Assembly: GCF_005925325.1 (NCBI RefSeq)
Contig: NZ_SRMP01000001.1
Coordinates: 434,001 to 498,000, forward strand
Direction of reading: 5' to 3'
Length of the DNA stretch: 64,000 nucleotides
Origin: Pedobacter helvus
Lineage (GTDB): Bacteria; Bacteroidota; Bacteroidia; Sphingobacteriales; Sphingobacteriaceae
Shown: piece by piece, positions 1 through 64,000 of the stretch
Layout of the letters: every line of letters starts with the position of its first letter
Position numbering within the stretch: the first letter of the stretch is position 1
Made by a program: the position numbers and the translations under genes
The notes under the pieces: model-generated
Told to the model about the DNA's origin: nothing
Seen by the model: the letters and a program-made list of their open reading frames with translations, nothing else
Databases searched by the model: none

Positions 1-1
1 G

Positions 2-676
2 CCAGAGCATATTGCCAAAGATTTTGAACAAACTTTTAAGATAAAATGGACTGGGTGGGTTGGAAAATATTTCGATTCTTTTGATACTACACAAAATAAA
101 GAAATACCAAGATGGCTGATAGACAATTACAAAACGCAAAACAACAACCAATGGCCTTTCAAAAAGTCGGGAATTGCATTTGTTAGCAAAAGCGACAAAA
201 TCATCATCTTGGAATATACCACACATTTGATATCCGAAATTCCATTAATAGTTACCGCAAAAAAGGAACGCAAGCACTACAATATTCCTAAAAGCATGAA
301 ATATTCTTTTTGGTTTGATGTAGTTCAAACATCAAGATCGAATAAGGTCATTTCGTTTTATGATATCAAGGTAAATGAGGATGGTAAAAAATTATTGGCA
401 CAAAACAATATACCACCACAGTTTCCAGCTGTCATTGAGCACTACCGAGAGGATTATAAATTCTATTATTTCTGTGGAGATTATGCAGACAACCCTATCT
501 CACAAGGTGGTTCATACTTTAAGGGAATAAGTTATTTCAGAAGATTGTTTTATAATGACGACGTTGCAGCAGAACGTGTAAGTTTTTTTTGGGAATTTTA
601 TAAGCCTATGGTAGAATCTATTTTAAGGAGGTATCAAGAGGACTTAAATTCAAACAAATCCACAATTACGAATTAG
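2..676 (+). CDS. Unrecognised protein, 5'-truncated by the window edge
   Basis: The frame is open from base 2 to the stop at 674-676 and codes for 224 visible residues. There is no credible start in the window: the first in-frame start-like codon is a TTG at 209, but upstream codons read as ordinary protein (for example KWTGWVGKYFDSFD), so the gene begins outside. The protein looks soluble, rich in aromatic and charged residues, with no membrane segment or known motif that I can name, and ends in an amphipathic helix-like stretch (WEFYKPMVESILRRYQED). It converges on the exopolysaccharide-type operon with a 9-bp gap. I do not recognise the family and give no function. Confidence 0.7.
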   Translation, partial: PEHIAKDFEQTFKIKWTGWVGKYFDSFDTTQNKEIPRWLIDNYKTQNNNQWPFKKSGIAFVSKSDKIIILEYTTHLISEIPLIVTAKKERKHYNIPKSMKYSFWFDVVQTSRSNKVISFYDIKVNEDGKKLLAQNNIPPQFPAVIEHYREDYKFYYFCGDYADNPISQGGSYFKGISYFRRLFYNDDVAAERVSFFWEFYKPMVESILRRYQEDLNSNKSTITN

Positions 677-685
677 CATAAAAGC

Positions 686-1396
686 TTAGTCTATATAGTT
701 TTCTTTATAAAGATCTACTTTTGGCTCCTCCTCAAAATAAAGTGTAAATGATTTTTCTATCAGGTAAGCTGATTTAGGAACCATTATTTTAAACCTAAAA
801 TTCTCTTCCCGATCTGGAACTGCTGGAACACCGAAAAGCAACAAAACAAGGCCAGCAATTATCATAAAAAAAGAAAAAGCACTATCTATAAATCTAATAT
901 TTTTCGCCGCGTTTAGCATTAACCAAAGCAGTATAAGTACAATAGCAACACTACCTAGCCAATAAAAACCTAATACAAAACATTTAGAGAAATCTACCCC
1001 ACCTTTAACGAATATTTTTTCTGCCAATAAAGCTTCGGATTGGTAGAAATATCTTGCCAGCAGTAGTTCTATTAAAAGATAAATGGCGAATAAAGCGTAG
1101 TTACAAATTTTAAGCGCCAAACCACCGATATTCGAAAAGAAAACAATTGCGTAAAATACAAAAAGGATCGGTAACGACTTTAAAAAGTAAATCAATGTAT
1201 AGCATATTCCTTCTCCAATTAAAAGCATAGAGTTTCTAACTGTCGGTAGCGTGTAACCGTAAAATCCAATCTCAGAAATTCTGATTAGCAATAGTAAAGC
1301 CAGCACTAGAAATGCCTGCTTTACAAACAATTTAGCACACTTTTTAAACCTATCTAAAACAGGATATTCTGGTGCTTCAAAGAAAGTATTTTCCAT
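686..1396 (-). CDS. Polytopic membrane protein of unknown function
   Basis: A 236-residue protein with about five or six hydrophobic segments (roughly residues 26-46, 63-85, 90-115, 140-163 and 170-190), then a non-membrane C-terminal tail with a cluster of acidic residues (FEEEPKVDLYKENYID). It is the last gene of a four-gene operon. Its ATG shares one base with the stop codon of the glycosyltransferase upstream (TAATG), which implies translational coupling. From this context it may help polymer export or synthase assembly, but that is inference. No family is recognised. Confidence 0.75.
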   Translation of the reverse strand: MENTFFEAPEYPVLDRFKKCAKLFVKQAFLVLALLLLIRISEIGFYGYTLPTVRNSMLLIGEGICYTLIYFLKSLPILFVFYAIVFFSNIGGLALKICNYALFAIYLLIELLLARYFYQSEALLAEKIFVKGGVDFSKCFVLGFYWLGSVAIVLILLWLMLNAAKNIRFIDSAFSFFMIIAGLVLLLFGVPAVPDREENFRFKIMVPKSAYLIEKSFTLYFEEEPKVDLYKENYID

Positions 1397-2844
1397 TATG
1401 TTGCTGTATTTTCAGTTTGATTTACAACTTCCTTTTTAAATCCTTTACGGGTCATGGCTCCCCAATTGTTTTTCCCCCTAAGTTTGTGAATATTACCTTG
1501 CATTGCCCAAATCACTGTTAAAGGATGATACAAAATCGGCTCTAAAAATGCTGCCAAAAGCAATTTAAACACATCTGCACCTTTGGTATACTGTTTATAA
1601 GACATCTCTTCAAAGAATATTGCTACGGTAGATAGCAGTACAGAGAAACAATAAACCATGGAAATTAACATTAAAGAAAATTCCCAATTGATGTTACCCA
1701 TTATAGCTAATAAGATGAAAACGCTGATACCTACAAATTCTACAATAGGCGCAAACCATTCGAAAAAAAACCAATAAGGATAACTCAACATACCTAATAC
1801 GCCATACCTAGGATTAAAGAAAAGATCTCTGTGTACCCACAAGGTTTCTAAGGTACCTCTCGTCCATCTATTTCTTTGTCTGCCTAATATTGATAAATCG
1901 GCAGGTGCTTCGGTCCAACAAAGTGGATCTGGAATATACACTACTTTAAACCTTCTATCCTGCTCATACATGTATCTTCTCATCCGCACCACCAACTCCA
2001 TGTCCTCGCCTACTGTATTGTGGTCGTACCCGCCAACTTTAATCACCACACTTTTATCGAATAAACCCATAGCTCCAGAGATGATCAACAAACCGTTTAG
2101 TCTGCTCCAAGCCATACGCCCCATCAAGAAAGCCCGTATATATTCCAATACCTGAAAACGAGGCCAAAGGTTACGTGGCATGTTCACCTCTACGAGTTTT
2201 CCATCTTCTACCTTACACGAATTTGCTATGCGCACAACGCCACCAGTAGCAATCACTTGGTATTTTTCTTCTAAATAAGGCTTTGCTAACTTTAAAATAG
2301 CATCTTCCTGAACAATACAATCAACATCTATGCATAATAACAGATCTTTTGCCGAAACATTGATACCTGCATTTAGAGCATCAGATTTACCACCATTAAG
2401 CTTATCAACCACTGTTAGTTTAGAAAACGAAGGTAACTTAGATTTATAAACGCCTCTAATTTCCTTGCAGGCAATCTGATAATTAACTGCAAAATCAACT
2501 TTTTCTAACTTATAGTAATCGAACATCCGTTGGAAAGTACTGTCTTTACTACCGTCGTTAATGATAATCACCTCATAATTACCATAATGCAACGACAACA
2601 ATGATCTGATGTTTTCAATAATCGTAGCCTCTTCGTTATACGCTGGTGCTAAAATTGAAACAGAAGGTGCAAGAGGCGATACCAATATTTCGCGATAATT
2701 TACATAGCTATTCTTTTTCATATAGCTATTCATCTCTACAGCAGATAATAGCGTAAAAATGACGTACGAAATCATTACTGCTATGGCATAGTAGAATATG
2801 GAATTATTAAATAGTACCTCAAAATCAACTAAAAACTCTCTCAT
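1396..2844 (-). CDS. Processive family 2 glycosyltransferase (PgaC/BcsA/hyaluronan-synthase type)
   Basis: 482 residues. It is an inner-membrane polymerising glycosyltransferase that would extend a polysaccharide from nucleotide sugars on the cytoplasmic face. N-terminal membrane segment at about 13-35; GT2 catalytic domain at about 60-330 with the motifs expected of processive enzymes: NDGS (about 96), the metal-binding DVD (about 172), the GED catalytic-base motif (TVGEDMEL, about 282) and QRNRW (about 322, the Q(Q/R)xRW motif). Three or more membrane helices follow (about 345-440). It overlaps the HEAT-repeat gene upstream by 4 bp (ATGA) and couples to the membrane protein downstream (TAATG). 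The sugar cannot be told from sequence. An exopolysaccharide or biofilm role is inferred. Confidence 0.9.
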   Translation of the reverse strand: MREFLVDFEVLFNNSIFYYAIAVMISYVIFTLLSAVEMNSYMKKNSYVNYREILVSPLAPSVSILAPAYNEEATIIENIRSLLSLHYGNYEVIIINDGSKDSTFQRMFDYYKLEKVDFAVNYQIACKEIRGVYKSKLPSFSKLTVVDKLNGGKSDALNAGINVSAKDLLLCIDVDCIVQEDAILKLAKPYLEEKYQVIATGGVVRIANSCKVEDGKLVEVNMPRNLWPRFQVLEYIRAFLMGRMAWSRLNGLLIISGAMGLFDKSVVIKVGGYDHNTVGEDMELVVRMRRYMYEQDRRFKVVYIPDPLCWTEAPADLSILGRQRNRWTRGTLETLWVHRDLFFNPRYGVLGMLSYPYWFFFEWFAPIVEFVGISVFILLAIMGNINWEFSLMLISMVYCFSVLLSTVAIFFEEMSYKQYTKGADVFKLLLAAFLEPILYHPLTVIWAMQGNIHKLRGKNNWGAMTRKGFKKEVVNQTENTAT

Positions 2845-3989
2845 TCTTGCTTTATGCGATCATCTAAAACGTGTTTTATCAAAGCTTGGTTTTCAGGAGT
2901 AGTTTGATTGTAGATCTCCCGTAATTTGTTTTTGCCATTATCTGGATCCCTTTTTATAGCATACAAAGCCTCTTTTTTAATTTTTATATCGGTTGAATAA
3001 ATTCTAGATGATAAAAAATCTGCATACTGGCCTGACGAAATTCTTCCGAAAGCATTTAATATCTCTAATTTAATTTCTTCAGACTGGTCAAAGTAAATTT
3101 CGAACATAAAACTCTCGGCATTGGCCAATTCTAGTTTTCCAATTATCTCTACCGATTTCTTAACGATCTTCGGATTGTGGTGTCGCAAAAGCCTTTTCAA
3201 TTCTTCTTCCGCATCAAATTGTGTGAAATGTTCTATCAACTTTAAACAAAGCATTACCACAGTATCGTTAGGAGAATACAGCCACTTTGAAAAAGAAGGA
3301 ATAGTGAGTTTTTTATTTTTAGTGATGATTTCAAACAATACAACCTGATGCCAATCTAAAATGCGTTCTCTTGCCCGGTCTAAAAAATGAAATGGCTCTC
3401 TTGCCGAAAGCTTGATGTAAGCCGCCTGAGCCTCCATGCGTAAAAGCGCATTTTCATCATCTGTATATTTTATGATCGCACTCGCCAACTCAACAATTTC
3501 CATCTCATTGGCTTCTCTGATACCTTCAATTTTGATATCCCAATTTCTATTGGCAATTTTTTTTCTAGTTTTTTTATCAAGATTTAGCTTACGGTAGAGC
3601 TGCGATAGCACTTCAGCTGTTTTTCCGGTAAAGTTTTTACGATAGAGCAATATTTCATTAACTACTATTTGGTTAACGATTTTATTTCCCAAAGGGATTT
3701 TTTTAAATCTGGGATAAAAATGAGAAATAATTTCAGCAGTGTTATCTGTTTCGTCGTAAACAATGATATTGGCTAACACATTACCTATGTGCTCCTTCCA
3801 ATATTTAATTTGCTTCTCTTCTCTCATTTTCACAATCCGCTTAAACAAGATGTAGATATAAATCTCTATTGCGGCAATTACACAAAAAAGTATAATCATC
3901 AGAGAAGCTCTGATGTTGGTAGGAAAGTAAGGCAATCGGTCGGTGTAAAGTTGACCGATATAATGAAATATGTTATCGAAAATGCTCAT
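2841..3989 (-). CDS. HEAT-repeat protein with N-terminal membrane anchor
   Basis: 382 residues. One hydrophobic helix near the N terminus (about 28-50, SLMIILFCVIAAIEIYIYIL) anchors a cytoplasmic domain made almost wholly of helical repeats with the HEAT/Armadillo pattern (for example NALLRMEAQAAYIKL, NPKIVKKSVEIIGKL, SEEIKLEILNAFGRI, DIKIKKEALYAIKRD). Such proteins act as scaffolds. It lies 11 bp after the receiver-domain gene and overlaps the glycosyltransferase by 4 bp (ATGA), so all are probably translated as a set. A likely role is to relay the response-regulator state to the synthase by protein contact; this is inference from gene order. Confidence 0.85.
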   Translation of the reverse strand: MSIFDNIFHYIGQLYTDRLPYFPTNIRASLMIILFCVIAAIEIYIYILFKRIVKMREEKQIKYWKEHIGNVLANIIVYDETDNTAEIISHFYPRFKKIPLGNKIVNQIVVNEILLYRKNFTGKTAEVLSQLYRKLNLDKKTRKKIANRNWDIKIEGIREANEMEIVELASAIIKYTDDENALLRMEAQAAYIKLSAREPFHFLDRARERILDWHQVVLFEIITKNKKLTIPSFSKWLYSPNDTVVMLCLKLIEHFTQFDAEEELKRLLRHHNPKIVKKSVEIIGKLELANAESFMFEIYFDQSEEIKLEILNAFGRISSGQYADFLSSRIYSTDIKIKKEALYAIKRDPDNGKNKLREIYNQTTPENQALIKHVLDDRIKQE

Positions 3990-4000
3990 TAATATGCATT

Positions 4001-4378
4001 TCAGTTGAACTCATTTTGCTTGATATATCGTTTAATTCTAACGGAGAGTTCGTTTAAATTGAAAGGTTTGTAAATAAAATCATCGGCGCCCAAGCTAAAG
4101 CCCTCTAAAACTACATTCTCTAAACCTACTGCTGATATTAACAAAACCGGCGTATTCTTTTTTAAGGGATCATTTTTGATGAAACTCAAAATTTCCATTC
4201 CGCCTACAAAGGGCATCATGATATCAGTCAAGATCAGATCATAAGTATTAGCTTTCACTTTTTCCATAGCCTGTCTGCCGTCAGAAGCCATATCTACTTC
4301 GTAACCATCCTTTTTAAGCTTAAACTCTAGCGCTTTAAGCATTAATACTTCATCTTCAGCAATTAATATTCTTGACAT
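4001..4378 (-). CDS. Stand-alone response regulator receiver protein
   Basis: 125 residues, a receiver (REC) domain with no output domain. Visible are the acidic pair (ILIAEDE), the phospho-acceptor Asp in LILTDIMMPF (about residue 53), the conserved Ser in LLISAVG and the Lys in FIYKPF (about 105). It is the first gene of the operon with the HEAT protein, glycosyltransferase and membrane protein. No histidine kinase is next to it, so its partner is elsewhere. Without a DNA-binding part it most likely works by protein contact, perhaps on the HEAT protein. Confidence 0.92.
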   Translation of the reverse strand: MSRILIAEDEVLMLKALEFKLKKDGYEVDMASDGRQAMEKVKANTYDLILTDIMMPFVGGMEILSFIKNDPLKKNTPVLLISAVGLENVVLEGFSLGADDFIYKPFNLNELSVRIKRYIKQNEFN

Positions 4379-4474
4379 TTTTCACTCTTTAGATAAATAC
4401 TACTACAATTTCCTTACCACTTGCCAGAATGCAACAAAATGCCATTATTAAGCTTCAAGGGTAGTTTTTAAATA

Positions 4475-4482
4475 CAAATATA
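4475..4482 (-). promoter_or_regulatory. Candidate -7 element of the RR-HEAT-glycosyltransferase operon
   Basis: The minus strand reads TATATTTG here, a full match to the Bacteroidota -7 consensus TAnnTTTG, about 100 bases before the ATG at 4378. I see no clear TTG at the -33 position. A 5-bp stem hairpin (ACTCC/GGAGT, 4492-4506) lies just upstream of it. Confidence 0.45.
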
Positions 4483-4534
4483 ATGTAACACACTCCTTTT
4501 TGGAGTATTTTTTTCCCCATAATGTAGAATTTGT

Positions 4535-5557
4535 TTAAAGCGGAATATTTAGTTTGTAGATGTTACCCTTTCCACCTACTAGGATTACAGATTTATCAAC
4601 CGCCTTTGTTGTATTGAAACTTAAATCAGAAATGTTCTGCCAAGTTTTACCACCATCTCTAGAAATATCGGTACCAGATGTACCCGTGGCCAAGCAAATA
4701 TTTTTATCTATATAGGTTACCCCAGAACGATAACCAGAAACAGGAACTTTAGATTTTATCCACGATTTACCACCGTTTTTTGTATATAAAACACTGTTGT
4801 TATTGTCTTTATCTTTTAAATAATTTCCGCCCACGGCAATGCCGTTTTTAGCATCAAAAAAATCTATGGAAAAAACACCTGTGCTACTTTCGCCCTGTAT
4901 TATTGGGCATCGATAAACTTTCCAAGTTTTGCCATAATTATCAGAGTAATAAATATTAGATACCGAGCCGCCAGTTGCAACCCATACCTTGCCCTTTCCA
5001 AAAGTTTTAATGGTTGTGCCGCTAGCTGCAAAGCCAGCTTCTCCAACCTGCATTTCCTTAGTTAAATTTCCAGAAATATTTTCCCAAGTTAAGCCGCCAT
5101 CATTTGTTCTAAACAATTGCATTTTATGATTAATCGGGTCTCCGAAAACCATCCCATTTTGCTTGTCCCAAAAATCCATTCCATCTAAAAAGATAGCACT
5201 GTCTGTGTTTTTGTAATTTTCTATCCAAGTCTTTCCGCCATCAACAGTAGACAAAATATAAGCAGGAGAACCGGCATTAACTATAATCGCTTTCTTATCA
5301 TCAAAAGCCTGGATATCTCTAAAATCTAAGGTTTCGTACCCCTTTGGTTTTGTCCATTCCCAAGTTTTACCACCATTTACAGATTTACCAATACTACCTT
5401 TACTTCCGCTTACCCAAATTATTTCATTGTTTACAACAGACAGTCCACGCATGCTTGTCTTCGCATCGGTAACCAATGGAACAAGATTGTACGTTTGTGC
5501 GGCTGAAAATAATGGCAGCAACACAAAAATGAGCAAAATCTTAGATGGAAAATGCAT
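4535..5557 (-). CDS. Secreted BNR/Ycf48-like beta-propeller protein
   Basis: 340 residues with a signal peptide (MHFPSKILLIFVLLPLFSAAQ, cleaved near residue 20). The mature part is built of repeated blades with the Asp-box/BNR motif SxDGGxTW: STVDGGKTW, RTNDGGLTW, YSDNYGKTW, YTKNGGKSW and SRDGGKTW are all visible. Proteins of this kind (photosystem II stability factor Ycf48-like, sialidase-like propellers) bind ligands or proteins; in Bacteroidota many are loosely named oxidoreductases. It is coupled to the DUF2147 gene upstream, with its start overlapping that stop at base 5557. The actual substrate is unknown. Confidence 0.85.
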   Translation of the reverse strand: MHFPSKILLIFVLLPLFSAAQTYNLVPLVTDAKTSMRGLSVVNNEIIWVSGSKGSIGKSVNGGKTWEWTKPKGYETLDFRDIQAFDDKKAIIVNAGSPAYILSTVDGGKTWIENYKNTDSAIFLDGMDFWDKQNGMVFGDPINHKMQLFRTNDGGLTWENISGNLTKEMQVGEAGFAASGTTIKTFGKGKVWVATGGSVSNIYYSDNYGKTWKVYRCPIIQGESSTGVFSIDFFDAKNGIAVGGNYLKDKDNNNSVLYTKNGGKSWIKSKVPVSGYRSGVTYIDKNICLATGTSGTDISRDGGKTWQNISDLSFNTTKAVDKSVILVGGKGNIYKLNIPL

Positions 5558-5991
5558 TATTTTACCCGTTTAAATACTTCTGTTCTGCCAATTAAGGATA
5601 CGCCTATAAATCCGCGAACGCTTAACTGGTTATTATCTTTTAAGGTCAACTTACAACTATAAGTTTTGCCAGACTTCGGGTCGTAAATGGTTCCATCAAC
5701 CCATTTTCCATCATCGAAAATGAAGTTCTTAAGAATTTCCAACCCTAAAATAGGCCTACTTCTTAAACTTTCCGTTGGATTTTTCTCGTCGGTTTTGGGT
5801 TTTCCGTTCGCATCGTTTGGCTCCTTTATCCAAGCTAGTTTTCCAAAAAACTTATCACCACGTTTATAAATCTCTATTTGTCCTTCGCCCGAAGGGTTAA
5901 GCCATTTACCTAAAATATCGTCTTTTTTTTGTGCGAATACTTGTACAGAAAGTACAAAAAACACTATAAATAATGAAGCTTTCCTTAACAT
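5557..5991 (-). CDS. Secreted DUF2147-domain protein
   Basis: 144 residues with a signal peptide (LFIVFFVLSVQVFAQ). The mature part matches the DUF2147 pattern: an opening ILGKWLNPSGEGQIEIYK, a central GKPKTDEKNP, then GLEILKNF, DGKWVDGTIYDPKSGKTY and a closing VRGFIGVSLIGRTEVFKR. The family is a small periplasmic or secreted beta-barrel-like domain of unknown biochemical role. It overlaps the propeller gene downstream by one base, so the two are probably one transcript. The cysteine in the YSCKL segment is the only one in the mature protein. Confidence 0.85.
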   Translation of the reverse strand: MLRKASLFIVFFVLSVQVFAQKKDDILGKWLNPSGEGQIEIYKRGDKFFGKLAWIKEPNDANGKPKTDEKNPTESLRSRPILGLEILKNFIFDDGKWVDGTIYDPKSGKTYSCKLTLKDNNQLSVRGFIGVSLIGRTEVFKRVK

Positions 5992-6064
5992 AATCTGTTG
6001 TTTTAACCTTTATAAAGTTAAGGATTATAGGGCAGAAAAGTTTTACGAATTTGAAATTACTAGG

Positions 6065-6376
6065 TTAAATGAAGCCTAAAAAAGCTTTAATTCCAACTTT
6101 ATCTTTAACCTGGGAGAAGATGCTATGAGATTTAAATTCTACAAATTCATCATCTAAAGGAATAGCAAAACAGCCCATAGATTGAAATAAACGATCTATA
6201 TTTTGTCTTATGCCTGCAACATCTTCATCAGCATAAAAACGAAAGACACGATCACAGTCTTCTAAATCAAAACTAATATCGGCATTATTGTAAATAGCTC
6301 TAACTTCATCGATAAGTTGCTGAGCTAGCCTATGATTACCAACATTAGTCTTAAAAATCTCGACCATAAACTTCAA
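6065..6376 (-). CDS. Small protein with a possible ferredoxin-like alpha/beta fold
   Basis: 103 residues, no signal peptide. An inner ATG (MVEIFKTNV) three codons into the frame may be the true start. The pattern of a strand (VEIFKTNV), a helix (RLAQQLIDEVRAIY), acidic strands (ISFDLEDCDRVFRFYA), a second helix (VAGIRQNIDRLFQSMG) and a strand (CFAIPLDD) looks like a beta-alpha-beta ferredoxin-like fold similar to HMA-type domains, but there is no CxxC metal site. It stands alone between the DUF2147 and VOC operons. Family not recognised. Confidence 0.65.
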   Translation of the reverse strand: MKFMVEIFKTNVGNHRLAQQLIDEVRAIYNNADISFDLEDCDRVFRFYADEDVAGIRQNIDRLFQSMGCFAIPLDDEFVEFKSHSIFSQVKDKVGIKAFLGFI

Positions 6377-6473
6377 TAAATGGTTTACATAAAAATAATC
6401 ATTTCGAATGAAACACTAATTACTTTTGTTCTTGTTTTTAATGTTTTATTCGAAAATGATTTAAATTGTTTAG

Positions 6474-6884
6474 TTATGGATTTTCTGGCAAAGCGCTCAT
6501 ATCCATATAACTGATTTCCCACATGTGCCCATCTAAGTCTTCGAAACCGTGGCCATACATCCAACCATGATCTTGTTTAGGCACCAATGCTTTTCCTCCT
6601 GCTTCTATTGCCAAACGCACATATTGATCTACTTCTTCCCTACTTTCTGCAGAAATACAAATCAATACTTCAGTACTTTCTTTTGCATTTGAAATAGCTT
6701 TCGGGGTAAACTGCTTAAAAAATTCATCCCTTAGCAGCATGATCATGATGTTTTCGGAAACGATCATACAGGTTGCATTTTCATCTGTAAATTGCTGATT
6801 AAAAGTGAAACCCAATTTGGTATAAAATTCTATTGCCACGTTTAAATCCTTAACGGGGATATTTACGAATATTTGCTTAGCCAT
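6474..6884 (-). CDS. VOC-family protein (glyoxalase/bleomycin-resistance fold)
   Basis: 136 residues from the ATG at 6884 (MAKQIFVNIPVKDL). The frame stays open upstream to 6947, but that part overlaps the DoxX gene and does not look like VOC sequence, so I reject it. Two beta-alpha-beta-beta-beta units are visible: IPVKDLNVAIEFYTKLGFTF opens the first, STEVLICISAESREEVDQYVRLAIEAGG the second, and it ends DHGWMYGHGFEDLDGHMWEISYMD, the usual DPDGHxWE C terminus with its metal-ligand-type Glu. It overlaps DoxX by 8 bp. Substrate unknown. Confidence 0.88.
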   Translation of the reverse strand: MAKQIFVNIPVKDLNVAIEFYTKLGFTFNQQFTDENATCMIVSENIMIMLLRDEFFKQFTPKAISNAKESTEVLICISAESREEVDQYVRLAIEAGGKALVPKQDHGWMYGHGFEDLDGHMWEISYMDMSALPENP

Positions 6885-7278
6885 TGCTTTTGATTTTTTG
6901 TAATTGATGATAAGTGAGATAAGAGATGAGTAATAAACTAAAGACAACTATTGGAGCGAAGGATGTAGCAACTACACCATCGACTGCTAAATGACCAATT
7001 ACCGCTGAGATGTATTTAATTCCGATTCCTACATATGCCCATTCTTTAATTCTTTTTCCAATGAACGGAAGTATTAGAATTAGGCCTCCAATAAAGTGCC
7101 CAATGCCTATTTCCATAGCCAACCAAGTTGGAATGCCCAAATGTTTGGTTCCTTCTTGTGCTTCGGGACTGTTCATAAAAAACACACCTGGCAAAATAAA
7201 CAGCGCAAGTAATCCGGTAGAAACCCAATAGGCCACTTTAATAGCTTTTTGAGATTGATTATTGAGCGGCTTTTCCAT
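6877..7278 (-). CDS. DoxX-like small membrane protein
   Basis: 133 residues with four membrane segments (about 13-33, 48-70, 78-100 and 103-122), the DoxX/DoxD-like layout. Typical features are the opening VSTGLLALFILPGVFF, the helix MEIGIGHFIGGLILILPFI followed by KEWAYVGIGI, and a final helix IVVFSLLLISYL. The family is often found with oxidoreductases and VOC proteins. It overlaps the upstream VOC gene by 20 bp and the downstream one by 8 bp, so the three are one translationally coupled operon. Function is not established. Confidence 0.85.
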   Translation of the reverse strand: MEKPLNNQSQKAIKVAYWVSTGLLALFILPGVFFMNSPEAQEGTKHLGIPTWLAMEIGIGHFIGGLILILPFIGKRIKEWAYVGIGIKYISAVIGHLAVDGVVATSFAPIVVFSLLLISYLTYHQLQKIKSNG

Positions 7279-7720
7279 CTTGGGCTTCGTTGTAACTTAC
7301 CATCCACTGGATTTGGAATTTATCTACCAACATCCCATAATAATCGCCCCAAAATTGATCTTGCATTGGCATTTGCACCGTTCCGCCCTCACTTAGCGCA
7401 CCAAAAATTCTATCTGCATCTGCACGACTATCTACACTGATACAAAGCGAAGTATTGGTTCCAGCGGTTACAGGTGGCATATTCGAAGGCACATCGGTAC
7501 CCATCAGCATCGTACTGCCTATTGGGAGAGCAATATGCGCAATGCCATTTGCTTCACTTTCCGGAATTTCTTCACCAGCACAACCTTCTCCCTCTGCAGC
7601 TTCTTTCGGCAATTCATTAAAACGCATGACAAAGGGAAAATCGCCGCCAAAAATAGATTTGTAGAAATTGAAAACCTCTTCGGTATTACCGTTAAAGTTT
7701 AAATAAGGATTAATTACCAT
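7259..7720 (-). CDS. PhnB-like VOC-family protein
   Basis: 153 residues. It begins INPYLNFNGNTEEVFNFYKSIFGGD and has IAHIALPIGSTMLMGTDVP, a Ser/Asp-rich middle (SLCISVDSRADADRIFGALSEGG), and ends MPMQDQFWGDYYGMLVDKFQIQWMVSY. This is the pattern of the PhnB / 3-demethylubiquinone-methyltransferase-like branch of the VOC superfamily. Members are mostly of unknown function despite the old name. It is the first gene of the VOC-DoxX-VOC operon, with a good promoter 36 bases upstream. Confidence 0.9.
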   Translation of the reverse strand: MVINPYLNFNGNTEEVFNFYKSIFGGDFPFVMRFNELPKEAAEGEGCAGEEIPESEANGIAHIALPIGSTMLMGTDVPSNMPPVTAGTNTSLCISVDSRADADRIFGALSEGGTVQMPMQDQFWGDYYGMLVDKFQIQWMVSYNEAQDGKAAQ

Positions 7721-7755
7721 AGCTTTATTATTTTGATTTGATTAATGATTGAATA

Positions 7756-7784
7756 CAAATTTACAGGTAGGTTTTAGCTTTCAA
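7756..7784 (-). promoter_or_regulatory. Promoter of the VOC-DoxX-VOC operon
   Basis: On the minus strand TTG (7784-7782) is followed after 18 bases by TAAATTTG (7763-7756), a full match to the Bacteroidota TTG-N17..23-TAnnTTTG consensus. Transcription would begin near 7750, about 30 bases before the ATG at 7720. Confidence 0.65.
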
Positions 7785-7875
7785 GCTTGCCGAACGGGTC
7801 AACTTTTAGGGTGTTTTAAGACAAGTTTTTAATATTTTGAGAACGCTTTTATCACTATTGAAAATTGTCTTTTTT

Positions 7876-7997
7876 AGCTCGCCGCCGCTGGGCTCTTACT
7901 TTTTGACCGCAAAAAGTAACAAAAACTCTCGGTTGCTTATTTTTCTTTTAAAGTAAGTGGTTTGGCTTAATGGTGCTACCCGAAAAATAAGAGACCG
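7876..7997. repeat. Hairpin-rich dispersed repeat in the 347-bp gap 7721-8067
   Basis: Two nested palindromes: TTACTTTTT-gaccgc-AAAAAGTAA (7896-7919), and a long-range pair 7930-7945 with 7982-7997 (CGGTTGCTTATTTTTC against GAAAAATAAGAGACCG, two mismatches). The GC-rich run GCCGCCGCTGGG just before them is unlike the AT-rich surroundings. The layout is that of a non-coding dispersed element. Apart from this and the VOC promoter, I see nothing else in the gap. Confidence 0.5.
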
Positions 7998-8067
7998 AAA
8001 TTAGCTAAACGTAGATTTGAGGGGCTATCGCCATCAAATAACTCAACTTTCCTTTCTCAATTCATAG

Positions 8068-8568
8068 TTAATTAGCCATATTATTTAACTGATGCGTATG
8101 TCTTTGTGTATGAAAAATCACAAAGCTGATTAATTCCAATCTTGTTAAATAGCCAAGAAAAGGCATTTCGAAATCTGTACAGGTTAGGCTTAAATCTAAA
8201 TCTGGTATAATGCTGATTATAGACCTACTTATGTTAGTTAGCTTGTTAAGTTGTTCCTTAAGCTGATAGTTTTGGTCTGCCGGTTCAATAAATTTTGGTG
8301 ACGTAAATTTGGAATCGAAATCTAGAAATATGCCTTTGATCTGCGCTACCTTTCCATCAGCTTTACCTTCGGTAGAATTGGTATTACCCAAAAGTACTTG
8401 ATCAATACCTGTACCTGCCAAAACCAAATGTTGCGTAACCATTGCCGGCGACCAATTGCTTCCATTTGGTTTTTGGTTGAAGGAGTTTTCGTTAAATCGA
8501 TGGATAGCTTTCTCTAAATCAGAAAAAGTACTTTTCAAATTTTCTGACAACATTGTATTGTTTTCCAT
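8068..8568 (-). CDS. DinB-fold protein
   Basis: 166 residues, mostly helical, four-helix DinB/YfiT type. The three histidines of the usual metal site appear as WSPAMVTQHLVLAG (about residue 47) and FHTQRHTHQL (about 155-159). DinB-fold proteins are putative metal-dependent hydrolases or thiol-S-transferases, often induced by stress. It is separated by 3 bp from a second DinB-fold gene upstream; the two share little sequence, so this is not a recent duplication. Substrate unknown. Confidence 0.82.
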   Translation of the reverse strand: MENNTMLSENLKSTFSDLEKAIHRFNENSFNQKPNGSNWSPAMVTQHLVLAGTGIDQVLLGNTNSTEGKADGKVAQIKGIFLDFDSKFTSPKFIEPADQNYQLKEQLNKLTNISRSIISIIPDLDLSLTCTDFEMPFLGYLTRLELISFVIFHTQRHTHQLNNMAN

Positions 8569-8571
8569 AGC

Positions 8572-9072
8572 TTACATATATTTCATTCCATCGTAGCCTA
8601 ACAGCCTGCGCCAATGCGCAATTTGACCAATGCAATTTGCCTCGCGATAAGTATTGAAACTTACCATCTCAAACAAAGGAAAGCTCATTTGCTCTACAGG
8701 AAAATTAATCACTTCATCCAACTGTTCGTCGGTAACGTGGAGCAGTTTTTCTATCAAAATTGGAGAAATTGTATTCCACTGATCTTCATAAGTGCTTAAA
8801 GTTGGATATTTCACATCATCTTTAATACCTTGATGGTGTTTAAACAATTCATCGGCTCCTGCTTTTAGTCCTAATCCTAATAAATTGGCTAATTCAAAAC
8901 GCTCTTGCAAAAGACTTCCAGCCAACCAAGCAATGTGATTTGCTTTGGTATCTAAACGTTTTGTTGCGTCTTCATCTTTAATGCCTTCGAGTACGCTGTG
9001 GTAAAATTTGGTATGCATATCGTACAATACCAAAAAACCATACATTCTATCACTTACTGGTTTTGTTTCCAT
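8572..9072 (-). CDS. DinB-fold protein, second member of the pair
   Basis: 166 residues and helical. Features: the helix opening YGFLVLYDMHTKFYHSVLEGI, a first His in KANHIAWLAGSLLQERFELANLLGL (about residue 47), and the closing helix IGQIAHWRRLLGYDGM with a second His. The third metal ligand is not obvious, so metal binding is less sure than in its neighbour. It is the first gene of the two-gene operon and lies head to head with the GlxA-type regulator at 9191, which may control it. Confidence 0.78.
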   Translation of the reverse strand: METKPVSDRMYGFLVLYDMHTKFYHSVLEGIKDEDATKRLDTKANHIAWLAGSLLQERFELANLLGLGLKAGADELFKHHQGIKDDVKYPTLSTYEDQWNTISPILIEKLLHVTDEQLDEVINFPVEQMSFPLFEMVSFNTYREANCIGQIAHWRRLLGYDGMKYM

Positions 9073-9190
9073 AACTTTAAATTTATAACACTAAATTACA
9101 ACGGGTTTAGAAAAATCCTGACTGCCATTATTGTCAAAATTTGGGGGCATTCGAGACATTTAGTATTTTTAATGAAACCAAAATATAAAC

Positions 9191-10159
9191 ATGAGGAAAA
9201 TTGGATTGTTCTTGAGCCAAGATTATAAGCTATTGAGCGTTGCCGCAGCGCTGGAAGTTTTTGAAACTGTAAACAAATTTTCATTGGCCGACCTTCAGCC
9301 TAAGCCCTTTGAGATTGTATTATTAGCTAGCGATGAGACTATTGCACAAAACAAAGAGGCTTTAGGTTACCAACTCACTTCGTTAAAGGATGCTTCATCA
9401 ATGCAAATTATCCTTATACCAGCATTTACTTCGGATGATATGCAGGCCACGTTAATGGCGAATAGGAACAGTATTCCGCATTTGGTAGCACAGTATCAAA
9501 AGGGTGTTTGCTTAGGAAGCTTTTGCACAGGTGCATTCTTATTAGGCGCCAGTGGCTTATTAAATGGAAAAATTGCCACCACACACGTAGATGCCAGCAA
9601 TGGTTTTGCCAACGCATTTCCGCAAGTGAAACTGAAACCTGACAAAACAGTAACCCAAGATGATCGTTTATATACCAGTGGCGGTGCTACTTCTTCATTT
9701 CATTTGTTGTTACATCTAGTACACGAATATTGTGGTAAAGAGATGGCTATTCGTATTGCTAAGGTGTTTGCCATTGATATGGACCGAGAAAACCAATCGT
9801 ATTTCAGCACTTTTCAGCCTTCTAAAGACCATACAGATGAATTGGTAGCTATTGCACAAAGTAAGATTGAACAAAACTATCAGGATGCGGCTACTATTGA
9901 AGAATTGATTAGAGATATTCCATCGAGCCGTAGAAATATTGTACGTCGGTTTAAGCAAATTACTGGAATCACTCCTATCGAATATTTACAACAAACTAGA
10001 ATTGAAGCCGCAAAAAAACTACTGGAAAAAACCAGTCAACAGATGAATGAAATTATTTTCAGTTCTGGCTATAACGACCCCAAAGCATTTAGAAAAGTTT
10101 TCAAGAAAAGTGTTGGAATGACGCCTACGCAGTATAGAGAGAAATTTCAGGTGAGGTAA
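9191..10159 (+). CDS. GlxA-family transcriptional regulator (DJ-1/PfpI domain plus AraC domain)
   Basis: 322 residues. N-terminal DJ-1/PfpI-like domain (about 1-190), with the nucleophile-elbow Cys in LGSFCTGAFLLGASGLLNGK and the following TTHVDAS. C-terminal AraC/XylS domain (about 215-320) with two helix-turn-helix motifs (ATIEELIRDIPSSRRNIVRRFKQ, then MNEIIFSSGYNDPKAFRKVFKK) and the family ending SVGMTPTQYREKF. The sensor domain probably binds a small metabolite. It is divergent from the two DinB genes and near the VOC-DoxX operon, so those are plausible targets; that is inference. Confidence 0.92.
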   Translation: MRKIGLFLSQDYKLLSVAAALEVFETVNKFSLADLQPKPFEIVLLASDETIAQNKEALGYQLTSLKDASSMQIILIPAFTSDDMQATLMANRNSIPHLVAQYQKGVCLGSFCTGAFLLGASGLLNGKIATTHVDASNGFANAFPQVKLKPDKTVTQDDRLYTSGGATSSFHLLLHLVHEYCGKEMAIRIAKVFAIDMDRENQSYFSTFQPSKDHTDELVAIAQSKIEQNYQDAATIEELIRDIPSSRRNIVRRFKQITGITPIEYLQQTRIEAAKKLLEKTSQQMNEIIFSSGYNDPKAFRKVFKKSVGMTPTQYREKFQVR

Positions 10160-10239
10160 AAAGTAGAAAAGAATAAAGAGCACAGACTTGTAGCCTTTTA
10201 CAAAAATGATACGTATTATTGTTATAAGAATTAGCGATT

Positions 10240-10638
10240 ATGAAGAAACTGTTTTTAGCTTTAGGCATTATCTTATTAGCATTTGCTAATTTTTCCTGTA
10301 AGAAAGACAATGTAAATAATGGAATTGTAGGCACTTGGAAATACATGTCTTCTATTGGTGGATTTGTAAACATAGGACCTCAACACAGTAATAGCCAAAT
10401 GAAATTAACAGAAACTAATTATGAATTTGTTAAAGATGGGCAGATTGTAGAATCGGGAACTTATAAAATTACAGATGAAAAATCATGGAATGGAGACCCT
10501 AGAATTATTTTTGAAGGCAGAACTAGTGAAATCCCAAAGCAATACATTAAAGTTTCAAAAAATAAACTTACTATTTTTGTAGGTGCTTCTATTGCCGCTG
10601 ACGGAGTAGAAAGCTATTATACAAGAATCAGGAACTAG
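10240..10638 (+). CDS. Small lipocalin-like lipoprotein
   Basis: 132 residues. Lipoprotein signal peptide with a lipobox ending ANFSC (Cys about 20), followed by KKDN. The mature part begins with GIVGTWKYM and ends in beta strands (ITDEKSWNGDPRIIFEG, NKLTIFVGA), the layout of short lipocalin-like or DUF-type lipoproteins common in Bacteroidota. It stands alone after the regulator. No specific function can be given. Confidence 0.75.
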   Translation: MKKLFLALGIILLAFANFSCKKDNVNNGIVGTWKYMSSIGGFVNIGPQHSNSQMKLTETNYEFVKDGQIVESGTYKITDEKSWNGDPRIIFEGRTSEIPKQYIKVSKNKLTIFVGASIAADGVESYYTRIRN

Positions 10639-10671
10639 ATTGTTATTCTTTTAAGAAAGGTAGACCTAAAG

Positions 10672-11430
10672 CTATAGTTTTGCTTTTTTTTGATTCTCCC
10701 AATAGTCTTTATTTTGTTCGATATAATGTGTTGGCGTATCTATGTAATTCGCCTTTGCATCCACACCACTATTAATTAAATTTTTGATGGTATCAGGCAT
10801 ATATTCAAATACCTTTTGATAATACTCCTTTTTGTTCAAAGGCTTTACATAATATAAATCCTCTGATGAAAGCTCCTTAGGTTTTAGCTTGGTCTTAAGC
10901 AGCACTTTTTCAAAATACATTCCACGTAGCCAAACGATCACGTTACCATCATTAGCAATGCCTACTACAAAATGTAAACCTTGCTTCTCATCCATCACTT
11001 TATTACTAGAGATATTTAATAGCTGATTTTTGTCTTTTGCTTGCCTGAAAATATCCTCTATGGTTTGTCGAGGAAGATCTAAAGTGTCTTTATAAAATTT
11101 CTTATCCCTGTAAGAAACATATTGCAAAGCTAATTGCTTAGGAAACTGTAGCGGATCGCCAACCCTAGGCGAATAATATTCAGCTCCCCAACTGCTATTG
11201 AAATTATTCACTTCATCTCGCGAATAAGAAAAACCACCGCCAAAATCATCTTCGTTAGGATAAATAAAATAAATATCTCGTAGATAAATTGGATGAGTAT
11301 ACGGAGCGCTTACACTGGCAAAAAAATAATGACGATCCCAAGCTTTATAGTTAAACACTCGCAAAGCAATACTTAACAATAAAATGATGGCTATGCCAAT
11401 GTAAATCTTGTTAACTAGGTTAAGTTTCAT
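10672..11430 (-). CDS. DUF2931-like membrane-anchored protein
   Basis: 252 residues. One N-terminal membrane helix (IYIGIAIILLLSIALRVF), then an extracytoplasmic domain. The order of motifs resembles DUF2931: an opening FFASVSAPYTHPIYLRDIYFIYP, a middle WGAEYYSPRVGD, LPKQ-type strand LQFPKQLALQYVSYRDKKFYKDTLDLPRQTIEDIF, and GIANDGNVIVWLRG. In part of this family the genes lie near secretion or effector loci; nothing like that is adjacent here. It overlaps nothing and is 8 bp after the small membrane protein gene, so the two form an operon. Family assignment is from memory of the pattern. Confidence 0.65.
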   Translation of the reverse strand: MKLNLVNKIYIGIAIILLLSIALRVFNYKAWDRHYFFASVSAPYTHPIYLRDIYFIYPNEDDFGGGFSYSRDEVNNFNSSWGAEYYSPRVGDPLQFPKQLALQYVSYRDKKFYKDTLDLPRQTIEDIFRQAKDKNQLLNISSNKVMDEKQGLHFVVGIANDGNVIVWLRGMYFEKVLLKTKLKPKELSSEDLYYVKPLNKKEYYQKVFEYMPDTIKNLINSGVDAKANYIDTPTHYIEQNKDYWENQKKAKL

Positions 11431-11438
11431 TGCGTTAA

Positions 11439-11729
11439 TTAATGTTGAAAAGCTTTACCCAATTGAAAAGCGTACCATAGAAGCCCAGTAAAAACCAACA
11501 GGATTAATAACGATATTCCAAAAAACCATTTAGCGGCACGGTATCGATAACTAAAAGCGTAGATACCTTGCAAAACTACAAAGGCGACACCAACAAAATA
11601 CATTCTCATAATGCCCTCGTCTTCTGAACTTGGTATCAGATTAAAGAAAATCAACACTAAAATTATATTGACAATGATGAGCAATATAGATAAACTACTG
11701 TTCTTTTCTTTGAGTTCTTCTTGTCGCAT
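11439..11729 (-). CDS. Small three-helix membrane protein
   Basis: 96 residues with three hydrophobic segments (about 13-33, 43-62 and 70-90) and a short charged N terminus (MRQEELKEKNSS). It is the first gene of a two-gene operon with the DUF2931-like gene, 8 bp apart. The family is not recognised; similar short membrane proteins are common beside anchored domains in Bacteroidota. Confidence 0.65.
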   Translation of the reverse strand: MRQEELKEKNSSLSILLIIVNIILVLIFFNLIPSSEDEGIMRMYFVGVAFVVLQGIYAFSYRYRAAKWFFGISLLILLVFTGLLWYAFQLGKAFQH

Positions 11730-11805
11730 AGGTTATAGAGCTTTAATTAATAAGTAAATATAACGTAGTTTGTTCATTTAAATTTTAGGAACGATATTCG
11801 CAATC

Positions 11806-12633
11806 ATGAAAAAACAACTGTTTGCTTTATGTTTATTATGGATTGGAATTAGTGAATTGCAAGCTCAGCAAACTAAAATTAAAACGCTGTCTTTTGATAG
11901 TACTGCTTTTGCGTCGAAAAGAAAGGAATTGAATTCGCTTGGTGTTAGTTCATTCGTAAAACTAAACCACGAAGCAAATGGATTTAAATTACCTTACAGA
12001 TTACTGGCTCCAAAAAAAATTACAGCAGGTGCAAAATATCCTTTGATCATTGCTTTACACAACTCTTCGAGATTAGGAACTGACAACGAAAAGCAGTTAG
12101 AACCTTTAACAAGGACTTGGCTTAATGATGAGATTAGAACTCGATTTCCAGCTTTTGTTTTAGCCCCACAATTTGAAACAAGACCAACGCAATATGTGGC
12201 AAATGAAACTTTCGGTGTAATAACAGCTACACCTCAAGAAAATTTATCAGTACTAATTTCGTTGATAGAAAGCTTGATAAAAAACCCTCAAATCGACACC
12301 AAAAAAATTTATTTAATTGGTTATTCGATGGGCGGCTCAACAGTACAACATTTGTTGAGCCAAAAGCCAAATTGGTTTGCAGCCATGATTGCCGTTGCAG
12401 GAGTTCCAGATGTTTCAAGCTTACAAAATATTAAGAACAAGCCTATTTGGTTAATACATGGTAGAAAAGACGATGAAAATCCTTTTAACGGTAGCGATAA
12501 ATTATTTAAGCAATTAAAAGGAAATAAAAAAGCTCGTTTTACTATTTACGAAAACTTAGATCACAATACCATTACTTTCCCACTTTTGGATACTGATGAA
12601 CTGGCGAAATGGTTGTTTAAATGGAAGATTTAG
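11806..12633 (+). CDS. Secreted alpha/beta hydrolase (dienelactone hydrolase/PHB depolymerase-like esterase)
   Basis: 275 residues with a signal peptide (LFALCLLWIGISELQAQ). The hydrolase core starts about residue 60 with FKLPYRLLAPKKI, the oxyanion strand YPLIIALHNSSRLGTDNE, the nucleophile elbow GYSMGGST (Ser about 171), the acid region WLIHGRKDDENPF and the His in YENLDHNTITF. All three catalytic residues are present. Likely a periplasmic or secreted carboxylesterase or peptidase-like enzyme; the substrate is not shown by sequence or neighbours. Confidence 0.85.
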   Translation: MKKQLFALCLLWIGISELQAQQTKIKTLSFDSTAFASKRKELNSLGVSSFVKLNHEANGFKLPYRLLAPKKITAGAKYPLIIALHNSSRLGTDNEKQLEPLTRTWLNDEIRTRFPAFVLAPQFETRPTQYVANETFGVITATPQENLSVLISLIESLIKNPQIDTKKIYLIGYSMGGSTVQHLLSQKPNWFAAMIAVAGVPDVSSLQNIKNKPIWLIHGRKDDENPFNGSDKLFKQLKGNKKARFTIYENLDHNTITFPLLDTDELAKWLFKWKI

Positions 12634-12647
12634 TAACATTCAAAAAT

Positions 12648-12663
12648 CGTCATTGCAATGACG
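12648..12663. repeat. 16-bp perfect palindrome CGTCATTGCAATGACG
   Basis: It lies between the convergent ends of the hydrolase and the DUF3347 gene. The arms match the terminal repeats (CGTCATT/AATGACG) of the larger dispersed elements nearby, with no internal part. There is no T-run, so it is not a classical terminator. Confidence 0.7.
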
Positions 12664-12673
12664 GACAAAATTC

Positions 12674-13204
12674 TTACTTCAAAGTTTCTTTAATCTCACC
12701 GCAATCTAACATACTATCACCATAATATGGGTTTCTCACCAACCTTTGGTTGCTTAGCCAAGAAGCTCCTTTATCATTCATAGCCATTGGGCAGTACTCT
12801 ATGTAAACTTCTCCAGATCGTAAGCCGACAGCTTTTACTTTCGCGATCATCTCGTTACTTAAACCAGAGAATAAGGCACGTTGCGCCTCAATATCAGAAG
12901 CAGCGGTTATTTTTGCAGCTAAACTGGCTAGTTTTTCTCCGCCAGTTAAGGCTCTAGCACCTAACTCTAATGCCATACTCGCTTCTTTCGCTGTAGCCAA
13001 ATCCGATTTAATTAAGGCATCGCTTAGCAACAAATATTGCTGATACGCTGCATTTAATTGATCGCTTTTTAATGATACTTCATTTGAAGTTTCTACTACT
13101 ACTGTTTCCTTAGAGATTACTTCTTTTTTCTCTTCAGCTTTTTGGTTGTTGCAAGCAGCGAAGATTATTGCTATAGCTGTTAATATGATTATGCTTTTTT
13201 TCAT
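12674..13204 (-). CDS. DUF3347-domain lipoprotein of the metal efflux cluster
   Basis: 176 residues. Signal peptide with lipobox (IAIIFAACNN, Cys about 18), then an Lys/Glu-rich linker. The mature domain (about 48-176) fits DUF3347: LNAAYQQYLLLSDALIKSDLATAKEASMAL, LAAKITAASDIEAQRALFSGLSNEM, VYIEYCPMAMNDKGASWLSNQ and the ending NPYYGDSMLDCGEI. The CPMA and MLDCG motifs are Met/Cys-rich and suit binding of copper-like ions. In many genomes this domain is fused to CusB-type adaptors; here it is a separate last gene. Probably a periplasmic metal-binding accessory. Confidence 0.85.
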   Translation of the reverse strand: MKKSIIILTAIAIIFAACNNQKAEEKKEVISKETVVVETSNEVSLKSDQLNAAYQQYLLLSDALIKSDLATAKEASMALELGARALTGGEKLASLAAKITAASDIEAQRALFSGLSNEMIAKVKAVGLRSGEVYIEYCPMAMNDKGASWLSNQRLVRNPYYGDSMLDCGEIKETLK

Positions 13205-13229
13205 TTTTATTATATTATTATTCTATACT

Positions 13230-13298
13230 CCTGTCATTCCGAGGTACGAGGAATCTACATTTTTTTAACAGATTCTTCGCTAAGCTCAGAATGACAGG
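13230..13298. repeat. Dispersed palindromic element with CCTGTCATTC termini
   Basis: About 69 bp bounded by CCTGTCATTC and its exact inverse GAATGACAGG, filling most of the gap between the DUF3347 gene and the adaptor gene. The interior (GGAATCTACA...AGATTCTTCGC) is that of the rectangular repeats widely scattered in Bacteroidota intergenic DNA. Confidence 0.75.
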
Positions 13299-13313
13299 GT
13301 GGCTAATTACCAT

Positions 13314-14531
13314 TTACCCTAACGGATGTTTCCCTCTCTTCAACACATATTCGCTGTACAACAAATAAGCGCCGGTAACTACCACTTCATCGCCTGTAGC
13401 AATACCTGAAGCAATATTGATACTATTTCCATTGGCTTTCCCCACACTCACTTTCATTGGTTCGAAGCTATCCTTTCCGGTTTTAATCCATACATGCTGA
13501 CCTTTACCGTCACGAATTACCGCATCTACAGGCAAATTCATTCCTCCAGTAAGTCCCTGCGATGCTAACATCACCTTTACTTGTAAACCTGGCTGCCATT
13601 GGTTGTTCGGGTTAGCTATGCTTCCTCTAATTTGTGTCAGTTGGGTACCTGCTTGTAACGACGGATTAATAAAATCAACTTTCATTGTCTGCACTTGATC
13701 TTCCCAACCATTCACCACAACCTTCAACTCCACACCTTGCTTAATCTGTTTCATTTCATTAGGATAAACATCTGCCTCAACCCATAATTTCCCATAGCCT
13801 TCCAATCGCATAATCGGACTACCTTCAGCAACGTATTGCCCTTGGGTAATACTCAACTCGGCAACCGTTCCACTCTGTGTAGCGAATACCGTTACATAAG
13901 GATTTTTCTGCTGCGTTTTGCTCAGTTTTTGCAATTGAGCTTCGGTTTGCCCGTACAACAGCAGTTTCTGTTTAGCTGATGAAACTAATTGTTGCTCCAG
14001 TTTATCGCCTGCAAATTGTTTTTGTTGCGCCAATGCCATGAGGTATTCTTGTTGTAACGTAGCTAACTGCTCTGAATATATTTTATATAACGGTTGTCCT
14101 TTGCTAATTGCTACGCCTGTTTCTCTCACAAATAGTTCCTCCACTCTACCCGCAATCTTTGCCGAAATGTAATTGCTTTGTTGAGGATCAAGCACTAATC
14201 TTCCATTCAAAACACTTTGGTTAGAGATGCCTTTACTATCTGCACCATCACCAATACGGATGGTTTTGATATTGGCAAGCAATTGTCTTTGCGCATCAAG
14301 CTTGATACTTTTATCGTCGCTATTCTTCTCGAAAGGCACCAAATCCATCGCACAAATTGGGCAAGTTCCCATTTCATGCTTAATTACCTGGGGATGCATT
14401 GGGCAGGTAAAGGTTTGCTGAGTTTTCTCTGCTGCTTTATCTTCAGTTTTTTTCTCTTCGCTACATCCTACAATTCCCACAATTAAATTGAGAATAAATA
14501 GGATGATGACGCTATGTTTAATTCTTTTCAT
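13314..14531 (-). CDS. CusB-type RND periplasmic adaptor with heavy-metal-binding domain
   Basis: 405 residues. Lipoprotein signal (LNLIVGIVGCSEE, Cys about 23). A small heavy-metal-binding domain follows at about 40-66 (TFTCPMHPQVIKHEMGTCPICAMDLV), with paired CPMHP and CPICAMDL motifs as in CusB-like adaptors and copper chaperone domains. Then the lipoyl/hairpin/beta-barrel adaptor parts: IAGRVEELFVRETGVAISKGQPLYKIYS, VFATQSGTVAELSITQGQYV, and the membrane-proximal end VVTGAYLLYSEYVLKRGKHP. It bridges an RND pump and an outer membrane factor. It is the second adaptor of this cluster, downstream of the first. Confidence 0.92.
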   Translation of the reverse strand: MKRIKHSVIILFILNLIVGIVGCSEEKKTEDKAAEKTQQTFTCPMHPQVIKHEMGTCPICAMDLVPFEKNSDDKSIKLDAQRQLLANIKTIRIGDGADSKGISNQSVLNGRLVLDPQQSNYISAKIAGRVEELFVRETGVAISKGQPLYKIYSEQLATLQQEYLMALAQQKQFAGDKLEQQLVSSAKQKLLLYGQTEAQLQKLSKTQQKNPYVTVFATQSGTVAELSITQGQYVAEGSPIMRLEGYGKLWVEADVYPNEMKQIKQGVELKVVVNGWEDQVQTMKVDFINPSLQAGTQLTQIRGSIANPNNQWQPGLQVKVMLASQGLTGGMNLPVDAVIRDGKGQHVWIKTGKDSFEPMKVSVGKANGNSINIASGIATGDEVVVTGAYLLYSEYVLKRGKHPLG

Positions 14532-14545
14532 TTGTATTTATTTAT

Positions 14546-14618
14546 GCCACAGATACACAGATATTCTATTGAATGATTTTAATTTCTATCATAAAAATTA
14601 AATCTGTGCATCTGCGGC
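14546..14618. repeat. Dispersed repeat with GCCACAGATACACAGAT termini
   Basis: The arms GCCACAGATACACAGAT (14546-14562) and ATCTGTGCATCTGCGGC (14602-14618) form an imperfect inverted repeat around an AT-rich centre. The right arm overlaps the stop codon of the first adaptor gene. A single arm of the same repeat (AATCTGTGCATCTGTGGCAA) is present at about 34304-34323. Confidence 0.65.
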
Positions 14619-15832
14619 TAATTACTTTTAGCTCTTATAAAGCTTTCGCTATCTACAAGGTAAGCTGCATTTTTAGCAAAATCTAAGTTCGCAATATCCT
14701 CTTTTACCTGTACCATTCCGTTCATACGCAAGCCCGTTTTCAATTTCACACTTACAAACACATTATTCTCCTTTTTGAACGCCATACTTTGTGCACCAAT
14801 ACTTACCACTGCCGATTCGGGCAACCAATAACTTTGGGGAACCAATACAGGGATTTTCGCCGTTAAGATCTCACCTGCTTTAAACATTCCTTTGCTGAGG
14901 TAAACTCTAGCTATTGTGAAGTTTTCTCCAGCTTTAATCATTGGTTGTATTAAACCTATAGTTGATGTTTGAAAACTATCTTCTTTATCAGCAGTTTTAT
15001 AAAAAGCCAGCTTGCTTCCTTTTTTAACCAAAGTACCAAGGCTAGGCTTCAAAGCAAATTCAGCTAACAACTGGTCGGCTTTGTAAATGGTGAAGATGCT
15101 TTGCCCTGCGTTTACATATTGTCCTTCCCTTAGCATTACCGGAGAATTGTCTATTTGAGGGGCCGGTGCTGCGCTTACTGTAGCACCACTTCCACCACCA
15201 CTCATCCCTGACATGCCATCACCACTACTATCTCCGCTTGGTGCAATCACAGCACTAGCATTGTTATTCGCTAAAGTTTTCTCCAAAATATATCCATCTG
15301 CCGGACTATAAACCGGAATTCGATAGTTCACTTTTTTACTTTGCAACACCTGTTGGATGGTTTGGTTACTCATTCCCAACAATAATAATCGTTGCTTAGC
15401 CTGTGCTAGCAAACCTTGGTCGCCTGCACTTTGCGAGAGGTAAATCAACTCTTGTTGCGCCGCAGCCAAATCTGGAGCATAGATTTCAAACAACAACTGC
15501 CCTTTTTTAACAGGCTGATAATTGTATTTGATGTACAGCTTTTCTAAACGACCGCCAACTCTACTCGCAACACTTGTTTCACTACGGCTATCATAATTTA
15601 CGATACCTTGTACCTCAGCAGTGAAGATTTTGGTCTCGTAACTAGCTTCAACCACAACTGCTTTTGCCACTACTTGCTCATTTGAAGGAGCAATTAAAGC
15701 TTTCAATTTATCATCAACTTTTACTTGCCCAATATCATGATGATCATTTTTTGGTTTAGTTTGGCAAGATGCGAGGAAGAACACGACTGCTAATAGCAGT
15801 GCCATTTGCATATACTTTAATATGTTCGTCAT
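14618..15832 (-). CDS. CusB-type RND periplasmic adaptor subunit
   Basis: 404 residues from the ATG at 15832 (MTNILKYMQMALLLAVVFFLASC, lipobox Cys about 23). The frame stays open to 16051, but the extra part is a translation of dispersed repeats and is rejected. Adaptor features: YDSRSETSVASRVGGRLEKLYIKYNYQPVKKGQLLFEIYAPDL (lipoyl half), a hairpin with AAQQELIYLSQSAG, the second lipoyl half VYSPADGYILEKTLA, and a Gly/Ser/Met-rich insert (DGMSGMSGGGSGA, about 215-230) that may bind metal. It lacks the CPMHP domain of its neighbour. It would link the CusA-type pump to the TolC-like protein. The chosen ATG lies inside the terminal repeat of the element upstream; ATGs at 15811 and 15805 are alternatives. 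Confidence 0.9.
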   Translation of the reverse strand: MTNILKYMQMALLLAVVFFLASCQTKPKNDHHDIGQVKVDDKLKALIAPSNEQVVAKAVVVEASYETKIFTAEVQGIVNYDSRSETSVASRVGGRLEKLYIKYNYQPVKKGQLLFEIYAPDLAAAQQELIYLSQSAGDQGLLAQAKQRLLLLGMSNQTIQQVLQSKKVNYRIPVYSPADGYILEKTLANNNASAVIAPSGDSSGDGMSGMSGGGSGATVSAAPAPQIDNSPVMLREGQYVNAGQSIFTIYKADQLLAEFALKPSLGTLVKKGSKLAFYKTADKEDSFQTSTIGLIQPMIKAGENFTIARVYLSKGMFKAGEILTAKIPVLVPQSYWLPESAVVSIGAQSMAFKKENNVFVSVKLKTGLRMNGMVQVKEDIANLDFAKNAAYLVDSESFIRAKSN

Positions 15833-15937
15833 TTCGAACGCATGTGAGAATTGTGAAATCAACGAAGTTAAATCTTTGAACTTTAAATTGCTATTTAAAA
15901 GATTTCTCCATTCCACTGCGTTCCAGTCGAAATGACG
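15827..15937. repeat. Dispersed element with CGTCATTTCGA termini
   Basis: About 111 bp bounded by CGTCATTTCGA and its inverse TCGAAATGACG, with the interior TTCTCCATTCCACTGCGTTCCAG typical of this Bacteroidota repeat family. It fills the junction between the TolC-like and adaptor genes; its left end supplies the ATG used as the adaptor start. Related copies lie at 33103-33223 and, with changed termini, at 13230-13298. Confidence 0.8.
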
Positions 15938-15948
15938 ATTGCTCCTTT

Positions 15949-16018
15949 TCTCTCTCCGCCAACTGGCGAAAGAGATGCCCGACGGGCAGAGGGGGCTCTC
16001 TCCGATACGTCGGAGGGC
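15949..16018. repeat. Triple-hairpin GC-rich repeat
   Basis: Three short hairpins in a row: CGCC-aact-GGCG, TGCCC-gac-GGGCA and CTCCGA-tacg-TCGGAG. The phrase AGAGATGCCCGACGGGCAGAGGGGG matches the family seen at 17281-17437 and 20719-20803. It lies directly after the stop of the TolC-like gene and abuts the CGTCATTTCGA element. Confidence 0.65.
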
Positions 16019-16019
16019 C

Positions 16020-17249
16020 TTACCTATACAATTCCTTTTCATAATCTGCAATCATTAAGTAAAGTTTCAATTTTTCATCTAGCACATTGTTCTGCATCAT
16101 ATTCAAGGCTTCCCACGAAGCAATTACTTCTGGCAATTGCAGCTTATTTTCGCGATAGCCCAACACATTCACATCTAATGTTTTTTGTAGGGTTGGGATG
16201 ATCTTTTGTTCCATCGCAGCAATCTGCTGTTGCATGGTTTTAATCTGATACTGCATTCCGTACAGCATTCCTTGGGTTTCTTGCAACATGGCAGCTTTTT
16301 CCATCTGCATCGCTTCTACTTCATATTGCATTCCTTTCACTTCAGATTTATACATTTTCGATGCCCAAGGCGCAATTGGAATACTCACCATCCCCATCAC
16401 GCTAAATGCTTTCGGCATGCCACTACCCAAAGGCGACATATGATCGAAACGCAATCTGAAATCTGGGCGGCTTTGTCTTTTCATTGCGTCGATATTCAAA
16501 TTCATCGATTGGATATTGTAATCCATCTTGGCGATATCCTTTCGAGCCAATGCTAAACTTGCCGTATCTAAGGCTGTTGCTGCAACAAATTGAGGAACAT
16601 AGTTGCTATCAATTTTAAAATCGGTATTCCCTTGTTGGTTCATCATGCTGTTTAACCACGCTTTTGCTCTACCAATTTCCCCTTCCTGCATGCGTTTCAT
16701 ATTTTCCGTTTCTTCGAGTTTTGCCGAAGTTTGGTAAACACTTCCCAATTTCGATTGATTAAAAGGATACCTTATTTCCTCAATCTTCTTCATGGTTTGC
16801 ATAATTTTGGTACTTTTTTCAAGCACTGCCAATTTTTGCTTAGCTACTAACCAAGTATAATACAACTTTTTTGCCTGCGTTTTGAAATCATTCAAAGTCA
16901 CTTCTCTAGTTGCTCTTTCTACTTTAGCTTTCGATTCTATGAATTTCTTCTGAGCATTCAGCTTTCCATAATTAGGGATATCCTGTTCTACTTGAAACAT
17001 CAGCGAACCTTTGTCTCTGCCGTCCATAATCATTTGCCCAGGATAAGGCGTCATGAAAGTTCCTACACCAACCATTGGCGCCATCCAAGCTGTAGCCGCT
17101 TTTGCATTGTACTGGTAGCTTTCTGCTTTTAACCCATAAGATTTAAGCTGTAAGTTGTTTTGGTCGATACGATTTAGAATGGTATCTAGCGAAAGTACAG
17201 GAGTTTGGGCTTTAGTAATCAATGAATTAGACAGCAATACCAGAAACAT
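16020..17249 (-). CDS. TolC/CusC-family outer membrane efflux protein
   Basis: About 409 residues from the ATG at 17249 (MFLVLLSNSLITKAQ signal peptide). The frame is open to 17456, but the extra 69 codons translate a dispersed repeat and are rejected; a TTG at 17267 is another possible start. The protein shows the outer membrane efflux pattern: LDTILNRIDQNNLQLKSYGLKAESYQYNAKAA, long helical repeats with many Gln and Met (MQYEVEAMQMEKAAMLQETQGMLYGMQYQIKTMQQQIAAMEQ), and LPEVIASWEALNMMQNNVLDEKLKLYLMIADYEKEL. The high Met content fits copper or silver. It forms the exit duct of the RND system in this operon. Confidence 0.88.
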   Translation of the reverse strand: MFLVLLSNSLITKAQTPVLSLDTILNRIDQNNLQLKSYGLKAESYQYNAKAATAWMAPMVGVGTFMTPYPGQMIMDGRDKGSLMFQVEQDIPNYGKLNAQKKFIESKAKVERATREVTLNDFKTQAKKLYYTWLVAKQKLAVLEKSTKIMQTMKKIEEIRYPFNQSKLGSVYQTSAKLEETENMKRMQEGEIGRAKAWLNSMMNQQGNTDFKIDSNYVPQFVAATALDTASLALARKDIAKMDYNIQSMNLNIDAMKRQSRPDFRLRFDHMSPLGSGMPKAFSVMGMVSIPIAPWASKMYKSEVKGMQYEVEAMQMEKAAMLQETQGMLYGMQYQIKTMQQQIAAMEQKIIPTLQKTLDVNVLGYRENKLQLPEVIASWEALNMMQNNVLDEKLKLYLMIADYEKELYR

Positions 17250-17280
17250 AACTACAACATAGAACAAAGTAGTATCAATT

Positions 17281-17437
17281 TCCTCCCCCTGCCCCCTCAA
17301 AGAGTGGGATATGCAATTCGCCTTATTCGTCTTGTATCTCCCTTTGGAGGGAGAATTAAAGAGGGAGGAATTACTTTCAATGTTACTACCCCTCTCTGCC
17401 CTTTGGGCATCTCTCCCCAAAGGGGCGAGAAACGTGC
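17281..17437. repeat. GC-rich hairpin repeat between the pump and outer membrane genes
   Basis: A run of pyrimidine-rich blocks and hairpins (CTCCCTTTGGAGGGAG, TGCCCTTTGGGCA, CTCCCCAAAGGGGCGAG) that is the same family as 20719-20803 and 15949-16018 (shared phrase CTCTCTGCC..GGGCATCTCTCCC). It reads open in the frame of the TolC-like gene, which causes the false N-terminal extension there. Confidence 0.65.
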
Positions 17438-17442
17438 GTAAA

Positions 17443-19380
17443 TTAATGTTGTACATCGTGCACCTCCAATTTTCCGTATTTCTTCAATTCGTATTCTTTA
17501 GACATTAAAAAGATGAGTGGCGTAACCAATAAAATGTGTGTCGATGAAGTCAATACGCCGCCAATCATCGGCAACACGATAGGCTGCATTACATCTACCC
17601 CTACGCCCGTAGCCCATAACACGGGTACCAAGCCAAATAACGATACACAAACCGTCATCAATTTCGGGCGTAAACGTTTGGCTGCTCCGTAAATCACATA
17701 CTCCCGCAAATCATCACGAGTAATTGTTTCACTTGAATTTCCTTTGAGTTTAATCAATTGCTGCATGGCATCGTTCAAGTAAATCACCATCACAATACCC
17801 GTTTCTACGGCAATACCGAACAAAGCGATGAAACCTACAGCCACACCTACCGAAAGGTTTACGCCCCAAAAGTAAATCATGTAAGCGCCTCCAATCAATG
17901 CAAATGGTACTGTAATTAAGCTCAAGAAAGCTTCTCTAATGGAATGGAAAGCGAAATAAAGTGAGAAGAAAATAATCACTAAAACCACTGGCGCAATCCA
18001 CATTAAAGTTTGTTGACCTCTAATTAAATTCTCATATTGACCACTCCATTCCAAGAAATATCCCTCTGGTAAAATGCCATCTTCTTTATTCAACTGCTCC
18101 ATGGCTTCTTTCACTGTGCTGCCCAAATCCCGATCGCGAACGTTGAACATCACCGCACCACGTAAAATCGCATTGTCAGAACTAATCATCGGCGGACCAT
18201 CCTCAAACTTTACATCAGCTACGCTGGATAAAGGAATTTCTCCAAAACTTGGCGATTGCAACGGGATACGTTGGATTTGTTCCACACTATTTCTGTACTC
18301 TTGCGCCAAACGCACACTGATAGAAAAACGCTGACGACCTTCAATCGTATTGCCAATGTTTGCACCACCTAGAGCCGTTTCTACCACTTGATTTACATCA
18401 TCAATGTTTAGACCGTAGCGAGCCAGTTCTTCTCTTTTAATATCAACCGCTAAGTATTTTCCGCCAGTAATGGGCTCTACAAATAAATCGCTCACCCCAG
18501 CAGTACCTTCTAAAGCTGCTTTTACTTTCTCCGAAACTGCAGCAATGGTGTCTAAATTTTGCCCGAAAACTTTAATGCCCACATCGGTACGAATGCCTGT
18601 AGCCAACATATTGATACGGTTAATGATAGGCTGTGTCCAACCGTTTACCACCCCCGGAATTTGTAGTTTTGCATCTAATTCGGTAATAATATCCTTCTTG
18701 GTAATACCTTCACGCCACTCACTTTTGGGCTTCAAAGTAATGATCGTTTCAATCATGCTAATCGGCGAATTATCTGTTGCCGTACTTGCTCTGCCCGCTT
18801 TCCCCAATACTTTATCCACCTCTGGCACCGATTTAATGATTTTATCTTGAACCTGTAAAATCCTTTTCGCCTCTGCATTAGACACGTCTGGCAAGGTTAC
18901 CGGCATAAATAAAATGCTTTGTTCATCCAATGGTGGGATAAACTCTGTACCTAAATTTTTCAATAAGGGAATGGTAATCAACAGTGCCACTACATTAATA
19001 ACAATGGTTGTTTTACGCCATTTCAGTACCGTTCTAATGACAGGTTCATAAACCTTTTCCAAAAATCTGTTCACTGGATTGGCACTATCTGGCTTAAATT
19101 TTCCCTTCATAAAAAAGGATATCAGCACAGGAGCCAAAGTAATCACCAACAAGGCATCCACAATCATGATGAATGTTTTGGTGTACGCCAACGGATGGAA
19201 TAATTTTCCTTCCTGTCCGGTAAGCATAAATACAGGTAAAAACGAGGTGATGATGATTACTGTAGCAAAAAACACCCCTCTCGATACTTGCTTGCTCGAT
19301 TTGGTGATAATTGCCAGTCGTTCTTCTTCGCTGATCCACTGTGGATCTTTACGAAATTTATTTTTTAACCAATTCTTCAT
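17443..19380 (-). CDS. cusA: CusA-type heavy-metal RND pump, C-terminal portion (split gene)
   Basis: 645 residues from the ATG at 19380 (an upstream in-frame ATG at 19410 is less likely). It begins in the cytoplasmic loop before TM5 (KDPQWISEEERLAIITKSSKQVSRGVFFATVIIITSFLPVFMLTGQEGKLFHPLA) and covers TM5-6, the second periplasmic porter region (LGTEFIPPLDEQSILFMPVTLPDVSNAEA...), and TM7-12 ending LLVTPLIFLMSKEYELKKYGK. Heavy-metal RND pumps are usually one chain of about 1030-1050 residues; this part plus the upstream part (431) add up to that. The junction is ATGA: the stop of the upstream frame overlaps this start. It could be a frameshift mutation, a sequencing error, or a coupled two-piece pump. 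Confidence 0.85.
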   Translation of the reverse strand: MKNWLKNKFRKDPQWISEEERLAIITKSSKQVSRGVFFATVIIITSFLPVFMLTGQEGKLFHPLAYTKTFIMIVDALLVITLAPVLISFFMKGKFKPDSANPVNRFLEKVYEPVIRTVLKWRKTTIVINVVALLITIPLLKNLGTEFIPPLDEQSILFMPVTLPDVSNAEAKRILQVQDKIIKSVPEVDKVLGKAGRASTATDNSPISMIETIITLKPKSEWREGITKKDIITELDAKLQIPGVVNGWTQPIINRINMLATGIRTDVGIKVFGQNLDTIAAVSEKVKAALEGTAGVSDLFVEPITGGKYLAVDIKREELARYGLNIDDVNQVVETALGGANIGNTIEGRQRFSISVRLAQEYRNSVEQIQRIPLQSPSFGEIPLSSVADVKFEDGPPMISSDNAILRGAVMFNVRDRDLGSTVKEAMEQLNKEDGILPEGYFLEWSGQYENLIRGQQTLMWIAPVVLVIIFFSLYFAFHSIREAFLSLITVPFALIGGAYMIYFWGVNLSVGVAVGFIALFGIAVETGIVMVIYLNDAMQQLIKLKGNSSETITRDDLREYVIYGAAKRLRPKLMTVCVSLFGLVPVLWATGVGVDVMQPIVLPMIGGVLTSSTHILLVTPLIFLMSKEYELKKYGKLEVHDVQH

Positions 19381-20672
19381 GGTTTTGGTTGATTTTGATC
19401 TGATTGCCATTGCGCATATCGCTCCGACAAATGTTTGTAAGCATTCTCGCTCATGATAATTCCATTGTCGACAATTACACCAATAGCTAAAGCAATACCC
19501 GTTAACGACATGATGTTGGAACTAATGCCAAAAGCATTCAACAGAATAAAACTAGCTGCAATGGTAATTGGAATTTGGATGATGATACTTACCGCACTAC
19601 GCCAGTGAAACAAGAAAATAATTACGATTAATGAAACCACAATCATCTCTTCAATTAAGGTATGTTTGATAGAATCTACCGACTCTTTAATCAACTCACC
19701 ACGATCGTAGACAATATCGAATTTCACCCCTTTCGGTAATCCTTTAGCTACTTCGGTCATTTTGGCTTTCACCTTATCGATCACATCTGCAGCATTTTCA
19801 CCGTAGCGCATTACCACAATACCACCTACGCGTTCGCCTTCGCCGTTTTGGTCAAAAATTCCTAAACGAGTTTCGCCAGTCATTTGTACAGTAGCCACAT
19901 CCGAAATGCGAATAGGTGTTCCATTTTGGTTTTTAATAGGAATGTTTGCGATTTCGTCTATCGATTTTAGGTAGCCCGAGGTTTTGATGATGTAACCAAT
20001 ATCACTCATTTCGAATTTACGTCCGCCTGCTTCATTGTTGTTACTTCTTACTGCCGAAATCACCTGTGGCACTGTCAGTTTGTAGAACAGTAGTTTGTTT
20101 GGGTCTATAGCAATTTGATACTGCTTTTGAAAACCTCCAAACGAAGCAATCTCACTTACGCCTGGCACATTCTGTAAAGCAAATTTCACGTACCAATCTT
20201 GAATGGCACGTTGCTCGCCTAAATCTGTATCTGGAGCATCTAAGGTGTACCACAATACGTGCCCTACACCCGTCCCGTCTGGACCAAGCTGTGGTGTAGC
20301 GCCATCAGGCAATGTTTTTGAAATGGTGCTAATTCTTTCTAGCACACGTTCTCTAGCCCAGTAAACATCTACATCATCCTCAAAAATGACATAGATAAAG
20401 CTCATGCCGAACATGGAAGAACCACGCACATATTTAATCTTAGGAATACCTTGTAAATTGGTTACTAACGGATAGGTAATCTGGTCCTCTATCAATTGAG
20501 GTGAACGTCCCATCCACTCTGTAAACACAATTACTTGGTTTTCGGACAAGTCTGGAATTGCATCTATCGGATTTTTCTTCACCGCGAAAATGCCCCAAAC
20601 AAATATCCCAATGGCCAGCACCAACACGATAAATCGGTTGCGCATAGACCAGTCAATAATTTGATGTACCAT
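19377..20672 (-). CDS. cusA: CusA-type heavy-metal RND pump, N-terminal portion (split gene)
   Basis: 431 residues. It holds TM1 (RNRFIVLVLAIGIFVWGIFAV), the conserved NPIDAIPDLSENQVIVFTEWMGRSPQ, the first porter domains (FGMSFIYVIFEDDVDVYWARERV), and TM2-4 with ALAIGVIVDNGIIMSENAYKHLSERYAQW. It then runs into the stop in the TM4-TM5 loop, where the full-length family continues. The remainder is encoded in another frame from 19380, overlapping by ATGA. The VDNGI motif sits where CusA/CzcA proteins carry an acidic proton-relay pair in TM4. It is first of the pump-outer membrane factor-adaptor set. Confidence 0.88.
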   Translation of the reverse strand: MVHQIIDWSMRNRFIVLVLAIGIFVWGIFAVKKNPIDAIPDLSENQVIVFTEWMGRSPQLIEDQITYPLVTNLQGIPKIKYVRGSSMFGMSFIYVIFEDDVDVYWARERVLERISTISKTLPDGATPQLGPDGTGVGHVLWYTLDAPDTDLGEQRAIQDWYVKFALQNVPGVSEIASFGGFQKQYQIAIDPNKLLFYKLTVPQVISAVRSNNNEAGGRKFEMSDIGYIIKTSGYLKSIDEIANIPIKNQNGTPIRISDVATVQMTGETRLGIFDQNGEGERVGGIVVMRYGENAADVIDKVKAKMTEVAKGLPKGVKFDIVYDRGELIKESVDSIKHTLIEEMIVVSLIVIIFLFHWRSAVSIIIQIPITIAASFILLNAFGISSNIMSLTGIALAIGVIVDNGIIMSENAYKHLSERYAQWQSDQNQPKP

Positions 20673-20718
20673 TTGAAAATTATTACCCTCTTTCTTTTAT
20701 GGCTTGTTATAAATATTC

Positions 20719-20803
20719 CTCCCTCTACCCCCTCCAAAGGGGGACATGTACTTCGTAAATTCTCTCCCTTTTAGGGGGAGAGATGCCGAAGGCAGAGAGG
20801 GGT
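20719..20803. repeat. GC-rich hairpin repeat upstream of the RND pump
   Basis: Contains CCCCCTCCAAAGGGGG and CTCTCCCTTTTAGGGGGAGAG-type stems followed by ATGCCGAAGGCAGAGAGGGG. Same family as 17281-17437 and 15949-16018. It ends at the stop codon of the HMA protein gene. Confidence 0.7.
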
Positions 20804-21154
20804 TTAATGCGCTTTTACCGTTTTACCAGTACGGTCGTATTTGCAGCAACCTGGCAACTTATCGTAAACCTCGTTTTTAGCTTTAGCCTTTTCAGTATCA
20901 TGGCCTAGATCAGCTATTTTTTGTTGAATTGCTGCATTGCTGGTTTTAGAACTGTCATAGCTAACAGTTAAAAACTTACTGTCTTTATCCCAAATAGCAC
21001 TGGTAATTGCATCACTTTTCAAACCAGTTTCGATACGTTTTTTACACATACCACAGTTACCTAATACTTTAATTTTGTCTGTTTTTGTTTGAGCAAAAGC
21101 TGCAGTACCTAACATTGTGAATGCTACAACAGCAATCGTTTTTAATAATTTCAT
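20804..21154 (-). CDS. Secreted HMA-domain heavy-metal-binding protein
   Basis: 116 residues. Signal peptide (TIAVVAFTMLGTAAFAQ), then an HMA-like domain with the metal motif GNCGMCKKRIE (CxxC at about 34-37), strands TSAIWDKDSKFLTVSYD and a helix NAAIQQKIADLGHDTEKAKA, and a C-terminal Cys pair GCCKYD. It is a periplasmic carrier or sensor of a soft metal ion, most likely copper, feeding or supporting the RND pump encoded just downstream. Confidence 0.9.
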   Translation of the reverse strand: MKLLKTIAVVAFTMLGTAAFAQTKTDKIKVLGNCGMCKKRIETGLKSDAITSAIWDKDSKFLTVSYDSSKTSNAAIQQKIADLGHDTEKAKAKNEVYDKLPGCCKYDRTGKTVKAH

Positions 21155-21282
21155 AATAATTTCAGTTTTGTTGACAGTAAGAGTTCATGCAAAGCAGATC
21201 TCACCAGCAACGGGTTAAATAAAATAAGATTTGGATTGTTTTGGCTAGAAGCCAGTTGGATTTGTTCGAAACGTTGTTTTAT

Positions 21283-21351
21283 CGTCATTCCCAACTCGAT
21301 TGGGAATCGTAAAGCGTACGCATTAGGATTCCCGCCTACGCGGGAACGACG
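21283..21351. repeat. Dispersed palindromic element with CGTCATTCCC termini
   Basis: About 69 bp bounded by CGTCATTCCC and GGGAACGACG, with an internal hairpin-like GATTCCCGCCTACGCGGGAA. It lies between the HMA gene and the Cys-rich gene. Confidence 0.7.
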
Positions 21352-21391
21352 ACATAATAAAAGGTATTACGTTTTCGAAAGAAAGAGGGTA

Positions 21392-21790
21392 TTATATTCT
21401 GTAAGTACAGTTTTTGATAAAAATAGGGGTTAATTGCCCTAATGGAGGCGCATTACTTCTGGCCTCTTGCGAAACAATCTTGGTAATAGGCAAAAGATAA
21501 TTTTCCAAAGGTTTTACCTGAGGAATTACAAAAACTGATTGTTCAAATTTGTAAATCTGTGCACTCGCCTTTTGAGCCTGATCTACCTTAGCTTGATGTT
21601 GTACATCTTTGCAGCAAGATTTCTCGGAAGATTTTGTTTTTTCCATGCCACAGAAATCGCAAGCATGTTTTTCGCTATCAGTTAAACTCCAATCTACGAG
21701 TTTTCCCATGCAGTAATGAAGATTCACTCCAGCCCCACTGGCCACTGCCAGATAGAAAAATGCCATAAGTGTTAAAAAGATTTTCTTCAT
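21392..21790 (-). CDS. Cys-rich secreted protein of the metal cluster
   Basis: 132 residues. N-terminal hydrophobic signal or anchor (IFLTLMAFFYLAVASGAGVNLHYCMGKL), then Cys motifs CDFCGMEK and SCCKDVQHQAKVDQA, and a hydrophobic C-terminal part. The HYCMGK and CDFCGM..SCC patterns recur in short Bacteroidota proteins beside metal efflux genes. Probably a periplasmic metal-binding accessory; the family has no established function that I know of. First gene of the cluster on this strand. Confidence 0.75.
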   Translation of the reverse strand: MKKIFLTLMAFFYLAVASGAGVNLHYCMGKLVDWSLTDSEKHACDFCGMEKTKSSEKSCCKDVQHQAKVDQAQKASAQIYKFEQSVFVIPQVKPLENYLLPITKIVSQEARSNAPPLGQLTPIFIKNCTYRI

Positions 21791-21932
21791 TGCGAAACAA
21801 AGATGAACAAAAAGTTAGATAGGTTTTTATATAATTTCAAAAATCTGTTATAGAATTGACAAAATAGTGAGAGAAAGTGAGCAAAGGCAATGATTTTATT
21901 ATTCTCAGAAACGTTATTAAAAGACAATCAAA

Positions 21933-21966
21933 AAGGGGCAATGCCAAAATTATCGCATCACCCCTT
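21933..21966 (-). terminator. Terminator of the NAD(P)-binding oxidoreductase gene
   Basis: AAGGGG-ca-ATGC pairs with GCAT-ca-CCCCTT around a 10-base loop. On the minus strand it is followed by a run of five T. It lies 30 bases after the stop at 21996. Confidence 0.6.
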
Positions 21967-21995
21967 ATTTTACTTAAATTATAAACTGGGAGATA

Positions 21996-22643
21996 TTAAT
22001 AAGCTGCAGTAAAACGTTGACGCGGATGCTTATTACTTTCAACTTCATCAGCAATTACGATAGCCAAATCTTCTACGGAAAGTACACATTTACCAGCCTC
22101 GTCGAAAACTGGGTTTTCTAGACCTAAACGGTATTTACCCGTGCGACCAATGGTAATACCAGGATGCATCTCAATTGCAGGACTAAAGAAAGTCCAATTC
22201 AATTCTTTTTCTTTTTTCAGAGTGTTTAGATAATCTCTGGCCGCAGTTGCTCCTGGTTTAATTTCAGCTGGAAAGTCTGGCCCATCAACCAATTGCTTGC
22301 CATCGATATACAAACTACCTGCACCACCAATCACGATCAACCTGTTTACATCAGAGGCTTTTACACCAGCTTGAATTGCCTCTGCACCTTTGATAAAATC
22401 TTCGAAGATGTTTGGGTTAGTCCAACCTGGATTAAATGCACTTACTACCACATCGAAACCGCTAACTGCGTTTGCCAAAGCTGCTTGATCTAACACATCT
22501 ACGCTTACTGTTTTTACATTTTCTCTTACTGCAACTTTATCCGTGTTTCTTGCAATGGCTAATACCTCATGCCCACGATTAGCTAATTCGTTCACAAAAT
22601 TTTTTCCTACAAAGCCTGTGGCTCCTATTACTGCTACTTTCAT
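21996..22643 (-). CDS. NAD(P)-binding oxidoreductase (NmrA/YwnB-like)
   Basis: 215 residues, a single atypical short-chain dehydrogenase-like Rossmann domain. The nucleotide motif is VIGATGFVGKNFVNELANRGHEV at the N terminus, followed by LAIARNT, SVDVLDQAAL, VVVSAFNPG and LIVIGGAGSLYIDG. There is no Tyr-xxx-Lys catalytic pair, as usual for this group. In Bacillus a like protein (YwnB) is next to an Rrf2-type regulator (YwnA); the same pairing occurs here, and both genes carry the same 19-bp palindrome upstream. Substrate unknown, probably a quinone or redox-stress role. Confidence 0.88.
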   Translation of the reverse strand: MKVAVIGATGFVGKNFVNELANRGHEVLAIARNTDKVAVRENVKTVSVDVLDQAALANAVSGFDVVVSAFNPGWTNPNIFEDFIKGAEAIQAGVKASDVNRLIVIGGAGSLYIDGKQLVDGPDFPAEIKPGATAARDYLNTLKKEKELNWTFFSPAIEMHPGITIGRTGKYRLGLENPVFDEAGKCVLSVEDLAIVIADEVESNKHPRQRFTAAY

Positions 22644-22652
22644 ATAATTTGA

Positions 22653-22694
22653 ATTATTGATTATTGATTATTGATTATTGATTATTGATTATTG
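22653..22694. repeat. Six perfect tandem copies of ATTATTG
   Basis: A 42-bp simple repeat of a 7-mer that ends 9 bases before the ATG of the oxidoreductase gene (on the minus strand CAATAAT x6). The last copy runs into the operator at 22693-22711. Change in copy number would alter the distance between operator/promoter and the start codon. Confidence 0.9.
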
Positions 22695-22711
22695 TAATTA
22701 TTTTTATTACA
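22693..22711. promoter_or_regulatory. Rrf2-type operator TGTAAT-N7-ATTACA (oxidoreductase side)
   Basis: A perfect dyad with arms TGTAAT and ATTACA and a 7-base AT spacer, upstream of the oxidoreductase gene. An identical dyad stands before the Rrf2 gene at 23145-23163, so it is most likely the site bound by that regulator. Confidence 0.7.
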
Positions 22712-22728
22712 GTTTAATTTAAAAAAAT

Positions 22729-23142
22729 TTAAGTCGAAAACTTGGCACTAAAATCTTCTAATGTTTGTTGATTGAGTTGATGAATCAATTTTCGTTCAGT
22801 ATCATCATATAAAGAATTTAAATGCTGATTGATTTCCTTGCCCACGCTACACAACGGATTGGGATCATTTTTATGGCTACCTAACAAATGCGCAGATTTT
22901 ACACTTTCGTACAATGCGCCTAAGGTAATTTGCGAAGCAGACTTTGCTAACGTTGTTCCACCATTTTTACCTTCTTTGCTCATTACAAAGCCATGTTCTC
23001 GCAGGTTGATCAACTCTTTTCTCACCAAAACAGGGTTGATATTGATACTTCCAGCCATATAATCTGAAGACAGCAACTCTCCATTCGCCTTTTCAAGCAA
23101 AACCAAAATATGTAGCGAAATAGCAAATCTGCCGTTATTCAT
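22729..23142 (-). CDS. Rrf2-family transcriptional regulator (YwnA-like)
   Basis: 137 residues. Winged-helix pattern of Rrf2: an opening RFAISLHILVLLEKANGELLSSDYMAGSININPVLVRKELINLREHGFV, then the wing SKEGKNGGTTLAKSASQITLGALYESVK. It has one Cys (NPLCSVG) rather than the three-Cys iron-sulphur cluster of IscR or NsrR, so it may sense oxidants or electrophiles by a single thiol. It is on the same strand as and upstream of the oxidoreductase gene, and a copy of the same palindrome stands just before its own start, which points to self-control. Confidence 0.92.
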   Translation of the reverse strand: MNNGRFAISLHILVLLEKANGELLSSDYMAGSININPVLVRKELINLREHGFVMSKEGKNGGTTLAKSASQITLGALYESVKSAHLLGSHKNDPNPLCSVGKEINQHLNSLYDDTERKLIHQLNQQTLEDFSAKFST

Positions 23143-23143
23143 T

Positions 23144-23164
23144 CTGTAATTTTATTTATTACAG
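23144..23164. promoter_or_regulatory. Rrf2-type operator CTGTAAT-N7-ATTACAG (regulator side)
   Basis: Perfect 7-bp arms with a 7-base spacer, ending one base before the ATG of the Rrf2 gene at 23142. The core TGTAAT-N7-ATTACA is identical to the site before the oxidoreductase. A site so close to the start codon would block transcription when occupied. Confidence 0.72.
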
Positions 23165-23258
23165 TACAAAGTAACATAATAATTTTCTAGCTAACAAATT
23201 CTTCAACCATTTTTTTGTTAAAATATGTTAGAAATAGTTCAATAATGGTTTTACAGCT

Positions 23259-23266
23259 TATCTTTG
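23259..23266 (+). promoter_or_regulatory. -7 element TATCTTTG of the AsmA-like gene
   Basis: A full TAnnTTTG match. It lies after the ATG at 23245 and 23 bases before the TTG at 23290, so it decides the start of the AsmA-like gene in favour of TTG 23290. Confidence 0.55.
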
Positions 23267-23289
23267 TAGCGCCATTAACATTTACCATT

Positions 23290-26200
23290 TTGAAAAAGTT
23301 TTTTAAAATTCTAGGCATCAGTTTTGCCTCATTGATAGCGCTCCTCTTTATTATCCCATTTCTTATTCCCAAAACGATTAATCAGCAAATCACCAAAACG
23401 ATTAATCAGCATATTAAAGGAGAAGTTAGTTTTGAAGGTACAGGGCTTTCTTTTTTTACGCATTTCCCTTCTTTAACGCTTAATTTAGATGAATTTCTAC
23501 TAAAAGGTTCAGAGCCTTTTAAAAATGATACTTTGATTTATGCAAAGCAGATGTCTTTAGGTATCAATTTATTTTCACTATTCGGGGATCAGATCAAAGT
23601 GGACGAGTTTTATCTGGACAAAGCTAAAATTAACATTCTTTCTGATGAGCAAGGCCACGCCAATTATAATGTGTACGAAAGCAAAGACGACGGAAAAAAA
23701 AGCAAAGATACAGGCAGTACAGCAATTAAAATAGAAGGTATTTACATCAAAAACAGCGACTTGGTTTACAACGACAAATCGATACCCATGATGATTGATG
23801 CCAGACAGGTAAATTACAGCGGCACCGGAGATTTAAGTAAAGCTATTTTCGATTTAAAGAGTAAACTTTCCATAAAAGATGCGGATATCTATTATGCTGG
23901 CACGCCATATCTATTACATAAAGAGCTAAATGCGAAGCTGATTACAAAGATTAACACCAACTCTTTGGATTTGCTGTTCGATGAAAACAATATCAAAATT
24001 AACTCCCTGCCTATTCGTTTTGTAGGTCGTTTCTCTTTCTTGAAAGATGGCTACGACATGGATTTTAAAACACAAGCAAAGGAAACCGATTTACAAAATA
24101 TTTTTACGGCTTTACCTGCCGAAATTGCTGAAAAATTAGAAAAAACCAAGGTAAAAGGCTATGCCGAAATTGATGCTTCGCTGATAGGTAAGTACATTGC
24201 AGAAAGCAACACCATGCCGAGCTTAACCTTTAATATGAAAGTTCGTGATGGTGAAATCGAAAACCCAAATGCACCTGAAGCAATTAAAAACCTCTTTTTA
24301 AACCTACAAACGAAAATTCCAAGTTTAAATCCTGATAGTTTGGATTTGAATATGGATAGCTTGTATTTCAACATTGGTAATGATTTTCTAGCTTCTACCA
24401 CTAAAATTAAAGGGTTAAAAGAACCTTACATCTATACCAAAACCCGTTCTAACCTCGATTTAGCAAAATGGGCAAAAGTGGTGAACATGGATAGCCTGAA
24501 TGTTAAAGGCAGGTTGGTTATGAGCGTAAATGCCGATGGAAAATACAGCAAAAAAGTGATGAGAAGTGGGTTGAGGCAGGTAGATACGGTTATTGCCACT
24601 GTACCAACTTTTGATGCTAAAATTAAGCTGAGCAATGGCTACTTCAAATATGCTTCTTTGCCTTCTCCTATCGATAAAATCAACTTCGATTTTGTAGGGA
24701 ATAACGTTAACGGCGATTACAAGAACACGAAATTAGAAATCAGCAGTATCGATATCAACGCAATGTCGAACTACATTAAAGGTTATCTGAAACTGCAAAC
24801 CATCAATAACATTACTGTAGATTTAGGCTTAAAAACAGTTATCAATTTTGCAGAAATCAAGAACTTTTACCCTATTAAAGACTTAATTTTAGATGGAAAA
24901 TTAGCGATTGATGCGAACAGCAAAGGCGCTTATGATAAGGCTAAAAAACTTTTTCCTGTCACGAAGGCTTCAATTAAACTAGATAGAGGCTATATCAAAA
25001 CGGCAAACTTTAACGAAGCCTTAGAGAAAATAGATATCGATGCGGTGGTTACCAATAATAACGGAACATTAAAAGGCACATTGGTACACATCAAACCTAT
25101 CTCGTTCGAAATGGCAAAACAGCCATTTTTGTTAAAAGCTAATGTAAGCAACTTCGAAAATGTATCGTACGACATTGCTTCTAGAGGTACTTTAGACATT
25201 GGAAAATTATATAAGATTTTCGCAATTCCTGGCTATCAAGTTCATGGCTTGATTTACACCAATGTAAACTTTAAAGGCTTGCAGAGCGATGCGATGGCCG
25301 GTAGGTATGGTCGCCTACAGAACAAAGGTTTCATGAGCATTAAGGATTTGAATATCTTAACCGATATGTTCCCGAATGCTTTCATTATCAAAAACGGTAA
25401 ATTCTCGTTCACCTCTTCAGCTTTAAAATTTGATGAGTTTAATGCTTCTTATGGTGGCTCAGATTTCAAATTAAATGGGAATTTGAACAACTACGTGAAC
25501 TTTGTATTTGATGAAAAAGAGAAACTGAGCGGAAGTTTCGTGCTACACAGTAATAAAATTATAGCTGATGAATTTATGGCTTTCTCTGGCGATACGACCG
25601 CGGCAAAAACCTCAGCTACTAAAGGCGTGATCATCATTCCTACCAATTTAAATGTAAGCTTTAATGCCAATGCCGATAACGTAGAATATACTGGACTTAA
25701 CCTCAAAAATGCCAAAGGCAAAATGGTGATTAACAATGGCAAGTTGACACTTTCAGAAACTGGATTTGACTTAATTGGTGCAAAAGTAGTGATGGATGCG
25801 AGTTACCAAAGTACCAGTCCAAAATCTGCCAATTTCGATTTCAAGCTAAATGCCAAAGAATTTGATATTGCCAAAGCTTATAAAGAAATTAAGTTATTTA
25901 GAGAAATGGCTACCTCTGCTTCGAAAGTAAAGGGTATTGTTGGCTTAGATTATCAATTAACTGGTCGCCTGAATGATGAAATGTTTCCTGTATTGCCATC
26001 GGTAAAAGGTGGCGGCACCTTGACTTTAAAAGATGTAAAGTTGGCTGGTTTCAAAATGATGAATGCCGTTAGTAAAGAAACCAAAAGAGATAGTTTAACC
26101 AATCCGAATTTGAAGGATGTAGTAGTGAAAACTTCTATTAAGAATAACATCATGACTATTGAACGCACCAAAATGAAAATTGCTGGTTTTAGACCACGAT

Positions 26201-26379
26201 TCGAAGGTGAAGTAAGTTTAGATGGTCGTTTAAATTTAAAAGGTAGATTAGGCTTACCCCCTTTCGGGTTGATTGGTATTCCGCTGAGTGTGACTGGCAC
26301 GCAAGACAATCCAATTATTAAACTGAAGCGTAACAAAGACGGTAAGCTGGAAGAAACTGAAGATGTGGATAGCAAGTAG
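23290..26379 (+). CDS. AsmA-like large envelope protein
   Basis: About 1029 residues from the TTG at 23290 (LKKFFKILGISFASLIALLFIIPFLIP, an N-terminal anchor). Starts at 23215 (TTG) and 23245 (ATG) are in frame but precede the -7 element. The body is the repeated beta-strand pattern of AsmA/TamB-like proteins: the N-terminal GEVSFEGTGLSFFTHFPSLTLNLDEF, many repeats of the DLALKGS-type, and an AsmA C-terminal-like region with LKGRLGLPPFGLIGIPLSVTGTQDNPIIKLK. Such proteins are long grooves that move lipids between membranes or modulate outer membrane assembly. Monocistronic, with a strong hairpin after the stop. Confidence 0.88.
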   Translation: MKKFFKILGISFASLIALLFIIPFLIPKTINQQITKTINQHIKGEVSFEGTGLSFFTHFPSLTLNLDEFLLKGSEPFKNDTLIYAKQMSLGINLFSLFGDQIKVDEFYLDKAKINILSDEQGHANYNVYESKDDGKKSKDTGSTAIKIEGIYIKNSDLVYNDKSIPMMIDARQVNYSGTGDLSKAIFDLKSKLSIKDADIYYAGTPYLLHKELNAKLITKINTNSLDLLFDENNIKINSLPIRFVGRFSFLKDGYDMDFKTQAKETDLQNIFTALPAEIAEKLEKTKVKGYAEIDASLIGKYIAESNTMPSLTFNMKVRDGEIENPNAPEAIKNLFLNLQTKIPSLNPDSLDLNMDSLYFNIGNDFLASTTKIKGLKEPYIYTKTRSNLDLAKWAKVVNMDSLNVKGRLVMSVNADGKYSKKVMRSGLRQVDTVIATVPTFDAKIKLSNGYFKYASLPSPIDKINFDFVGNNVNGDYKNTKLEISSIDINAMSNYIKGYLKLQTINNITVDLGLKTVINFAEIKNFYPIKDLILDGKLAIDANSKGAYDKAKKLFPVTKASIKLDRGYIKTANFNEALEKIDIDAVVTNNNGTLKGTLVHIKPISFEMAKQPFLLKANVSNFENVSYDIASRGTLDIGKLYKIFAIPGYQVHGLIYTNVNFKGLQSDAMAGRYGRLQNKGFMSIKDLNILTDMFPNAFIIKNGKFSFTSSALKFDEFNASYGGSDFKLNGNLNNYVNFVFDEKEKLSGSFVLHSNKIIADEFMAFSGDTTAAKTSATKGVIIIPTNLNVSFNANADNVEYTGLNLKNAKGKMVINNGKLTLSETGFDLIGAKVVMDASYQSTSPKSANFDFKLNAKEFDIAKAYKEIKLFREMATSASKVKGIVGLDYQLTGRLNDEMFPVLPSVKGGGTLTLKDVKLAGFKMMNAVSKETKRDSLTNPNLKDVVVKTSIKNNIMTIERTKMKIAGFRPRFEGEVSLDGRLNLKGRLGLPPFGLIGIPLSVTGTQDNPIIKLKRNKDGKLEETEDVDSK

Positions 26380-26392
26380 CTTTGGTTTGAAA

Positions 26393-26437
26393 CATTAAGG
26401 AATTAAAAGAATTAAGACTTAATTCCTTAATGGTTTT
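26393..26437 (+). terminator. Terminator of the AsmA-like gene
   Basis: A 14-bp perfect stem (CATTAAGGAATTAA against TTAATTCCTTAATG, arms 26393-26406 and 26419-26432), followed by GTTTTG. It lies 13 bases after the stop. Confidence 0.6.
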
Positions 26438-26498
26438 GTAACTCGAGTACTGACTTAAAAGCTGATGCTGAAATAAATTCAGCGTAACGGAATGCCCA

Positions 26499-26571
26499 TT
26501 TGCCGTCACCCTGAATTATTTCAGAGTCTGTTAGGCTACATAGATTCCTCTTGACGTCGGAATGACAAAAG
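26499..26571. repeat. Dispersed palindromic element (CCGTCACCCTGA type)
   Basis: Bounded by CCGTCACCCTGA and GTCGGAATGAC, with the interior TTTCAGAGTCTGTTAG...AGATTCCTC typical of the Bacteroidota intergenic repeat. It lies between the ends of the AsmA-like and receptor genes. Confidence 0.6.
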
Positions 26572-26585
26572 TTCAATAGAGTCAA

Positions 26586-28751
26586 TTACATCCTATTCTG
26601 CTCAGCTGTTTTTGCCCTAGCCTTCGCATCTTTCACTTTCTGGTTTCCAAAGTTGTATTTCAAATTAATCATGAAATACTGCGTGTCTCTATAATCTGTA
26701 AAATATTGGTTTTGGTTCGCATATTTAGCAGAAACAATGCTATTATCCGTTTTAAAAATATCGTTGATCACTAAACCAACTTCAAATTTCTTATCGAACA
26801 TTTTCTTGTTTAGTACAATGTTGGTGTTTTGCGAAGAAGTGATATTGAAAGAGCCTTGTATCGACTTAGAGTTGTACACGTAAGACATATTCAGATCCCA
26901 AGTTTTGGCTTTATCTAAAGTAATTTGGGTAGAGATATTTCCGTAGTAGAAGAAATTCTTGTTTTTGTACAAAACCTTATCCACGCCTATAAAATAGTCG
27001 TCGTTGTACTCTCCCATTGCATATAAATTCACTTTCCATTTTTCCGTTAGCGAAAAGCCTTTAGAAACATTAGCACCAAAATTATTGCTCTTTTCGATGT
27101 TAGTGTAGTTGTAAATAGTCTCGAAAGTTTCCGGATTTTGAACAGAAATCTCCATTGAAGGATTAACCCTGTGGCTATAATAGAGCTCGAAATTCCAATC
27201 TTTCAATGTATAAGTTGTGCTCAAATTATGAATGATAGTCGATTTCAAATTAGCATCGCCCTGAAAGTAGGAATAGAAATTATAGTAAGATTTTGATGGA
27301 TTTAGGAAATCGTAATTGGGTCTGTTGATCCTTTTACCATAAGAAACTCCTAATTGTTGATCTTTAGCTACATTGTACATTACATACAAAGTTGGGAACA
27401 AGTTGGTTCTAGTATTTTTATTTTCCACGAAAGGGTTGTTAGAAACCGTTTTGATCAAGGTAGTTTCTGAACGCAATCCTGCCTTGGCCTCCCATTTTTC
27501 CCATTGGTAATTAACAGCAGCATAAGCGGCTAAAATATTTTCCTTGTATTTGAACAAGTTACTTCTATTTGGATCTAACACTAGATCTTGCTGATTGCCA
27601 TCTAAAAAACTTAGATCGTTTTGGTTACTTACAAAGCTATATTTCAATCCACTCTCGAAAGTCAGTTTTTTCTGATTTAAACGATAATCTACTTGTGATA
27701 CATACAAATTAATCTGTTGTAAGCTATGGTTCGCAAAACGATTGTAACGCTCTGGCTCATTGATAAAACGGAAATAAGTGGCTACTTCTTGATTTTCGCG
27801 GTGGTGATTGTTGCTGTAATTATTAGACCAAGTTAGGTTATGTGCTCCGAACTTTTTATCGTAAGCTAAATAAGCGTTGAAACTTCCATAACGTTGTCTT
27901 CTATCGTTTAAAGTTTGATAACTCGACTGCAATACATTATTCGTGGTGTTGTAAATATTGGTAGGCACATTGTAATTTCCAATAGAAGCCGGATTGTAAT
28001 TTCCATCGAAACCGAACTGAATATTCTGAAGCGTATCGATACTATATTGTGCCGAGAAATTATATGAATGTTGCTCATGCGCCTGTGTTTTCCGTACCAT
28101 ATCGCTTTCCCAACGGGTTTGGTCGTTAGCAAAAGTTACCACATCCATATTCTTGCGCACATAATCTCCAGATACAAAATTATAGTCGCCACTTAGCTGC
28201 CATTTATCGGTATTGAAAGATTGCATCAAACCTATCCTACCCTTAGCATAAATAGATTGGTGGTAACGACCAGAAAGTCGGCCTTTGTAGCCTGCCAACT
28301 TGTTTTGTTTCATTTTTATGTTGATTACTGCCCCGCCCTGAGCTTCATATTTCGCCGGCGGATTGGTAATTACTTCAACGGAACTGATACTGCTACCGTC
28401 CGTATTTTCCAGAAATTGTTTGAGCTGCTCTTGGCTCATCAAAGTTCGCTTATCGTTAATGGTTACCAAAATCTGCGTATTACCCTGAACAGAAAGCGCA
28501 TCATTTTTCATCACCACGTTTGGTGTATTTTTCAGAATATCCCATCCGTTCAAATTTTGTAGAGGCGTTTGGTCGATATTAAACTCCAATCTGTCCGCTT
28601 TACGCTTTAACATTGGTTTTTTATAGCTTACACTTACAGCATTCAGTACAATTGCAGTATCTTTTTTTAAGGATTTTTTAGTGGTATCAGCTACATTTTG
28701 TGTCCATGCAAAAAATGGAAGACATAGCAAGATGGTGAGGTATAACTTCAT
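26586..28751 (-). CDS. Outer membrane beta-barrel receptor, TonB-receptor-like
   Basis: 721 residues with a signal peptide (LYLTILLCLPFFAWTQN). It has no CarboxypepD-like stretch; a plug domain is recognisable (about 35-150: NAVSVSYKKPMLKRKADRLEFNID, then GWDILKNTPNVVMKNDALSVQGN and SVEVITNPPAKYEAQGGAVINIKMK) and a C-terminal 22-strand barrel of the OMP_b-brl_3 type, ending YFMINLKYNFGNQKVKDAKARAK. Similar proteins take up large nutrients or act in envelope signalling. The ligand is unknown. It is divergent from a sensor kinase/regulator pair, which may control it. Confidence 0.88.
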   Translation of the reverse strand: MKLYLTILLCLPFFAWTQNVADTTKKSLKKDTAIVLNAVSVSYKKPMLKRKADRLEFNIDQTPLQNLNGWDILKNTPNVVMKNDALSVQGNTQILVTINDKRTLMSQEQLKQFLENTDGSSISSVEVITNPPAKYEAQGGAVINIKMKQNKLAGYKGRLSGRYHQSIYAKGRIGLMQSFNTDKWQLSGDYNFVSGDYVRKNMDVVTFANDQTRWESDMVRKTQAHEQHSYNFSAQYSIDTLQNIQFGFDGNYNPASIGNYNVPTNIYNTTNNVLQSSYQTLNDRRQRYGSFNAYLAYDKKFGAHNLTWSNNYSNNHHRENQEVATYFRFINEPERYNRFANHSLQQINLYVSQVDYRLNQKKLTFESGLKYSFVSNQNDLSFLDGNQQDLVLDPNRSNLFKYKENILAAYAAVNYQWEKWEAKAGLRSETTLIKTVSNNPFVENKNTRTNLFPTLYVMYNVAKDQQLGVSYGKRINRPNYDFLNPSKSYYNFYSYFQGDANLKSTIIHNLSTTYTLKDWNFELYYSHRVNPSMEISVQNPETFETIYNYTNIEKSNNFGANVSKGFSLTEKWKVNLYAMGEYNDDYFIGVDKVLYKNKNFFYYGNISTQITLDKAKTWDLNMSYVYNSKSIQGSFNITSSQNTNIVLNKKMFDKKFEVGLVINDIFKTDNSIVSAKYANQNQYFTDYRDTQYFMINLKYNFGNQKVKDAKARAKTAEQNRM

Positions 28752-28793
28752 ATTCGTTTATTTCCTGCAAAACTGTTACGAAAACCTTAGAAG

Positions 28794-28801
28794 CAAAGTT
28801 A
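28794..28801 (-). promoter_or_regulatory. -7 element TAACTTTG of the receptor gene
   Basis: On the minus strand a full TAnnTTTG match, 42 bases before the ATG at 28751. The -33 element is not clear. The promoter is back to back with that of the sensor kinase at 28827-28858. Confidence 0.5.
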
Positions 28802-28826
28802 ATGAAGTGTTAATGGAGCGTTAACG

Positions 28827-28858
28827 TTGTGAAGAACCCAATTAGCTTCGTACTTTTG
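28827..28858 (+). promoter_or_regulatory. Promoter of the sensor kinase gene
   Basis: TTG (28827-28829), 21-base spacer, TACTTTTG (28851-28858). The ATG follows only 4 bases later at 28863, so the transcript would have almost no leader. Confidence 0.6.
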
Positions 28859-28862
28859 AATA

Positions 28863-30164
28863 ATGAATAAAAAAATTGGTACAACCTTACTTTTCGTCAT
28901 CAGCTTTTTGGTACTGATTGCTTTACAAAGCTATTACCTGTACAATTCTTACCTATTGGAAAAAAAAGATTTGAATAAAAAGGTACAGTTAATCGCTAGC
29001 GAGGTATTAGAACAGTTGGAAAAATATGAGAAAGAATCTAGTGAAGACTCGCTAATCATGAGCTTAAAAAAGCTATCATCAAATGAAAAGTTCATGAACC
29101 AAAAAATCGATGAAAGGAAGCAATGGTATCATTTCAAAAACTTTTACGAATCGCAAGTCGACTCTATTTTGGCTAAAGAAACCGCCCAAAGCAATTTTGA
29201 GATTGCATTAAAGAGCGAAATTTATTCTGTGTTTGATGAAACCGAGAAAAAAGAGCTTTTACCTCGCAAATCTCCTTTGGTATTATTCAAAACCAAGGCA
29301 CCAATAAGTGCCGGATTTGTATTTAATGAAGGCAAATGGAATTCCAATTTTTCGGAAAAAGATACCGAACTGAAAGTCGACGAACACTACCACTACACGA
29401 TCAGATCGAGAACATCTGCAGAATTATTGAATGCGAATTATCTCATATTCAAGAAAATATTACCATTATCATTGGTAAGTTTGTCTATTATCCTTTTGCT
29501 TACCTATCTTTTTTGGAAAACTTCAAAGAATTTAAAGTTGCAACAATTGAAAGTGTCGCAGCTTTACACCTCGATAGACTCTATTGCACATGAGCTGAAC
29601 ACACCTTTAACTACACTGAAATTCACTTTAGCCAGCACGCCAGCTAACGAAACAAAACAATTATTAGAAAGGCAAATCCAGCGATTAGAGAAAGTGGTTT
29701 CTTCTATCCATAGCTCTTCTGCCGATAGCGAGCTTCTTTTGAAAGCAGATATCGACGACTTTGTTGCTAACATTGCCAAACGATTTGATCAAATTAAGTT
29801 AGAAACAGCAATTGAATTTAAGGATAATCAATCCCTGTTGAAAAATGATTTCGAACAGATTTTAAATAATCTTGTAGAAAACTCGGTAAAGTATAAAGCC
29901 AGCGAAGTGAAAGTTCATTTACAATTTGGAAAGGAAATTTCCATAGAAATAACTGACAATGGCATTGGCATACCCGAAGAAGCACAACCTTATATTTTTG
30001 ACAAATATTATCGTGTAAGTAGACCTGAAAACCTGCAGATCAATGGTTTAGGACTTGGCCTACACATTGTTAAGCAGATAGCAGAGAAGTACCGCGGCAT
30101 TGTCCAGGTACTTTCGAATGCTGCAAATGGTGTAACTTTTAAAATCTCTTTACCAAATGCGTAA
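28863..30164 (+). CDS. Membrane sensor histidine kinase
   Basis: 433 residues. Two membrane helices (about 7-25 and 196-218) enclose an extracytoplasmic sensor region of about 170 residues with no named fold. The cytoplasmic part has the H box (SIDSIAHELNTPLTTLKFTL, His about 243), and the ATPase with N box (NNLVENSVKYKA), G1 (ITDNGIGIPEEAQPYIFDKYYRV) and G2 (GLGLGLHIVKQIAEKY). It overlaps the regulator gene by 8 bp, so the two make one transcript. The signal is unknown; the divergent outer membrane receptor is a plausible target. Confidence 0.93.
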   Translation: MNKKIGTTLLFVISFLVLIALQSYYLYNSYLLEKKDLNKKVQLIASEVLEQLEKYEKESSEDSLIMSLKKLSSNEKFMNQKIDERKQWYHFKNFYESQVDSILAKETAQSNFEIALKSEIYSVFDETEKKELLPRKSPLVLFKTKAPISAGFVFNEGKWNSNFSEKDTELKVDEHYHYTIRSRTSAELLNANYLIFKKILPLSLVSLSIILLLTYLFWKTSKNLKLQQLKVSQLYTSIDSIAHELNTPLTTLKFTLASTPANETKQLLERQIQRLEKVVSSIHSSSADSELLLKADIDDFVANIAKRFDQIKLETAIEFKDNQSLLKNDFEQILNNLVENSVKYKASEVKVHLQFGKEISIEITDNGIGIPEEAQPYIFDKYYRVSRPENLQINGLGLGLHIVKQIAEKYRGIVQVLSNAANGVTFKISLPNA

Positions 30165-30837
30165 TCATATTTTATTAGTTGAAGATGATCTTGATCTAGG
30201 CCTGGTTTTAAAGCAGTATCTCCAGTTCTCAGGCTTTGAGGTAACTTGGTTTTCAAACCCTCTTGAGGCTGTAGAGAATTTAGCTACACTCGAAAATATC
30301 CAATTGGCAATTATAGATGTGATGATGCCAGAAATGAATGGATTTGATTTATCTAAAATCATCAGCGAGCGCAGTAAAATTCCGTTCCTATTTTTAACTG
30401 CCAAAGTACAGAGCATAGACAGGATTTTAGGTTTGAAGTTAGGCGCCGATGATTACATCGCTAAACCTTGCGAACCTGAAGAATTGTTGTTGAGGGTAAA
30501 AAACATCCTCAAACGCGAACAAAAAAGTGAACTGTCGCAATCTGTTGCTATTGGCAAGTACAGCTTTCTACCGTCTCAATACCAAATTGTATTTAACGAT
30601 AAAACATACACCATTACCGAAAAGGAAACGGAATTGTTGATTTTATTAAGCCAAAACAATCATAAAGTAGTCAACCGAAAGGAAATCTTAGAAAAGCTTT
30701 GGGGCGAGAACGATTATTTCTTAGGTAGAAGTCTGGATGTTTTCATGACGAGGTTGCGTAAGTATTTTAAAGAGGATGAGCGCATTAAGTTCGATTCGGT
30801 GCGTGGCATTGGTTTCAAGGTGGAATTTCCAGAATAG
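30157..30837 (+). CDS. OmpR-family response regulator
   Basis: 226 residues. Receiver domain with LLVEDDLDLG, phospho-acceptor Asp in LAIIDVMMPEMNG (about 52), FLFLTAK and the Lys in YIAKPCEPEEL (about 103). C-terminal winged helix (about 130-224) with ITEKETELLILLSQNNHKVVNRKEILEKLWG and the recognition-helix region LDVFMTRLRKYFKEDERIKFDSVRGIGFKVE. It would be phosphorylated by the kinase encoded just upstream and control transcription. Confidence 0.94.
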   Translation: MRNHILLVEDDLDLGLVLKQYLQFSGFEVTWFSNPLEAVENLATLENIQLAIIDVMMPEMNGFDLSKIISERSKIPFLFLTAKVQSIDRILGLKLGADDYIAKPCEPEELLLRVKNILKREQKSELSQSVAIGKYSFLPSQYQIVFNDKTYTITEKETELLILLSQNNHKVVNRKEILEKLWGENDYFLGRSLDVFMTRLRKYFKEDERIKFDSVRGIGFKVEFPE

Positions 30838-30853
30838 CAATACAAGACTTCTC

Positions 30854-31018
30854 TTTGCGTTCATCGCGTGTCTTTCTCTATCTTCGCGTTAAACGTTTAC
30901 CGCAAAGGTTTTTGAAGTTCCGCTAGGAACCGCCAAGTATTATGCTGTTTTAAGTTCCCTAAACCCGATTGCAGTGGATGCCGATTTTTTCATCGGCAGC
31001 AACGAAAAGCGGGACTGA
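30854..31018. repeat. Cluster of three dispersed hairpin elements
   Basis: Fills most of the 284-bp gap before the ABC-F gene. First, CTTTGCG...CGCAAAG termini (30854-30907). Second, GTTCC-gcta-GGAAC (30917-30930). Third, AAACCCGATT...AGCGGGACTGA (30961-31018) with an inner GCCGAT/ATCGGC hairpin. The third has a second copy at 36199-36293. Confidence 0.55.
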
Positions 31019-31106
31019 CAATAATAGAACTACTATCGCTGCTTTTCTAAAATTCATGCTATTTGAGCAATCGTAAATCTAAAATCGTATATCGTAAATC
31101 TATTGC

Positions 31107-31114
31107 TATCTTTG
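31107..31114 (+). promoter_or_regulatory. -7 element TATCTTTG of the ABC-F gene
   Basis: A full TAnnTTTG match that ends 7 bases before the ATG at 31122, which suggests a very short or absent leader. No clear -33 TTG. Confidence 0.5.
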
Positions 31115-31121
31115 CCCCACA

Positions 31122-33029
31122 ATGATTTCTATTAATAACCTTAGTTTTTTAATTGGCTCTAGGGCCTTGTACGACGAAGCCGACTGGCATATTAAACCTG
31201 GCGACAGAGTTGGATTGATTGGTGCGAACGGAACTGGAAAGTCTACCCTTTTAAAAATAATTGTTGGAGAGTATGCCCCTACTTCGGGCAGTATTTCGAT
31301 GGCCAAAGATTTACGCATTGGCTATCTGAACCAAGATTTACTTTCGTACGATAGCCACAACCCAATTTTGCAAGTGGCCATGGAAGCTTTTGACCGTCAG
31401 AATAAGCTACATGCAGAAATTGAAGAACTTTTAAAGGTTATTGAAACGGATTACAGCGAAGATGTTTTAAACAAATTGGCCCAAAAGCAGGAAGAATTTG
31501 ATGCTTTGGACGGTTATAATATCGAGTACCGTGCCAATGAAATCTTAGCTGGTTTGGGTTTTAGTACCGAAGATCAGCAAAGACCTTTAAACACCTTCTC
31601 TGGAGGATGGCGAATGAGGGTAATGCTGGCAAAAATACTATTGCAAGATCCTGATATTTTACTACTAGATGAGCCTACCAACCACATGGACTTACCGTCT
31701 ATTAAATGGTTAGAGACTTATTTAGCAGGATTTGAAGGTGCCATTGTCATTGTTTCTCACGATAGGTATTTCTTAGATAAAATCATTAACAAAACCGTAG
31801 AAAGCCGTAAAGGTAAATTAACTACCTACGCTGGAAACTACACCTATTATTTAGAAGAAAAAGAATTAAGAGCCGAGATACAACGTGGTGAATTTAAAAA
31901 TCAACAGGCAAAAATTAAGCAGGAAGAGCGTTTAATTGAACGTTTTAAGGCTAAAGCGAGTAAGGCAAAAATGGCTCAGTCTCGTATGAAAGCTTTAGAC
32001 AGAATGGAACGTGTAGATGATGTGGATGATGATAATCCGACCGTGAACTTCAGCTTTAAATTTTCGAAACCTTCGGGGCGCCATGTAGTTCGACTGGAAA
32101 ATATATCGAAAAGCTATCCGAACATTCGTATTTTAGAAAAAGCAGAAGCTGTAATTGAAAAAGGTGATAAAATTGCATTGATTGGCGCCAACGGAAAGGG
32201 TAAATCTACTTTGCTACGTATTATTGCTGGTACCGAGAAATACGAGGGAACTTGCGAGACTGGTCACAATGTTACCACCACTTTCTTTGCGCAGCACCAA
32301 CTGGAGTCGTTGCATTTAGACAATGCCATTTTAGAAGAACTGCAGGCTTTTGCACCTAAACATACGGATACCGAATTGCGTGGCATTTTGGGTTGTTTCC
32401 TATTTACTGGCGATGATGTTTTCAAGAAAATCAAGGTATTATCTGGAGGTGAAAAATCGAGAGTAGCATTGGCAAAATCATTAACTACTGACAGTAACTT
32501 CTTAATTCTGGATGAGCCTACCAACCACTTGGATATCCAGTCGGTGAATATATTGATACAGGCTTTACAACAATACGAAGGAACTTTCATTTCTGTTTCT
32601 CACGATAGGTATTTTTTGGATAACGTGGCGAACAAAATTTGGTTCATCGAAGAGGATAAAATCAAAGAGTACCCAGGCACTTATGCTGAGTTTGAAGAAT
32701 GGGATGCGAAAAGAGTTAAACCTGTTCCAAAAGCAATTCCGGTAAAACCAGAGGAGAAAAAACCTGTGGTTAAAGAGCCCGTTACTGCAACCGTACAGCA
32801 GCAACTGAAAAAGTTAAACGAAAAATTGAAGCGTACAGAAGATGAGATTGCTGTATTTGAGCAAAGCGTAAAAAATTGCGAAGCTGAATTGGCAAAAGAA
32901 GAAGTTTTCAGTAATCAGCAAAAGTTGGATGAAGCAAATAAGAAATACTTATCTGAAAAAGCTTTGCTAGACGCTGCTCAAAATACTTGGGAAGAGCTTG
33001 CTGCTGAGATTATGGAGTTGGAAGGGTAA
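31122..33029 (+). CDS. ABC-F family ATPase (Uup/YdiF-like)
   Basis: 635 residues with two ABC ATPase domains and no membrane part. Domain 1: Walker A GANGTGKST, signature FSGGWRMRVMLAKILL, Walker B DILLLDEPTNHMD. Linker of about 80 residues rich in charge (FKNQQAKIKQEERLIERFKAK). Domain 2: Walker A GANGKGKST, signature LSGGEKSRVALAKSL, Walker B FLILDEPTNHLD. The C-terminal coiled coil (about 560-635, VQQQLKKLNEKLKRTEDEIAVFEQSV) matches the Uup-type DNA/rRNA-binding tail. ABC-F proteins act on ribosomes or in recombination; a housekeeping translation-factor role is most likely here. Confidence 0.93.
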   Translation: MISINNLSFLIGSRALYDEADWHIKPGDRVGLIGANGTGKSTLLKIIVGEYAPTSGSISMAKDLRIGYLNQDLLSYDSHNPILQVAMEAFDRQNKLHAEIEELLKVIETDYSEDVLNKLAQKQEEFDALDGYNIEYRANEILAGLGFSTEDQQRPLNTFSGGWRMRVMLAKILLQDPDILLLDEPTNHMDLPSIKWLETYLAGFEGAIVIVSHDRYFLDKIINKTVESRKGKLTTYAGNYTYYLEEKELRAEIQRGEFKNQQAKIKQEERLIERFKAKASKAKMAQSRMKALDRMERVDDVDDDNPTVNFSFKFSKPSGRHVVRLENISKSYPNIRILEKAEAVIEKGDKIALIGANGKGKSTLLRIIAGTEKYEGTCETGHNVTTTFFAQHQLESLHLDNAILEELQAFAPKHTDTELRGILGCFLFTGDDVFKKIKVLSGGEKSRVALAKSLTTDSNFLILDEPTNHLDIQSVNILIQALQQYEGTFISVSHDRYFLDNVANKIWFIEEDKIKEYPGTYAEFEEWDAKRVKPVPKAIPVKPEEKKPVVKEPVTATVQQQLKKLNEKLKRTEDEIAVFEQSVKNCEAELAKEEVFSNQQKLDEANKKYLSEKALLDAAQNTWEELAAEIMELEG

Positions 33030-33039
33030 GCTTTCCTTC

Positions 33040-33095
33040 TCTCATTGCGAGAGTTTACTCCGATTTGTGGGAGAGCGCAGCGACGCGGCAAGCTT
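33040..33095. repeat. Dispersed repeat fragment (CATTGCGAGAG..GCAGCGACGCGGCAAGC)
   Basis: Matches the Bacteroidota intergenic repeat bounded by CATTGCGAG and AGCGACGCGGCAA. It lies just upstream of the CGTCATCTCGA element. Confidence 0.5.
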
Positions 33096-33102
33096 TCTTC
33101 AC

Positions 33103-33223
33103 CGTCATCTCGACTGTAGCGCAGCAAAATGGAGAGATCTTTAAATTAGCGGAACACAGTTCAACGATTTTACTTCGTAGAGCTTCGGTTCTCGACTACA
33201 CTGCGTTTCGCTCGAAATGAGAC
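33103..33223. repeat. Dispersed element with CGTCATCTCGA termini
   Basis: About 121 bp bounded by CGTCATCTCGA and TCGAAATGAGAC. Interior phrases (AATGGAGAGATCTTT, CTACACTGCGTTTCGC) place it with the element at 15827-15937. It ends 18 bases before the Gfo/Idh start. Confidence 0.7.
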
Positions 33224-33241
33224 AAAACTAAATCAAAAAAC

Positions 33242-34222
33242 ATGGACGAAATTAAATGGGGAATTATTGGCTGTGGTGACGTTACTGAAGTTAAAAGCGG
33301 ACCCGCATTTAACAAAGTAGCTAACTCTAAATTGGTAGCCGTAATGCGCAGAGATGCTGCCAAAGCAGAAGACTATGCTAAACGACATGGTGTTCCGAAT
33401 TGGTACAACAATGCTTCCGATTTAATTAACGATCCTGAAGTAAATGCCATTTACATTGCCACTCCGCCCCTACAGCACGAAGAATACACCATAGCGGCAT
33501 TAGCTGCTGGCAAACCTGTGTATGTAGAGAAACCAATGGCACTAAATAGTGCCGCAGCGCAGCGAATGGCAGATGCTTCGGAGAAATATGGCGTAAAACT
33601 GGTAGTTGCTCATTATCGCAGAGCACAGCCGCTGTTTTTAAAAATCAAATCGTTATTGGCAGAAAAAGCCATTGGCGATGTGCGTTTTGTAGACTTGAAA
33701 ATGCTTCAACCTATTGCGAGCGATATCATTGCCAATTCAGAAGAAAACTGGAGAATTAACCCGGCTATTTCTGGAGGAGGCTTATTTCATGACCTTGCTC
33801 CGCACCAACTCGATTTGATGTTGTACTATTTCGGTGACGCGACAAGTTTTCATGGTTTAGCTAGCAAACAAGACATTTCTGCGCCAGTAGAAGATTTGGT
33901 AACCGGACATATCCAATTTGAAAACAACGTAGTTTTTAATGGCTTGTGGTGTTTCTCTGCCCCTAAAAGTGAACAATCAGACAGTTGCGATATTTATGGA
34001 TCAAAAGGGAAAATCACTTTTTCTGTTTTTGGTCAGTACATTAAGATCAATATAGAAGGCAAAGAGGAAACGCTCCAATTTGAACCGTTACAACACGTAG
34101 AACAACCCATGATTGAACAAGTGGTTTCTTACCTTATAGGCGAAGGCGAAAATCCTTGTTCTGCCGAAGAAGCTTTAAAAACCATGAAAATTATGGACGC
34201 TTTTACGAAAGTTTTAGATTAA
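33242..34222 (+). CDS. Gfo/Idh/MocA-family oxidoreductase
   Basis: 326 residues, cytoplasmic. N-terminal Rossmann domain with KWGIIGCGDVTEVKSGPAFNKV (GxGxxx motif), then NAIYIATPPLQHEEYTIAALAAGKPVYVEKPMALN, in which the EKP Lys is the usual catalytic residue. The C-terminal alpha/beta domain has GGGLFHDLAPHQLDLMLYYFGD (the HD..H motif). NAD(P)-dependent oxidation or reduction of a sugar or cyclitol is expected; the substrate is unknown. It stands alone between repeats and the DUF5103 gene. Confidence 0.92.
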   Translation: MDEIKWGIIGCGDVTEVKSGPAFNKVANSKLVAVMRRDAAKAEDYAKRHGVPNWYNNASDLINDPEVNAIYIATPPLQHEEYTIAALAAGKPVYVEKPMALNSAAAQRMADASEKYGVKLVVAHYRRAQPLFLKIKSLLAEKAIGDVRFVDLKMLQPIASDIIANSEENWRINPAISGGGLFHDLAPHQLDLMLYYFGDATSFHGLASKQDISAPVEDLVTGHIQFENNVVFNGLWCFSAPKSEQSDSCDIYGSKGKITFSVFGQYIKINIEGKEETLQFEPLQHVEQPMIEQVVSYLIGEGENPCSAEEALKTMKIMDAFTKVLD

Positions 34223-34344
34223 AATTTCCGTTTTCAGATAGTTTAAATTAGCTCCAGTCCTATTCTAATTATAGGTAATTTGAAAACAATTCAATCAGAA
34301 ACAAATCTGTGCATCTGTGGCAAAAGTTTTGATATATTTATAAG

Positions 34345-35601
34345 ATGAATTACAGATTAGTCATTTGCCTATTTTTATCCCTCTCTGTTTTTACAGTTAG
34401 AGCGCAAAGCGAATATCAAAACAAAGTCTTTAAAAACTACATTAAAACCGTAGAATGCTACAATACCAGTAAAGAGCAATCTTTTCCAATTATCAACCTT
34501 AAAAGTTCTGAAACATTAACTTTCGCTTTTGATGATTTACGAGGAGGCCAAAAGAACTATACCTACGTGGTTGAGCATTGTACATGGGATTGGAAACCTT
34601 CTCGAATTAACATTTTAGACTATTTAGAAGGCGTCCAACAAGACATCCTTTTCAATTATCGTTACTCGTTTAATACACTGGTAAAGTTTACACATTATCA
34701 ATTGACTTTCCCGAACGACCAAATGAAAGTTAAAATCGGGGGAAATTATGTATTGAAGATTTATGAAGATAACGATCCGACCAAGGTAGTGATCACGCAG
34801 CGTTTTTACGTGTTAAACAACACCATCAATATTGGTGCAGAAGTAATTCCAGCTACAGAAGTTGCCGACAGAAACTCGAAACAGAAGATCAATTTTAGCT
34901 TATTTCATCAAACGCCAATTAACAATCCTTTTTTAGAGGTAAAGGCAGTTGTAATGCAGAATATGATCCCTCAAACTGCCATTGTAAATACCAAACCTTC
35001 GTTTGTAAAATCTGGAACTTTGGTTTATAACGATATCAACACCAATCATTTTTTCGGCGGCAATGAGTTTAGAAAGTTCGACACCCGTAGTTTTAGATAC
35101 AAAGCAGAACACGTAGCCGATATTTATCGCGACAGCACACAAAACGTAATTTTATCTATCGATTTACCTAACGGAAGTAATAGATATAGTAATCAATTTG
35201 ATGAAAACGGTAATTTCTTCATCAGAAACACCGATGGCAGAGATAATACCACAGATAGTGATTACGCGTATATGCTATTCACTCTAGCTGCTCCACCTCC
35301 TACTCCAAAAGGGAATGTTTATGTTTTTGGAAGGTTTAACAATTATGCTTTAACCGATGAGAATAAACTTACTTTCGAATCATCGAGACGTAGATTTTAT
35401 GGCAATATCAAACTGAAACAAGGACTCTACGACTTCAAATACGTTTGGGTAGATGAAAATGGAAAATTTGACGATACTGTATTTGAAGGATCATTTTTTG
35501 AAACGGAAAACAGCTATCAAGTACTTGCTTATCATCGCAGGCCGGGTGCCAGATATGATGACTTAGTTGGCTTTACCAGTATCAACAGCGTAAAACGATA
35601 G
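34345..35601 (+). CDS. Secreted DUF5103 (type IX secretion plug-domain) protein
   Basis: 418 residues with a signal peptide ([17 protein letters not shown]). The N-terminal domain matches DUF5103, with [55 protein letters not shown] and [20 protein letters not shown]. The C-terminal part has [29 protein letters not shown] and ends with a CBM48-like beta sandwich ([21 protein letters not shown]). This family is the plug protein seen bound to the SprA translocon of type IX secretion. A 3-bp gap couples it to the YfiT-like gene. No other T9SS gene is in the window. Confidence 0.85.
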
Positions 35602-35604
35602 CAA

Positions 35605-36129
35605 ATGGCAGACTTAGAAAACCTAAAGTTCCCGATAGGAAGGTTCAATGCACCAGAAACTATCACTACAGCACACATCAAAAGTTGGATTGAAGTAATT
35701 GGGAGTTTTCCAGAGCGACTAGCCGCAGCTATCGGAGGATTAAGACCAGAAGATTTAGAAAAAACTTATAGGCCAAATGGCTGGACAATTAGACAGCTAG
35801 TACATCACTGTGCAGACAGCCACATGAATAGCTTGATACGTTTTAAACTTGCATTGACAGAAGACACTCCGACCATAAAGCCTTACGCAGAAAATTTATG
35901 GGCAGAATTAACTGATTATGACGCACCGGTAGGAAGTTCCATTAAAATATTGGAAGGCCTTCACGAAAGATGGGTTAAATTGCTAGAAAACCTTACCGAA
36001 GTTGAATTAGAAAAGCAATTTTTTCATCCAGAAAGCAAAGAATTGATCTCGCTTAAGCAAAATATTGGCATTTATGCTTGGCACTGCAACCATCATTTAG
36101 CGCATATTTTAATCGCCAAGGACAGTTAA
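35605..36129 (+). CDS. YfiT/BstA-type DinB-fold protein (bacillithiol transferase-like)
   Basis: 174 residues. DinB-superfamily, four helices, with the metal-site histidines in RPNGWTIRQLVHHCADSHMNSLIRFKLAL (about residues 66-73) and YAWHCNHHLAHI (about 159-166). The opening FPIGRFNAPETITTAHIKSWIEVIGSFPERL and the run EDTPTIKPYAENLWAELTDYDAPVG are the YfiT family pattern. Family members are putative metal-dependent hydrolases or bacillithiol S-transferases. It follows the DUF5103 gene with a 3-bp gap, so they are one transcript. Confidence 0.88.
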   Translation: MADLENLKFPIGRFNAPETITTAHIKSWIEVIGSFPERLAAAIGGLRPEDLEKTYRPNGWTIRQLVHHCADSHMNSLIRFKLALTEDTPTIKPYAENLWAELTDYDAPVGSSIKILEGLHERWVKLLENLTEVELEKQFFHPESKELISLKQNIGIYAWHCNHHLAHILIAKDS

Positions 36130-36198
36130 AGTTCACTTCCTTCGCACATCGGTAGCTGGTTAGCGAAAGAAAATCTCAGCTGCTAACATTTGTTTAAT

Positions 36199-36293
36199 AA
36201 ACCCGATGGAAATGGTTATACTTTTTGGAGCACAAGCATTTCTAATTTTAATGCTGGCTCTCACAAAAAGATAAAAATGTACAGCGGGACTGA
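36199..36293. repeat. Dispersed repeat AAACCCGAT..GCGGGACTGA, second copy
   Basis: Starts AAACCCGATGGAA and ends ACAGCGGGACTGATG, like the copy at 30961-31018. Interior sequence differs. It occupies the gap of about 240 bp between the YfiT-like gene and the thioesterase. Confidence 0.5.
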
Positions 36294-36371
36294 TGTTGCC
36301 CAATGACTACTGAAACTCCTTTACAAAAAAATAATACCCTAAAAACGGCCTAATTTGTTAATTTAGCAACC

Positions 36372-36890
36372 ATGAGTTTAAATGTTAAAAGTCCTAGCCA
36401 TTCTTTCACTGTGATGAATGAGTTGGTTTTACCCAATGATACCAACACATTAAACAACCTTATGGGTGGTAGATTATTGCATTGGATGGATATTGCCGCG
36501 GCTATTTCTGCGCAAAAACATTGTAATAGTATTGTGGTAACGGCTTCGGTAGATAATGTTTCGTTTAAGCAGCCCATTAAACTTGGTGATGTGGTGACCA
36601 TTGAAGCCAAAGTTACCCGCTCATTTAATACTTCGGTTGAGGTTCGCTTAGATATCTGGGCAGAAAATATTCCATCGGCTACGAGGGTAAAATCTAATGA
36701 AGCTTATTACACTTTTGTAGCAGTAGACGAAACTGGCACCAAACCTGTACCAACCCTACAACCAGAAACTGAAGAAGAAAATGAGCTTTACGAAGGTGCT
36801 TTGCGCCGCAGACAATTGCGTTTGGTACTCGCAGGTAAGATGGCGCCAGATGATGCAATAGAGCTTAAAGCGTTATTTGCTAAAGGTTAA
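36372..36890 (+). CDS. Acyl-CoA thioesterase (hot-dog fold)
   Basis: 172 residues. Hot-dog domain of the BFIT/YciA type: MNELVLPNDTNTLNNLMGGRLLHWMDIAAAISAQKHCNSIVVTASVDNVSFKQPIKLGDVVTIEAKVTRS. The NxxxxxxGGxxxxWxD pattern carries the catalytic Asn/Asp-type residues (N near 28, D at 41). A short C-terminal region (about 130-172) is rich in Arg/Leu. It hydrolyses acyl-CoA thioesters in the cytosol; acyl chain unknown. It is 26 bp before the antiporter gene. Confidence 0.9.
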   Translation: MSLNVKSPSHSFTVMNELVLPNDTNTLNNLMGGRLLHWMDIAAAISAQKHCNSIVVTASVDNVSFKQPIKLGDVVTIEAKVTRSFNTSVEVRLDIWAENIPSATRVKSNEAYYTFVAVDETGTKPVPTLQPETEEENELYEGALRRRQLRLVLAGKMAPDDAIELKALFAKG

Positions 36891-36916
36891 TTTTTTTTAA
36901 ACTAGCAGCTAAAAGT

Positions 36917-38107
36917 ATGACTACTTATACCGTATTGATTATTTTAAGTGCCCTAGTTATCTTTTCCTATCTTTTTGATTTGGTAGCTAGCAAAACCAAG
37001 CTACCATCGGTTCTATTACTTCTATTTTTGGGTATAGGCCTTCGACTGGTTGTGGACAAGTTTGAAATACACACCTACAATTTTCTGCAAATTTTACCCA
37101 CTTTGGGTACCGTAGGTTTGATTTTAATTGTTTTTGAAGGCTCTCTGGAATTAAAATACGCAAAGGATAAAAACAAAGTCATTAAGGGTGCGTTTCTCTC
37201 TGCCTTCTTGATTTTAATTGCTACGGTAGCGGTCATTACCTTTATCATTTACCAAATTACAGGCAAAGAATTGTACCTGTGTTTCGTAAATGCAATTCCG
37301 TTTAGCGTAATTAGTTCTGCCATTGCCATCCCTTCTGTAGCCAATATCAATAACAAGAGCAAAGAATTTATCATCTACGAAAGTTCATTTTCAGATATTC
37401 TCGGTATCATCTTACTTAATTTTGCGGTATCAAATCAGCATATTACAGTTGGCTCTTTTGGCGAATTGGCTATAAATACTGGACTAATATTATTACTTTC
37501 TGTAATTGCCTGCATTACCCTGCTCTATTTAATGGGCAAACTTAGACACCATATCAAGTTCTTTTTAATTATCTCTATCTTGATTATGGTTTACGCCATA
37601 AGCCAATCTTTCCACTTGTCTGCGTTGGTATTGGTATTATCTTTCGGATTGTTTTTAAACAATGCCGACACCATTAAACATGCTTGGTTTAGATCGAAAT
37701 TTATTTACAAAAACCTATCTAATGATCTTATTCAACTGCATCAATTATCCGCAGAAACTGCCTTTATTCTACGTACATTTTTCTTCGTGATTTTTGGTTT
37801 CACGATGAATATTTACCAACTTAATGATTTCAATACGATAGCAAACGGCTTGATTATATTGGCATGTATCTACTTCATTAGATTTGCTTACTTATACTTC
37901 TTTAAGAGAGAACACGTTGTTCCAGAGGGATTTGTTACGCCGAGAGGATTGATTAGCATTTTACTATACTACAATTTGCCACAGCACTTAAAACTTACCG
38001 AAATTGGAACTCAGTTTTTGTTTATGGTAGTATTGGGGTCGAGCATTGTCATGAGTATCGGCTTAATGTCGAGCCGCAGGAAAGTTGCTATTGAAGAAAC
38101 CCATTAA
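36917..38107 (+). CDS. Cation:proton antiporter (NhaP/KefB-type, CPA)
   Basis: 396 residues, about 11-12 membrane helices. The opening TTYTVLIILSALVIFSYLFDLVASKTKLPSVLLLLFLGIGLRL and LPTLGTVGLILIVFEGSLELKY match the CPA family, with helices SVISSAIAIPSVANIN and the ESSFSDILGIILLNF motif (Asp in the ion path), and TFFFVIFGFTMNIY. It exchanges Na+ or K+ for protons across the inner membrane. There is no C-terminal RCK domain. Its stop overlaps the convergent gene stop by 4 bases (TTAA). Confidence 0.88.
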   Translation: MTTYTVLIILSALVIFSYLFDLVASKTKLPSVLLLLFLGIGLRLVVDKFEIHTYNFLQILPTLGTVGLILIVFEGSLELKYAKDKNKVIKGAFLSAFLILIATVAVITFIIYQITGKELYLCFVNAIPFSVISSAIAIPSVANINNKSKEFIIYESSFSDILGIILLNFAVSNQHITVGSFGELAINTGLILLLSVIACITLLYLMGKLRHHIKFFLIISILIMVYAISQSFHLSALVLVLSFGLFLNNADTIKHAWFRSKFIYKNLSNDLIQLHQLSAETAFILRTFFFVIFGFTMNIYQLNDFNTIANGLIILACIYFIRFAYLYFFKREHVVPEGFVTPRGLISILLYYNLPQHLKLTEIGTQFLFMVVLGSSIVMSIGLMSSRRKVAIEETH

Positions 38108-38625
38108 TTGTTAACGTGTAACGTTTCGGGAGCGTTGTTAACGTATTTGTTTAATCGCTGGTAGTTTTTATTGAAATATTCTTGATTGCCTTGTACGCTT
38201 AAGGTAAGCTTTCTGCTAGACAATTCGGCGATGCCGCCCACAGCAGTGCCTATAACAGCACCAGTTACGGCAAGGGCAGCGGTTAGTTTGAACATATCGG
38301 CGGTATTTTGGCCATTTTCGTCTAAAGACCAAACCCCGGCACCAATACCCACACCGGCTAATGTTCCCGCAGATACTGCCCTGCCCAGAGTTAAGCCTCT
38401 TCGTTTAACTTTTATTTTTACGATTTCTGATGTTCTGAAAATGATATAATTTCCTTTAAAATCTTCGATTCCGATACCTTCTGGTGTTACTTTCTTGAGT
38501 TGGCCTTTAGTAGTTTTATATTTGTTGGATATTACTTTCAACACATAATCTCCAACATTTTGGGTTTGTGCTTTACCTAGAATAGATAAACTACAAAAGC
38601 AGATTAGCATTATTAGAAATTTCAT
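38104..38625 (-). CDS. Secreted glycine-zipper protein, paralogue of the next gene
   Basis: 173 residues with a signal peptide (MLICFCSLSILGKAQ). A short beta domain (KYKTTKGQLKKVTPEGIGIEDFKGNYIIFRTSEIVKIKVKRRG) is followed by two Gly-rich hydrophobic stretches (AVSAGTLAGVGIGAGVWSL and ALAVTGAVIGTAVGGIAE). The layout of the beta domain resembles that in the neighbouring gene (VLQRIDSSSIVLAVEGRFTKVNIVDIQYIKIRR). It converges on the antiporter gene, overlapping its stop by 4 bp. Function unknown. Confidence 0.7.
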   Translation of the reverse strand: MKFLIMLICFCSLSILGKAQTQNVGDYVLKVISNKYKTTKGQLKKVTPEGIGIEDFKGNYIIFRTSEIVKIKVKRRGLTLGRAVSAGTLAGVGIGAGVWSLDENGQNTADMFKLTAALAVTGAVIGTAVGGIAELSSRKLTLSVQGNQEYFNKNYQRLNKYVNNAPETLHVNN

Positions 38626-38670
38626 GTTAATTGTTATGAGTTGAGGCCTACTTTTATAATATATGGATGA

Positions 38671-39246
38671 TTATTTCATAATAGGTTTTGCTTCCTTTGA
38701 AATCTCTTTAAGCTTGCGAAGTTCTGCATGCAGATTGGGCTTTAACTGATAACTGATCGAATAATAAGTAAGCTGCGCTTTTTGCGTGGAGTCTGCACGC
38801 CCGTTAAGTTTAAATTTAGCGATATTTGGATTAATAGCGTGTATAGGAAATGCAATAGTATTAAACACACCATTGACTGCCGCAAGCCAAAAAGGCGCTG
38901 CTATTTCTTGAGCCAACGTAGGAGCTTTATTGCCAAAGCGATCAACCAGGTCACCGTTTGAGTTTAACTGATATTTAGATTGCTCAATGCTCCCTTCTTT
39001 CATATAATTTTTATAGCGATAAGCATTTTTCAACCTGCGAATTTTAATGTACTGAATATCAACAATGTTCACTTTAGTGAAGCGTCCTTCCACAGCCAAC
39101 ACTATGGACGAACTATCAATTCTTTGTAAAACTCCTTTTAATTTACCCGCTTGGGTTTCCAAAATAGCTTTATATGGAACTGGAAGTTGCGCATGAGAAG
39201 TATTGCGCAAAATCATGATTAATAATACGGTTAAAATATATTTCAT
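38671..39246 (-). CDS. Secreted small protein related to the adjacent gene
   Basis: 191 residues with a signal peptide (YILTVLLIMILRNTSHAQ). The segment TQAGKLKGVLQRIDSSSIVLAVEGRFTKVNIVDIQYIKIRRLK resembles TTKGQLKKVTPEGIGIEDF...RTSEIVKIKVKRRG of the downstream gene. A hydrophobic stretch follows (LAQEIAAPFWLAAVNGVFNTIAFPIHAINPN). The two probably come from an old duplication. Function unknown. Confidence 0.68.
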   Translation of the reverse strand: MKYILTVLLIMILRNTSHAQLPVPYKAILETQAGKLKGVLQRIDSSSIVLAVEGRFTKVNIVDIQYIKIRRLKNAYRYKNYMKEGSIEQSKYQLNSNGDLVDRFGNKAPTLAQEIAAPFWLAAVNGVFNTIAFPIHAINPNIAKFKLNGRADSTQKAQLTYYSISYQLKPNLHAELRKLKEISKEAKPIMK

Positions 39247-39326
39247 GAGCTTTAAAATAGATTTAAATATACCTCACAACCAGCCACATAAAAAGTTAAA
39301 AAATGTTAAGAGGAAGCTAATTCGAC

Positions 39327-39740
39327 CTAGCTACCCATTTCTAGAATTTTATCAAACTCTGTTACCTTCAATGGCATTACCGATAAACGCCCCTGACGCA
39401 CCAATGAAATATCTTTCAAACTTTCTTCGGCCTTAATTTGCTCCAACGTTACCGGATTTTTCAATGTTTCTACGGGTACTAAATCTACTACTACCCAATT
39501 AGGATCTGGTGTCGTTGGATCTTGGTAAAACTCTTTCACCACTTTAGCCACACCAACCACATGCTTACCTTCGTTACTATGATAAAAAAGCACTAAATCA
39601 CCCTCCTTCATTGCTTTGAGGTTATTGCGTGCCTGGTAATTACGCACACCGTCCCAAAACGTACGTCCATCTTCATTAAACTTTTCCCAACTGTACTTGA
39701 AAGGCTCGCTTTTCACCAGCCAATATTGTGTGTCTTTCAT
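39327..39740 (-). CDS. EVE-domain protein
   Basis: 137 residues, the whole protein an EVE (PUA-like) domain: QYWLVKSEPFKYSWEKFNEDGRTFWDGVRNYQARNNLKAMKEGDLVLFYHSNEGKHVVGVAKVVKEFYQDPT and the ending ISLVRQGRLSVMPLKVTEFDKILEM. EVE domains bind modified bases in DNA or RNA (for example 5-methyl- or hydroxymethyl-cytosine). A single-domain, chromosomal copy like this is widespread. No restriction gene is next to it. A promoter -7 (TACTTTTG) and a GTTAC-AAAA-GTAAC dyad lie just upstream. Confidence 0.93.
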   Translation of the reverse strand: MKDTQYWLVKSEPFKYSWEKFNEDGRTFWDGVRNYQARNNLKAMKEGDLVLFYHSNEGKHVVGVAKVVKEFYQDPTTPDPNWVVVDLVPVETLKNPVTLEQIKAEESLKDISLVRQGRLSVMPLKVTEFDKILEMGS

Positions 39741-39762
39741 GCTTTAAAGGATATTTTCGTTT

Positions 39763-39776
39763 GTTACAAAAGTAAC
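39763..39776. promoter_or_regulatory. Dyad GTTAC-AAAA-GTAAC containing the -7 of the EVE gene
   Basis: A perfect dyad 22-35 bases before the ATG at 39740. The minus strand reads TACTTTTG (39774-39767), a TAnnTTTG match, inside it. It may be an operator overlapping the promoter. Confidence 0.45.
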
Positions 39777-39854
39777 AATCTCTCGCAAACCGTTTGTAAA
39801 TTTTATTAGCCTATTCTAATCTATTAGAAAGCGTAACAAGTTCACCTTAATAGA

Positions 39855-41678
39855 TCATAAGCCGTATTTAAAGGCTAATGGTATCGACACATTTATTTCT
39901 GTACCTTTTGAGTTCGAAATTATTTGTGTTTCGCCATTGAGAAACTGCACACGACGCCGAATAGAATCTAAGCCTAAGCTCGATTTTTCGTTGCCGGATT
40001 TACTTTCAACTAAACCCACGCCATCATCATTAATCGTCAGAGTAAGTGTATCGTCTTCTTCATAAACTAAAATCCCAATGTTTTTAGCCTTTGCATGCTT
40101 GATGATATTGGTGACCGCCTCTTGAATGATACGCAACAAAGAAATTCTAGTGTCGGTATCAACTCCAACTAATGAGTTATCATCAATTTGGATGGTTTTA
40201 TTATAACGATTATCTGGTAAAGAAATATCTGTAAGTATCTTAATTTGATTTTCGAAAGATTGTTCCTGCTGATCATCCGCACTGCTGAACCATTCGTGGC
40301 TTTTGTTTCTTGCTGCTGTGTAAGCTCGTTCTGTTTCTGCTTGTATTTTTTGCAGCTTACCTTTCAGCTCAGGGTCATTGGCATCCATCAATAAAATCTC
40401 TAATTGATGTTTGATCGCAGCAATTGATGACGAAAGTCCGTCGTGAAGATCCTGACCGAGCCTGCGCTGTTCTTCCCTTACCGCCTGTTGTTTCGCCTCC
40501 TCCATCGCAATAATTTGCATATCAGCCGCATCATTAAGTGCCTCAATCTGTGCTTTAACCCTACGTTTTTGACGAAGCATAACCAAATAAATACTGAGTA
40601 TAGCGGCCGCCGATAAAAAGGAAATGATGATTAACCAAAGTGTTCGCTGTGCGGTTCTTTTGCTTAGAAGCTCATTATCGACCTGTATGTTATTATACTT
40701 CACATAATCTCCCATAAACTTGCGTGACTTTTCCCATTCGCCAGACATTGCCTTTTCGAGTTCAGCGTAGACTTTTATAATTTCATCTTTGTCATTTAAT
40801 TGTTTAGCAATTTCTAGTGTAAAATTTAAAATATAGATTTGCAATGAATTGTCTGCACTTCTATTTGCAACTCCATAAGCTTTATATCCGTGTTCAAGCG
40901 CCATCTTTGGGTTACTATCCGAATAAAAGCTCATTAAAAAGTGAGCGTTAATTTCTAGATTCGAATTTCCAATATACTGTGCCTCAGATATTAACTTTAT
41001 TATTTTAGGATATGCAATCTTGTATTGATTTTCCAGCAATAACAAACGAACCTTCCAGATCTTATTATAAATGATCATGCTTTCGTCCTTATAACGATAT
41101 GCTATCTCATCTGATTTTCTTAAGTAATAATTAACACTATCAGCAGAGAGGGATGAATTTCGACTGCAATAAAGAGAATATACTTGCGACATAATGCTGT
41201 CTTTCTCTAATGTCTTACCTGTCAAAAACATTTTTTGCAGAATTGATACAACCTTAGATTTATCAGCGATGCCTTTATTCAGCACTTCGACCATATCTAG
41301 GTTTGTCCGTATCACTTTTTCTATATTATTATTTTGTTCGTAGTAAGGCAGTACTTTTCCTAATAATTCTAACGCCTCCGCATATAATCCTCTTTTATAA
41401 AAAGAAAAAGCAATTAAAAGATCTGCATCTATTTGTCCATCCTTATATTTTACATTTGTTGCAAGTTGTTTGGCTTTTAAAGCGTAATAAAAGCAACTAT
41501 CAGCATTTCTTGTTCTATAAAGTGCACCCAATCTATTGAAACTTTCAATTAGGCGAACACTGTCTTTGATAAGGTTTATTTTTTTTAGTTCTCTATTGAT
41601 TTGCTGGATTTGTGCGTTGGCAGAATGATAGCAAGTAAAGAATAATAGTAAGCAAAAAATAATTTTTAAACGTTTCAT
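39855..41678 (-). CDS. TPR-containing sensor histidine kinase (HisKA_3 type)
   Basis: 607 residues from the ATG at 41678 (MKRLKIIFCLLLFFTCYHSANAQ signal peptide). The frame is open to 41819, but without a signal or conserved sequence there, so I reject it. The periplasmic part (about 24-345) is built of TPR-like helices (AEALELLGKVLPYYEQNNN, QLATNVKYKDGQIDADLLIAFSFYKRG). One membrane helix (about 349-370, LWLIIISFLSAAAILSIYLVM), a coiled coil, then the H box EEQRRLGQDLHDGLSSSIAAIKHQLE (His in DLHDGL) and an ATPase (IIQEAVTNIIKHAKAKNIG, DDGVGLVESKSG). It belongs to the NarL-linked kinases. No response regulator is beside it. Confidence 0.9.
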   Translation of the reverse strand: MKRLKIIFCLLLFFTCYHSANAQIQQINRELKKINLIKDSVRLIESFNRLGALYRTRNADSCFYYALKAKQLATNVKYKDGQIDADLLIAFSFYKRGLYAEALELLGKVLPYYEQNNNIEKVIRTNLDMVEVLNKGIADKSKVVSILQKMFLTGKTLEKDSIMSQVYSLYCSRNSSLSADSVNYYLRKSDEIAYRYKDESMIIYNKIWKVRLLLLENQYKIAYPKIIKLISEAQYIGNSNLEINAHFLMSFYSDSNPKMALEHGYKAYGVANRSADNSLQIYILNFTLEIAKQLNDKDEIIKVYAELEKAMSGEWEKSRKFMGDYVKYNNIQVDNELLSKRTAQRTLWLIIISFLSAAAILSIYLVMLRQKRRVKAQIEALNDAADMQIIAMEEAKQQAVREEQRRLGQDLHDGLSSSIAAIKHQLEILLMDANDPELKGKLQKIQAETERAYTAARNKSHEWFSSADDQQEQSFENQIKILTDISLPDNRYNKTIQIDDNSLVGVDTDTRISLLRIIQEAVTNIIKHAKAKNIGILVYEEDDTLTLTINDDGVGLVESKSGNEKSSLGLDSIRRRVQFLNGETQIISNSKGTEINVSIPLAFKYGL

Positions 41679-41694
41679 ATTTGCTTGATTTATA

Positions 41695-41711
41695 ATGCTA
41701 ATATATAGCAT
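41695..41711. promoter_or_regulatory. Palindrome ATGCTA-ATATA-TAGCAT before the TPR kinase
   Basis: Perfect 6-bp arms, 17-33 bases before the ATG at 41678. It could be a regulator site in the kinase promoter; no -7 match is evident. Confidence 0.4.
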
Positions 41712-41850
41712 ATTTATGTGATGAAGCAACTTAAAATAGACATATTTTGCTATCATCCAAGCCTCTATAAAAGAACATCTTGTCTCGGCAATAACGATCT
41801 TATTAAAACTAAAGCGCATTGTTAACTGTTACCATTAAAAATTTGAAATC

Positions 41851-42033
41851 ATGGGAATAATTAAAACAGCACTTATAGGAGCCGCAGTTTACGGTGCAGT
41901 GCAATATTTAACGAAAAAGGATGCCTTGGGCAGATCAAGAATGGATAAGATTAGAGAAAAAGCTCCAGAATTGTTGGAGAAAGCTAAATTAGCGGCTTCG
42001 GATATTAAGGCTAATCGTGTACCCAACATTTAA
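41851..42033 (+). CDS. Small 60-residue protein with hydrophobic N terminus
   Basis: 60 residues: a hydrophobic Ala/Gly start (MGIIKTALIGAAVYGAVQYLTKKD) and a charged helical tail (RSRMDKIREKAPELLEKAKLAASDIKANR). This recalls YtxH/gas-vesicle-like stress proteins in layout but is too short for a firm match. The strong terminator 10 bases after the stop supports a real single-gene transcript. Confidence 0.65.
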   Translation: MGIIKTALIGAAVYGAVQYLTKKDALGRSRMDKIREKAPELLEKAKLAASDIKANRVPNI

Positions 42034-42043
42034 GGAATAAAAG

Positions 42044-42087
42044 GACCAATTAGTCATCCATTGAAAAACTAATTGGTCTTTATTTTA
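42044..42087 (+). terminator. Terminator of the 60-residue protein gene
   Basis: Perfect 11-bp stem GACCAATTAGT / ACTAATTGGTC (42044-42054 and 42068-42078), loop of 13, then TTTATTTTAT. Confidence 0.85.
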
Positions 42088-42160
42088 TCTGATCACTTTC
42101 TGGTATTATCTCGGGAGGAACTCGACGTAGATAACACTATGTCTAATTCGGAGGCTGTTT

Positions 42161-42712
42161 CTAGTTAAAATTAACGTTGATATTATTTTGCTTAGCGAAA
42201 ACTTTGCCATCCGATAATAACGTTTCATATTTAGCTTCGAAATCAGCATAATATTTTTCTTCTATAGATTTGATGATCTTATCTTTTTGTTCTTGTGTTG
42301 CTTTGCTATCACATAATTTTGCATAAGACATATATTCATTTTTATAAACCGGTATTACAAACTCGTAAAGTGCTATCGATTCGCTTTTGATCTTCTTTCT
42401 CATCTCATCGCCATCAGCAAGAGCCTTAATGTCATTTAGTGATTTTTCGAGATATAAAATCTTATTTTTCACATCATTTACAGCTTCATCACCTTTATTT
42501 TTACTAGAGGGGATATCATCAAATTCAATGGTATTATCATTAATGTGTTTTGCTAAAATCGGTGTACCAAAATCATTGATCATATTGGTATTTAGCACAG
42601 CGATGCCAAAAAATTTATCTGCAGATTCGGAACAAGATTGTAAGCATAACGAAAAAGCAACGGCTACGACTAAGGAAAAACCAGCTAGAAAGGTTCTAAA
42701 AGTATATTTCAT
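42161..42712 (-). CDS. Lipoprotein of unknown function
   Basis: 183 residues. Lipoprotein signal peptide (FLAGFSLVVAVAFSLCLQSCSES, lipobox Cys about 27). The mature part is helical and charged (EAVNDVKNKILYLEKSLNDIKALADGDEMRKKIKSES, YYADFEAKYETLLSDGKVF). No family recognised. It stands alone. Confidence 0.7.
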   Translation of the reverse strand: MKYTFRTFLAGFSLVVAVAFSLCLQSCSESADKFFGIAVLNTNMINDFGTPILAKHINDNTIEFDDIPSSKNKGDEAVNDVKNKILYLEKSLNDIKALADGDEMRKKIKSESIALYEFVIPVYKNEYMSYAKLCDSKATQEQKDKIIKSIEEKYYADFEAKYETLLSDGKVFAKQNNINVNFN

Positions 42713-42927
42713 GTTTCAAAAATTAGTTATTTTATTTTTGGCCGAAACATCAAAAATTAAGCCTTTTACCTACTTTTTGTGATACTCGGAGATAGCCAAC
42801 TCATCCTCAGTAAATTATTTTTAGGATTAAAATTTATAAAAAACAAATCCCTGTCCAAAATCTAGGAACCCGAATAAAGGTTTTGTCGCGTATCTAGCTG
42901 TATTATAAAAAACCGCCCGAATTAATC

Positions 42928-44013
42928 TTATTGCTTTTGAATCTCTACTGGTTTTACAATTACAGGCGCTGATCTGTCTGGATCTTCATATGCGACATAA
43001 CCTTTATATCGGTAAGAGTTTTCTGAACCTGCGCCGCAAACGGTGAAAAAGATACTTTTGTTAGTCTGTTCACTCGCCTTCGGATTAAATTCTCGCTTTG
43101 ATTGTACTGTAACACGCTTATATTTTCGGATAAATCTCGGATCATTGTATTGATCTCGTTTGTAATCTTCCGCAAGTTGACTGGCATTTATTGCTTTGTA
43201 TACATTTAGCTGCTTATCGAAGTTATATTGGGAAGTTTCGGGCATTGGAAACATACGATAATGCTGATTTGCAAACACTTCATTTTGTACCAGTTTCTTT
43301 TCTTCATCGTACTGTTTTTTCCATTCGAGCGTTTCTTTCCATTGACCTTGCTCCTCTTCATCCAAAACCTTTAAAAAACCGCGGTCTCCCCCATAGTTAG
43401 AAAGTTTGATCACATCACCATCTTCCATTTTTTCTATGATTGCCACAAAATCTTCAGATGCCCGCTCTGCTCTATTGTAAACGAAAATAAAATCGTTATA
43501 ACCATCTACATTTTCGTATTTCCAAGCTGTATTGCCCCTTGCATTCCCTTGATTAAGTTCTGAAGGAATAGCAGCCAAAGTAAAGCTATTCATTACACCA
43601 GCTTGTTGATGAACAAAAGGAGCACCGAAACAATTTGCATTTTCGTTAAACACTGGCTTAAAACCAAAACCATCCAGTTCAACAAACGTCCGGCTTCCTC
43701 TATCAAATCCTTTAAAGTCAATCCTGGTACTATCTCCAATACTTGGATTGCGGCTTGCAAAAACTTCGAACAGATCTTGGCCATCTGCAGTGAACAAAAG
43801 TCGATCTTTTTCGATCTTGTAAGTTCCAAAAACTGCGGTAGCATAGCCATATAGCAGATAGGTCCCGTCTGCAAACAAACTGATACCAGAGGTAGAACCG
43901 TAGCGACCGGCATATTTTTTATACATAGAATTTTGCAATGAGTTTTCTTGGGCTGATGTGTTCGAATTCATAAGAAATAGACAGGTAATTAGCGTTAATA
44001 TAAATTTGATCAT
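42928..44013 (-). CDS. Secreted protein of unknown function
   Basis: 361 residues from the ATG at 44013 (MIKFILTLITCLFLMNSNTSAQ signal peptide). The frame is open to 44100, but the extra part lacks a signal and is rejected. The N-terminal half has beta-rich YAGRYGSTSGISLFADGTYLLYGYATAVFGTYKIEKDRLLFTADGQ, a lipocalin-like entry; the middle has a long acidic linker, and the C-terminal part is basic (RKYKRVTVQSKREFNPKASEQ). No known motif. Not linked to neighbours. Confidence 0.7.
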   Translation of the reverse strand: MIKFILTLITCLFLMNSNTSAQENSLQNSMYKKYAGRYGSTSGISLFADGTYLLYGYATAVFGTYKIEKDRLLFTADGQDLFEVFASRNPSIGDSTRIDFKGFDRGSRTFVELDGFGFKPVFNENANCFGAPFVHQQAGVMNSFTLAAIPSELNQGNARGNTAWKYENVDGYNDFIFVYNRAERASEDFVAIIEKMEDGDVIKLSNYGGDRGFLKVLDEEEQGQWKETLEWKKQYDEEKKLVQNEVFANQHYRMFPMPETSQYNFDKQLNVYKAINASQLAEDYKRDQYNDPRFIRKYKRVTVQSKREFNPKASEQTNKSIFFTVCGAGSENSYRYKGYVAYEDPDRSAPVIVKPVEIQKQ

Positions 44014-44163
44014 GGCGATAGATTTGCTTTCTATAACAAGCTTAGCTATTTTAAGTTTGCATTTTATAACTCGTCTACAAAAATCTGAGCAAGAATTCAC
44101 TTGAAAAAAACGATCGTTCCCTTAACTTTCGTATTATTCAAATAAAAGATCGATACAAAAAAC

Positions 44164-44171
44164 TAGCTTTG
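44164..44171 (+). promoter_or_regulatory. -7 element TAGCTTTG of the EamA transporter gene
   Basis: A full TAnnTTTG match, 18 bases before the ATG at 44190. It overlaps the upstream TTG codon (44169) and so argues against using that as the start. Confidence 0.5.
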
Positions 44172-44189
44172 CAAAAATTCAGCTATCGC

Positions 44190-45047
44190 ATGAAACTCAA
44201 AAATATTCCTCCTATACCTGCCGTTTTATTAGCCATTATCAGCGTACAAGGGGGAGCTGCCATTGCAAAAAGTATATTTCCGGTGATGGGTGCATCGGGT
44301 ACTGTAGCTCTACGAATTGGAATTTCTGCCATTATCTTATTTACCATCAACAGACCCAAGCTAAAAGATATTTCAGGTAAACAATGGAAGTTAATTTTTT
44401 GGTATGGAATAATACTAGGTGCAATGAATACCAGTTTTTACCTATCACTTTCCAGAATTCCACTAGGTTTGGCTGTAACCTTAGAATTTATTGGACCTTT
44501 GTTGTTGGCCATTTCTACTTCTAGAAAAGCATTGGATTTTATATGGGTTTTACTAGCAGCAGCAGGCATTGCACTTATTGCACCCTGGTCTGGAGCGAGT
44601 AATATAGATTTGATTGGAGCAGCCTTGGCATTATTGGCCGGGGGGTTTTGGGCGGGCTACATCGTACTTGGCGGCAAATTGTCTCAAACTATGGACGGTT
44701 CACAAGCGGTAAGTGTTGGTTTGTTGTTTGCAAGTCTTATAGCAGTTCCAGCAGGAATAATAGAAGGTAATTTTGCCAACTTAAATGCAAACATGTTATT
44801 ACACGGACTTGGTATTGCTTTGCTTTCCAGTGCTATTCCCTACACTTTAGAAATGAATGCGCTTAAACACATCCCGGCTAAAACTTTCAGTATTTTAATG
44901 AGCTTAGAACCAGCGGCGGCGGCGGTTTGCGGCTTACTCTTTTTAAGAGAGCACTTATCTATCCACGAGTGGGCTGCTATTGCTTTGATAGTTGGAGCCA
45001 GCACAGGTTCTACACTTACCAAAAATAAACAAGCCAAAAGCCATTAA
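44190..45047 (+). CDS. EamA/DMT-family transporter (RhtA-like)
   Basis: 285 residues from the ATG at 44190, ten membrane helices. Two EamA halves are visible: IPAVLLAIISVQGGAAIAKSIFPVMGASGTVALRIGISAIIL...IPLGLAVTLEFIGPLLLAIS, and LALLAGGFWAGYIVLGGKLSQTMDG...LSSAIPYTLEMNALKHIPAKTFSILMSLEPAAAAVCGLLFLREHLSIHEWAAIALIVGAS. The EFIGPL and EPAAAAV..F..E motifs match the RhtA threonine/homoserine exporter branch. It exports an amino acid or drug-like small molecule; substrate not known. Confidence 0.9.
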   Translation: MKLKNIPPIPAVLLAIISVQGGAAIAKSIFPVMGASGTVALRIGISAIILFTINRPKLKDISGKQWKLIFWYGIILGAMNTSFYLSLSRIPLGLAVTLEFIGPLLLAISTSRKALDFIWVLLAAAGIALIAPWSGASNIDLIGAALALLAGGFWAGYIVLGGKLSQTMDGSQAVSVGLLFASLIAVPAGIIEGNFANLNANMLLHGLGIALLSSAIPYTLEMNALKHIPAKTFSILMSLEPAAAAVCGLLFLREHLSIHEWAAIALIVGASTGSTLTKNKQAKSH

Positions 45048-45164
45048 TCAATGATAACTACAACATTACCAATAAAATAAGAAAAAATAATTTTATTTTA
45101 TAGCAATAAGTTCTTTACCTTTAGAAAAAATCCAACCCAAATAATCTATTTTAAAAGAATTAAA

Positions 45165-45716
45165 ATGAAAAAGAAATTATTAGCGCTATTAGTTATAGGA
45201 TCGGCAGTTGTAGCCTCATCATGTAACAAAATTAAAGAGGCTACCAATCAAAACATTACGTTAACTGGTGCAGAAGTTACTTTAGTTGTATCTCCGAAAG
45301 ATATTTCGACTGGTTCAGTAGAGCTACAATCTGCAACTGCAACTTCAGATATAGATGCTCTGATTAAAGAAAAAGCATCTGGTTTTGGTTTGAAAAACGT
45401 AAAGTCTTTGAAAGTAAAAACACTTACTGCAGAAATTACTGAGGGATTTAGTGCAACCAGTAATTTTTCAAGTTTTAAAGACTTATCTGCAACGCTTGAA
45501 GCTCCCGGAAAAACACCTTTCATAGCTAGCTATACTGGTACACCTTCTGCGTCAAGTACTAGTATCAGCTTCACAGTTAGTAATGCAGTTGACTTAAAAG
45601 ACTTAGTATCTGCCGGAACCGTAAAATACACTTTAAAAGGTACAGTACTTAGCAAACCTACAACTACTTTAACCCTTAAGGTTAAAACTACATATGATGT
45701 TGTAGTAGGCCTTTAA
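45165..45716 (+). CDS. Lipoprotein of unknown function
   Basis: 183 residues. Lipoprotein signal (LLALLVIGSAVVASSCNKI, Cys about 20). The mature part is a Ser/Thr-rich beta-sheet protein (FGLKNVKSLKVKTLTAEITEGFSATSNFSSFKDLSATLE). Single gene with a good terminator. No family recognised. Confidence 0.72.
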   Translation: MKKKLLALLVIGSAVVASSCNKIKEATNQNITLTGAEVTLVVSPKDISTGSVELQSATATSDIDALIKEKASGFGLKNVKSLKVKTLTAEITEGFSATSNFSSFKDLSATLEAPGKTPFIASYTGTPSASSTSISFTVSNAVDLKDLVSAGTVKYTLKGTVLSKPTTTLTLKVKTTYDVVVGL

Positions 45717-45733
45717 TAAACTAAACCACTAGG

Positions 45734-45768
45734 ATAGGTCAATGTGAAAACATTGGCCTATTTTTTTT
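45734..45768 (+). terminator. Terminator of the lipoprotein gene
   Basis: 12-bp stem ATAGGTCAATGT / ACATTGGCCTAT (one G-T pair), GAAA loop, then eight T. Confidence 0.88.
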
Positions 45769-45865
45769 GCACCTTAAAAAAAATGAACAAAAAAAGGAGA
45801 CACAAATAATGCATCTCCCTTTAACTTAAAATATTTTATTGGGTACTTTATACTTTCAACTTTTA

Positions 45866-46216
45866 CTATCCTTCTTGGTGTAACCAAGCTTTCTTAGCTA
45901 AGAGTTCTTCTTCAGTTTCACGAATGTCTTCATCGTCTACACAGCAATCTACTGGGCAAACGGCAGCACATTGAGGCTCATCATGGAAACCTTTACACTC
46001 TGTACACTTATCCGAAACAATATAATATACTTCATCAGAAACAGCATCTTGAGCGGCTCCCGCATCTATTTCACTACCTCCAAAATCAATAATACCATCT
46101 AAAGCAGTACCATCAGAAAACCTCCAAGCTGTACCAGCATCGTAAATTGCGTTATTAGGGCATTCAGGCTCACATGCCCCACAGTTTATACATTCGTCTG
46201 TTATTTTAATTGCCAT
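45866..46216 (-). CDS. Two-[4Fe-4S] ferredoxin
   Basis: 116 residues. First cluster motif CINCGACEPECPNNAI (CxxCxxCxxxCP); second CTECKGFHDEPQCAAVCPVDCC (CxxC-x8-CxxxCP), with a longer spacer as in the Chromatium-type ferredoxins. A long acidic loop (about 28-66) lies between. It carries low-potential electrons in the cytoplasm. It is divergent from the LuxC-like reductase, and the two promoters overlap. Confidence 0.93.
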   Translation of the reverse strand: MAIKITDECINCGACEPECPNNAIYDAGTAWRFSDGTALDGIIDFGGSEIDAGAAQDAVSDEVYYIVSDKCTECKGFHDEPQCAAVCPVDCCVDDEDIRETEEELLAKKAWLHQEG

Positions 46217-46244
46217 CTTTTCGTCTAAATCTAAATGCGAAGTT

Positions 46245-46265
46245 TACCTTTGCGTCGCAAATATA
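46245..46265. promoter_or_regulatory. Overlapping divergent -7 elements on a TTTGCG-T-CGCAAA dyad
   Basis: Plus strand TACCTTTG (46245-46252) serves the acyl-CoA reductase. Minus strand TATATTTG (46265-46258) serves the ferredoxin. Both TTTG parts lie in one perfect dyad, TTTGCG-T-CGCAAA (46249-46261). RNA polymerase could not sit on both at once. Confidence 0.65.
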
Positions 46266-46295
46266 ATACATAATCCATTTATAATAGTTCTAAAT

Positions 46296-47315
46296 ATGTC
46301 GTCACTTCGTAAAGAACAGCTAATTTCTGCTTTCAAACAACTAGGAAAATACCTTAGCCAACCAGATGAGGCTTTCAATTTGGCTGTTTATTCTGCTAGA
46401 AACGCAAACGCTTGGTTTACAGAAGAAGAAGTGAATAGATCGGTGAAAGCTTTGGCAGAAATGCTTAACGAGGCCGATTTAGAGCAATGGTTTGAAAATA
46501 TTAGTGTGACTACAGCGCCTAAAAAAGTAGGCTTAATCTTAGCAGGAAACATCCCTTTGGTTGGCTTTCACGATGTGATGTGTGTTTTAGCAACCGGAAA
46601 TATTGCGCAAATTAAATTATCTTCATCTGACAATAAACTTTTACCTTTTATACTAAATCAGCTTTGTGAGATTTTACCTGAGCTGAAAAACCATATTATT
46701 TACGCTGAGCAATTGAAAAACTTCGATGCGGTTATTGCTACCGGAAGCAACAATACCTCAAGGTACTTCGAGTACTATTTTGGCAAAGTTCCCAATATCA
46801 TCAGAAGAAACAGAAATAGTGTAGCAGTTTTAACAGGAGAAGAAACAAAAGAAGAAATTGCAGAATTGGGTCACGATATTTTAGATTACTTTGGGATGGG
46901 TTGTCGTAGTATCTCCAAAATCTTCATCCCTAAGAATTACGAAATCAAAAACTTTTTTGAGCCTTTGGAGCAATACCAAGAGATCATTAACCACTTTAAA
47001 TACAACAATAATTACGATTACAATAAATCGATCTACTTGGTAAATCAACAAACACACTATGATAATGGCTTCTTGTTGTTGAAAGAAGATGAAGGTTTAT
47101 CATCGCCTTTGGCCGTATTGTATTACGAAACTTACGAGAATGCAGCCGACGTAATGGAAAAGCTGGAACAGCAGCAAGAGCAAATTCAGTGTGTAGTGAG
47201 TAAAATACCTAACGAAGGCTTACAGCCCCTTCAGTTCGGACAAAGTCAACATCCTAAACTGTGGGACTACGCAGATAATATTGATACGATAAAATTTCTA
47301 AACAATCTAAATTAA
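46296..47315 (+). CDS. LuxC-like acyl-CoA reductase
   Basis: 339 residues. Aldehyde dehydrogenase-like acyl-CoA reductase: cofactor region KKVGLILAGNIPLVGFHDVMCVLATGN, FDAVIATGSNNTSRYFEYYFG, and the catalytic Cys in LDYFGMGCRSISKIFIPKNYEI (about 209). It would reduce an acyl-CoA or acyl thioester to an aldehyde with NAD(P)H. It is head to head with a 2x[4Fe-4S] ferredoxin, an arrangement that occurs often in Bacteroidota. The hydrophobic protein gene after it is 4 bp downstream and may be cotranscribed. Confidence 0.88.
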   Translation: MSSLRKEQLISAFKQLGKYLSQPDEAFNLAVYSARNANAWFTEEEVNRSVKALAEMLNEADLEQWFENISVTTAPKKVGLILAGNIPLVGFHDVMCVLATGNIAQIKLSSSDNKLLPFILNQLCEILPELKNHIIYAEQLKNFDAVIATGSNNTSRYFEYYFGKVPNIIRRNRNSVAVLTGEETKEEIAELGHDILDYFGMGCRSISKIFIPKNYEIKNFFEPLEQYQEIINHFKYNNNYDYNKSIYLVNQQTHYDNGFLLLKEDEGLSSPLAVLYYETYENAADVMEKLEQQQEQIQCVVSKIPNEGLQPLQFGQSQHPKLWDYADNIDTIKFLNNLN

Positions 47316-47319
47316 AAAA

Positions 47320-47976
47320 ATGAAAAAATTACTCTCTTTATTGGTATTCGTTGTATTAGGCAAAATAACTTTTGGTCAAACAAACAAGGAGTTATATATC
47401 TCAAATTATCCTAACGGAATTTATACAACGAAAGCAGACTTTGTCAATAAACTTCCTAATGATACTTCAGCCATAGTTCCGAAGAATTTACCAGGCAAAA
47501 AGAAAGACAGTTTAACGCTAGAACAAAACACTTTTTTCTACACTTCTAAAACAGACAAAAAAATAAAAAATGTATTTGCAGTTGTTTACAACAATCATAT
47601 CTTTTTTAATATTGCCTCAATTCTATCAAACAGAAATAAAACTGATCGTTCACAAAACCATAACAATCCTAATTCGTTTGTAGGTGTATTAATCGGTGGA
47701 AATAACTATTTGTACACTGAAGCCAACTTAGCAAATGCTTGGGCGCAAGGTTTTGCATACGGTATGGGCGGAGCAATTGGCGGTATAGCTGCTCAAGGCA
47801 TGATTTACGGAAAAGGAATTGTCTGGGATGTAAAAAATGAAGAATTTAATATTTTTAAGAATTGCAAGGATTATAATGAATTCATTAAAGACAAATATCC
47901 TTCGGGCGTACAAGAGTGCAAAAATAATCAGCCTGATGTATTAAAAATTCGAGCTGATATTAAAACTATTCTTTAA
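47320..47976 (+). CDS. Secreted protein of unknown function
   Basis: 218 residues with a signal peptide (LLSLLVFVVLGKITFGQ). Mature part: ISNYPNGIYTTKADFVNKLPND, a central IFFNIASILSNRNKTDRSQN, and a Gly-rich stretch GVLIGGNNYLYTEANLANAWAQGFAYGMGGAIGGIAAQGMIYGKGI that may be a membrane-active hairpin. It ends with a Cys pair region (CKDYNEFIKDKYPSGVQECKNN). No family recognised. Starts 4 bases after the reductase stop. Confidence 0.72.
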   Translation: MKKLLSLLVFVVLGKITFGQTNKELYISNYPNGIYTTKADFVNKLPNDTSAIVPKNLPGKKKDSLTLEQNTFFYTSKTDKKIKNVFAVVYNNHIFFNIASILSNRNKTDRSQNHNNPNSFVGVLIGGNNYLYTEANLANAWAQGFAYGMGGAIGGIAAQGMIYGKGIVWDVKNEEFNIFKNCKDYNEFIKDKYPSGVQECKNNQPDVLKIRADIKTIL

Positions 47977-48025
47977 TGAATGATGATTTTAACCGTTATC
48001 TTTCCACTTTTAATTTTTAACTTCT

Positions 48026-48033
48026 TACTTTTG
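48026..48033 (+). promoter_or_regulatory. -7 element TACTTTTG before the small protein gene
   Basis: A full TAnnTTTG match that ends 5 bases before the ATG at 48039, so the mRNA would be almost leaderless. Confidence 0.5.
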
Positions 48034-48038
48034 AAAGA

Positions 48039-48242
48039 ATGTATATCATCAAAGTTAAAGGCATTGCTAAAATACCCGATTACGTACAGCTTAGAGACGA
48101 CAAGTTTACCTTACTTGCTTATTTCAGAGTAGATAGACCTGATAAATCTCTCGAGAAATTGGGCTTTGGAGATCAACAAGAGAAAATAATGAGTTTTATT
48201 AACGAGTTGCCTTTTGGACAGGTAACTAAATTAGATATTTAA
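48039..48242 (+). CDS. Conserved small protein upstream of the FtsE-like ATPase
   Basis: 67 residues, soluble: MYIIKVKGIAKIPDYVQLRDDKFTLLAYFRVDRPDKSLEKLGFGDQQEKIMSFINELPFGQVTKLDI. Its stop overlaps the start context of the ABC gene (ATG two bases later), so the two are coupled. Family function is not known to me. The strand-helix-strand pattern gives a small alpha/beta protein. Confidence 0.75.
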   Translation: MYIIKVKGIAKIPDYVQLRDDKFTLLAYFRVDRPDKSLEKLGFGDQQEKIMSFINELPFGQVTKLDI

Positions 48243-48243
48243 C

Positions 48244-48933
48244 ATGGCAGCGAGCATAGAGAGCGTTATTACCTTAAACAATGTTGATGTTTTCCAGCAA
48301 AAACACTTAGTATTATCTAACGTAAAACTTGATATTGCTAAAGGCGAATTTGTATTTCTAATTGGTGCAACTGGCTCTGGAAAAAGTAGTTTATTGAAAA
48401 TCATTTATGGCGATTTACATATCGGTAATGGCGATGGAAGCGTTGCTAATTTCAATCTCAAATCGCTCTCTGAAAAAGAAGTACCTTTCTTGAGAAGAAA
48501 ACTGGGCATCGTTTTTCAAGATTTTCAATTGCTAAGTGATAGAACTATTGAGCAAAACTTGGAGTTTGTTTTAAAAGCCACTGGTTGGAAAGACAAAAAC
48601 TTGATTACCGAGCGCATTAAAGATGTCTTGGAAAAGGTTGGCTTGCGTTCGAAGATCAAGAAAATGCCACACGAAATGTCGGGCGGCGAGCAACAACGTA
48701 TTGTAATTGCAAGAGCTTTACTAAACAATCCCGAAATTATTTTAGCCGATGAGCCGACGGGTAACTTAGATCCAGAAACCTCTGAAGAAATTGTGCTTTT
48801 ATTGAAACAGATTAGCCAAAACGGCACTGCTGTTTTAATGGCTACGCACGATTACCATATCATCCGCACCTTCCCTTCTCGTATCATTAAATGCGAAAAT
48901 GGATTGATCCATGAGGATGTTCAAATCGCTTAA
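48244..48933 (+). CDS. FtsE-like ABC transporter ATP-binding protein
   Basis: 229 residues, one ABC ATPase domain. Walker A GATGSGKSS, Q loop VFQDFQLLSDR, signature MSGGEQQRIVIARALL, Walker B IILADEPTGNLDPETSEEI, H loop ATHDYH. The overall pattern (FLIGATGSGKSSLLKIIYGDL) fits FtsE/LolD-type ATPases, which drive FtsX-like permeases in cell division or cell wall hydrolysis. The permease is not next to it. Confidence 0.9.
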   Translation: MAASIESVITLNNVDVFQQKHLVLSNVKLDIAKGEFVFLIGATGSGKSSLLKIIYGDLHIGNGDGSVANFNLKSLSEKEVPFLRRKLGIVFQDFQLLSDRTIEQNLEFVLKATGWKDKNLITERIKDVLEKVGLRSKIKKMPHEMSGGEQQRIVIARALLNNPEIILADEPTGNLDPETSEEIVLLLKQISQNGTAVLMATHDYHIIRTFPSRIIKCENGLIHEDVQIA

Positions 48934-49039
48934 ATTAAGGTTAAAAGCAAAAGGCCGAAAGCAAAAAGCGCTAACGCCTATAATTCTGACAAAATTTTAA
49001 TTGACAGCCATTCTGTTAGTCGAACTTGACGTAAAACTG

Positions 49040-49079
49040 ACAGCATGGCTGTTTTATTTGGCTTGGCAAAGCTTTTGTT
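49040..49079 (+). promoter_or_regulatory. Upstream region of grpE-dnaJ: palindrome and sigma54-like box
   Basis: A perfect dyad ACAGC-ATG-GCTGT (49040-49052), then TTGGCAAAGCTTTTGTT (49063-49079). The latter resembles a sigma54 -24/-12 pair (TGGCA...TTGC) but has GT where GC is expected. The start codon follows 43 bases later. No TAnnTTTG match lies here, so a heat-shock-type or RpoN promoter is possible. Confidence 0.35.
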
Positions 49080-49122
49080 AAGCACTCTTTGAAAAATCCC
49101 TTAGGACAAAACACTAGTACAC

Positions 49123-49713
49123 ATGTTTAATAAGAAGAAAAAGGAAGAAGAACCAGTGGTTGAAAATAATACAGCTGAAGAAGCAGCAGAAAACCTTAAT
49201 GACAACGTTGAAAACACGACTGAGCAAGCTGAGAATGAAGTTAGCGAGCCTGTAGTTGAATTATCGGCAGAAGAAAAACTACAACAACAAGTAGCTGAAT
49301 TAAACGACAAATACCTGCGTCTTTTTGCTGAATTTGACAACTTTAAACGTCGTACACAAAAAGAACGCGTAGAATTATTGCAAACTGCAGGTAAAGATAT
49401 CGTTGTTTCACTTTTACCTGTTTTGGACGATTTTGAACGTGCTATCAAAGCAACTGAAAATTCTACGGAGGTTGCCCCAGTTCGTGAAGGCATTGAGTTG
49501 GTACAAACTAAACTGAAAACTATTTTAAGCCAAAAAGGATTAAAAGAAATCGAAAGTTTAAACACTCCTTTTGATACAGACTTACATGAAGCAATTACAC
49601 AAATCCCTTCGCCAACTGAAGAGCAAAAAGGAAAAGTAATTGATCAGTTAGAAAAAGGTTACACGCTTAACGACAAGGTAGTTCGTTTCGCTAAAGTGGT
49701 AGTTGGAGCATAA
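49123..49713 (+). CDS. grpE: GrpE nucleotide exchange factor
   Basis: 196 residues. A highly charged disordered N terminus (about 1-55), a coiled coil LQQQVAELNDKYLRLFAEFDNFKRRTQKER, and the C-terminal beta domain with LLPVLDDFERAI, GLKEIESLNTPFDTDLHEAITQIPSPTEEQKGKVIDQLEKGYTLNDKVVRFAKVVVG. It releases ADP from DnaK in protein folding. The gene lies 83 bp before dnaJ, probably one transcript. Confidence 0.96.
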   Translation: MFNKKKKEEEPVVENNTAEEAAENLNDNVENTTEQAENEVSEPVVELSAEEKLQQQVAELNDKYLRLFAEFDNFKRRTQKERVELLQTAGKDIVVSLLPVLDDFERAIKATENSTEVAPVREGIELVQTKLKTILSQKGLKEIESLNTPFDTDLHEAITQIPSPTEEQKGKVIDQLEKGYTLNDKVVRFAKVVVGA

Positions 49714-49796
49714 AGGAATTTTGAATGATTAAAGTTGAAATGATTGAATAATACATTTGGTCATTTCTCATTTAGTCATTTAATCATTAATAAAAG

Positions 49797-50960
49797 ATGA
49801 GCAAAAGAGATTATTACGACGTACTTGGAGTTGCCAAAGGTGCATCGGCGGAAGAGATTAAAAAAGCTTACCGTAAGTTGGCTATTAAATATCACCCCGA
49901 TAAAAATCCTGACGACAAATCTGCGGAGGAGAAGTTTAAGGAAGCTGCCGAGGCTTATGAAGTATTAAGTAGTCCAGAGAAAAAACAACGTTACGATCAG
50001 TTTGGACATGCCGGAGTTGGTGGTGCAGCTGGTGGTGGTGGTTATGGCGGCGGCATGAACATGGAAGATATCTTCAGCCAATTTGGAGATATTTTTGGTG
50101 GCGGTGGCGGCAGCCCGTTTGATAGTTTTTTTGGCGGTGGCGGACAATCGAGAGGTGGCCGTAGAGTAGCTAAAGGTTCTAACTTACGTATAAAAGTAAA
50201 ATTAACCTTAGAAGAAATTGCTAACGGTGCCGAGAAAAAAATTAAGGTTAACAAGCAGGTAACCTGTAAAACCTGTGATGGTAGTGGGGCAAAAGATAAA
50301 GGCTCGGTAAGTACTTGTAGCACTTGTGGTGGTGCAGGATCGGTGCGTAGAGTTACCAATACCATTCTAGGACAGATGCAAACTACAGCTACCTGCCCTA
50401 CTTGTCATGGTAGCGGACAACAAATTACTGCAAAATGCGGTACATGCCATGGCGACGGAACCGTTCGCGGTGAAGAAACCATCACCATTAACATTCCTGC
50501 CGGTGTAAGTGAGGGCATGCAGTTGAGCATGGCCGGAAAAGGTAACGCGGCTCCAAACGGCGGCGTTCCTGGAGATTTAATCATCTTAATTGAAGAAACT
50601 CCTCACGAAACCTTAAAAAGAGAAGGCAACAATGTTGTTTACGATTTACATGTAAGCATTCCTGATGCGGCTTTAGGTGCAAGTGTAGAAGTACCTACTA
50701 TTGATGGCAAAGCGAAAATCAAGATTGAGCCAGGTACACAAAGTGGCAAATTGCTTCGTTTAAAAGGAAAAGGTATTCCAGAAGTAAACTCTTATCACAG
50801 AGGCGACCAAATTATCCATGTGAACATTTGGACACCAAAAGCTTTAAACAGCGAAGAAAGAGCGTTACTTGAAAAATTAAGAGAATCTCCAAACTTTAAG
50901 CCACAACCTGGTAAAAACGACAAGAGTTTCTTTGATAAAATGAAAGAATATTTCGAATAA
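49797..50960 (+). CDS. dnaJ: DnaJ chaperone
   Basis: 387 residues, full length. J domain (1-70) with the HPD motif (YHPDKNPDD), Gly/Phe-rich linker ([27 protein letters not shown]), four CXXCXGXG zinc motifs ([32 protein letters not shown]), and the C-terminal peptide-binding part ([13 protein letters not shown] [43 protein letters not shown]). It presents substrates to DnaK. Terminator follows. Confidence 0.97.
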
Positions 50961-50981
50961 CTAGAAGTTTAAATATATACA

Positions 50982-51018
50982 GCCCCCAATAAGCGAATAA
51001 CTTTTTGGGGGCTTTTTT
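50982..51018 (+). terminator. Terminator of grpE-dnaJ
   Basis: Stem GCCCCCAA / TTGGGGGC (50982-50989 and 51005-51012) followed by six T. Confidence 0.88.
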
Positions 51019-51151
51019 AGTTTCATTTTTTCAACAAAACAAACAACGAAAAGCCTTCTACGTTCTGTAATATCAGGATAAATTAAGGCAGAATACATTA
51101 TTTATTGTAACGAACGAGCCTTCAACTTATCTAAACAATAAAATCGATACC

Positions 51152-51646
51152 ATGGAAAAATTGATAACTTGGACAAAGGGAGTGTTTGATAGTTCATATC
51201 AGATTTTTTGCAATGGTCAGATATGTGGCAACTTAATCTTCGAAACCTGGAACAACCATGCTTTTGGGATTATGTCGCAGAAGAATTATCATTTTAGAAC
51301 TAAAGGTTTTTCAGACATCACCACTACTATTTACGGCGATAATAATGAGGAGTTAGGTATTATTACTTTTCATATGTGGCAATTTAGAGCTATCATTTCC
51401 CTAAAAGATCAAACACCTTTCACTTGGAACTACAGTAACAGTTGGTTAAGCAGTTGGAATTTAAGTGATCATCAACATACGCACATGCACTTCAGGGCAT
51501 CATCTGGCTCCGGTACAATCATGGGTAAAAACCTCGATAATGAATTGGCGCTTATAGCTGGCCTTTACATCAAAGAGTTCTTTTCACGTATTCTTGTAAC
51601 GTTTATAGTTTTTGTAGCCATCATGGTTGCTTTAAGAGGTGTTTAA
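51152..51646 (+). CDS. Tail-anchored protein with an aromatic beta-rich domain
   Basis: 164 residues. The N-terminal 130 residues are aromatic and beta-rich (ITWTKGVFDSSYQIFCNGQICGNLIFETWNNHAFGIM, KNYHFRTKGFSDITTTIYGDNNEELGIITFHMWQF) and resemble a tubby/LURP-one-like sheet, which I cannot confirm. One C-terminal membrane helix (ILVTFIVFVAIMVALRGV) anchors it. The stop codon overlaps the convergent DUF502 gene by 4 bases (TTAA). No function known. Confidence 0.65.
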   Translation: MEKLITWTKGVFDSSYQIFCNGQICGNLIFETWNNHAFGIMSQKNYHFRTKGFSDITTTIYGDNNEELGIITFHMWQFRAIISLKDQTPFTWNYSNSWLSSWNLSDHQHTHMHFRASSGSGTIMGKNLDNELALIAGLYIKEFFSRILVTFIVFVAIMVALRGV

Positions 51647-52233
51647 AGCTGCGTAACTCCTCCACTCACTACCAATTTCATTGCATCAGCGGCACTCATG
51701 TTAAGTGGCTTAATTTTATCTTTTTTTACGATATAGATTTGCCCTGCAAACGAATAAGAAAACGGAAAGTACACAATCGCTTCATCCGCCATATCCAGCT
51801 TGCTCAAATCGTTTTGCGTTAAAAATCCGATACGTTTCATATCACCTTCGGCTTGCACCAAAACAGGATGATTGAATTTCTTCTCGTCACCAACAAATGC
51901 CTCCGTAAGATCTTTAATAGAGGTATAAATGAAATTGAAGAGTGGCAGTTTATTTAACCAGCGCCTAAACCAACTGTACATCGGTTCGGTTACAAAATAG
52001 GTCACGAAAATACCTGCAGCAAGAATAATAGCTAACACCAATACCAACCCTAAGCCCGGAATGTTACGGCTTTCGCCCGTATTTGGATCTACACCTAAAA
52101 TATTATTGATGTTTAACCAACTATCTACCGTACTCACCGCCCAAACTACAATAAATACACTAAGGGCAATTGGCATTACAATTAACAACCCTTTAATTAA
52201 GTAATTCAACAAAGCTTTTCCAATCCTATTCAT
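51643..52233 (-). CDS. DUF502 membrane protein
   Basis: 196 residues. Two N-terminal membrane helices (about 12-32 and 58-80) and a C-terminal soluble beta domain: FNFIYTSIKDLTEAFVGDEKKFNHPVLVQAEGDMKRIGFLTQNDL, AIVYFPFSYSFAGQIYIVKKDKIKPLNMSAADAMKLVVSGGV. This is the DUF502 pattern. The family is widespread and poorly characterised. It lies alone upstream of murF-alr. Confidence 0.9.
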   Translation of the reverse strand: MNRIGKALLNYLIKGLLIVMPIALSVFIVVWAVSTVDSWLNINNILGVDPNTGESRNIPGLGLVLVLAIILAAGIFVTYFVTEPMYSWFRRWLNKLPLFNFIYTSIKDLTEAFVGDEKKFNHPVLVQAEGDMKRIGFLTQNDLSKLDMADEAIVYFPFSYSFAGQIYIVKKDKIKPLNMSAADAMKLVVSGGVTQL

Positions 52234-52316
52234 GGCGCAAAATTAAGACTTTTATCTGGTTGTTAGCTTGTTCAATAGTTCATTGGTCAACACTTTATTG
52301 GATTTTCATACTATTA

Positions 52317-54767
52317 TTACTCGTAATAATAAACTCTTTTTACTCTCTGAGATACGTTGGTTAAGATTTCGTAAGGAATAGTATGAATTTCACGGGCTAA
52401 ATCGACAATACGATGTTGTTCGTTAAACACGATTACCTCATCGCCTACTTTTACATCGATCCCCGTCACATCCAACATACACATATCCATACAAATGGAA
52501 CCAACCGTTGGAACTAACTTTCCATCTACCAACATTTTACCTACCCCATTGCCAAAAGAACGGCTGTAACCATCGGCATAACCAATTTTCACCGTAGCAA
52601 TTTGACCTCCGTTAGGCAACACTCCTCGTCTTCCGTAGCCTACAGTTTCATTGGGTTGCAATTGCTTAATTTGGGAAACCGTAGTTTTCAAAGTAGCCAC
52701 GGTTTGTAATTCTCCTTCAGCCAAAGCAGCATCGAAACCATACAATCCAATTCCTACCCTTACCATATCAAATTGGTAATTAGGCCAGCGACTAACCCCA
52801 GAAGTATTCAACACATGTCTAATTGGTCGATAGGTTAATGACGTAGCTAACGTTTCGTACATTTTTTCGTATTTGCTTACCTGCAATTTTGTGAACTCAT
52901 CGTGCTGTTTATCATCTGTTGCTACCAAATGCGTAAATATCGAAACCACTTTGAGCTTTTCTTTGTCTAATAAAACAGTCAGCTCTTCAATCTGTTGTGG
53001 TTCGAAACCCAAACGATGCATCCCTGTGTCTAGCTTAATATGGATGGGAAAATCAGTAACTTCTTCTGGCAAAAAATGGAGAAAACTACGCAAAACCTCC
53101 AAGCTATAAATCTCCGGCTCCAGATTATATCTCAACATGGCATCAAAAGCAGAAGGTTCTGGACTCATCACCATAATTGGTAAGCTAATTCCAGCTTTAC
53201 GCAAAGCAATGCCCTCATCTACATAAGCCACGGCCAGATAATCCACTTTGTGATATTGCAATAAATTAGCGATCTCGAAACTTCCACTGCCATAAGAAAA
53301 AGCCTTCACCATTGCCATGGTTTTTACACCTGTAGACAATTTAGATTTATAAAACTGAAGGTTAGATAAAAGCGCATTCAAATTAACTTCCAATACGGTA
53401 TCGTGCACTTTTTGAGCTAAACGTTTCACAACCAACTCAAATCCAAATTTACGGGCACCTTTTACCAAAATGGTTTCGTTATTAAAACTTTGCTGGCTAA
53501 CGTGAGCTAAGAAATCGGCAGTATTGTTAAAAAAGCTTTTTTCTAGATCAAACAGCTCTTGATGTGCGGCAATCTGTTCCCCTATCCCAATTAGTCTATT
53601 GATTTTTTTCTGTTTTAACAACAATGAAATCTCTTGATATAACTCGTTAGCAGATTTTCCAGTCTCATGTAAATCAGATAGAATTAATGTGCGTTTTGGA
53701 TGTTGGTTTTGCTGATTTAAAAAATCTAATGCAATACTCAGCGAAGAAATATCTGCACTGTAACTATCATCGATTAACGAACAATTGTCTATGCCATTAA
53801 TTAACTGCAGGCGCATGCCTACTTTAACCAATTTTGCCAATCGGAAAGCAGCCTGTTTAGCGTCATAACCCATTGCCAATAAAGTAGACCAACAAATGAC
53901 TGTATTTTCAATTGCCGCAGCATCAGTAAATGGAATAGTGGCTTCAATGTCTTTATCGGCATATTTAGCTTTCAAGATGGTGTTTGTCTTATCAGTAGAA
54001 ACTTCTAGCACCTGCAGATCTGCTTCTTGATTAAAACTCCAAGTGAATTTTCTTTTGCCCGGCAACATTACCCCGTCGGCAATATGTGCTGGCGAATAAA
54101 CTAATGTTTCTACGCCTTCAAAAAGCTGCAGTTTCTCTTTAAGTTTTTCTTTCTTATCCTTAAAACCTTCATCGTGTGCTTCACGGATATTAGTCAATAT
54201 ACCGATACTTGGCTGGATGACTGTAGCCAACTGCTTCATTTCTCCAACTGTAGAGATCCCAGCTTCAAAAATACCTAAGTTGTGGCCATTGTTAATTTGC
54301 CATACCGAAAGTGGCACTCCAATTTGTGAATTATAGCTTTTTGGACTACGTACTACATTATTATCTGTAGATAGTAATTGATATAGCCACTCTTTTACAA
54401 TGGTTTTTCCGTTACTACCGGTAATTCCTATCACCTCTAATTGATGAACCGAACGATGATAAGCAGCCAATTGCTGCAAAGATGAAAGCACGTCATCAAC
54501 CTTAATCCAATTTGTTTCTGGGTATTTGGTATGGTCTACATCTTCTGATACAACAAAGTTTCGAATACCATTTTGATAAGCACTATTTATAAATTGATGT
54601 CCGTTTCTTTGCGCTTTGATAGCAAAAAATAACGCATTGTTTACATTGCTTAGCGTACGACTATCAATTACCAAGTTTTTGATCACAGCCTCTTTAATAC
54701 AGAAAAAGCCTTTTCCTTGTACAATTTCGGCAACTTGCTCTACAGTATACGTATCTCCTTTAGACAT
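52317..54767 (-). CDS. Bifunctional MurF ligase/alanine racemase
   Basis: 816 residues, the Bacteroidota fusion of two cell wall enzymes. N-terminal MurF (about 1-450): UDP-MurNAc-tripeptide:D-Ala-D-Ala ligase with the ATP loop GITGSNGKTIVKEWL, and NLGIFEAGISTVGEM, the KSYNSQIGVPLSVW motif, and LIDDSYSADISSLSIALDFL. C-terminal Alr (about 455-816): PLP Lys in TMAMVKAFSYGSG, VSRWPNYQFDMVRVGIGLYG, the catalytic Tyr in VGYGRRG, and VGSICMDMCMLDVTG. It makes D-Ala and joins the D-Ala dipeptide to the UDP-MurNAc-tripeptide. Single gene, likely essential. Confidence 0.96.
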   Translation of the reverse strand: MSKGDTYTVEQVAEIVQGKGFFCIKEAVIKNLVIDSRTLSNVNNALFFAIKAQRNGHQFINSAYQNGIRNFVVSEDVDHTKYPETNWIKVDDVLSSLQQLAAYHRSVHQLEVIGITGSNGKTIVKEWLYQLLSTDNNVVRSPKSYNSQIGVPLSVWQINNGHNLGIFEAGISTVGEMKQLATVIQPSIGILTNIREAHDEGFKDKKEKLKEKLQLFEGVETLVYSPAHIADGVMLPGKRKFTWSFNQEADLQVLEVSTDKTNTILKAKYADKDIEATIPFTDAAAIENTVICWSTLLAMGYDAKQAAFRLAKLVKVGMRLQLINGIDNCSLIDDSYSADISSLSIALDFLNQQNQHPKRTLILSDLHETGKSANELYQEISLLLKQKKINRLIGIGEQIAAHQELFDLEKSFFNNTADFLAHVSQQSFNNETILVKGARKFGFELVVKRLAQKVHDTVLEVNLNALLSNLQFYKSKLSTGVKTMAMVKAFSYGSGSFEIANLLQYHKVDYLAVAYVDEGIALRKAGISLPIMVMSPEPSAFDAMLRYNLEPEIYSLEVLRSFLHFLPEEVTDFPIHIKLDTGMHRLGFEPQQIEELTVLLDKEKLKVVSIFTHLVATDDKQHDEFTKLQVSKYEKMYETLATSLTYRPIRHVLNTSGVSRWPNYQFDMVRVGIGLYGFDAALAEGELQTVATLKTTVSQIKQLQPNETVGYGRRGVLPNGGQIATVKIGYADGYSRSFGNGVGKMLVDGKLVPTVGSICMDMCMLDVTGIDVKVGDEVIVFNEQHRIVDLAREIHTIPYEILTNVSQRVKRVYYYE

Positions 54768-54910
54768 GGCAATGATAGGTTAATGAGATTTTTTTACGAA
54801 TTTCAACAAATATTTAATAACCATTCATGATTAAATACGATTGTTAGTAAACAGATTCGCTTTAATCATGAAAAGGAACATCTGGCAAATAAAAACATAA
54901 ATAAGAACAG

Positions 54911-55390
54911 ATGAAAATAGAGAAAGAAAAGAAATACAATTACGATATCAAGACCGCTTTGCAAAAAGCTGCCAACTGGTGCGCCTACCAAGAAAGGTCT
55001 CAGCAAGAAGTAAGAGATAAATTGTACGAATGGCAAATGAAACCTTTGGAAGTAGAAGAAATTATTTCGACACTAATTTCAGAGAATTTTCTAAACGAAG
55101 AACGATTTGCTTTTTCTTACGTTTCTGGCAAATTCAAGATTAAAAAATGGGGCAAAATAAAAATAAAGCAGGGCTTAAAACTTAAGCGAGTACCAGAACC
55201 TATCATTAAGAAAGCCCTAAACAGTATTGATGGTGATGAATATTTTGAAACGCTAAGCAACTTATTAGAAAAAAAGCAGCAAACCGAAAAAGAAAAGAAT
55301 GCAATTAAACGCCAGTTTAAGCTTGTAAACTATCTTCATGGCAAGGGCTACGAGAAAGACTTAATTTTCATTTTATTGAAATCAACCTAA
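54911..55390 (+). CDS. recX: RecX-family regulatory protein
   Basis: 159 residues. Three-helix repeats of the RecX type: ALQKAANWCAYQERSQQEVRDKLYEWQMKPLEVEEIISTLISENFLNEERFAFSYVSGKFKIKKWGKIKIKQGLKLKRVPEPIIKKALNSID. RecX binds RecA filaments and limits recombination. It lies just before the tRNA array; recA is not in the window. Its Lys-rich end (KEKNAIKRQFKLVNYLHGKGYEKDLIFILLK) is usual. Confidence 0.9.
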   Translation: MKIEKEKKYNYDIKTALQKAANWCAYQERSQQEVRDKLYEWQMKPLEVEEIISTLISENFLNEERFAFSYVSGKFKIKKWGKIKIKQGLKLKRVPEPIIKKALNSIDGDEYFETLSNLLEKKQQTEKEKNAIKRQFKLVNYLHGKGYEKDLIFILLKST

Positions 55391-55590
55391 TTTTAGTACT
55401 CCATTAAACTGTGAAAATTCAATTTAAATACTGAATTTCATTGATGCGAAACATTATCCAACCCATATTTATACAAGCAAAGAATCACAATTTTATCCTG
55501 CTAAAAAACATCTAACCACTAAAAACAAAATTATAGTTAAATGAACAACAATAAGTTAGAACAAAACGTTAATTTTTTATTAAATATTTC

Positions 55591-55620
55591 TTGGCAGAAA
55601 TATAAATCTGCGTATATTTG
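55591..55620 (+). promoter_or_regulatory. Promoter of the tRNA-Gly/tRNA-Leu array
   Basis: TTG (55591-55593), 19-base spacer, TATATTTG (55613-55620), a perfect Bacteroidota promoter. The spacer is itself a dyad (GCAGA-N8-TCTGC). Transcription would begin near 55627, about 60 bases before the first tRNA. Confidence 0.8.
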
Positions 55621-55688
55621 CATCACCAAAACGGAAACGACCTCTTATAGAAGTCAAAAGTTTTGAAATATCGGATGATATTAACAAT

Positions 55689-55761
55689 GCGAAAGTAGCT
55701 CAGTTGGTAGAGCACAACCTTGCCAAGGTTGGGGTCGCGAGTTCGAATCTCGTCTTTCGCT
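55689..55761 (+). tRNA. tRNA-Gly (GCC), first copy
   Basis: 73 bases. Acceptor GCGAAAG pairs with CTTTCGC, discriminator T. D arm AGCTCAGTTGGTAGAGC; anticodon arm CAACCTTGCCAAGGTTG with anticodon GCC; T arm GCGAGTTCGAATCTCGT. Followed by a 12-bp hairpin before the tRNA-Leu gene. Confidence 0.95.
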
Positions 55762-55762
55762 C

Positions 55763-55790
55763 TAAATGCCTTCCTACCAGGAGGCATTTA
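55763..55790 (+). other. Hairpin between tRNA-Gly and tRNA-Leu (first unit)
   Basis: TAAATGCCTTCC-tacc-AGGAGGCATTTA, 11 pairs with one G-T. It is repeated at 56073-56100. No long T-run follows, so it may guide processing of the dicistronic precursor rather than stop transcription. Confidence 0.6.
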
Positions 55791-55811
55791 ATTTTAAAAG
55801 CAGCAATGCTT

Positions 55812-55896
55812 GCTGAAGTGGTGGAACTGGTAGACACGCAGGACTTAAAATCCTGTGCCCTCAACAGGCGTGCGGGTTCGATTCCCGCCTTCAGTA
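55812..55896 (+). tRNA. tRNA-Leu (TAA), first copy
   Basis: 85 bases, with the long variable arm of class II tRNAs. Acceptor GCTGAAG pairs with CTTCAGT (G-T at the first pair), discriminator A. Anticodon arm CAGGACTTAAAATCCTG gives anticodon TAA; the variable arm TGCCCTCAACAGGCG and T arm GCGGGTTCGATTCCCGC follow. Confidence 0.94.
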
Positions 55897-55898
55897 CA

Positions 55899-55930
55899 AA
55901 CCTTCTTTTCACTAAAGAAGGTTTTTTTTT
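55899..55930 (+). terminator. Terminator after the first tRNA unit
   Basis: 10-bp stem AACCTTCTTT / AAAGAAGGTT, then nine T in a row. The second unit therefore needs read-through or its own promoter, and I see no TAnnTTTG before it. Confidence 0.85.
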
Positions 55931-55998
55931 CAAGATTTCATGATAATGATTACTTGGACAAACAACAAATACTGACAACATCGGATGATGTCAACAAT

Positions 55999-56071
55999 GC
56001 GAAAGTAGCTCAGTTGGTAGAGCACAACCTTGCCAAGGTTGGGGTCGCGAGTTCGAATCTCGTCTTTCGCT
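55999..56071 (+). tRNA. tRNA-Gly (GCC), second copy
   Basis: Identical over 73 bases to the copy at 55689-55761. Period between copies is 310 bases. Confidence 0.95.
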
Positions 56072-56072
56072 C

Positions 56073-56100
56073 TAGATGCCTTCCTACCAGGAGGCATTTA
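56073..56100 (+). other. Hairpin between tRNA-Gly and tRNA-Leu (second unit)
   Basis: Same hairpin as at 55763-55790, with one change (AAATGCC to AGATGCC) that keeps pairing by a G-T pair. Here TTTTT follows, so it may also end some transcripts. Confidence 0.55.
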
Positions 56101-56121
56101 TTTTTAAAAGCAGCAATGCTT

Positions 56122-56206
56122 GCTGAAGTGGTGGAACTGGTAGACACGCAGGACTTAAAATCCTGTGCCCTCAACAGGCGTGCGGGTTCGATTCCCGCCT
56201 TCAGTA
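56122..56206 (+). tRNA. tRNA-Leu (TAA), second copy
   Basis: Identical over 85 bases to the copy at 55812-55896. The discriminator A is at 56206. Its 3' half is repeated, damaged, at 56522-56562 beyond the GIY-YIG gene. Confidence 0.94.
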
Positions 56207-56214
56207 CTGAAACC

Positions 56215-56246
56215 AAAGCTATCAGAAATGATGGCTTTTCTTTTTT
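56215..56246 (+). terminator. Terminator after the second tRNA unit
   Basis: 9-bp stem AAAGCTATC / GATGGCTTT (one G-T), loop of 6, then TCTTTTTT. Lies just before the GIY-YIG gene. Confidence 0.75.
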
Positions 56247-56250
56247 AGTT

Positions 56251-56499
56251 ATGTTTTTTACCTATGTACTTCTATCTGAAAAGAGCGGAAAGTTCTATGT
56301 TGGACACACCGAAGATCTGACAGCTAGGTTGGATAGGCATAATAATGGCTTCGTGGTTTCTACCAGAAATAAAGGACCGTGGAAGATAGTTTACTCTGAA
56401 AAATTCAGAACCAAAGCGGAAGCCAACAGGCGTGAGTTGGAAATCAAATCCAAAAAAAGCATAAAATATATTGAAACGCTGATTTCAAACAACAGCTGA
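56251..56499 (+). CDS. Small GIY-YIG (URI-type) endonuclease-like protein
   Basis: 82 residues from the ATG at 56251 (MFFTYVLLSEKSGKFYVGHTEDLTARLDRHNNG). GIY-YIG features: FTYVLL..KFYVG (in place of GIY-YIG), the Arg in LTARLDRHN, and the metal-binding Glu in EANRRELEIKSKKSIKYIE. All catalytic residues seem present. The frame upstream is open through the tRNA genes, but that is not coding. It sits between tRNA-Leu and a broken copy of the tRNA-Leu 3' half. Reading past its TGA stop in the same frame gives HVPILIGMPSTGVRVRFPP. A short mobile or homing-type gene is likely; function is inferred. Confidence 0.85.
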   Translation: MFFTYVLLSEKSGKFYVGHTEDLTARLDRHNNGFVVSTRNKGPWKIVYSEKFRTKAEANRRELEIKSKKSIKYIETLISNNS

Positions 56500-56562
56500 C
56501 ACGTCCCGATCTTAATCGGGATGCCCTCAACAGGCGTACGGGTTCGATTCCCGCCTTCAGTA
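56500..56562 (+). pseudogene. Broken 3' half of a tRNA-Leu gene
   Basis: Bases 56522-56563 match the tRNA-Leu 3' half (56166-56207) in 41 of 42 positions. The one change (G to A) breaks the first pair of the T stem. Upstream of it the anticodon arm is replaced by TCCCGATCTTAATCGGGA, an inverted repeat with a 6-base loop, and no acceptor 5' strand is present. Not a working tRNA. Confidence 0.85.
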
Positions 56563-56573
56563 CAAACAAGTTT

Positions 56574-56606
56574 AAATCCCCTGGTTCAAAAGCTAAGGGA
56601 TTTTTT
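56574..56606 (+). terminator. Terminator after the tRNA-Leu remnant
   Basis: Stem AAATCCC / GGGATTT (with a loop of about 17) followed by TTTT. It matches the position of the terminators after the two intact units. Confidence 0.6.
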
Positions 56607-56768
56607 GGTTTGACACCGATCCTTAGCGCCAACAACCCCAATTCCATCATGCTAAAGTGCTCTTTCGCTTATGATCACAATTACCTAATTCTACAACTAT
56701 TTTAAGAATAGGCACGGAAATTGGTCAATTTCAACAGATATCAAAAATATCATCTAGATACGTCTTAT

Positions 56769-57365
56769 ATGACCACAGTTTACAAATTCAACGAAATACT
56801 GAATGATTTAATGGACTATTTCATTCTCGGAGATCCGGATTGTTTACTTAGCTATCAACAAAATCATCAATTACCTACAGATTTATTAACGGAATTTACC
56901 ACAAGCGAGACTGGCGATCAAGTGGTAGAAGATGGTATTATCATTCCTCTATCAGGAGTTGAAAACTATCCTTATACCATTTATTTTAATCTTTCTGGCG
57001 AAAAACCCATATTACTCAAAGAAGGGAACCATCTTCAAGTTAAGCAAGAAGGCTACTGCATGAAAGTGGAAAATGAACAAGTCTATCTCTACACTATGCC
57101 TTATCTGAGAAATTATACTGTAGACAAAGTTAATGCTTTGAAAAGGCACAGAATGGCAACGATTAAATTAGAAAATGGATGGTACAGTGTAGATGTTTTG
57201 GGCGGAGAAACGCTCCAAGATATAGAGATCACCAATAAAGAAGGTCAGAAAATCAACTATCAATCTCTAGAACCCACTTTTGAATTTATTATTAAGCCCA
57301 GCTCCACCAAACCTGCACTCACGGCCGACATTGGTTATTCTTTCAAAATTAAAATAAGCGAGTAA
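56769..57365 (+). CDS. Acidic protein of an immunity-like gene array (unrecognised family)
   Basis: 198 residues from the ATG at 56769 (MTTVYKFNEILNDLMDYFILGDPDCLL). A TTG 48 bases upstream is in frame but not preferred. No signal peptide or membrane segment. The fold looks alpha/beta with many strands at the C-terminal end (TIKLENGWYSVDVLGGETLQDIEITNKEG). It lies 18 bp before the SUFU-domain gene and starts a run of five like-oriented genes. No family recognised; an immunity role is inferred only from context. Confidence 0.7.
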   Translation: MTTVYKFNEILNDLMDYFILGDPDCLLSYQQNHQLPTDLLTEFTTSETGDQVVEDGIIIPLSGVENYPYTIYFNLSGEKPILLKEGNHLQVKQEGYCMKVENEQVYLYTMPYLRNYTVDKVNALKRHRMATIKLENGWYSVDVLGGETLQDIEITNKEGQKINYQSLEPTFEFIIKPSSTKPALTADIGYSFKIKISE

Positions 57366-57383
57366 AAATATACCTATCATAAC

Positions 57384-58028
57384 ATGAACAAAGAAGATTA
57401 CAAAAAACAATTTAGCGAAGATGATGCTGTAGGATGGTTGAGTATAGATACGCAATTGGATAGGATTTATCCAGCTCAAGAACCACAACATTTCGGGACT
57501 TTAATTAAGTATATGCTTGGAGGCGAAGATCCACTAGACGGCATCAGTGTTTACGAAAGCAACGAGCAAGAACCGCATTACCATATCGTGAGCTATGGTT
57601 TTTCTGAACTTTATTACGATGAAGAAAAAGCAGGTGGCGAATTTAGCAAGTTTGGTTTCGAACTAACCTTTCGCTTAAAAAAAGAAGGCAACGAAGATTT
57701 CCATTGGGCTATGAACCTAATGCAAAACCTAGCCAAATACGTTTTCAAATCGGGGAAGTGGTTCGAAGAGTTTCATTTTATCCCGGCAAATGGACCAATT
57801 AAACTTGAGTCGGATACAGATATTACTGCCGTAGCATTTGTATTAGATCCTGAGCTTGGAAAAATAGATACGCCACACGGTGAAGTTTCCTTTCTACAAA
57901 TGGTTGGTTTAACAACTAGTGAATACGAAGAACTGAAACAAAATCCTAAATTATCAGAGACGGAAAAGTTGATAGATATATTAAAAGCATCAAATCCTCT
58001 GCTCATTAACGATTTAAATCGGAAATAA
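57384..58028 (+). CDS. SUFU-domain protein (suppressor of fused-like)
   Basis: 214 residues. The SUFU domain (about 30-205) is clear: GGEDPLDGISVYESNEQEPHYHIVSYGFSELYYDEEKAGGEFSKFGFELTFRLKKEGNEDFHWAMNLMQNLAKYVFKSGKWFEEFHFIPANGPIKLESDTDITAVAFVLDPELGKIDTPHGEVSFLQMVGLTTSEYEELK. In bacteria this domain is known as an immunity protein of polymorphic toxin systems. No toxin gene is adjacent here. The gene is the most secure member of the array and gives the whole run its likely meaning. Confidence 0.92.
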   Translation: MNKEDYKKQFSEDDAVGWLSIDTQLDRIYPAQEPQHFGTLIKYMLGGEDPLDGISVYESNEQEPHYHIVSYGFSELYYDEEKAGGEFSKFGFELTFRLKKEGNEDFHWAMNLMQNLAKYVFKSGKWFEEFHFIPANGPIKLESDTDITAVAFVLDPELGKIDTPHGEVSFLQMVGLTTSEYEELKQNPKLSETEKLIDILKASNPLLINDLNRK

Positions 58029-58058
58029 AATTTCAAACCTAAAAATAATGCAAGAGAT

Positions 58059-58547
58059 ATGTTTATAGAAAAATGGAAAGATACTGCTTTCGGAAGTGAT
58101 TACGGTTCCGATTTTCAAAGCTTTTTAGAGGAAATTGCCAGTGGTAAACTAACCTTAAAAGAGATTTTTGAAAACTGCGATTTAGAGAAGTATTTTAATA
58201 ATCCAGAGTTACTTAAACAACGCACAGACAACAATGTGCAACTTACTAACTCAAGCTTTGAACAATTTGTACATTACGAGGACGCAGTGATTGCATTAAG
58301 TGCAATCGTTGCAGAAAGCGTGGCGAACGGGAGCGCAGATTTAAGCCTAGCTTATGGCTCAGACGTATTGATTTTTGATGTAACCAAAGAAGAAATCACA
58401 AAACTAAAAAATGCGCTGACCTATATCCATGATAATCCAAATCTGTTTGTTTTATTCGAAATGCTTGACGAAGACGAGAAAAAAGAAACCCTTAAGGATA
58501 TTGCTGATATTATCGAACAGCTTCAGATCAGCGCAGAAAAGAAATAA
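58059..58547 (+). CDS. Acidic cytoplasmic protein of the immunity-like array
   Basis: 162 residues, no signal peptide. Opening WKDTAFGSDYGSDFQSFLEEI and the helix VHYEDAVIALSAIVAESVANGSADLSL resemble DUF4259-type proteins, which I cannot confirm. Strongly acidic, mostly helical. Located 30 bp after the SUFU gene and 5 bp before the next. An immunity-type role is inferred. Confidence 0.7.
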   Translation: MFIEKWKDTAFGSDYGSDFQSFLEEIASGKLTLKEIFENCDLEKYFNNPELLKQRTDNNVQLTNSSFEQFVHYEDAVIALSAIVAESVANGSADLSLAYGSDVLIFDVTKEEITKLKNALTYIHDNPNLFVLFEMLDEDEKKETLKDIADIIEQLQISAEKK

Positions 58548-58552
58548 GAACT

Positions 58553-59044
58553 ATGGCAATACATCGATATTGGGGAGATGTTGAACAAGATTGGGCAGGC
58601 TTTTCATCGGAGATTACATTTTCTCATCCGTTTTTTAGCGAACAAAGCATAACAATTTTTCTGGGAGAAGAATTTGATGAAGATGGTGAAGAAATAGAAG
58701 ATGCACCTACCGAAAATCAATTGAATGCTTTTGCAGAAACCTACCAAAACTTTATAGCAAATTTTGAAGATCATTTGCGAGAAATACAGAACAGGGCTTT
58801 CGAACGATACCAAAAGTTATATGCACATTATTACGAAAATCCGGAAAAATCTGGTAAGCCTGCTTTGAACATCGACAGTGTTGAAAAACACAACAATTAC
58901 ATCAAAGAAATCATGTTTTTAAGGATATTAGAAGATGATACCATTAAACTTTCTATTCGTTACCAAATAGATACCGAACATGGCTTAGAATTTAGGCTTG
59001 AAAATGGGAAAATAGTGGCTGTTGGAGGCATTGCGGAAACTTAG
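58553..59044 (+). CDS. DUF6985-like protein of the immunity-like array
   Basis: 163 residues, acidic, no signal. Pattern: a beta opening (FSSEITFSHPFFSEQSITIFLGEEF), a helix (ENQLNAFAETYQNFIANFEDHLREIQNRAFERYQKLYAHYYEN) and a closing strand pair (IKLSIRYQIDTEHGLEFRLENGKIVAVG). The layout with EHGL recalls DUF6985, named from memory only. Tightly linked (5 bp) to the gene before and 9 bp before the next. Confidence 0.68.
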   Translation: MAIHRYWGDVEQDWAGFSSEITFSHPFFSEQSITIFLGEEFDEDGEEIEDAPTENQLNAFAETYQNFIANFEDHLREIQNRAFERYQKLYAHYYENPEKSGKPALNIDSVEKHNNYIKEIMFLRILEDDTIKLSIRYQIDTEHGLEFRLENGKIVAVGGIAET

Positions 59045-59053
59045 AAACAAAAT

Positions 59054-59710
59054 ATGAGCAGACAAATTACGATAGCTGAGATTAAGAGCAACCCCTATTT
59101 TTGGCATATGTATCTTAAATGGTTTAGGGGATTTGATGATAAAAATGAAATCAATCTCGACGAAGCAATGGAGGTTATAGACATTGACCAAAACCAATCG
59201 CATCAATATGAAGAAGATTTCTTTTCAGATATCAATGATGAAAATATAAAGTTTATTGACGAGGAATTGAGCGAAAACATGTCGATCTATATTGAATTTC
59301 AAGGAAATGAAATTGTATTCTTTTTGAACGAAATTTATATTGGAAATTTAGGTGGGCATTTTGAAGCTTGGTTTTTCACTTGGAAAGAACTACTAGCTTT
59401 TGAGAAATATCCACCGCTTTTTCTATTACTCTTGCCAATGGTGGGCGTAGAACGAGAGCAAGTTGAGGAGGCAAAAGAGTTTATTACAATGCAATTGCAA
59501 GCAATCCCATCTTTCGAAAAAGAAGCTACCTATATTGCTTACTGCATTGTAAACGGATTGATGATAGATGAGCCATTTTTCGAACAACAAGATATTGGTA
59601 TCATAAACCAGCAAAACCACAGTGTTCGAAATGTAGAGAAGTATCCTGATTATAAGCAAGATGCGACAGTGGTAAATATTGCGTTAAGCAAATTTGTGAA
59701 AAGCCCTTAG
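59054..59710 (+). CDS. Acidic protein, last gene of the immunity-like array
   Basis: 218 residues, no signal. Begins IAEIKSNPYFWHMYLKWFRGFDDKNEINLDEAMEVI, followed by an acidic region (YEEDFFSDINDENIKFIDEEL), a beta hairpin around IYIGNLGGHFEAWFFTW and helices to the end. This may be of the Imm19 type, not confirmed. The terminator hairpin overlaps the stop codon. Linked by 9 bp to the gene before it. Confidence 0.68.
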   Translation: MSRQITIAEIKSNPYFWHMYLKWFRGFDDKNEINLDEAMEVIDIDQNQSHQYEEDFFSDINDENIKFIDEELSENMSIYIEFQGNEIVFFLNEIYIGNLGGHFEAWFFTWKELLAFEKYPPLFLLLLPMVGVEREQVEEAKEFITMQLQAIPSFEKEATYIAYCIVNGLMIDEPFFEQQDIGIINQQNHSVRNVEKYPDYKQDATVVNIALSKFVKSP

Positions 59711-59730
59711 TAATAAACTAGGGGCTTTCT
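59700..59730 (+). terminator. Terminator of the immunity-like array
   Basis: 12-bp stem AAAGCCCTTAGT / ACTAGGGGCTTT (one G-T), with the stop codon inside the left arm. The T-run is short (TTTCT). Confidence 0.65.
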
Positions 59731-59767
59731 ATATAAAACAATCCTCAAAGTGGATTGTAGTAACCAG

Positions 59768-60622
59768 CTAAAGATTAAATGATACGACAGTTTGTTTAGA
59801 AACACCTAATCCCTCTGCACCTAGCTCTACTACATCGCCTGCCTTTAAATAAATTGGTGGTTTAAAACCGAGGCCAACACCAGCTGGCGTACCAGTAGAA
59901 ATTACGTCTCCCGGCAGCAAAGTCATGAATTTTGAAACATAAGCAATAAGCTCTGGCACAGAAAAAATCAAGTTTTTGGTATTGCCGTTTTGATACATCT
60001 CTCCATTTACAGACAGCCACAAACCTACATTTGAGATATCCGGCATCTCATCCTTCGTCACTAAATACGGTCCCATTGGCGCAAAGGTATCACAACCTTT
60101 TCCTTTATCCCAAGTACCGCCTCTTTCTAACTGAAATTCACGCTCAGAAACGTCGTTGATCAATACATAACCAGCCACATATTCTGTTGCCTTAGCCTCT
60201 TCAACATATCTTGCAGTTTTTCCGATCACTACACCAAATTCCACCTCCCAATCTGTTTTTTCCGAATCTTTAGGCAGCATGATATTATCAAATGGCCCTA
60301 CAACCGAAGTGGTAGATTTAAAGAAAATGATAGGTTCTTTCGGAATAGCAGCACCGGTTTCATTGGCATGATCGAGGTAATTTAAGCCAATGCAAACAAT
60401 CTTTGATGGACGAGCAATAGGAGCTCCAATTCTACTATCTGCAGATATTTCTTTTAGTTCAGATTTATTTTCTTCGATAAACTTTCGTAAACGCTCTACC
60501 CCATCAGTTTCAAAAAAAACTTCGTTATAATCTTCTCCAAATGACGATAAATCATAATTTTTAGCATCAATTTGCACGCCTATTTTCTCTTGTCCTAAAT
60601 TCCCGTAACGGATTAATTTCAT
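59768..60622 (-). CDS. Fumarylacetoacetate hydrolase (FAH)-family protein
   Basis: 284 residues. FAH fold with the metal-binding region KIVCIGLNYLDHANETGAAIPKEPIIFFKSTTSVVGPFDNIMLP, the acidic metal ligands DWEVEFGVVIGK and GYVLINDVSER, and the end GDVISTGTPAGVGLGFKPPIYLKAGDVVELGAEGLG. Such enzymes cleave or hydrate 2-keto or diketo acids, for example 2,4-diketo-3-deoxy acids of sugar breakdown. It is the last gene of a four-gene run with an oxidoreductase, a symporter and a ceramidase-like protein, so a catabolic role is likely; substrate not shown. Confidence 0.9.
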   Translation of the reverse strand: MKLIRYGNLGQEKIGVQIDAKNYDLSSFGEDYNEVFFETDGVERLRKFIEENKSELKEISADSRIGAPIARPSKIVCIGLNYLDHANETGAAIPKEPIIFFKSTTSVVGPFDNIMLPKDSEKTDWEVEFGVVIGKTARYVEEAKATEYVAGYVLINDVSEREFQLERGGTWDKGKGCDTFAPMGPYLVTKDEMPDISNVGLWLSVNGEMYQNGNTKNLIFSVPELIAYVSKFMTLLPGDVISTGTPAGVGLGFKPPIYLKAGDVVELGAEGLGVSKQTVVSFNL

Positions 60623-60671
60623 TGTTAACTAGTATATAAGCCAGTTCTAACACCGACCGAATGATTAATAT

Positions 60672-61649
60672 TTATTTATTCAAAATCACTTTAGCACCTC
60701 CATCTAATTTACTTTGATGAGCTGCATCTATAAATTTGCAAATTGCCAAAGTCTCCTCCCGTTTTACAGGAACTTTTCCAGTTTCAAAAAAGGAAATAAT
60801 TTGCTTCAACAAAGGATTATATCCTTGAAAGGCACCTAATTGCAGAACCTTATCTTGAGTAAACACTACCCCTCCAAAACCATCTGCACCTTTTCTAATT
60901 CCTCTTAAGGTACCTATCCGACCTCCTTCCCACTCCCCGATATAGCTATCGAAGTCATTAGTATGTTGTGTTTGAACACTTACACAATTCGGTCCGAGCA
61001 AGGTAAACAACATTTCTACGCCATGTATGCCATACCAATACAAATCTTTATGAGAAGGTTCGGTATAAGCTGGAGAATAGACATCAGCCCCAAGAACCGT
61101 ATTCTGTTCTATTTGTTCTATTCCAGATATATAACGTAGTGAACTGGTAGAAAATACTGGTGTTTTATACTTATCCGAAAGCTCAAATATCTTTAATGCA
61201 TCTTGATAACTATTGGCAATAGGTTTATCAATGAACAATGGCTTCTTTGCTTTAAGAATGATTTCTGCCTGCTGTAAGTGTAAATTGCCATCGTTAGTTT
61301 CCAAAAGCACCACATCTACCTTTTTCAAAAGTGCTTCTATAGTACCGACAATTTCTACACCGTATTTTTTAATTTCCTCGGTAAACTTAGGTATGCGCTC
61401 TGCGTTTAAAGGAATGCTTGGGCTTCCCATTGGATAAGCGGCGACAACTTGATAGCCTTTGTAGCTCTCATTAGATACATTAGCATTAAGCTCTTTGGTA
61501 AAAGCGATAGCATGGGAAGAATCTAACCCTACTATTCCAATTCTTTTCTTGGATGGCAACGAAAGTGCAAAACCTTTAGTTCCGTAAATTGCAGACCCCA
61601 AACTTAACGTTGCAATAGCAGCAACAAATTTTCTTCTACCTACCTCCAT
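60672..61649 (-). CDS. Secreted Gfo/Idh/MocA-like oxidoreductase with Tat-type signal
   Basis: 325 residues. N-terminal GRRKFVAAIATLSLGSAIYG has a twin Arg before a hydrophobic stretch, a Tat-like signal. Rossmann part IGIVGLDSSHAIAFTKELN has a degenerate glycine motif; then LLETNDGNLHLQQAEIILKAKKPLFIDKPIANS with the DKP Lys. The C-terminal domain starts near DLYWYGIHGVEMLFTLLGPNCVSV. Probably an NAD(P)-dependent sugar dehydrogenase, maybe periplasmic. It is 6 bp from the symporter gene. Confidence 0.85.
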   Translation of the reverse strand: MEVGRRKFVAAIATLSLGSAIYGTKGFALSLPSKKRIGIVGLDSSHAIAFTKELNANVSNESYKGYQVVAAYPMGSPSIPLNAERIPKFTEEIKKYGVEIVGTIEALLKKVDVVLLETNDGNLHLQQAEIILKAKKPLFIDKPIANSYQDALKIFELSDKYKTPVFSTSSLRYISGIEQIEQNTVLGADVYSPAYTEPSHKDLYWYGIHGVEMLFTLLGPNCVSVQTQHTNDFDSYIGEWEGGRIGTLRGIRKGADGFGGVVFTQDKVLQLGAFQGYNPLLKQIISFFETGKVPVKREETLAICKFIDAAHQSKLDGGAKVILNK

Positions 61650-61655
61650 ATTATG

Positions 61656-63224
61656 CTAAAAATACCTAACGTAGAAATACAACACTGCGGCCGTGATGAT
61701 AGCCCACCACAACGTGGGATTTTTTAATCCTTTGTAAGATGGAGATTGATTAGTTAGCATTCCACCTCCTTTTCCATAATTGATGACCAAGTGATCTAAT
61801 TCCAAACCTTCTTTTGGCTTAAAAATTAAACTTACTACTGCACAAACCAACATACAAGTCCAAAAAACAATCCCAGTGCGGTTAAAGAAAGGCATATCTG
61901 GGAAAGAAAACTCCATAATTAAAGAAAGCGGGATAGTTAACAGTCCAGCCGCCAAAGCTCCCTGCGATTTGGTTTTTTTCCAGAAAACGCCCATTAAAAA
62001 CATGGTAGCTATACCAGGAGTAAACAAACCATACAAATTCATTAAATATAAAAAGATAGGTTTATCTGAATAACTTAATAGCAATACCGCACTACAAATT
62101 CCGAAAAAGATAATGGCAACACCTGCCCTCTTTCCAAAACGAATAGCTTGTCCATCTGTAGCTTTTTTATTGATGTATTCGCTATAAACATCTACTGTTA
62201 AAATAGTTGTGCAAGAGTTGATGGCCCCAGAGATATGCGACATAATAGCCGAAATAAGACCTGCCATTACCAAACCTATCAATCCGCTAGGCAACAAAGT
62301 TTTAACTAAGGTTGAGAAAAGTAAATCTGGCTGTTCTAAAGCTGGTAAAAATGCAGGCGCTACCAATGCCGGAATAGTGATGATCAATGGCACAAAAAAC
62401 TTTAAATAATCGCCAAAAATAACACCCATGCGACCATGCCACTCATTTTTTGCTGCCAATACCCTTTGTACGATAAATTGATTAGTTGCACAATAAAACA
62501 CGCTGATACACAATAGACCTCCTAGGTACATTGTCCAGGGAAAATCTGGATCATTGGCAGGATAGAACATCTTCCAATCCTTTGACGACTCTACGATAGC
62601 TCCAAAACCGCCCGCCTTATCAATAGTGGCAAATGTAAGTACTAATCCGCCTAATACTAAAATTATCAATTGCACCATTTCTGTCCATATTACCGCCTTT
62701 AACCCTCCTAAAATGGTGTATAAACCAGTTAAAAGTGCCATTCCAATAATGCTATAGAAAATTGGGATATCAAAAAGAGCATGGAGCGTTAAGCCGCCTA
62801 AATACAACACCGCACCTATCTCTACAAAAATGTAGGTAAATAAAATTAAGATAGCATAAAGCACTCTTGTAGAAGTTCCAAACCGTTTTTCTAGGTACTC
62901 TGGAACTGTATAAAATCCATTTCTGATATAGAAAGGAAGGAAAACCCAAAGTAAAGCATTGAAACCAATTAATATCGCTCCCCATTCTAAAGTAATGGCT
63001 ACGAAGCCTCTACTATAGGCTGCTCCCATTGCACCCACTAAGTGATGGCTACTGATGTTAGCGGCAATGATACTTCCACCAATCATCCACCACGGTAATT
63101 TATCTCCCGCTAGGAAATAATCTCTTTTTGACTTCGAGCTTTGTTTAGAAGCATACAATCCCAAAGCAACAATACCAATAATATAAATGGTAAAAATTGC
63201 AATATCAATTATTTCAAGTTTCAT
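61656..63224 (-). CDS. Sodium:solute symporter (SSS family)
   Basis: 522 residues, about 13-14 membrane helices. Typical SSF sequence: IDIAIFTIYIIGIVALGLYASKQSSKSKRDYFLAGDKLPWWMIGGSIIAANISSHHLVG, GGLKAVIWTEMVQLIILVLGG, GLVMAGLISAIMSHISGAINSCTTILTVDVY, and a final helix. It imports a sugar or other organic solute with Na+. It is between the ceramidase-like gene and the oxidoreductase gene in a catabolic operon. Confidence 0.92.
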   Translation of the reverse strand: MKLEIIDIAIFTIYIIGIVALGLYASKQSSKSKRDYFLAGDKLPWWMIGGSIIAANISSHHLVGAMGAAYSRGFVAITLEWGAILIGFNALLWVFLPFYIRNGFYTVPEYLEKRFGTSTRVLYAILILFTYIFVEIGAVLYLGGLTLHALFDIPIFYSIIGMALLTGLYTILGGLKAVIWTEMVQLIILVLGGLVLTFATIDKAGGFGAIVESSKDWKMFYPANDPDFPWTMYLGGLLCISVFYCATNQFIVQRVLAAKNEWHGRMGVIFGDYLKFFVPLIITIPALVAPAFLPALEQPDLLFSTLVKTLLPSGLIGLVMAGLISAIMSHISGAINSCTTILTVDVYSEYINKKATDGQAIRFGKRAGVAIIFFGICSAVLLLSYSDKPIFLYLMNLYGLFTPGIATMFLMGVFWKKTKSQGALAAGLLTIPLSLIMEFSFPDMPFFNRTGIVFWTCMLVCAVVSLIFKPKEGLELDHLVINYGKGGGMLTNQSPSYKGLKNPTLWWAIITAAVLYFYVRYF

Positions 63225-63259
63225 TTTAGGTTGTTTGGTTAGTAGGTTTTTCGATTGGT

Positions 63260-64000
63260 TTAAGATGTTGCGATCAAATGTTCTATTTTGGCAATAACTT
63301 CAGCAATCAAGAGCTCTAAGCCACCTTTTTCAAAAGGTGTTTGCCATACAGCATAAATATCTTTTCCATATAAATCTTCTGGCGGTAAGTAGCCCAAATA
63401 ACCATTAGCAATGTTGATAAAAGCCATATATCTATCTTTAAAATGAGCTCTAATTAACTCCTGCCCAATGGCATAAACTTCATTTGCTTGCGCCACTACA
63501 AAGGCATCACCAAATTGCCAAATCCATACAGGCAATATCGCATGAGTTTGTGTTCCAATTGATTTACGAGTGTTCAGTTTGCGCCAAAGTCGATCTTTCA
63601 TCACTCTATCTTCGCAAGCGCTAAATTCCGCTTCTATTTTTTCGATAGAGTCTAATTGTTTGTAAGGTATTTTGACTTCAAATTTTATTTGTCTGAAAAC
63701 TTGGCTAGGCACAATCTGCTTCTCCACATAAATAGCTAAAGGCGCTCCAGATTGCAAAGCATGGTCAAAAGTCCATTTTTTGCCAAGAGGTGATGTATTT
63801 TCTAAAGTCGATAAAATGGCATAACCCAATTTTCTACCGTTTGCATCTACTATTTCGGGATCTTTAACGTATTGTTTTTTGGGTGCCAAATCTCCAGAAG
63901 CACCTTGTAAAAATACAACTGGCACATTTAACTTGTCCAAAATCAGTTCACGCATTGCACCTACATAATCAGGCGAAATGAGTGTATTTTCATGAGCAAA
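63260..64000 (-). CDS. Neutral/alkaline ceramidase-like protein, cut by the window edge
   Basis: The C-terminal 246 residues visible; the reading frame is open to the end at 64000 without a start. Sequence FLQGASGDLAPKKQYVKDPE corresponds to the GDxxPN-type motif of the neutral/alkaline non-lysosomal ceramidase N-terminal domain, and the end has ANGYLGYLPPEDLYG and GLELLIAEVIAKIEHL. The HTHSGP metal motif is not in the window, so catalysis cannot be judged. It is the first visible gene of the catabolic operon. Confidence 0.78.
   Translation of the reverse strand, partial: FAHENTLISPDYVGAMRELILDKLNVPVVFLQGASGDLAPKKQYVKDPEIVDANGRKLGYAILSTLENTSPLGKKWTFDHALQSGAPLAIYVEKQIVPSQVFRQIKFEVKIPYKQLDSIEKIEAEFSACEDRVMKDRLWRKLNTRKSIGTQTHAILPVWIWQFGDAFVVAQANEVYAIGQELIRAHFKDRYMAFINIANGYLGYLPPEDLYGKDIYAVWQTPFEKGGLELLIAEVIAKIEHLIATS

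Follow-up and report, generated by a model that had tools for sequence, protein, structure and literature searches.

A short GIY-YIG nuclease gene between an intact tRNA-Leu and a palindrome-bearing tRNA remnant in Pedobacter helvus, and its recurrence at tRNA genes of related bacteria

Integrative elements located at the 3′ ends of tRNA genes restore the tRNA and leave a copy of its 3′ end. The free-standing GIY-YIG homing endonuclease SegB of T-even phages is found at tRNAs and amplifies tRNA and its own gene in tandem, and donor alleles are usually cut inefficiently, according to the available passages of PMC13096335. In RAYTs and their GTAG REPs a small enzyme gene is tied to short dispersed palindromes, and a 2013 survey, in its available portions, describes REPs with a CGTC/TGTC tag plus AT that apparently have no dedicated transposase (PMC3733652). 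The accessible excerpts of the open-licence PMC literature describe neither a GIY-YIG gene accompanied by tRNA remnants or by REPs in the bacteria studied here nor a tRNA or palindrome association for UPF0213/small GIY-YIG proteins or Slx1, and those of the GIY-YIG superfamily survey (PMC1564403) hold no relevant passage on tRNA, palindromes, repeats or Bacteroid taxa.

The locus described here lies in Pedobacter helvus, within a stretch of 64,000 nucleotides, here called the window. On the forward strand, the genes for tRNA-Gly, tRNA-Leu and tRNA-Gly (55689..56072) are followed by an intact tRNA-Leu(TAA) at 56122..56207, identified by ARAGORN and Rfam, a terminator-like hairpin with a T run (56212..56246), a GIY-YIG nuclease gene of 82 aa (56251..56499), a tRNA-Leu remnant, and a terminator (56574..56606) of a different type from the hairpin. 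The earlier note had placed an 82-residue GIY-YIG gene between an intact tRNA-Leu and a 42-base copy of its 3′ half, and this layout is confirmed by the ORF, by Pfam (PF01541, E=3.1e-15) and by the tRNA calls. The first three tRNA genes, the copy number of which differs among relatives, are an older tandem duplication at the same site.

The 42-nt repeat (56166-56207 versus 56522-56563) carries one mismatch (41/42, 97.6 % identity) and corresponds to positions 45-86 of tRNA-Leu. The tRNA copy is slightly longer than had been noted, given that GACACG at 56498..56503, which overlaps the stop codon of the nuclease, also matches the tRNA-Leu bases immediately 5′ of the anticodon arm. In the complete remnant (56498-56563), the 17-nt arm CAGGACTTAAAATCCTG is exactly swapped for the 18-nt palindrome TCCCGATCTTAATCGGGA at 56504..56521 (boundaries L27/R45), as the earlier note had read it. 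The reading frame past the nuclease TGA is indeed open through the remnant, but the idea that the tRNA piece is a former C-terminal extension does not hold. The stretch is tRNA sequence, and among the homologues analysed below 59 of the 109 genes having a downstream remnant have their stop codon beyond the start of that remnant, which indicates that the tRNA furnishes the protein tail and not the reverse.

The sole Pfam family of the window protein is GIY-YIG, with a score of 56.7 bits against a curated cut-off of 22.6. Residues Y5, Y16, G18, R26, and E62 are invariant in 52 homologues, and we take Y5, Y16, R26, and E62 to be the conserved catalytic Tyr, Tyr, Arg, and Glu of the GIY-YIG family. 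The predicted structure (pLDDT 93.3) matches the fold of UPF0213 best and then that of Slx1, and the nearest solved relatives by sequence are likewise UPF0213 (E=5.5e-12) and a Slx1 homologue (2.2e-5). Slx1 differs in having extra domains and a partner, as judged from the titles of structure entries. A group I intron was also considered and rejected: an Rfam scan of the window at gathering scores found only tRNAs and, elsewhere, one Flavo-1 RNA (36195-36295, 48.4 bits), with no intron RNA around the nuclease gene.

A whole-genome Pfam search of P. helvus found eight GIY-YIG genes. Four of these are short and located at tRNAs for Leu (the window), Met, Val, and Arg, each adjoining a damaged second copy of its own tRNA that contains a hairpin-forming palindrome. 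Two others (L003 and L005), coding for proteins of approximately 95 to 100 aa, are without a tRNA and flanked by other inverted repeats, and the remaining two lie within open frames of 608 and 471 codons. While a search of genome contigs with a single protein returned only 8 loci, a profile made from the four tRNA-type proteins matched in 92 of 151 genomes of the family (E up to 1e-8) and in 196 of 395 genomes of the phylum (E up to 1e-12), that is, in about half of the latter, which are Bacteroidota by the names of the homologues. The three further units in the same genome and the recurrence in family and phylum place the layout of the window beyond chance. A homologue was also observed beside a tRNA-Asp on a short contig labelled Cloacimonetes (L012), and another, for which no tRNA was found, on a short contig labelled Dojkabacteria (L017); these reflect transfer outside the phylum or misbinning. 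One homologue, P0035, is plasmid-borne according to its source-name label; the window protein itself had no match in the plasmid collection.

For the layouts, 161 loci with 206 distinct genes of at least 70 bits each were analysed; they are the best-scoring loci plus further ones chosen among the matches listed, so that the sample is not random and the counts tally related genes rather than independent events. An intact tRNA on the same strand was found within 300 bp at 142 of the 161 loci, and an intact or partial one at 153; none of the 206 genes has a tRNA on the opposite strand within this distance. As the reading of the earlier note requires, tRNA fragments usually accompany the homologues at other loci, though sometimes in mirrored form, and 8 of the 161 loci show no tRNA trace by the test used, some of them at contig ends. 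The commonest order is intact tRNA, terminator, nuclease, and damaged copy. In the mirrored layout, a broken 5′ copy precedes the gene and the intact tRNA follows it (28 of 206 genes with both parts), and 12 further genes have a downstream tRNA only. At least 12 isotypes are represented, namely, Met, Val, Leu, Ala, Asp, Asn, Arg, Ser, Gly, Cys, Phe, and Pro.

The 42-nt repeat of a tRNA 3′ end resembles an att site, and the unit could be read as what remains of an integrative element that once attached at the tRNA 3′ end and has lost its integrase. The GIY-YIG gene is the sole ORF of notable size between the tRNA copies and none is integrase-like, in line with the earlier note, which had seen no integrase. 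Unlike such elements, the units studied here also carry a palindrome within the tRNA copy and occur in mirrored 5′ forms, and the same short single-gene unit is present throughout, with array steps of 315 to 450 bp. An origin of this kind is extremely improbable.

To define the palindromes, we excluded the stems of the intact tRNA and required flanks matching the tRNA; 144 genes with an assigned intact tRNA were tested, and 62 of the 206 genes, having no assigned tRNA, were dropped. A palindrome was found in 106 of the 144 genes (85 of 105 with an upstream tRNA and 21 of 39 mirrored), of which approximately 14 are terminators or chance stems as judged by eye, and this flank-and-stem test detected none in the other 38. 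A looser count, in which 120 of 135 remnants had a stem of at least 6 (shuffles 15 %), was rejected as overstated because 65 of 164 intact tRNAs also pass it through their own arms.

Palindromes are frequent in the remnants and a recurrent part of the unit, and their position is characteristic of the tRNA. For Met, the boundaries are at 37/38 and 48/49 in 18 of 22 rows, and for Val they are mostly at 28 and 46. The entire anticodon arm is replaced (boundaries 27 and 45, or one less) in Gly-TCC, Pro, one Arg-ACG, and one Arg-TCT; Leu-TAA has boundaries 27 and 45 in 2 of 8 rows, the others lying elsewhere or not being found. Palindromes in Ala and Asp occur at two or more places, and pure insertions are seen in Leu-CAG/GAG (64/65) and Arg-CCT (21/22 or 26/27). 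The sequence class follows the tRNA as well, with TCCCGA..TCGGGA in the arm-replacing set, TCCGCC..GGCGGA in Met, and CCTGCC..GGCAGG in Arg and Leu-CAG/GAG remnants. In a check on a few segments defined by their flanks (10 for Val, 6 for Met, and 3 for Leu), 7 of the 10 Val segments begin with TCCCGA or TCCCGG and close perfectly, the rest being mis-captures or an ordinary arm.

The stems also change in a paired manner: T-A becomes C-G between the window and L153, A-T becomes G-C in L031, and C-G becomes T-A in L044, while one Ser-type stem contains a G-T mismatch. Together with the tRNA-like order of arms that damaged copies can retain (by eye), this would suit a nuclease acting on RNA, or a toxin-like or defence module, that targets the tRNA or a palindromic pseudo-tRNA transcript while the extra tRNA protects the host. 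We consider such a role very unlikely, given that PADLOC matched no family, that UPF0213 and Slx1, the latter specific for DNA structures, are closest in fold, and that most damaged copies are missing either the 5′ acceptor strand or the 3′ half.

The nuclease gene is maintained under purifying selection, as indicated by low dN/dS values (median, 0.12; maximum, 0.24) in 62 pairs out of 313, these being unsaturated but not independent. The tree of the nuclease agrees more closely with tRNA identity than with host family: among 140 tRNA-type genes, 31 changes of isotype were counted against at least 89 in 200 shuffles, whereas host family (137 genes) gave 50 changes against at least 70. The 22 Met-type genes all fall into one clade, which extends across six host families.

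The occupied site was compared in 29 relatives of the genus, using recX followed by tRNA-Gly and tRNA-Leu as the marker. A profile search found the nuclease at the recX site only in L153 and L169. L161 was left out for an assembly gap and a contig end, and it has a truncated second Leu copy there; the gene is thus absent in 26 of the 28 relatives that could be judged, all 26 having tRNA-Gly and tRNA-Leu. This presence or absence at a fixed site is like that of free-standing homing endonuclease genes. In the stretch covered, none of the 26 empty relatives has a palindrome-bearing Leu remnant, so that the possibility that strains without the nuclease keep the remnant was not borne out; L155 alone has a broken Leu 5′ piece.

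The flanks point to how the site was occupied. The sequence 3′ of the window remnant, including its terminator, can be aligned to the flank that follows the only tRNA-Leu of L154 (score 42; no more than 28 in 300 shuffles), this being the one relative of the 29 in which a matching flank was found. The flank between the last intact tRNA-Leu of the window and the nuclease is of another type, which is present in L155, L162, L170, and L173. This comparison fits an insertion that split a former tRNA-Leu into two halves, in which the element would have supplied a new tRNA-Leu 3′ half.

Tandem duplication of tRNA by recombination, with a resident nuclease gene carried along and redundant copies left to decay, could produce this picture: tRNA copies are duplicated in 9 of the 27 relatives lacking the nuclease at the site, and the Leu piece of L155 is decayed with no nuclease beside it. 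Such a passive history is nevertheless quite unlikely in view of the constant strand, the use of at least 12 tRNA types, the sharp palindrome boundaries (18 of 22 for Met), the purifying selection, and the tRNA-specific clades that span several host families.

Several distinct nuclease copies were observed in 31 of the 161 loci. In G113, the nuclease, tRNA 5′ part, palindrome, tRNA 3′ half, and terminator are repeated head to tail in exact steps of 358 bp, and the same order recurs in G062 in exact steps of 369 bp; other arrays have steps of 315 bp (G555) and 450 bp (G498). These tandem repeats, here of the nuclease and a damaged tRNA copy, may be the counterpart of those made by SegB, which shares the position of a GIY-YIG gene among tRNA genes of many isotypes (153 of 161 loci here), to judge from the available parts of PMC13096335 and PMC2988022. 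The present units differ in residing on bacterial chromosomes and in the damaged, palindrome-bearing tRNA copy, and the window protein has no match in the phage collection (1e-5) and no PHROGs family (1e-3). SegB is also larger than the protein of about 80 aa described here. In one of the nuclease-tRNA arrays (L050, G113:C1:2471600-2477500, reverse strand 1491-2520), an insertion of approximately 1 kb with inverted ends interrupts the repeats and is transposon-like by eye.

The recurrence of this arrangement at many different tRNAs in relatives suggests a self-spreading element of very small size. We consider it reasonably likely that the unit is a chromosomal, minimal homing-type element that invades tRNA genes, restores them, and is amplified like phage SegB. 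The nuclease of about 80 aa would cut a tRNA gene near the present position of the palindrome, which is the anticodon arm in Leu, Val, and a number of further tRNAs and lies elsewhere in the rest. Repair would then use a donor as template for the unit, its intact tRNA and its tRNA remnant serving as homology arms, and the invaded locus would regain one complete tRNA plus the nuclease and the remnant. The remnant may no longer be cut because the palindrome replaces or interrupts the target, and the intact copy may be cut again and repaired from a neighbouring unit, adding units in head-to-tail arrays. Hairpin or cruciform DNA is a possible substrate of the nuclease. Homing with restoration in this manner would give an intact copy at one end, remnants, arrays, and empty sites. 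The earlier note had suggested a minimal self-spreading unit that targets tRNA; a minimal tRNA-associated unit that inserts and multiplies is supported, while its self-spreading is what we infer.

Homing genes destroy their target, and here the remnant is disrupted by the palindrome, yet the intact tRNA copy persists. By eye, the sequence of the intact tRNA next to the nuclease does not differ from that in empty relatives, which counts against homing, given that a site wholly within the tRNA should still be cut. Inefficient cutting of donor alleles, as noted in the SegB work, would ease this problem. To our knowledge, known homing endonucleases have a separate DNA-binding domain, for which a protein of 82 aa is too short. 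Moreover, homing does not require the replacement to be palindromic.

The GIY-YIG genes L003 (G000:C6:148703) and L005 (G000:C1:916648) of P. helvus belong, with L274-L293 and L295-L323, to a sister subfamily of approximately 95 to 105 aa, which is separated from the tRNA type by one change on the tree. CGTC/TGTC-tagged REP-like repeats surround these genes in 50 of 51 loci. Within the genus, [CT]GTCA[TC] motifs lie within 200 bp in 22 of 22 sister loci, at a density of 8.9 per kb versus 0.70 in the window and 0.79 beside tRNA-type genes; in the phylum, the motif is found in 28 of 29 sister loci, at 10.2 per kb near and 1.7 far. No tRNA was found near the sister genes of the genus (0/22) or the phylum (0/29). 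The motif follows the tag plus AT given in the available portions of PMC3733652, the comparison being one of the tag motif, and the sister subfamily is a candidate enzyme for CGTC-type REPs.

Palindromes of the type TCCCGAN{3,12}TCGGGA are also dispersed in the P. helvus genome, at 70 places versus 1 for the reversed control. When 119 genomes of the genus were grouped by strength of the nuclease match, the median number of places was 59 (11-139) in the 41 genomes with a tRNA-type nuclease, 30 (0-158) in the 20 with weaker matches only, 3 in the 14 with very weak matches, and 3 (0-33) in the 44 without any match. Across the 151 family genomes, palindrome and nuclease are associated within genera (permutation, p=2e-4). 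The palindrome family is commoner where the nuclease occurs, with relatedness as the main caveat. A dispersed repeat of the same genome (AAACCYGA..GCRGGACT; L117-L149) exists with and without this palindrome inserted, and a pattern test placed 9 of the 33 palindrome places read within it.

These data, and the position of the sister subfamily among REP-like repeats, are what would be expected if the nuclease mainly mobilised palindromes, as RAYTs do with GTAG REPs, the palindrome being the recognised or mobile unit and the tRNA only a niche. This is the main rival to homing, with which it is compatible and not mutually exclusive. As the principal activity we regard it as unlikely, though clearly less so than the other alternatives. 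A tree-corrected independent-pairs test on 30 genomes gave only 3 to 4 supported pairs, which are too few; genomes with the sister subfamily only are rich in palindromes as well, so that the tRNA-type enzyme is not specifically implicated. The control palindrome CTCCGA..TCGGAG is also raised, more weakly (medians of 5, 3.5, 2, and 1), although, as a sibling of the palindrome studied, it is not a neutral control. We know of no strand-transfer chemistry for a GIY-YIG nuclease. The parallel with RAYTs is limited further by the enzyme, which is GIY-YIG and not a tyrosine (HUH) transposase, by the absence of the GTAG tag, and by the location of the palindrome inside a tRNA remnant, as compared with the available portions of PMC3733652.

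Homing at tRNA genes and the candidate role of the sister subfamily may be brought together in a broader, more tentative proposal, to which we give somewhat less than even credence. The small GIY-YIG nucleases would constitute a new class of enzymes for mobile DNA linked to palindromes, as the GIY-YIG equivalent of RAYT/REP, with both branches acting on hairpin or cruciform DNA and spreading short palindromes. The tRNA branch would comprise units of approximately 315 to 450 bp that restore the tRNA, have a hairpin in place of the anticodon arm in the second copy, and amplify in one direction, and the sister branch would be the missing enzyme of CGTC-type REPs, a candidate that is directly testable. 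If this is true, approximately half of the phylum genomes sampled (196/395) harbour a mobile element that ranks among the smallest autonomous ones and that resides at essential tRNA genes while leaving them intact. What has been shown for phage SegB, a GIY-YIG strategy that is linked to tRNA and amplifies, would then extend to bacterial chromosomes, and many tRNA fragments and tandem tRNA copies would be explained. Apart from the units described, a tandem repeat of approximately 453 bp with CCCGAT..ATCGGG palindromes was observed in L132 (G000:C5:829300-833000).
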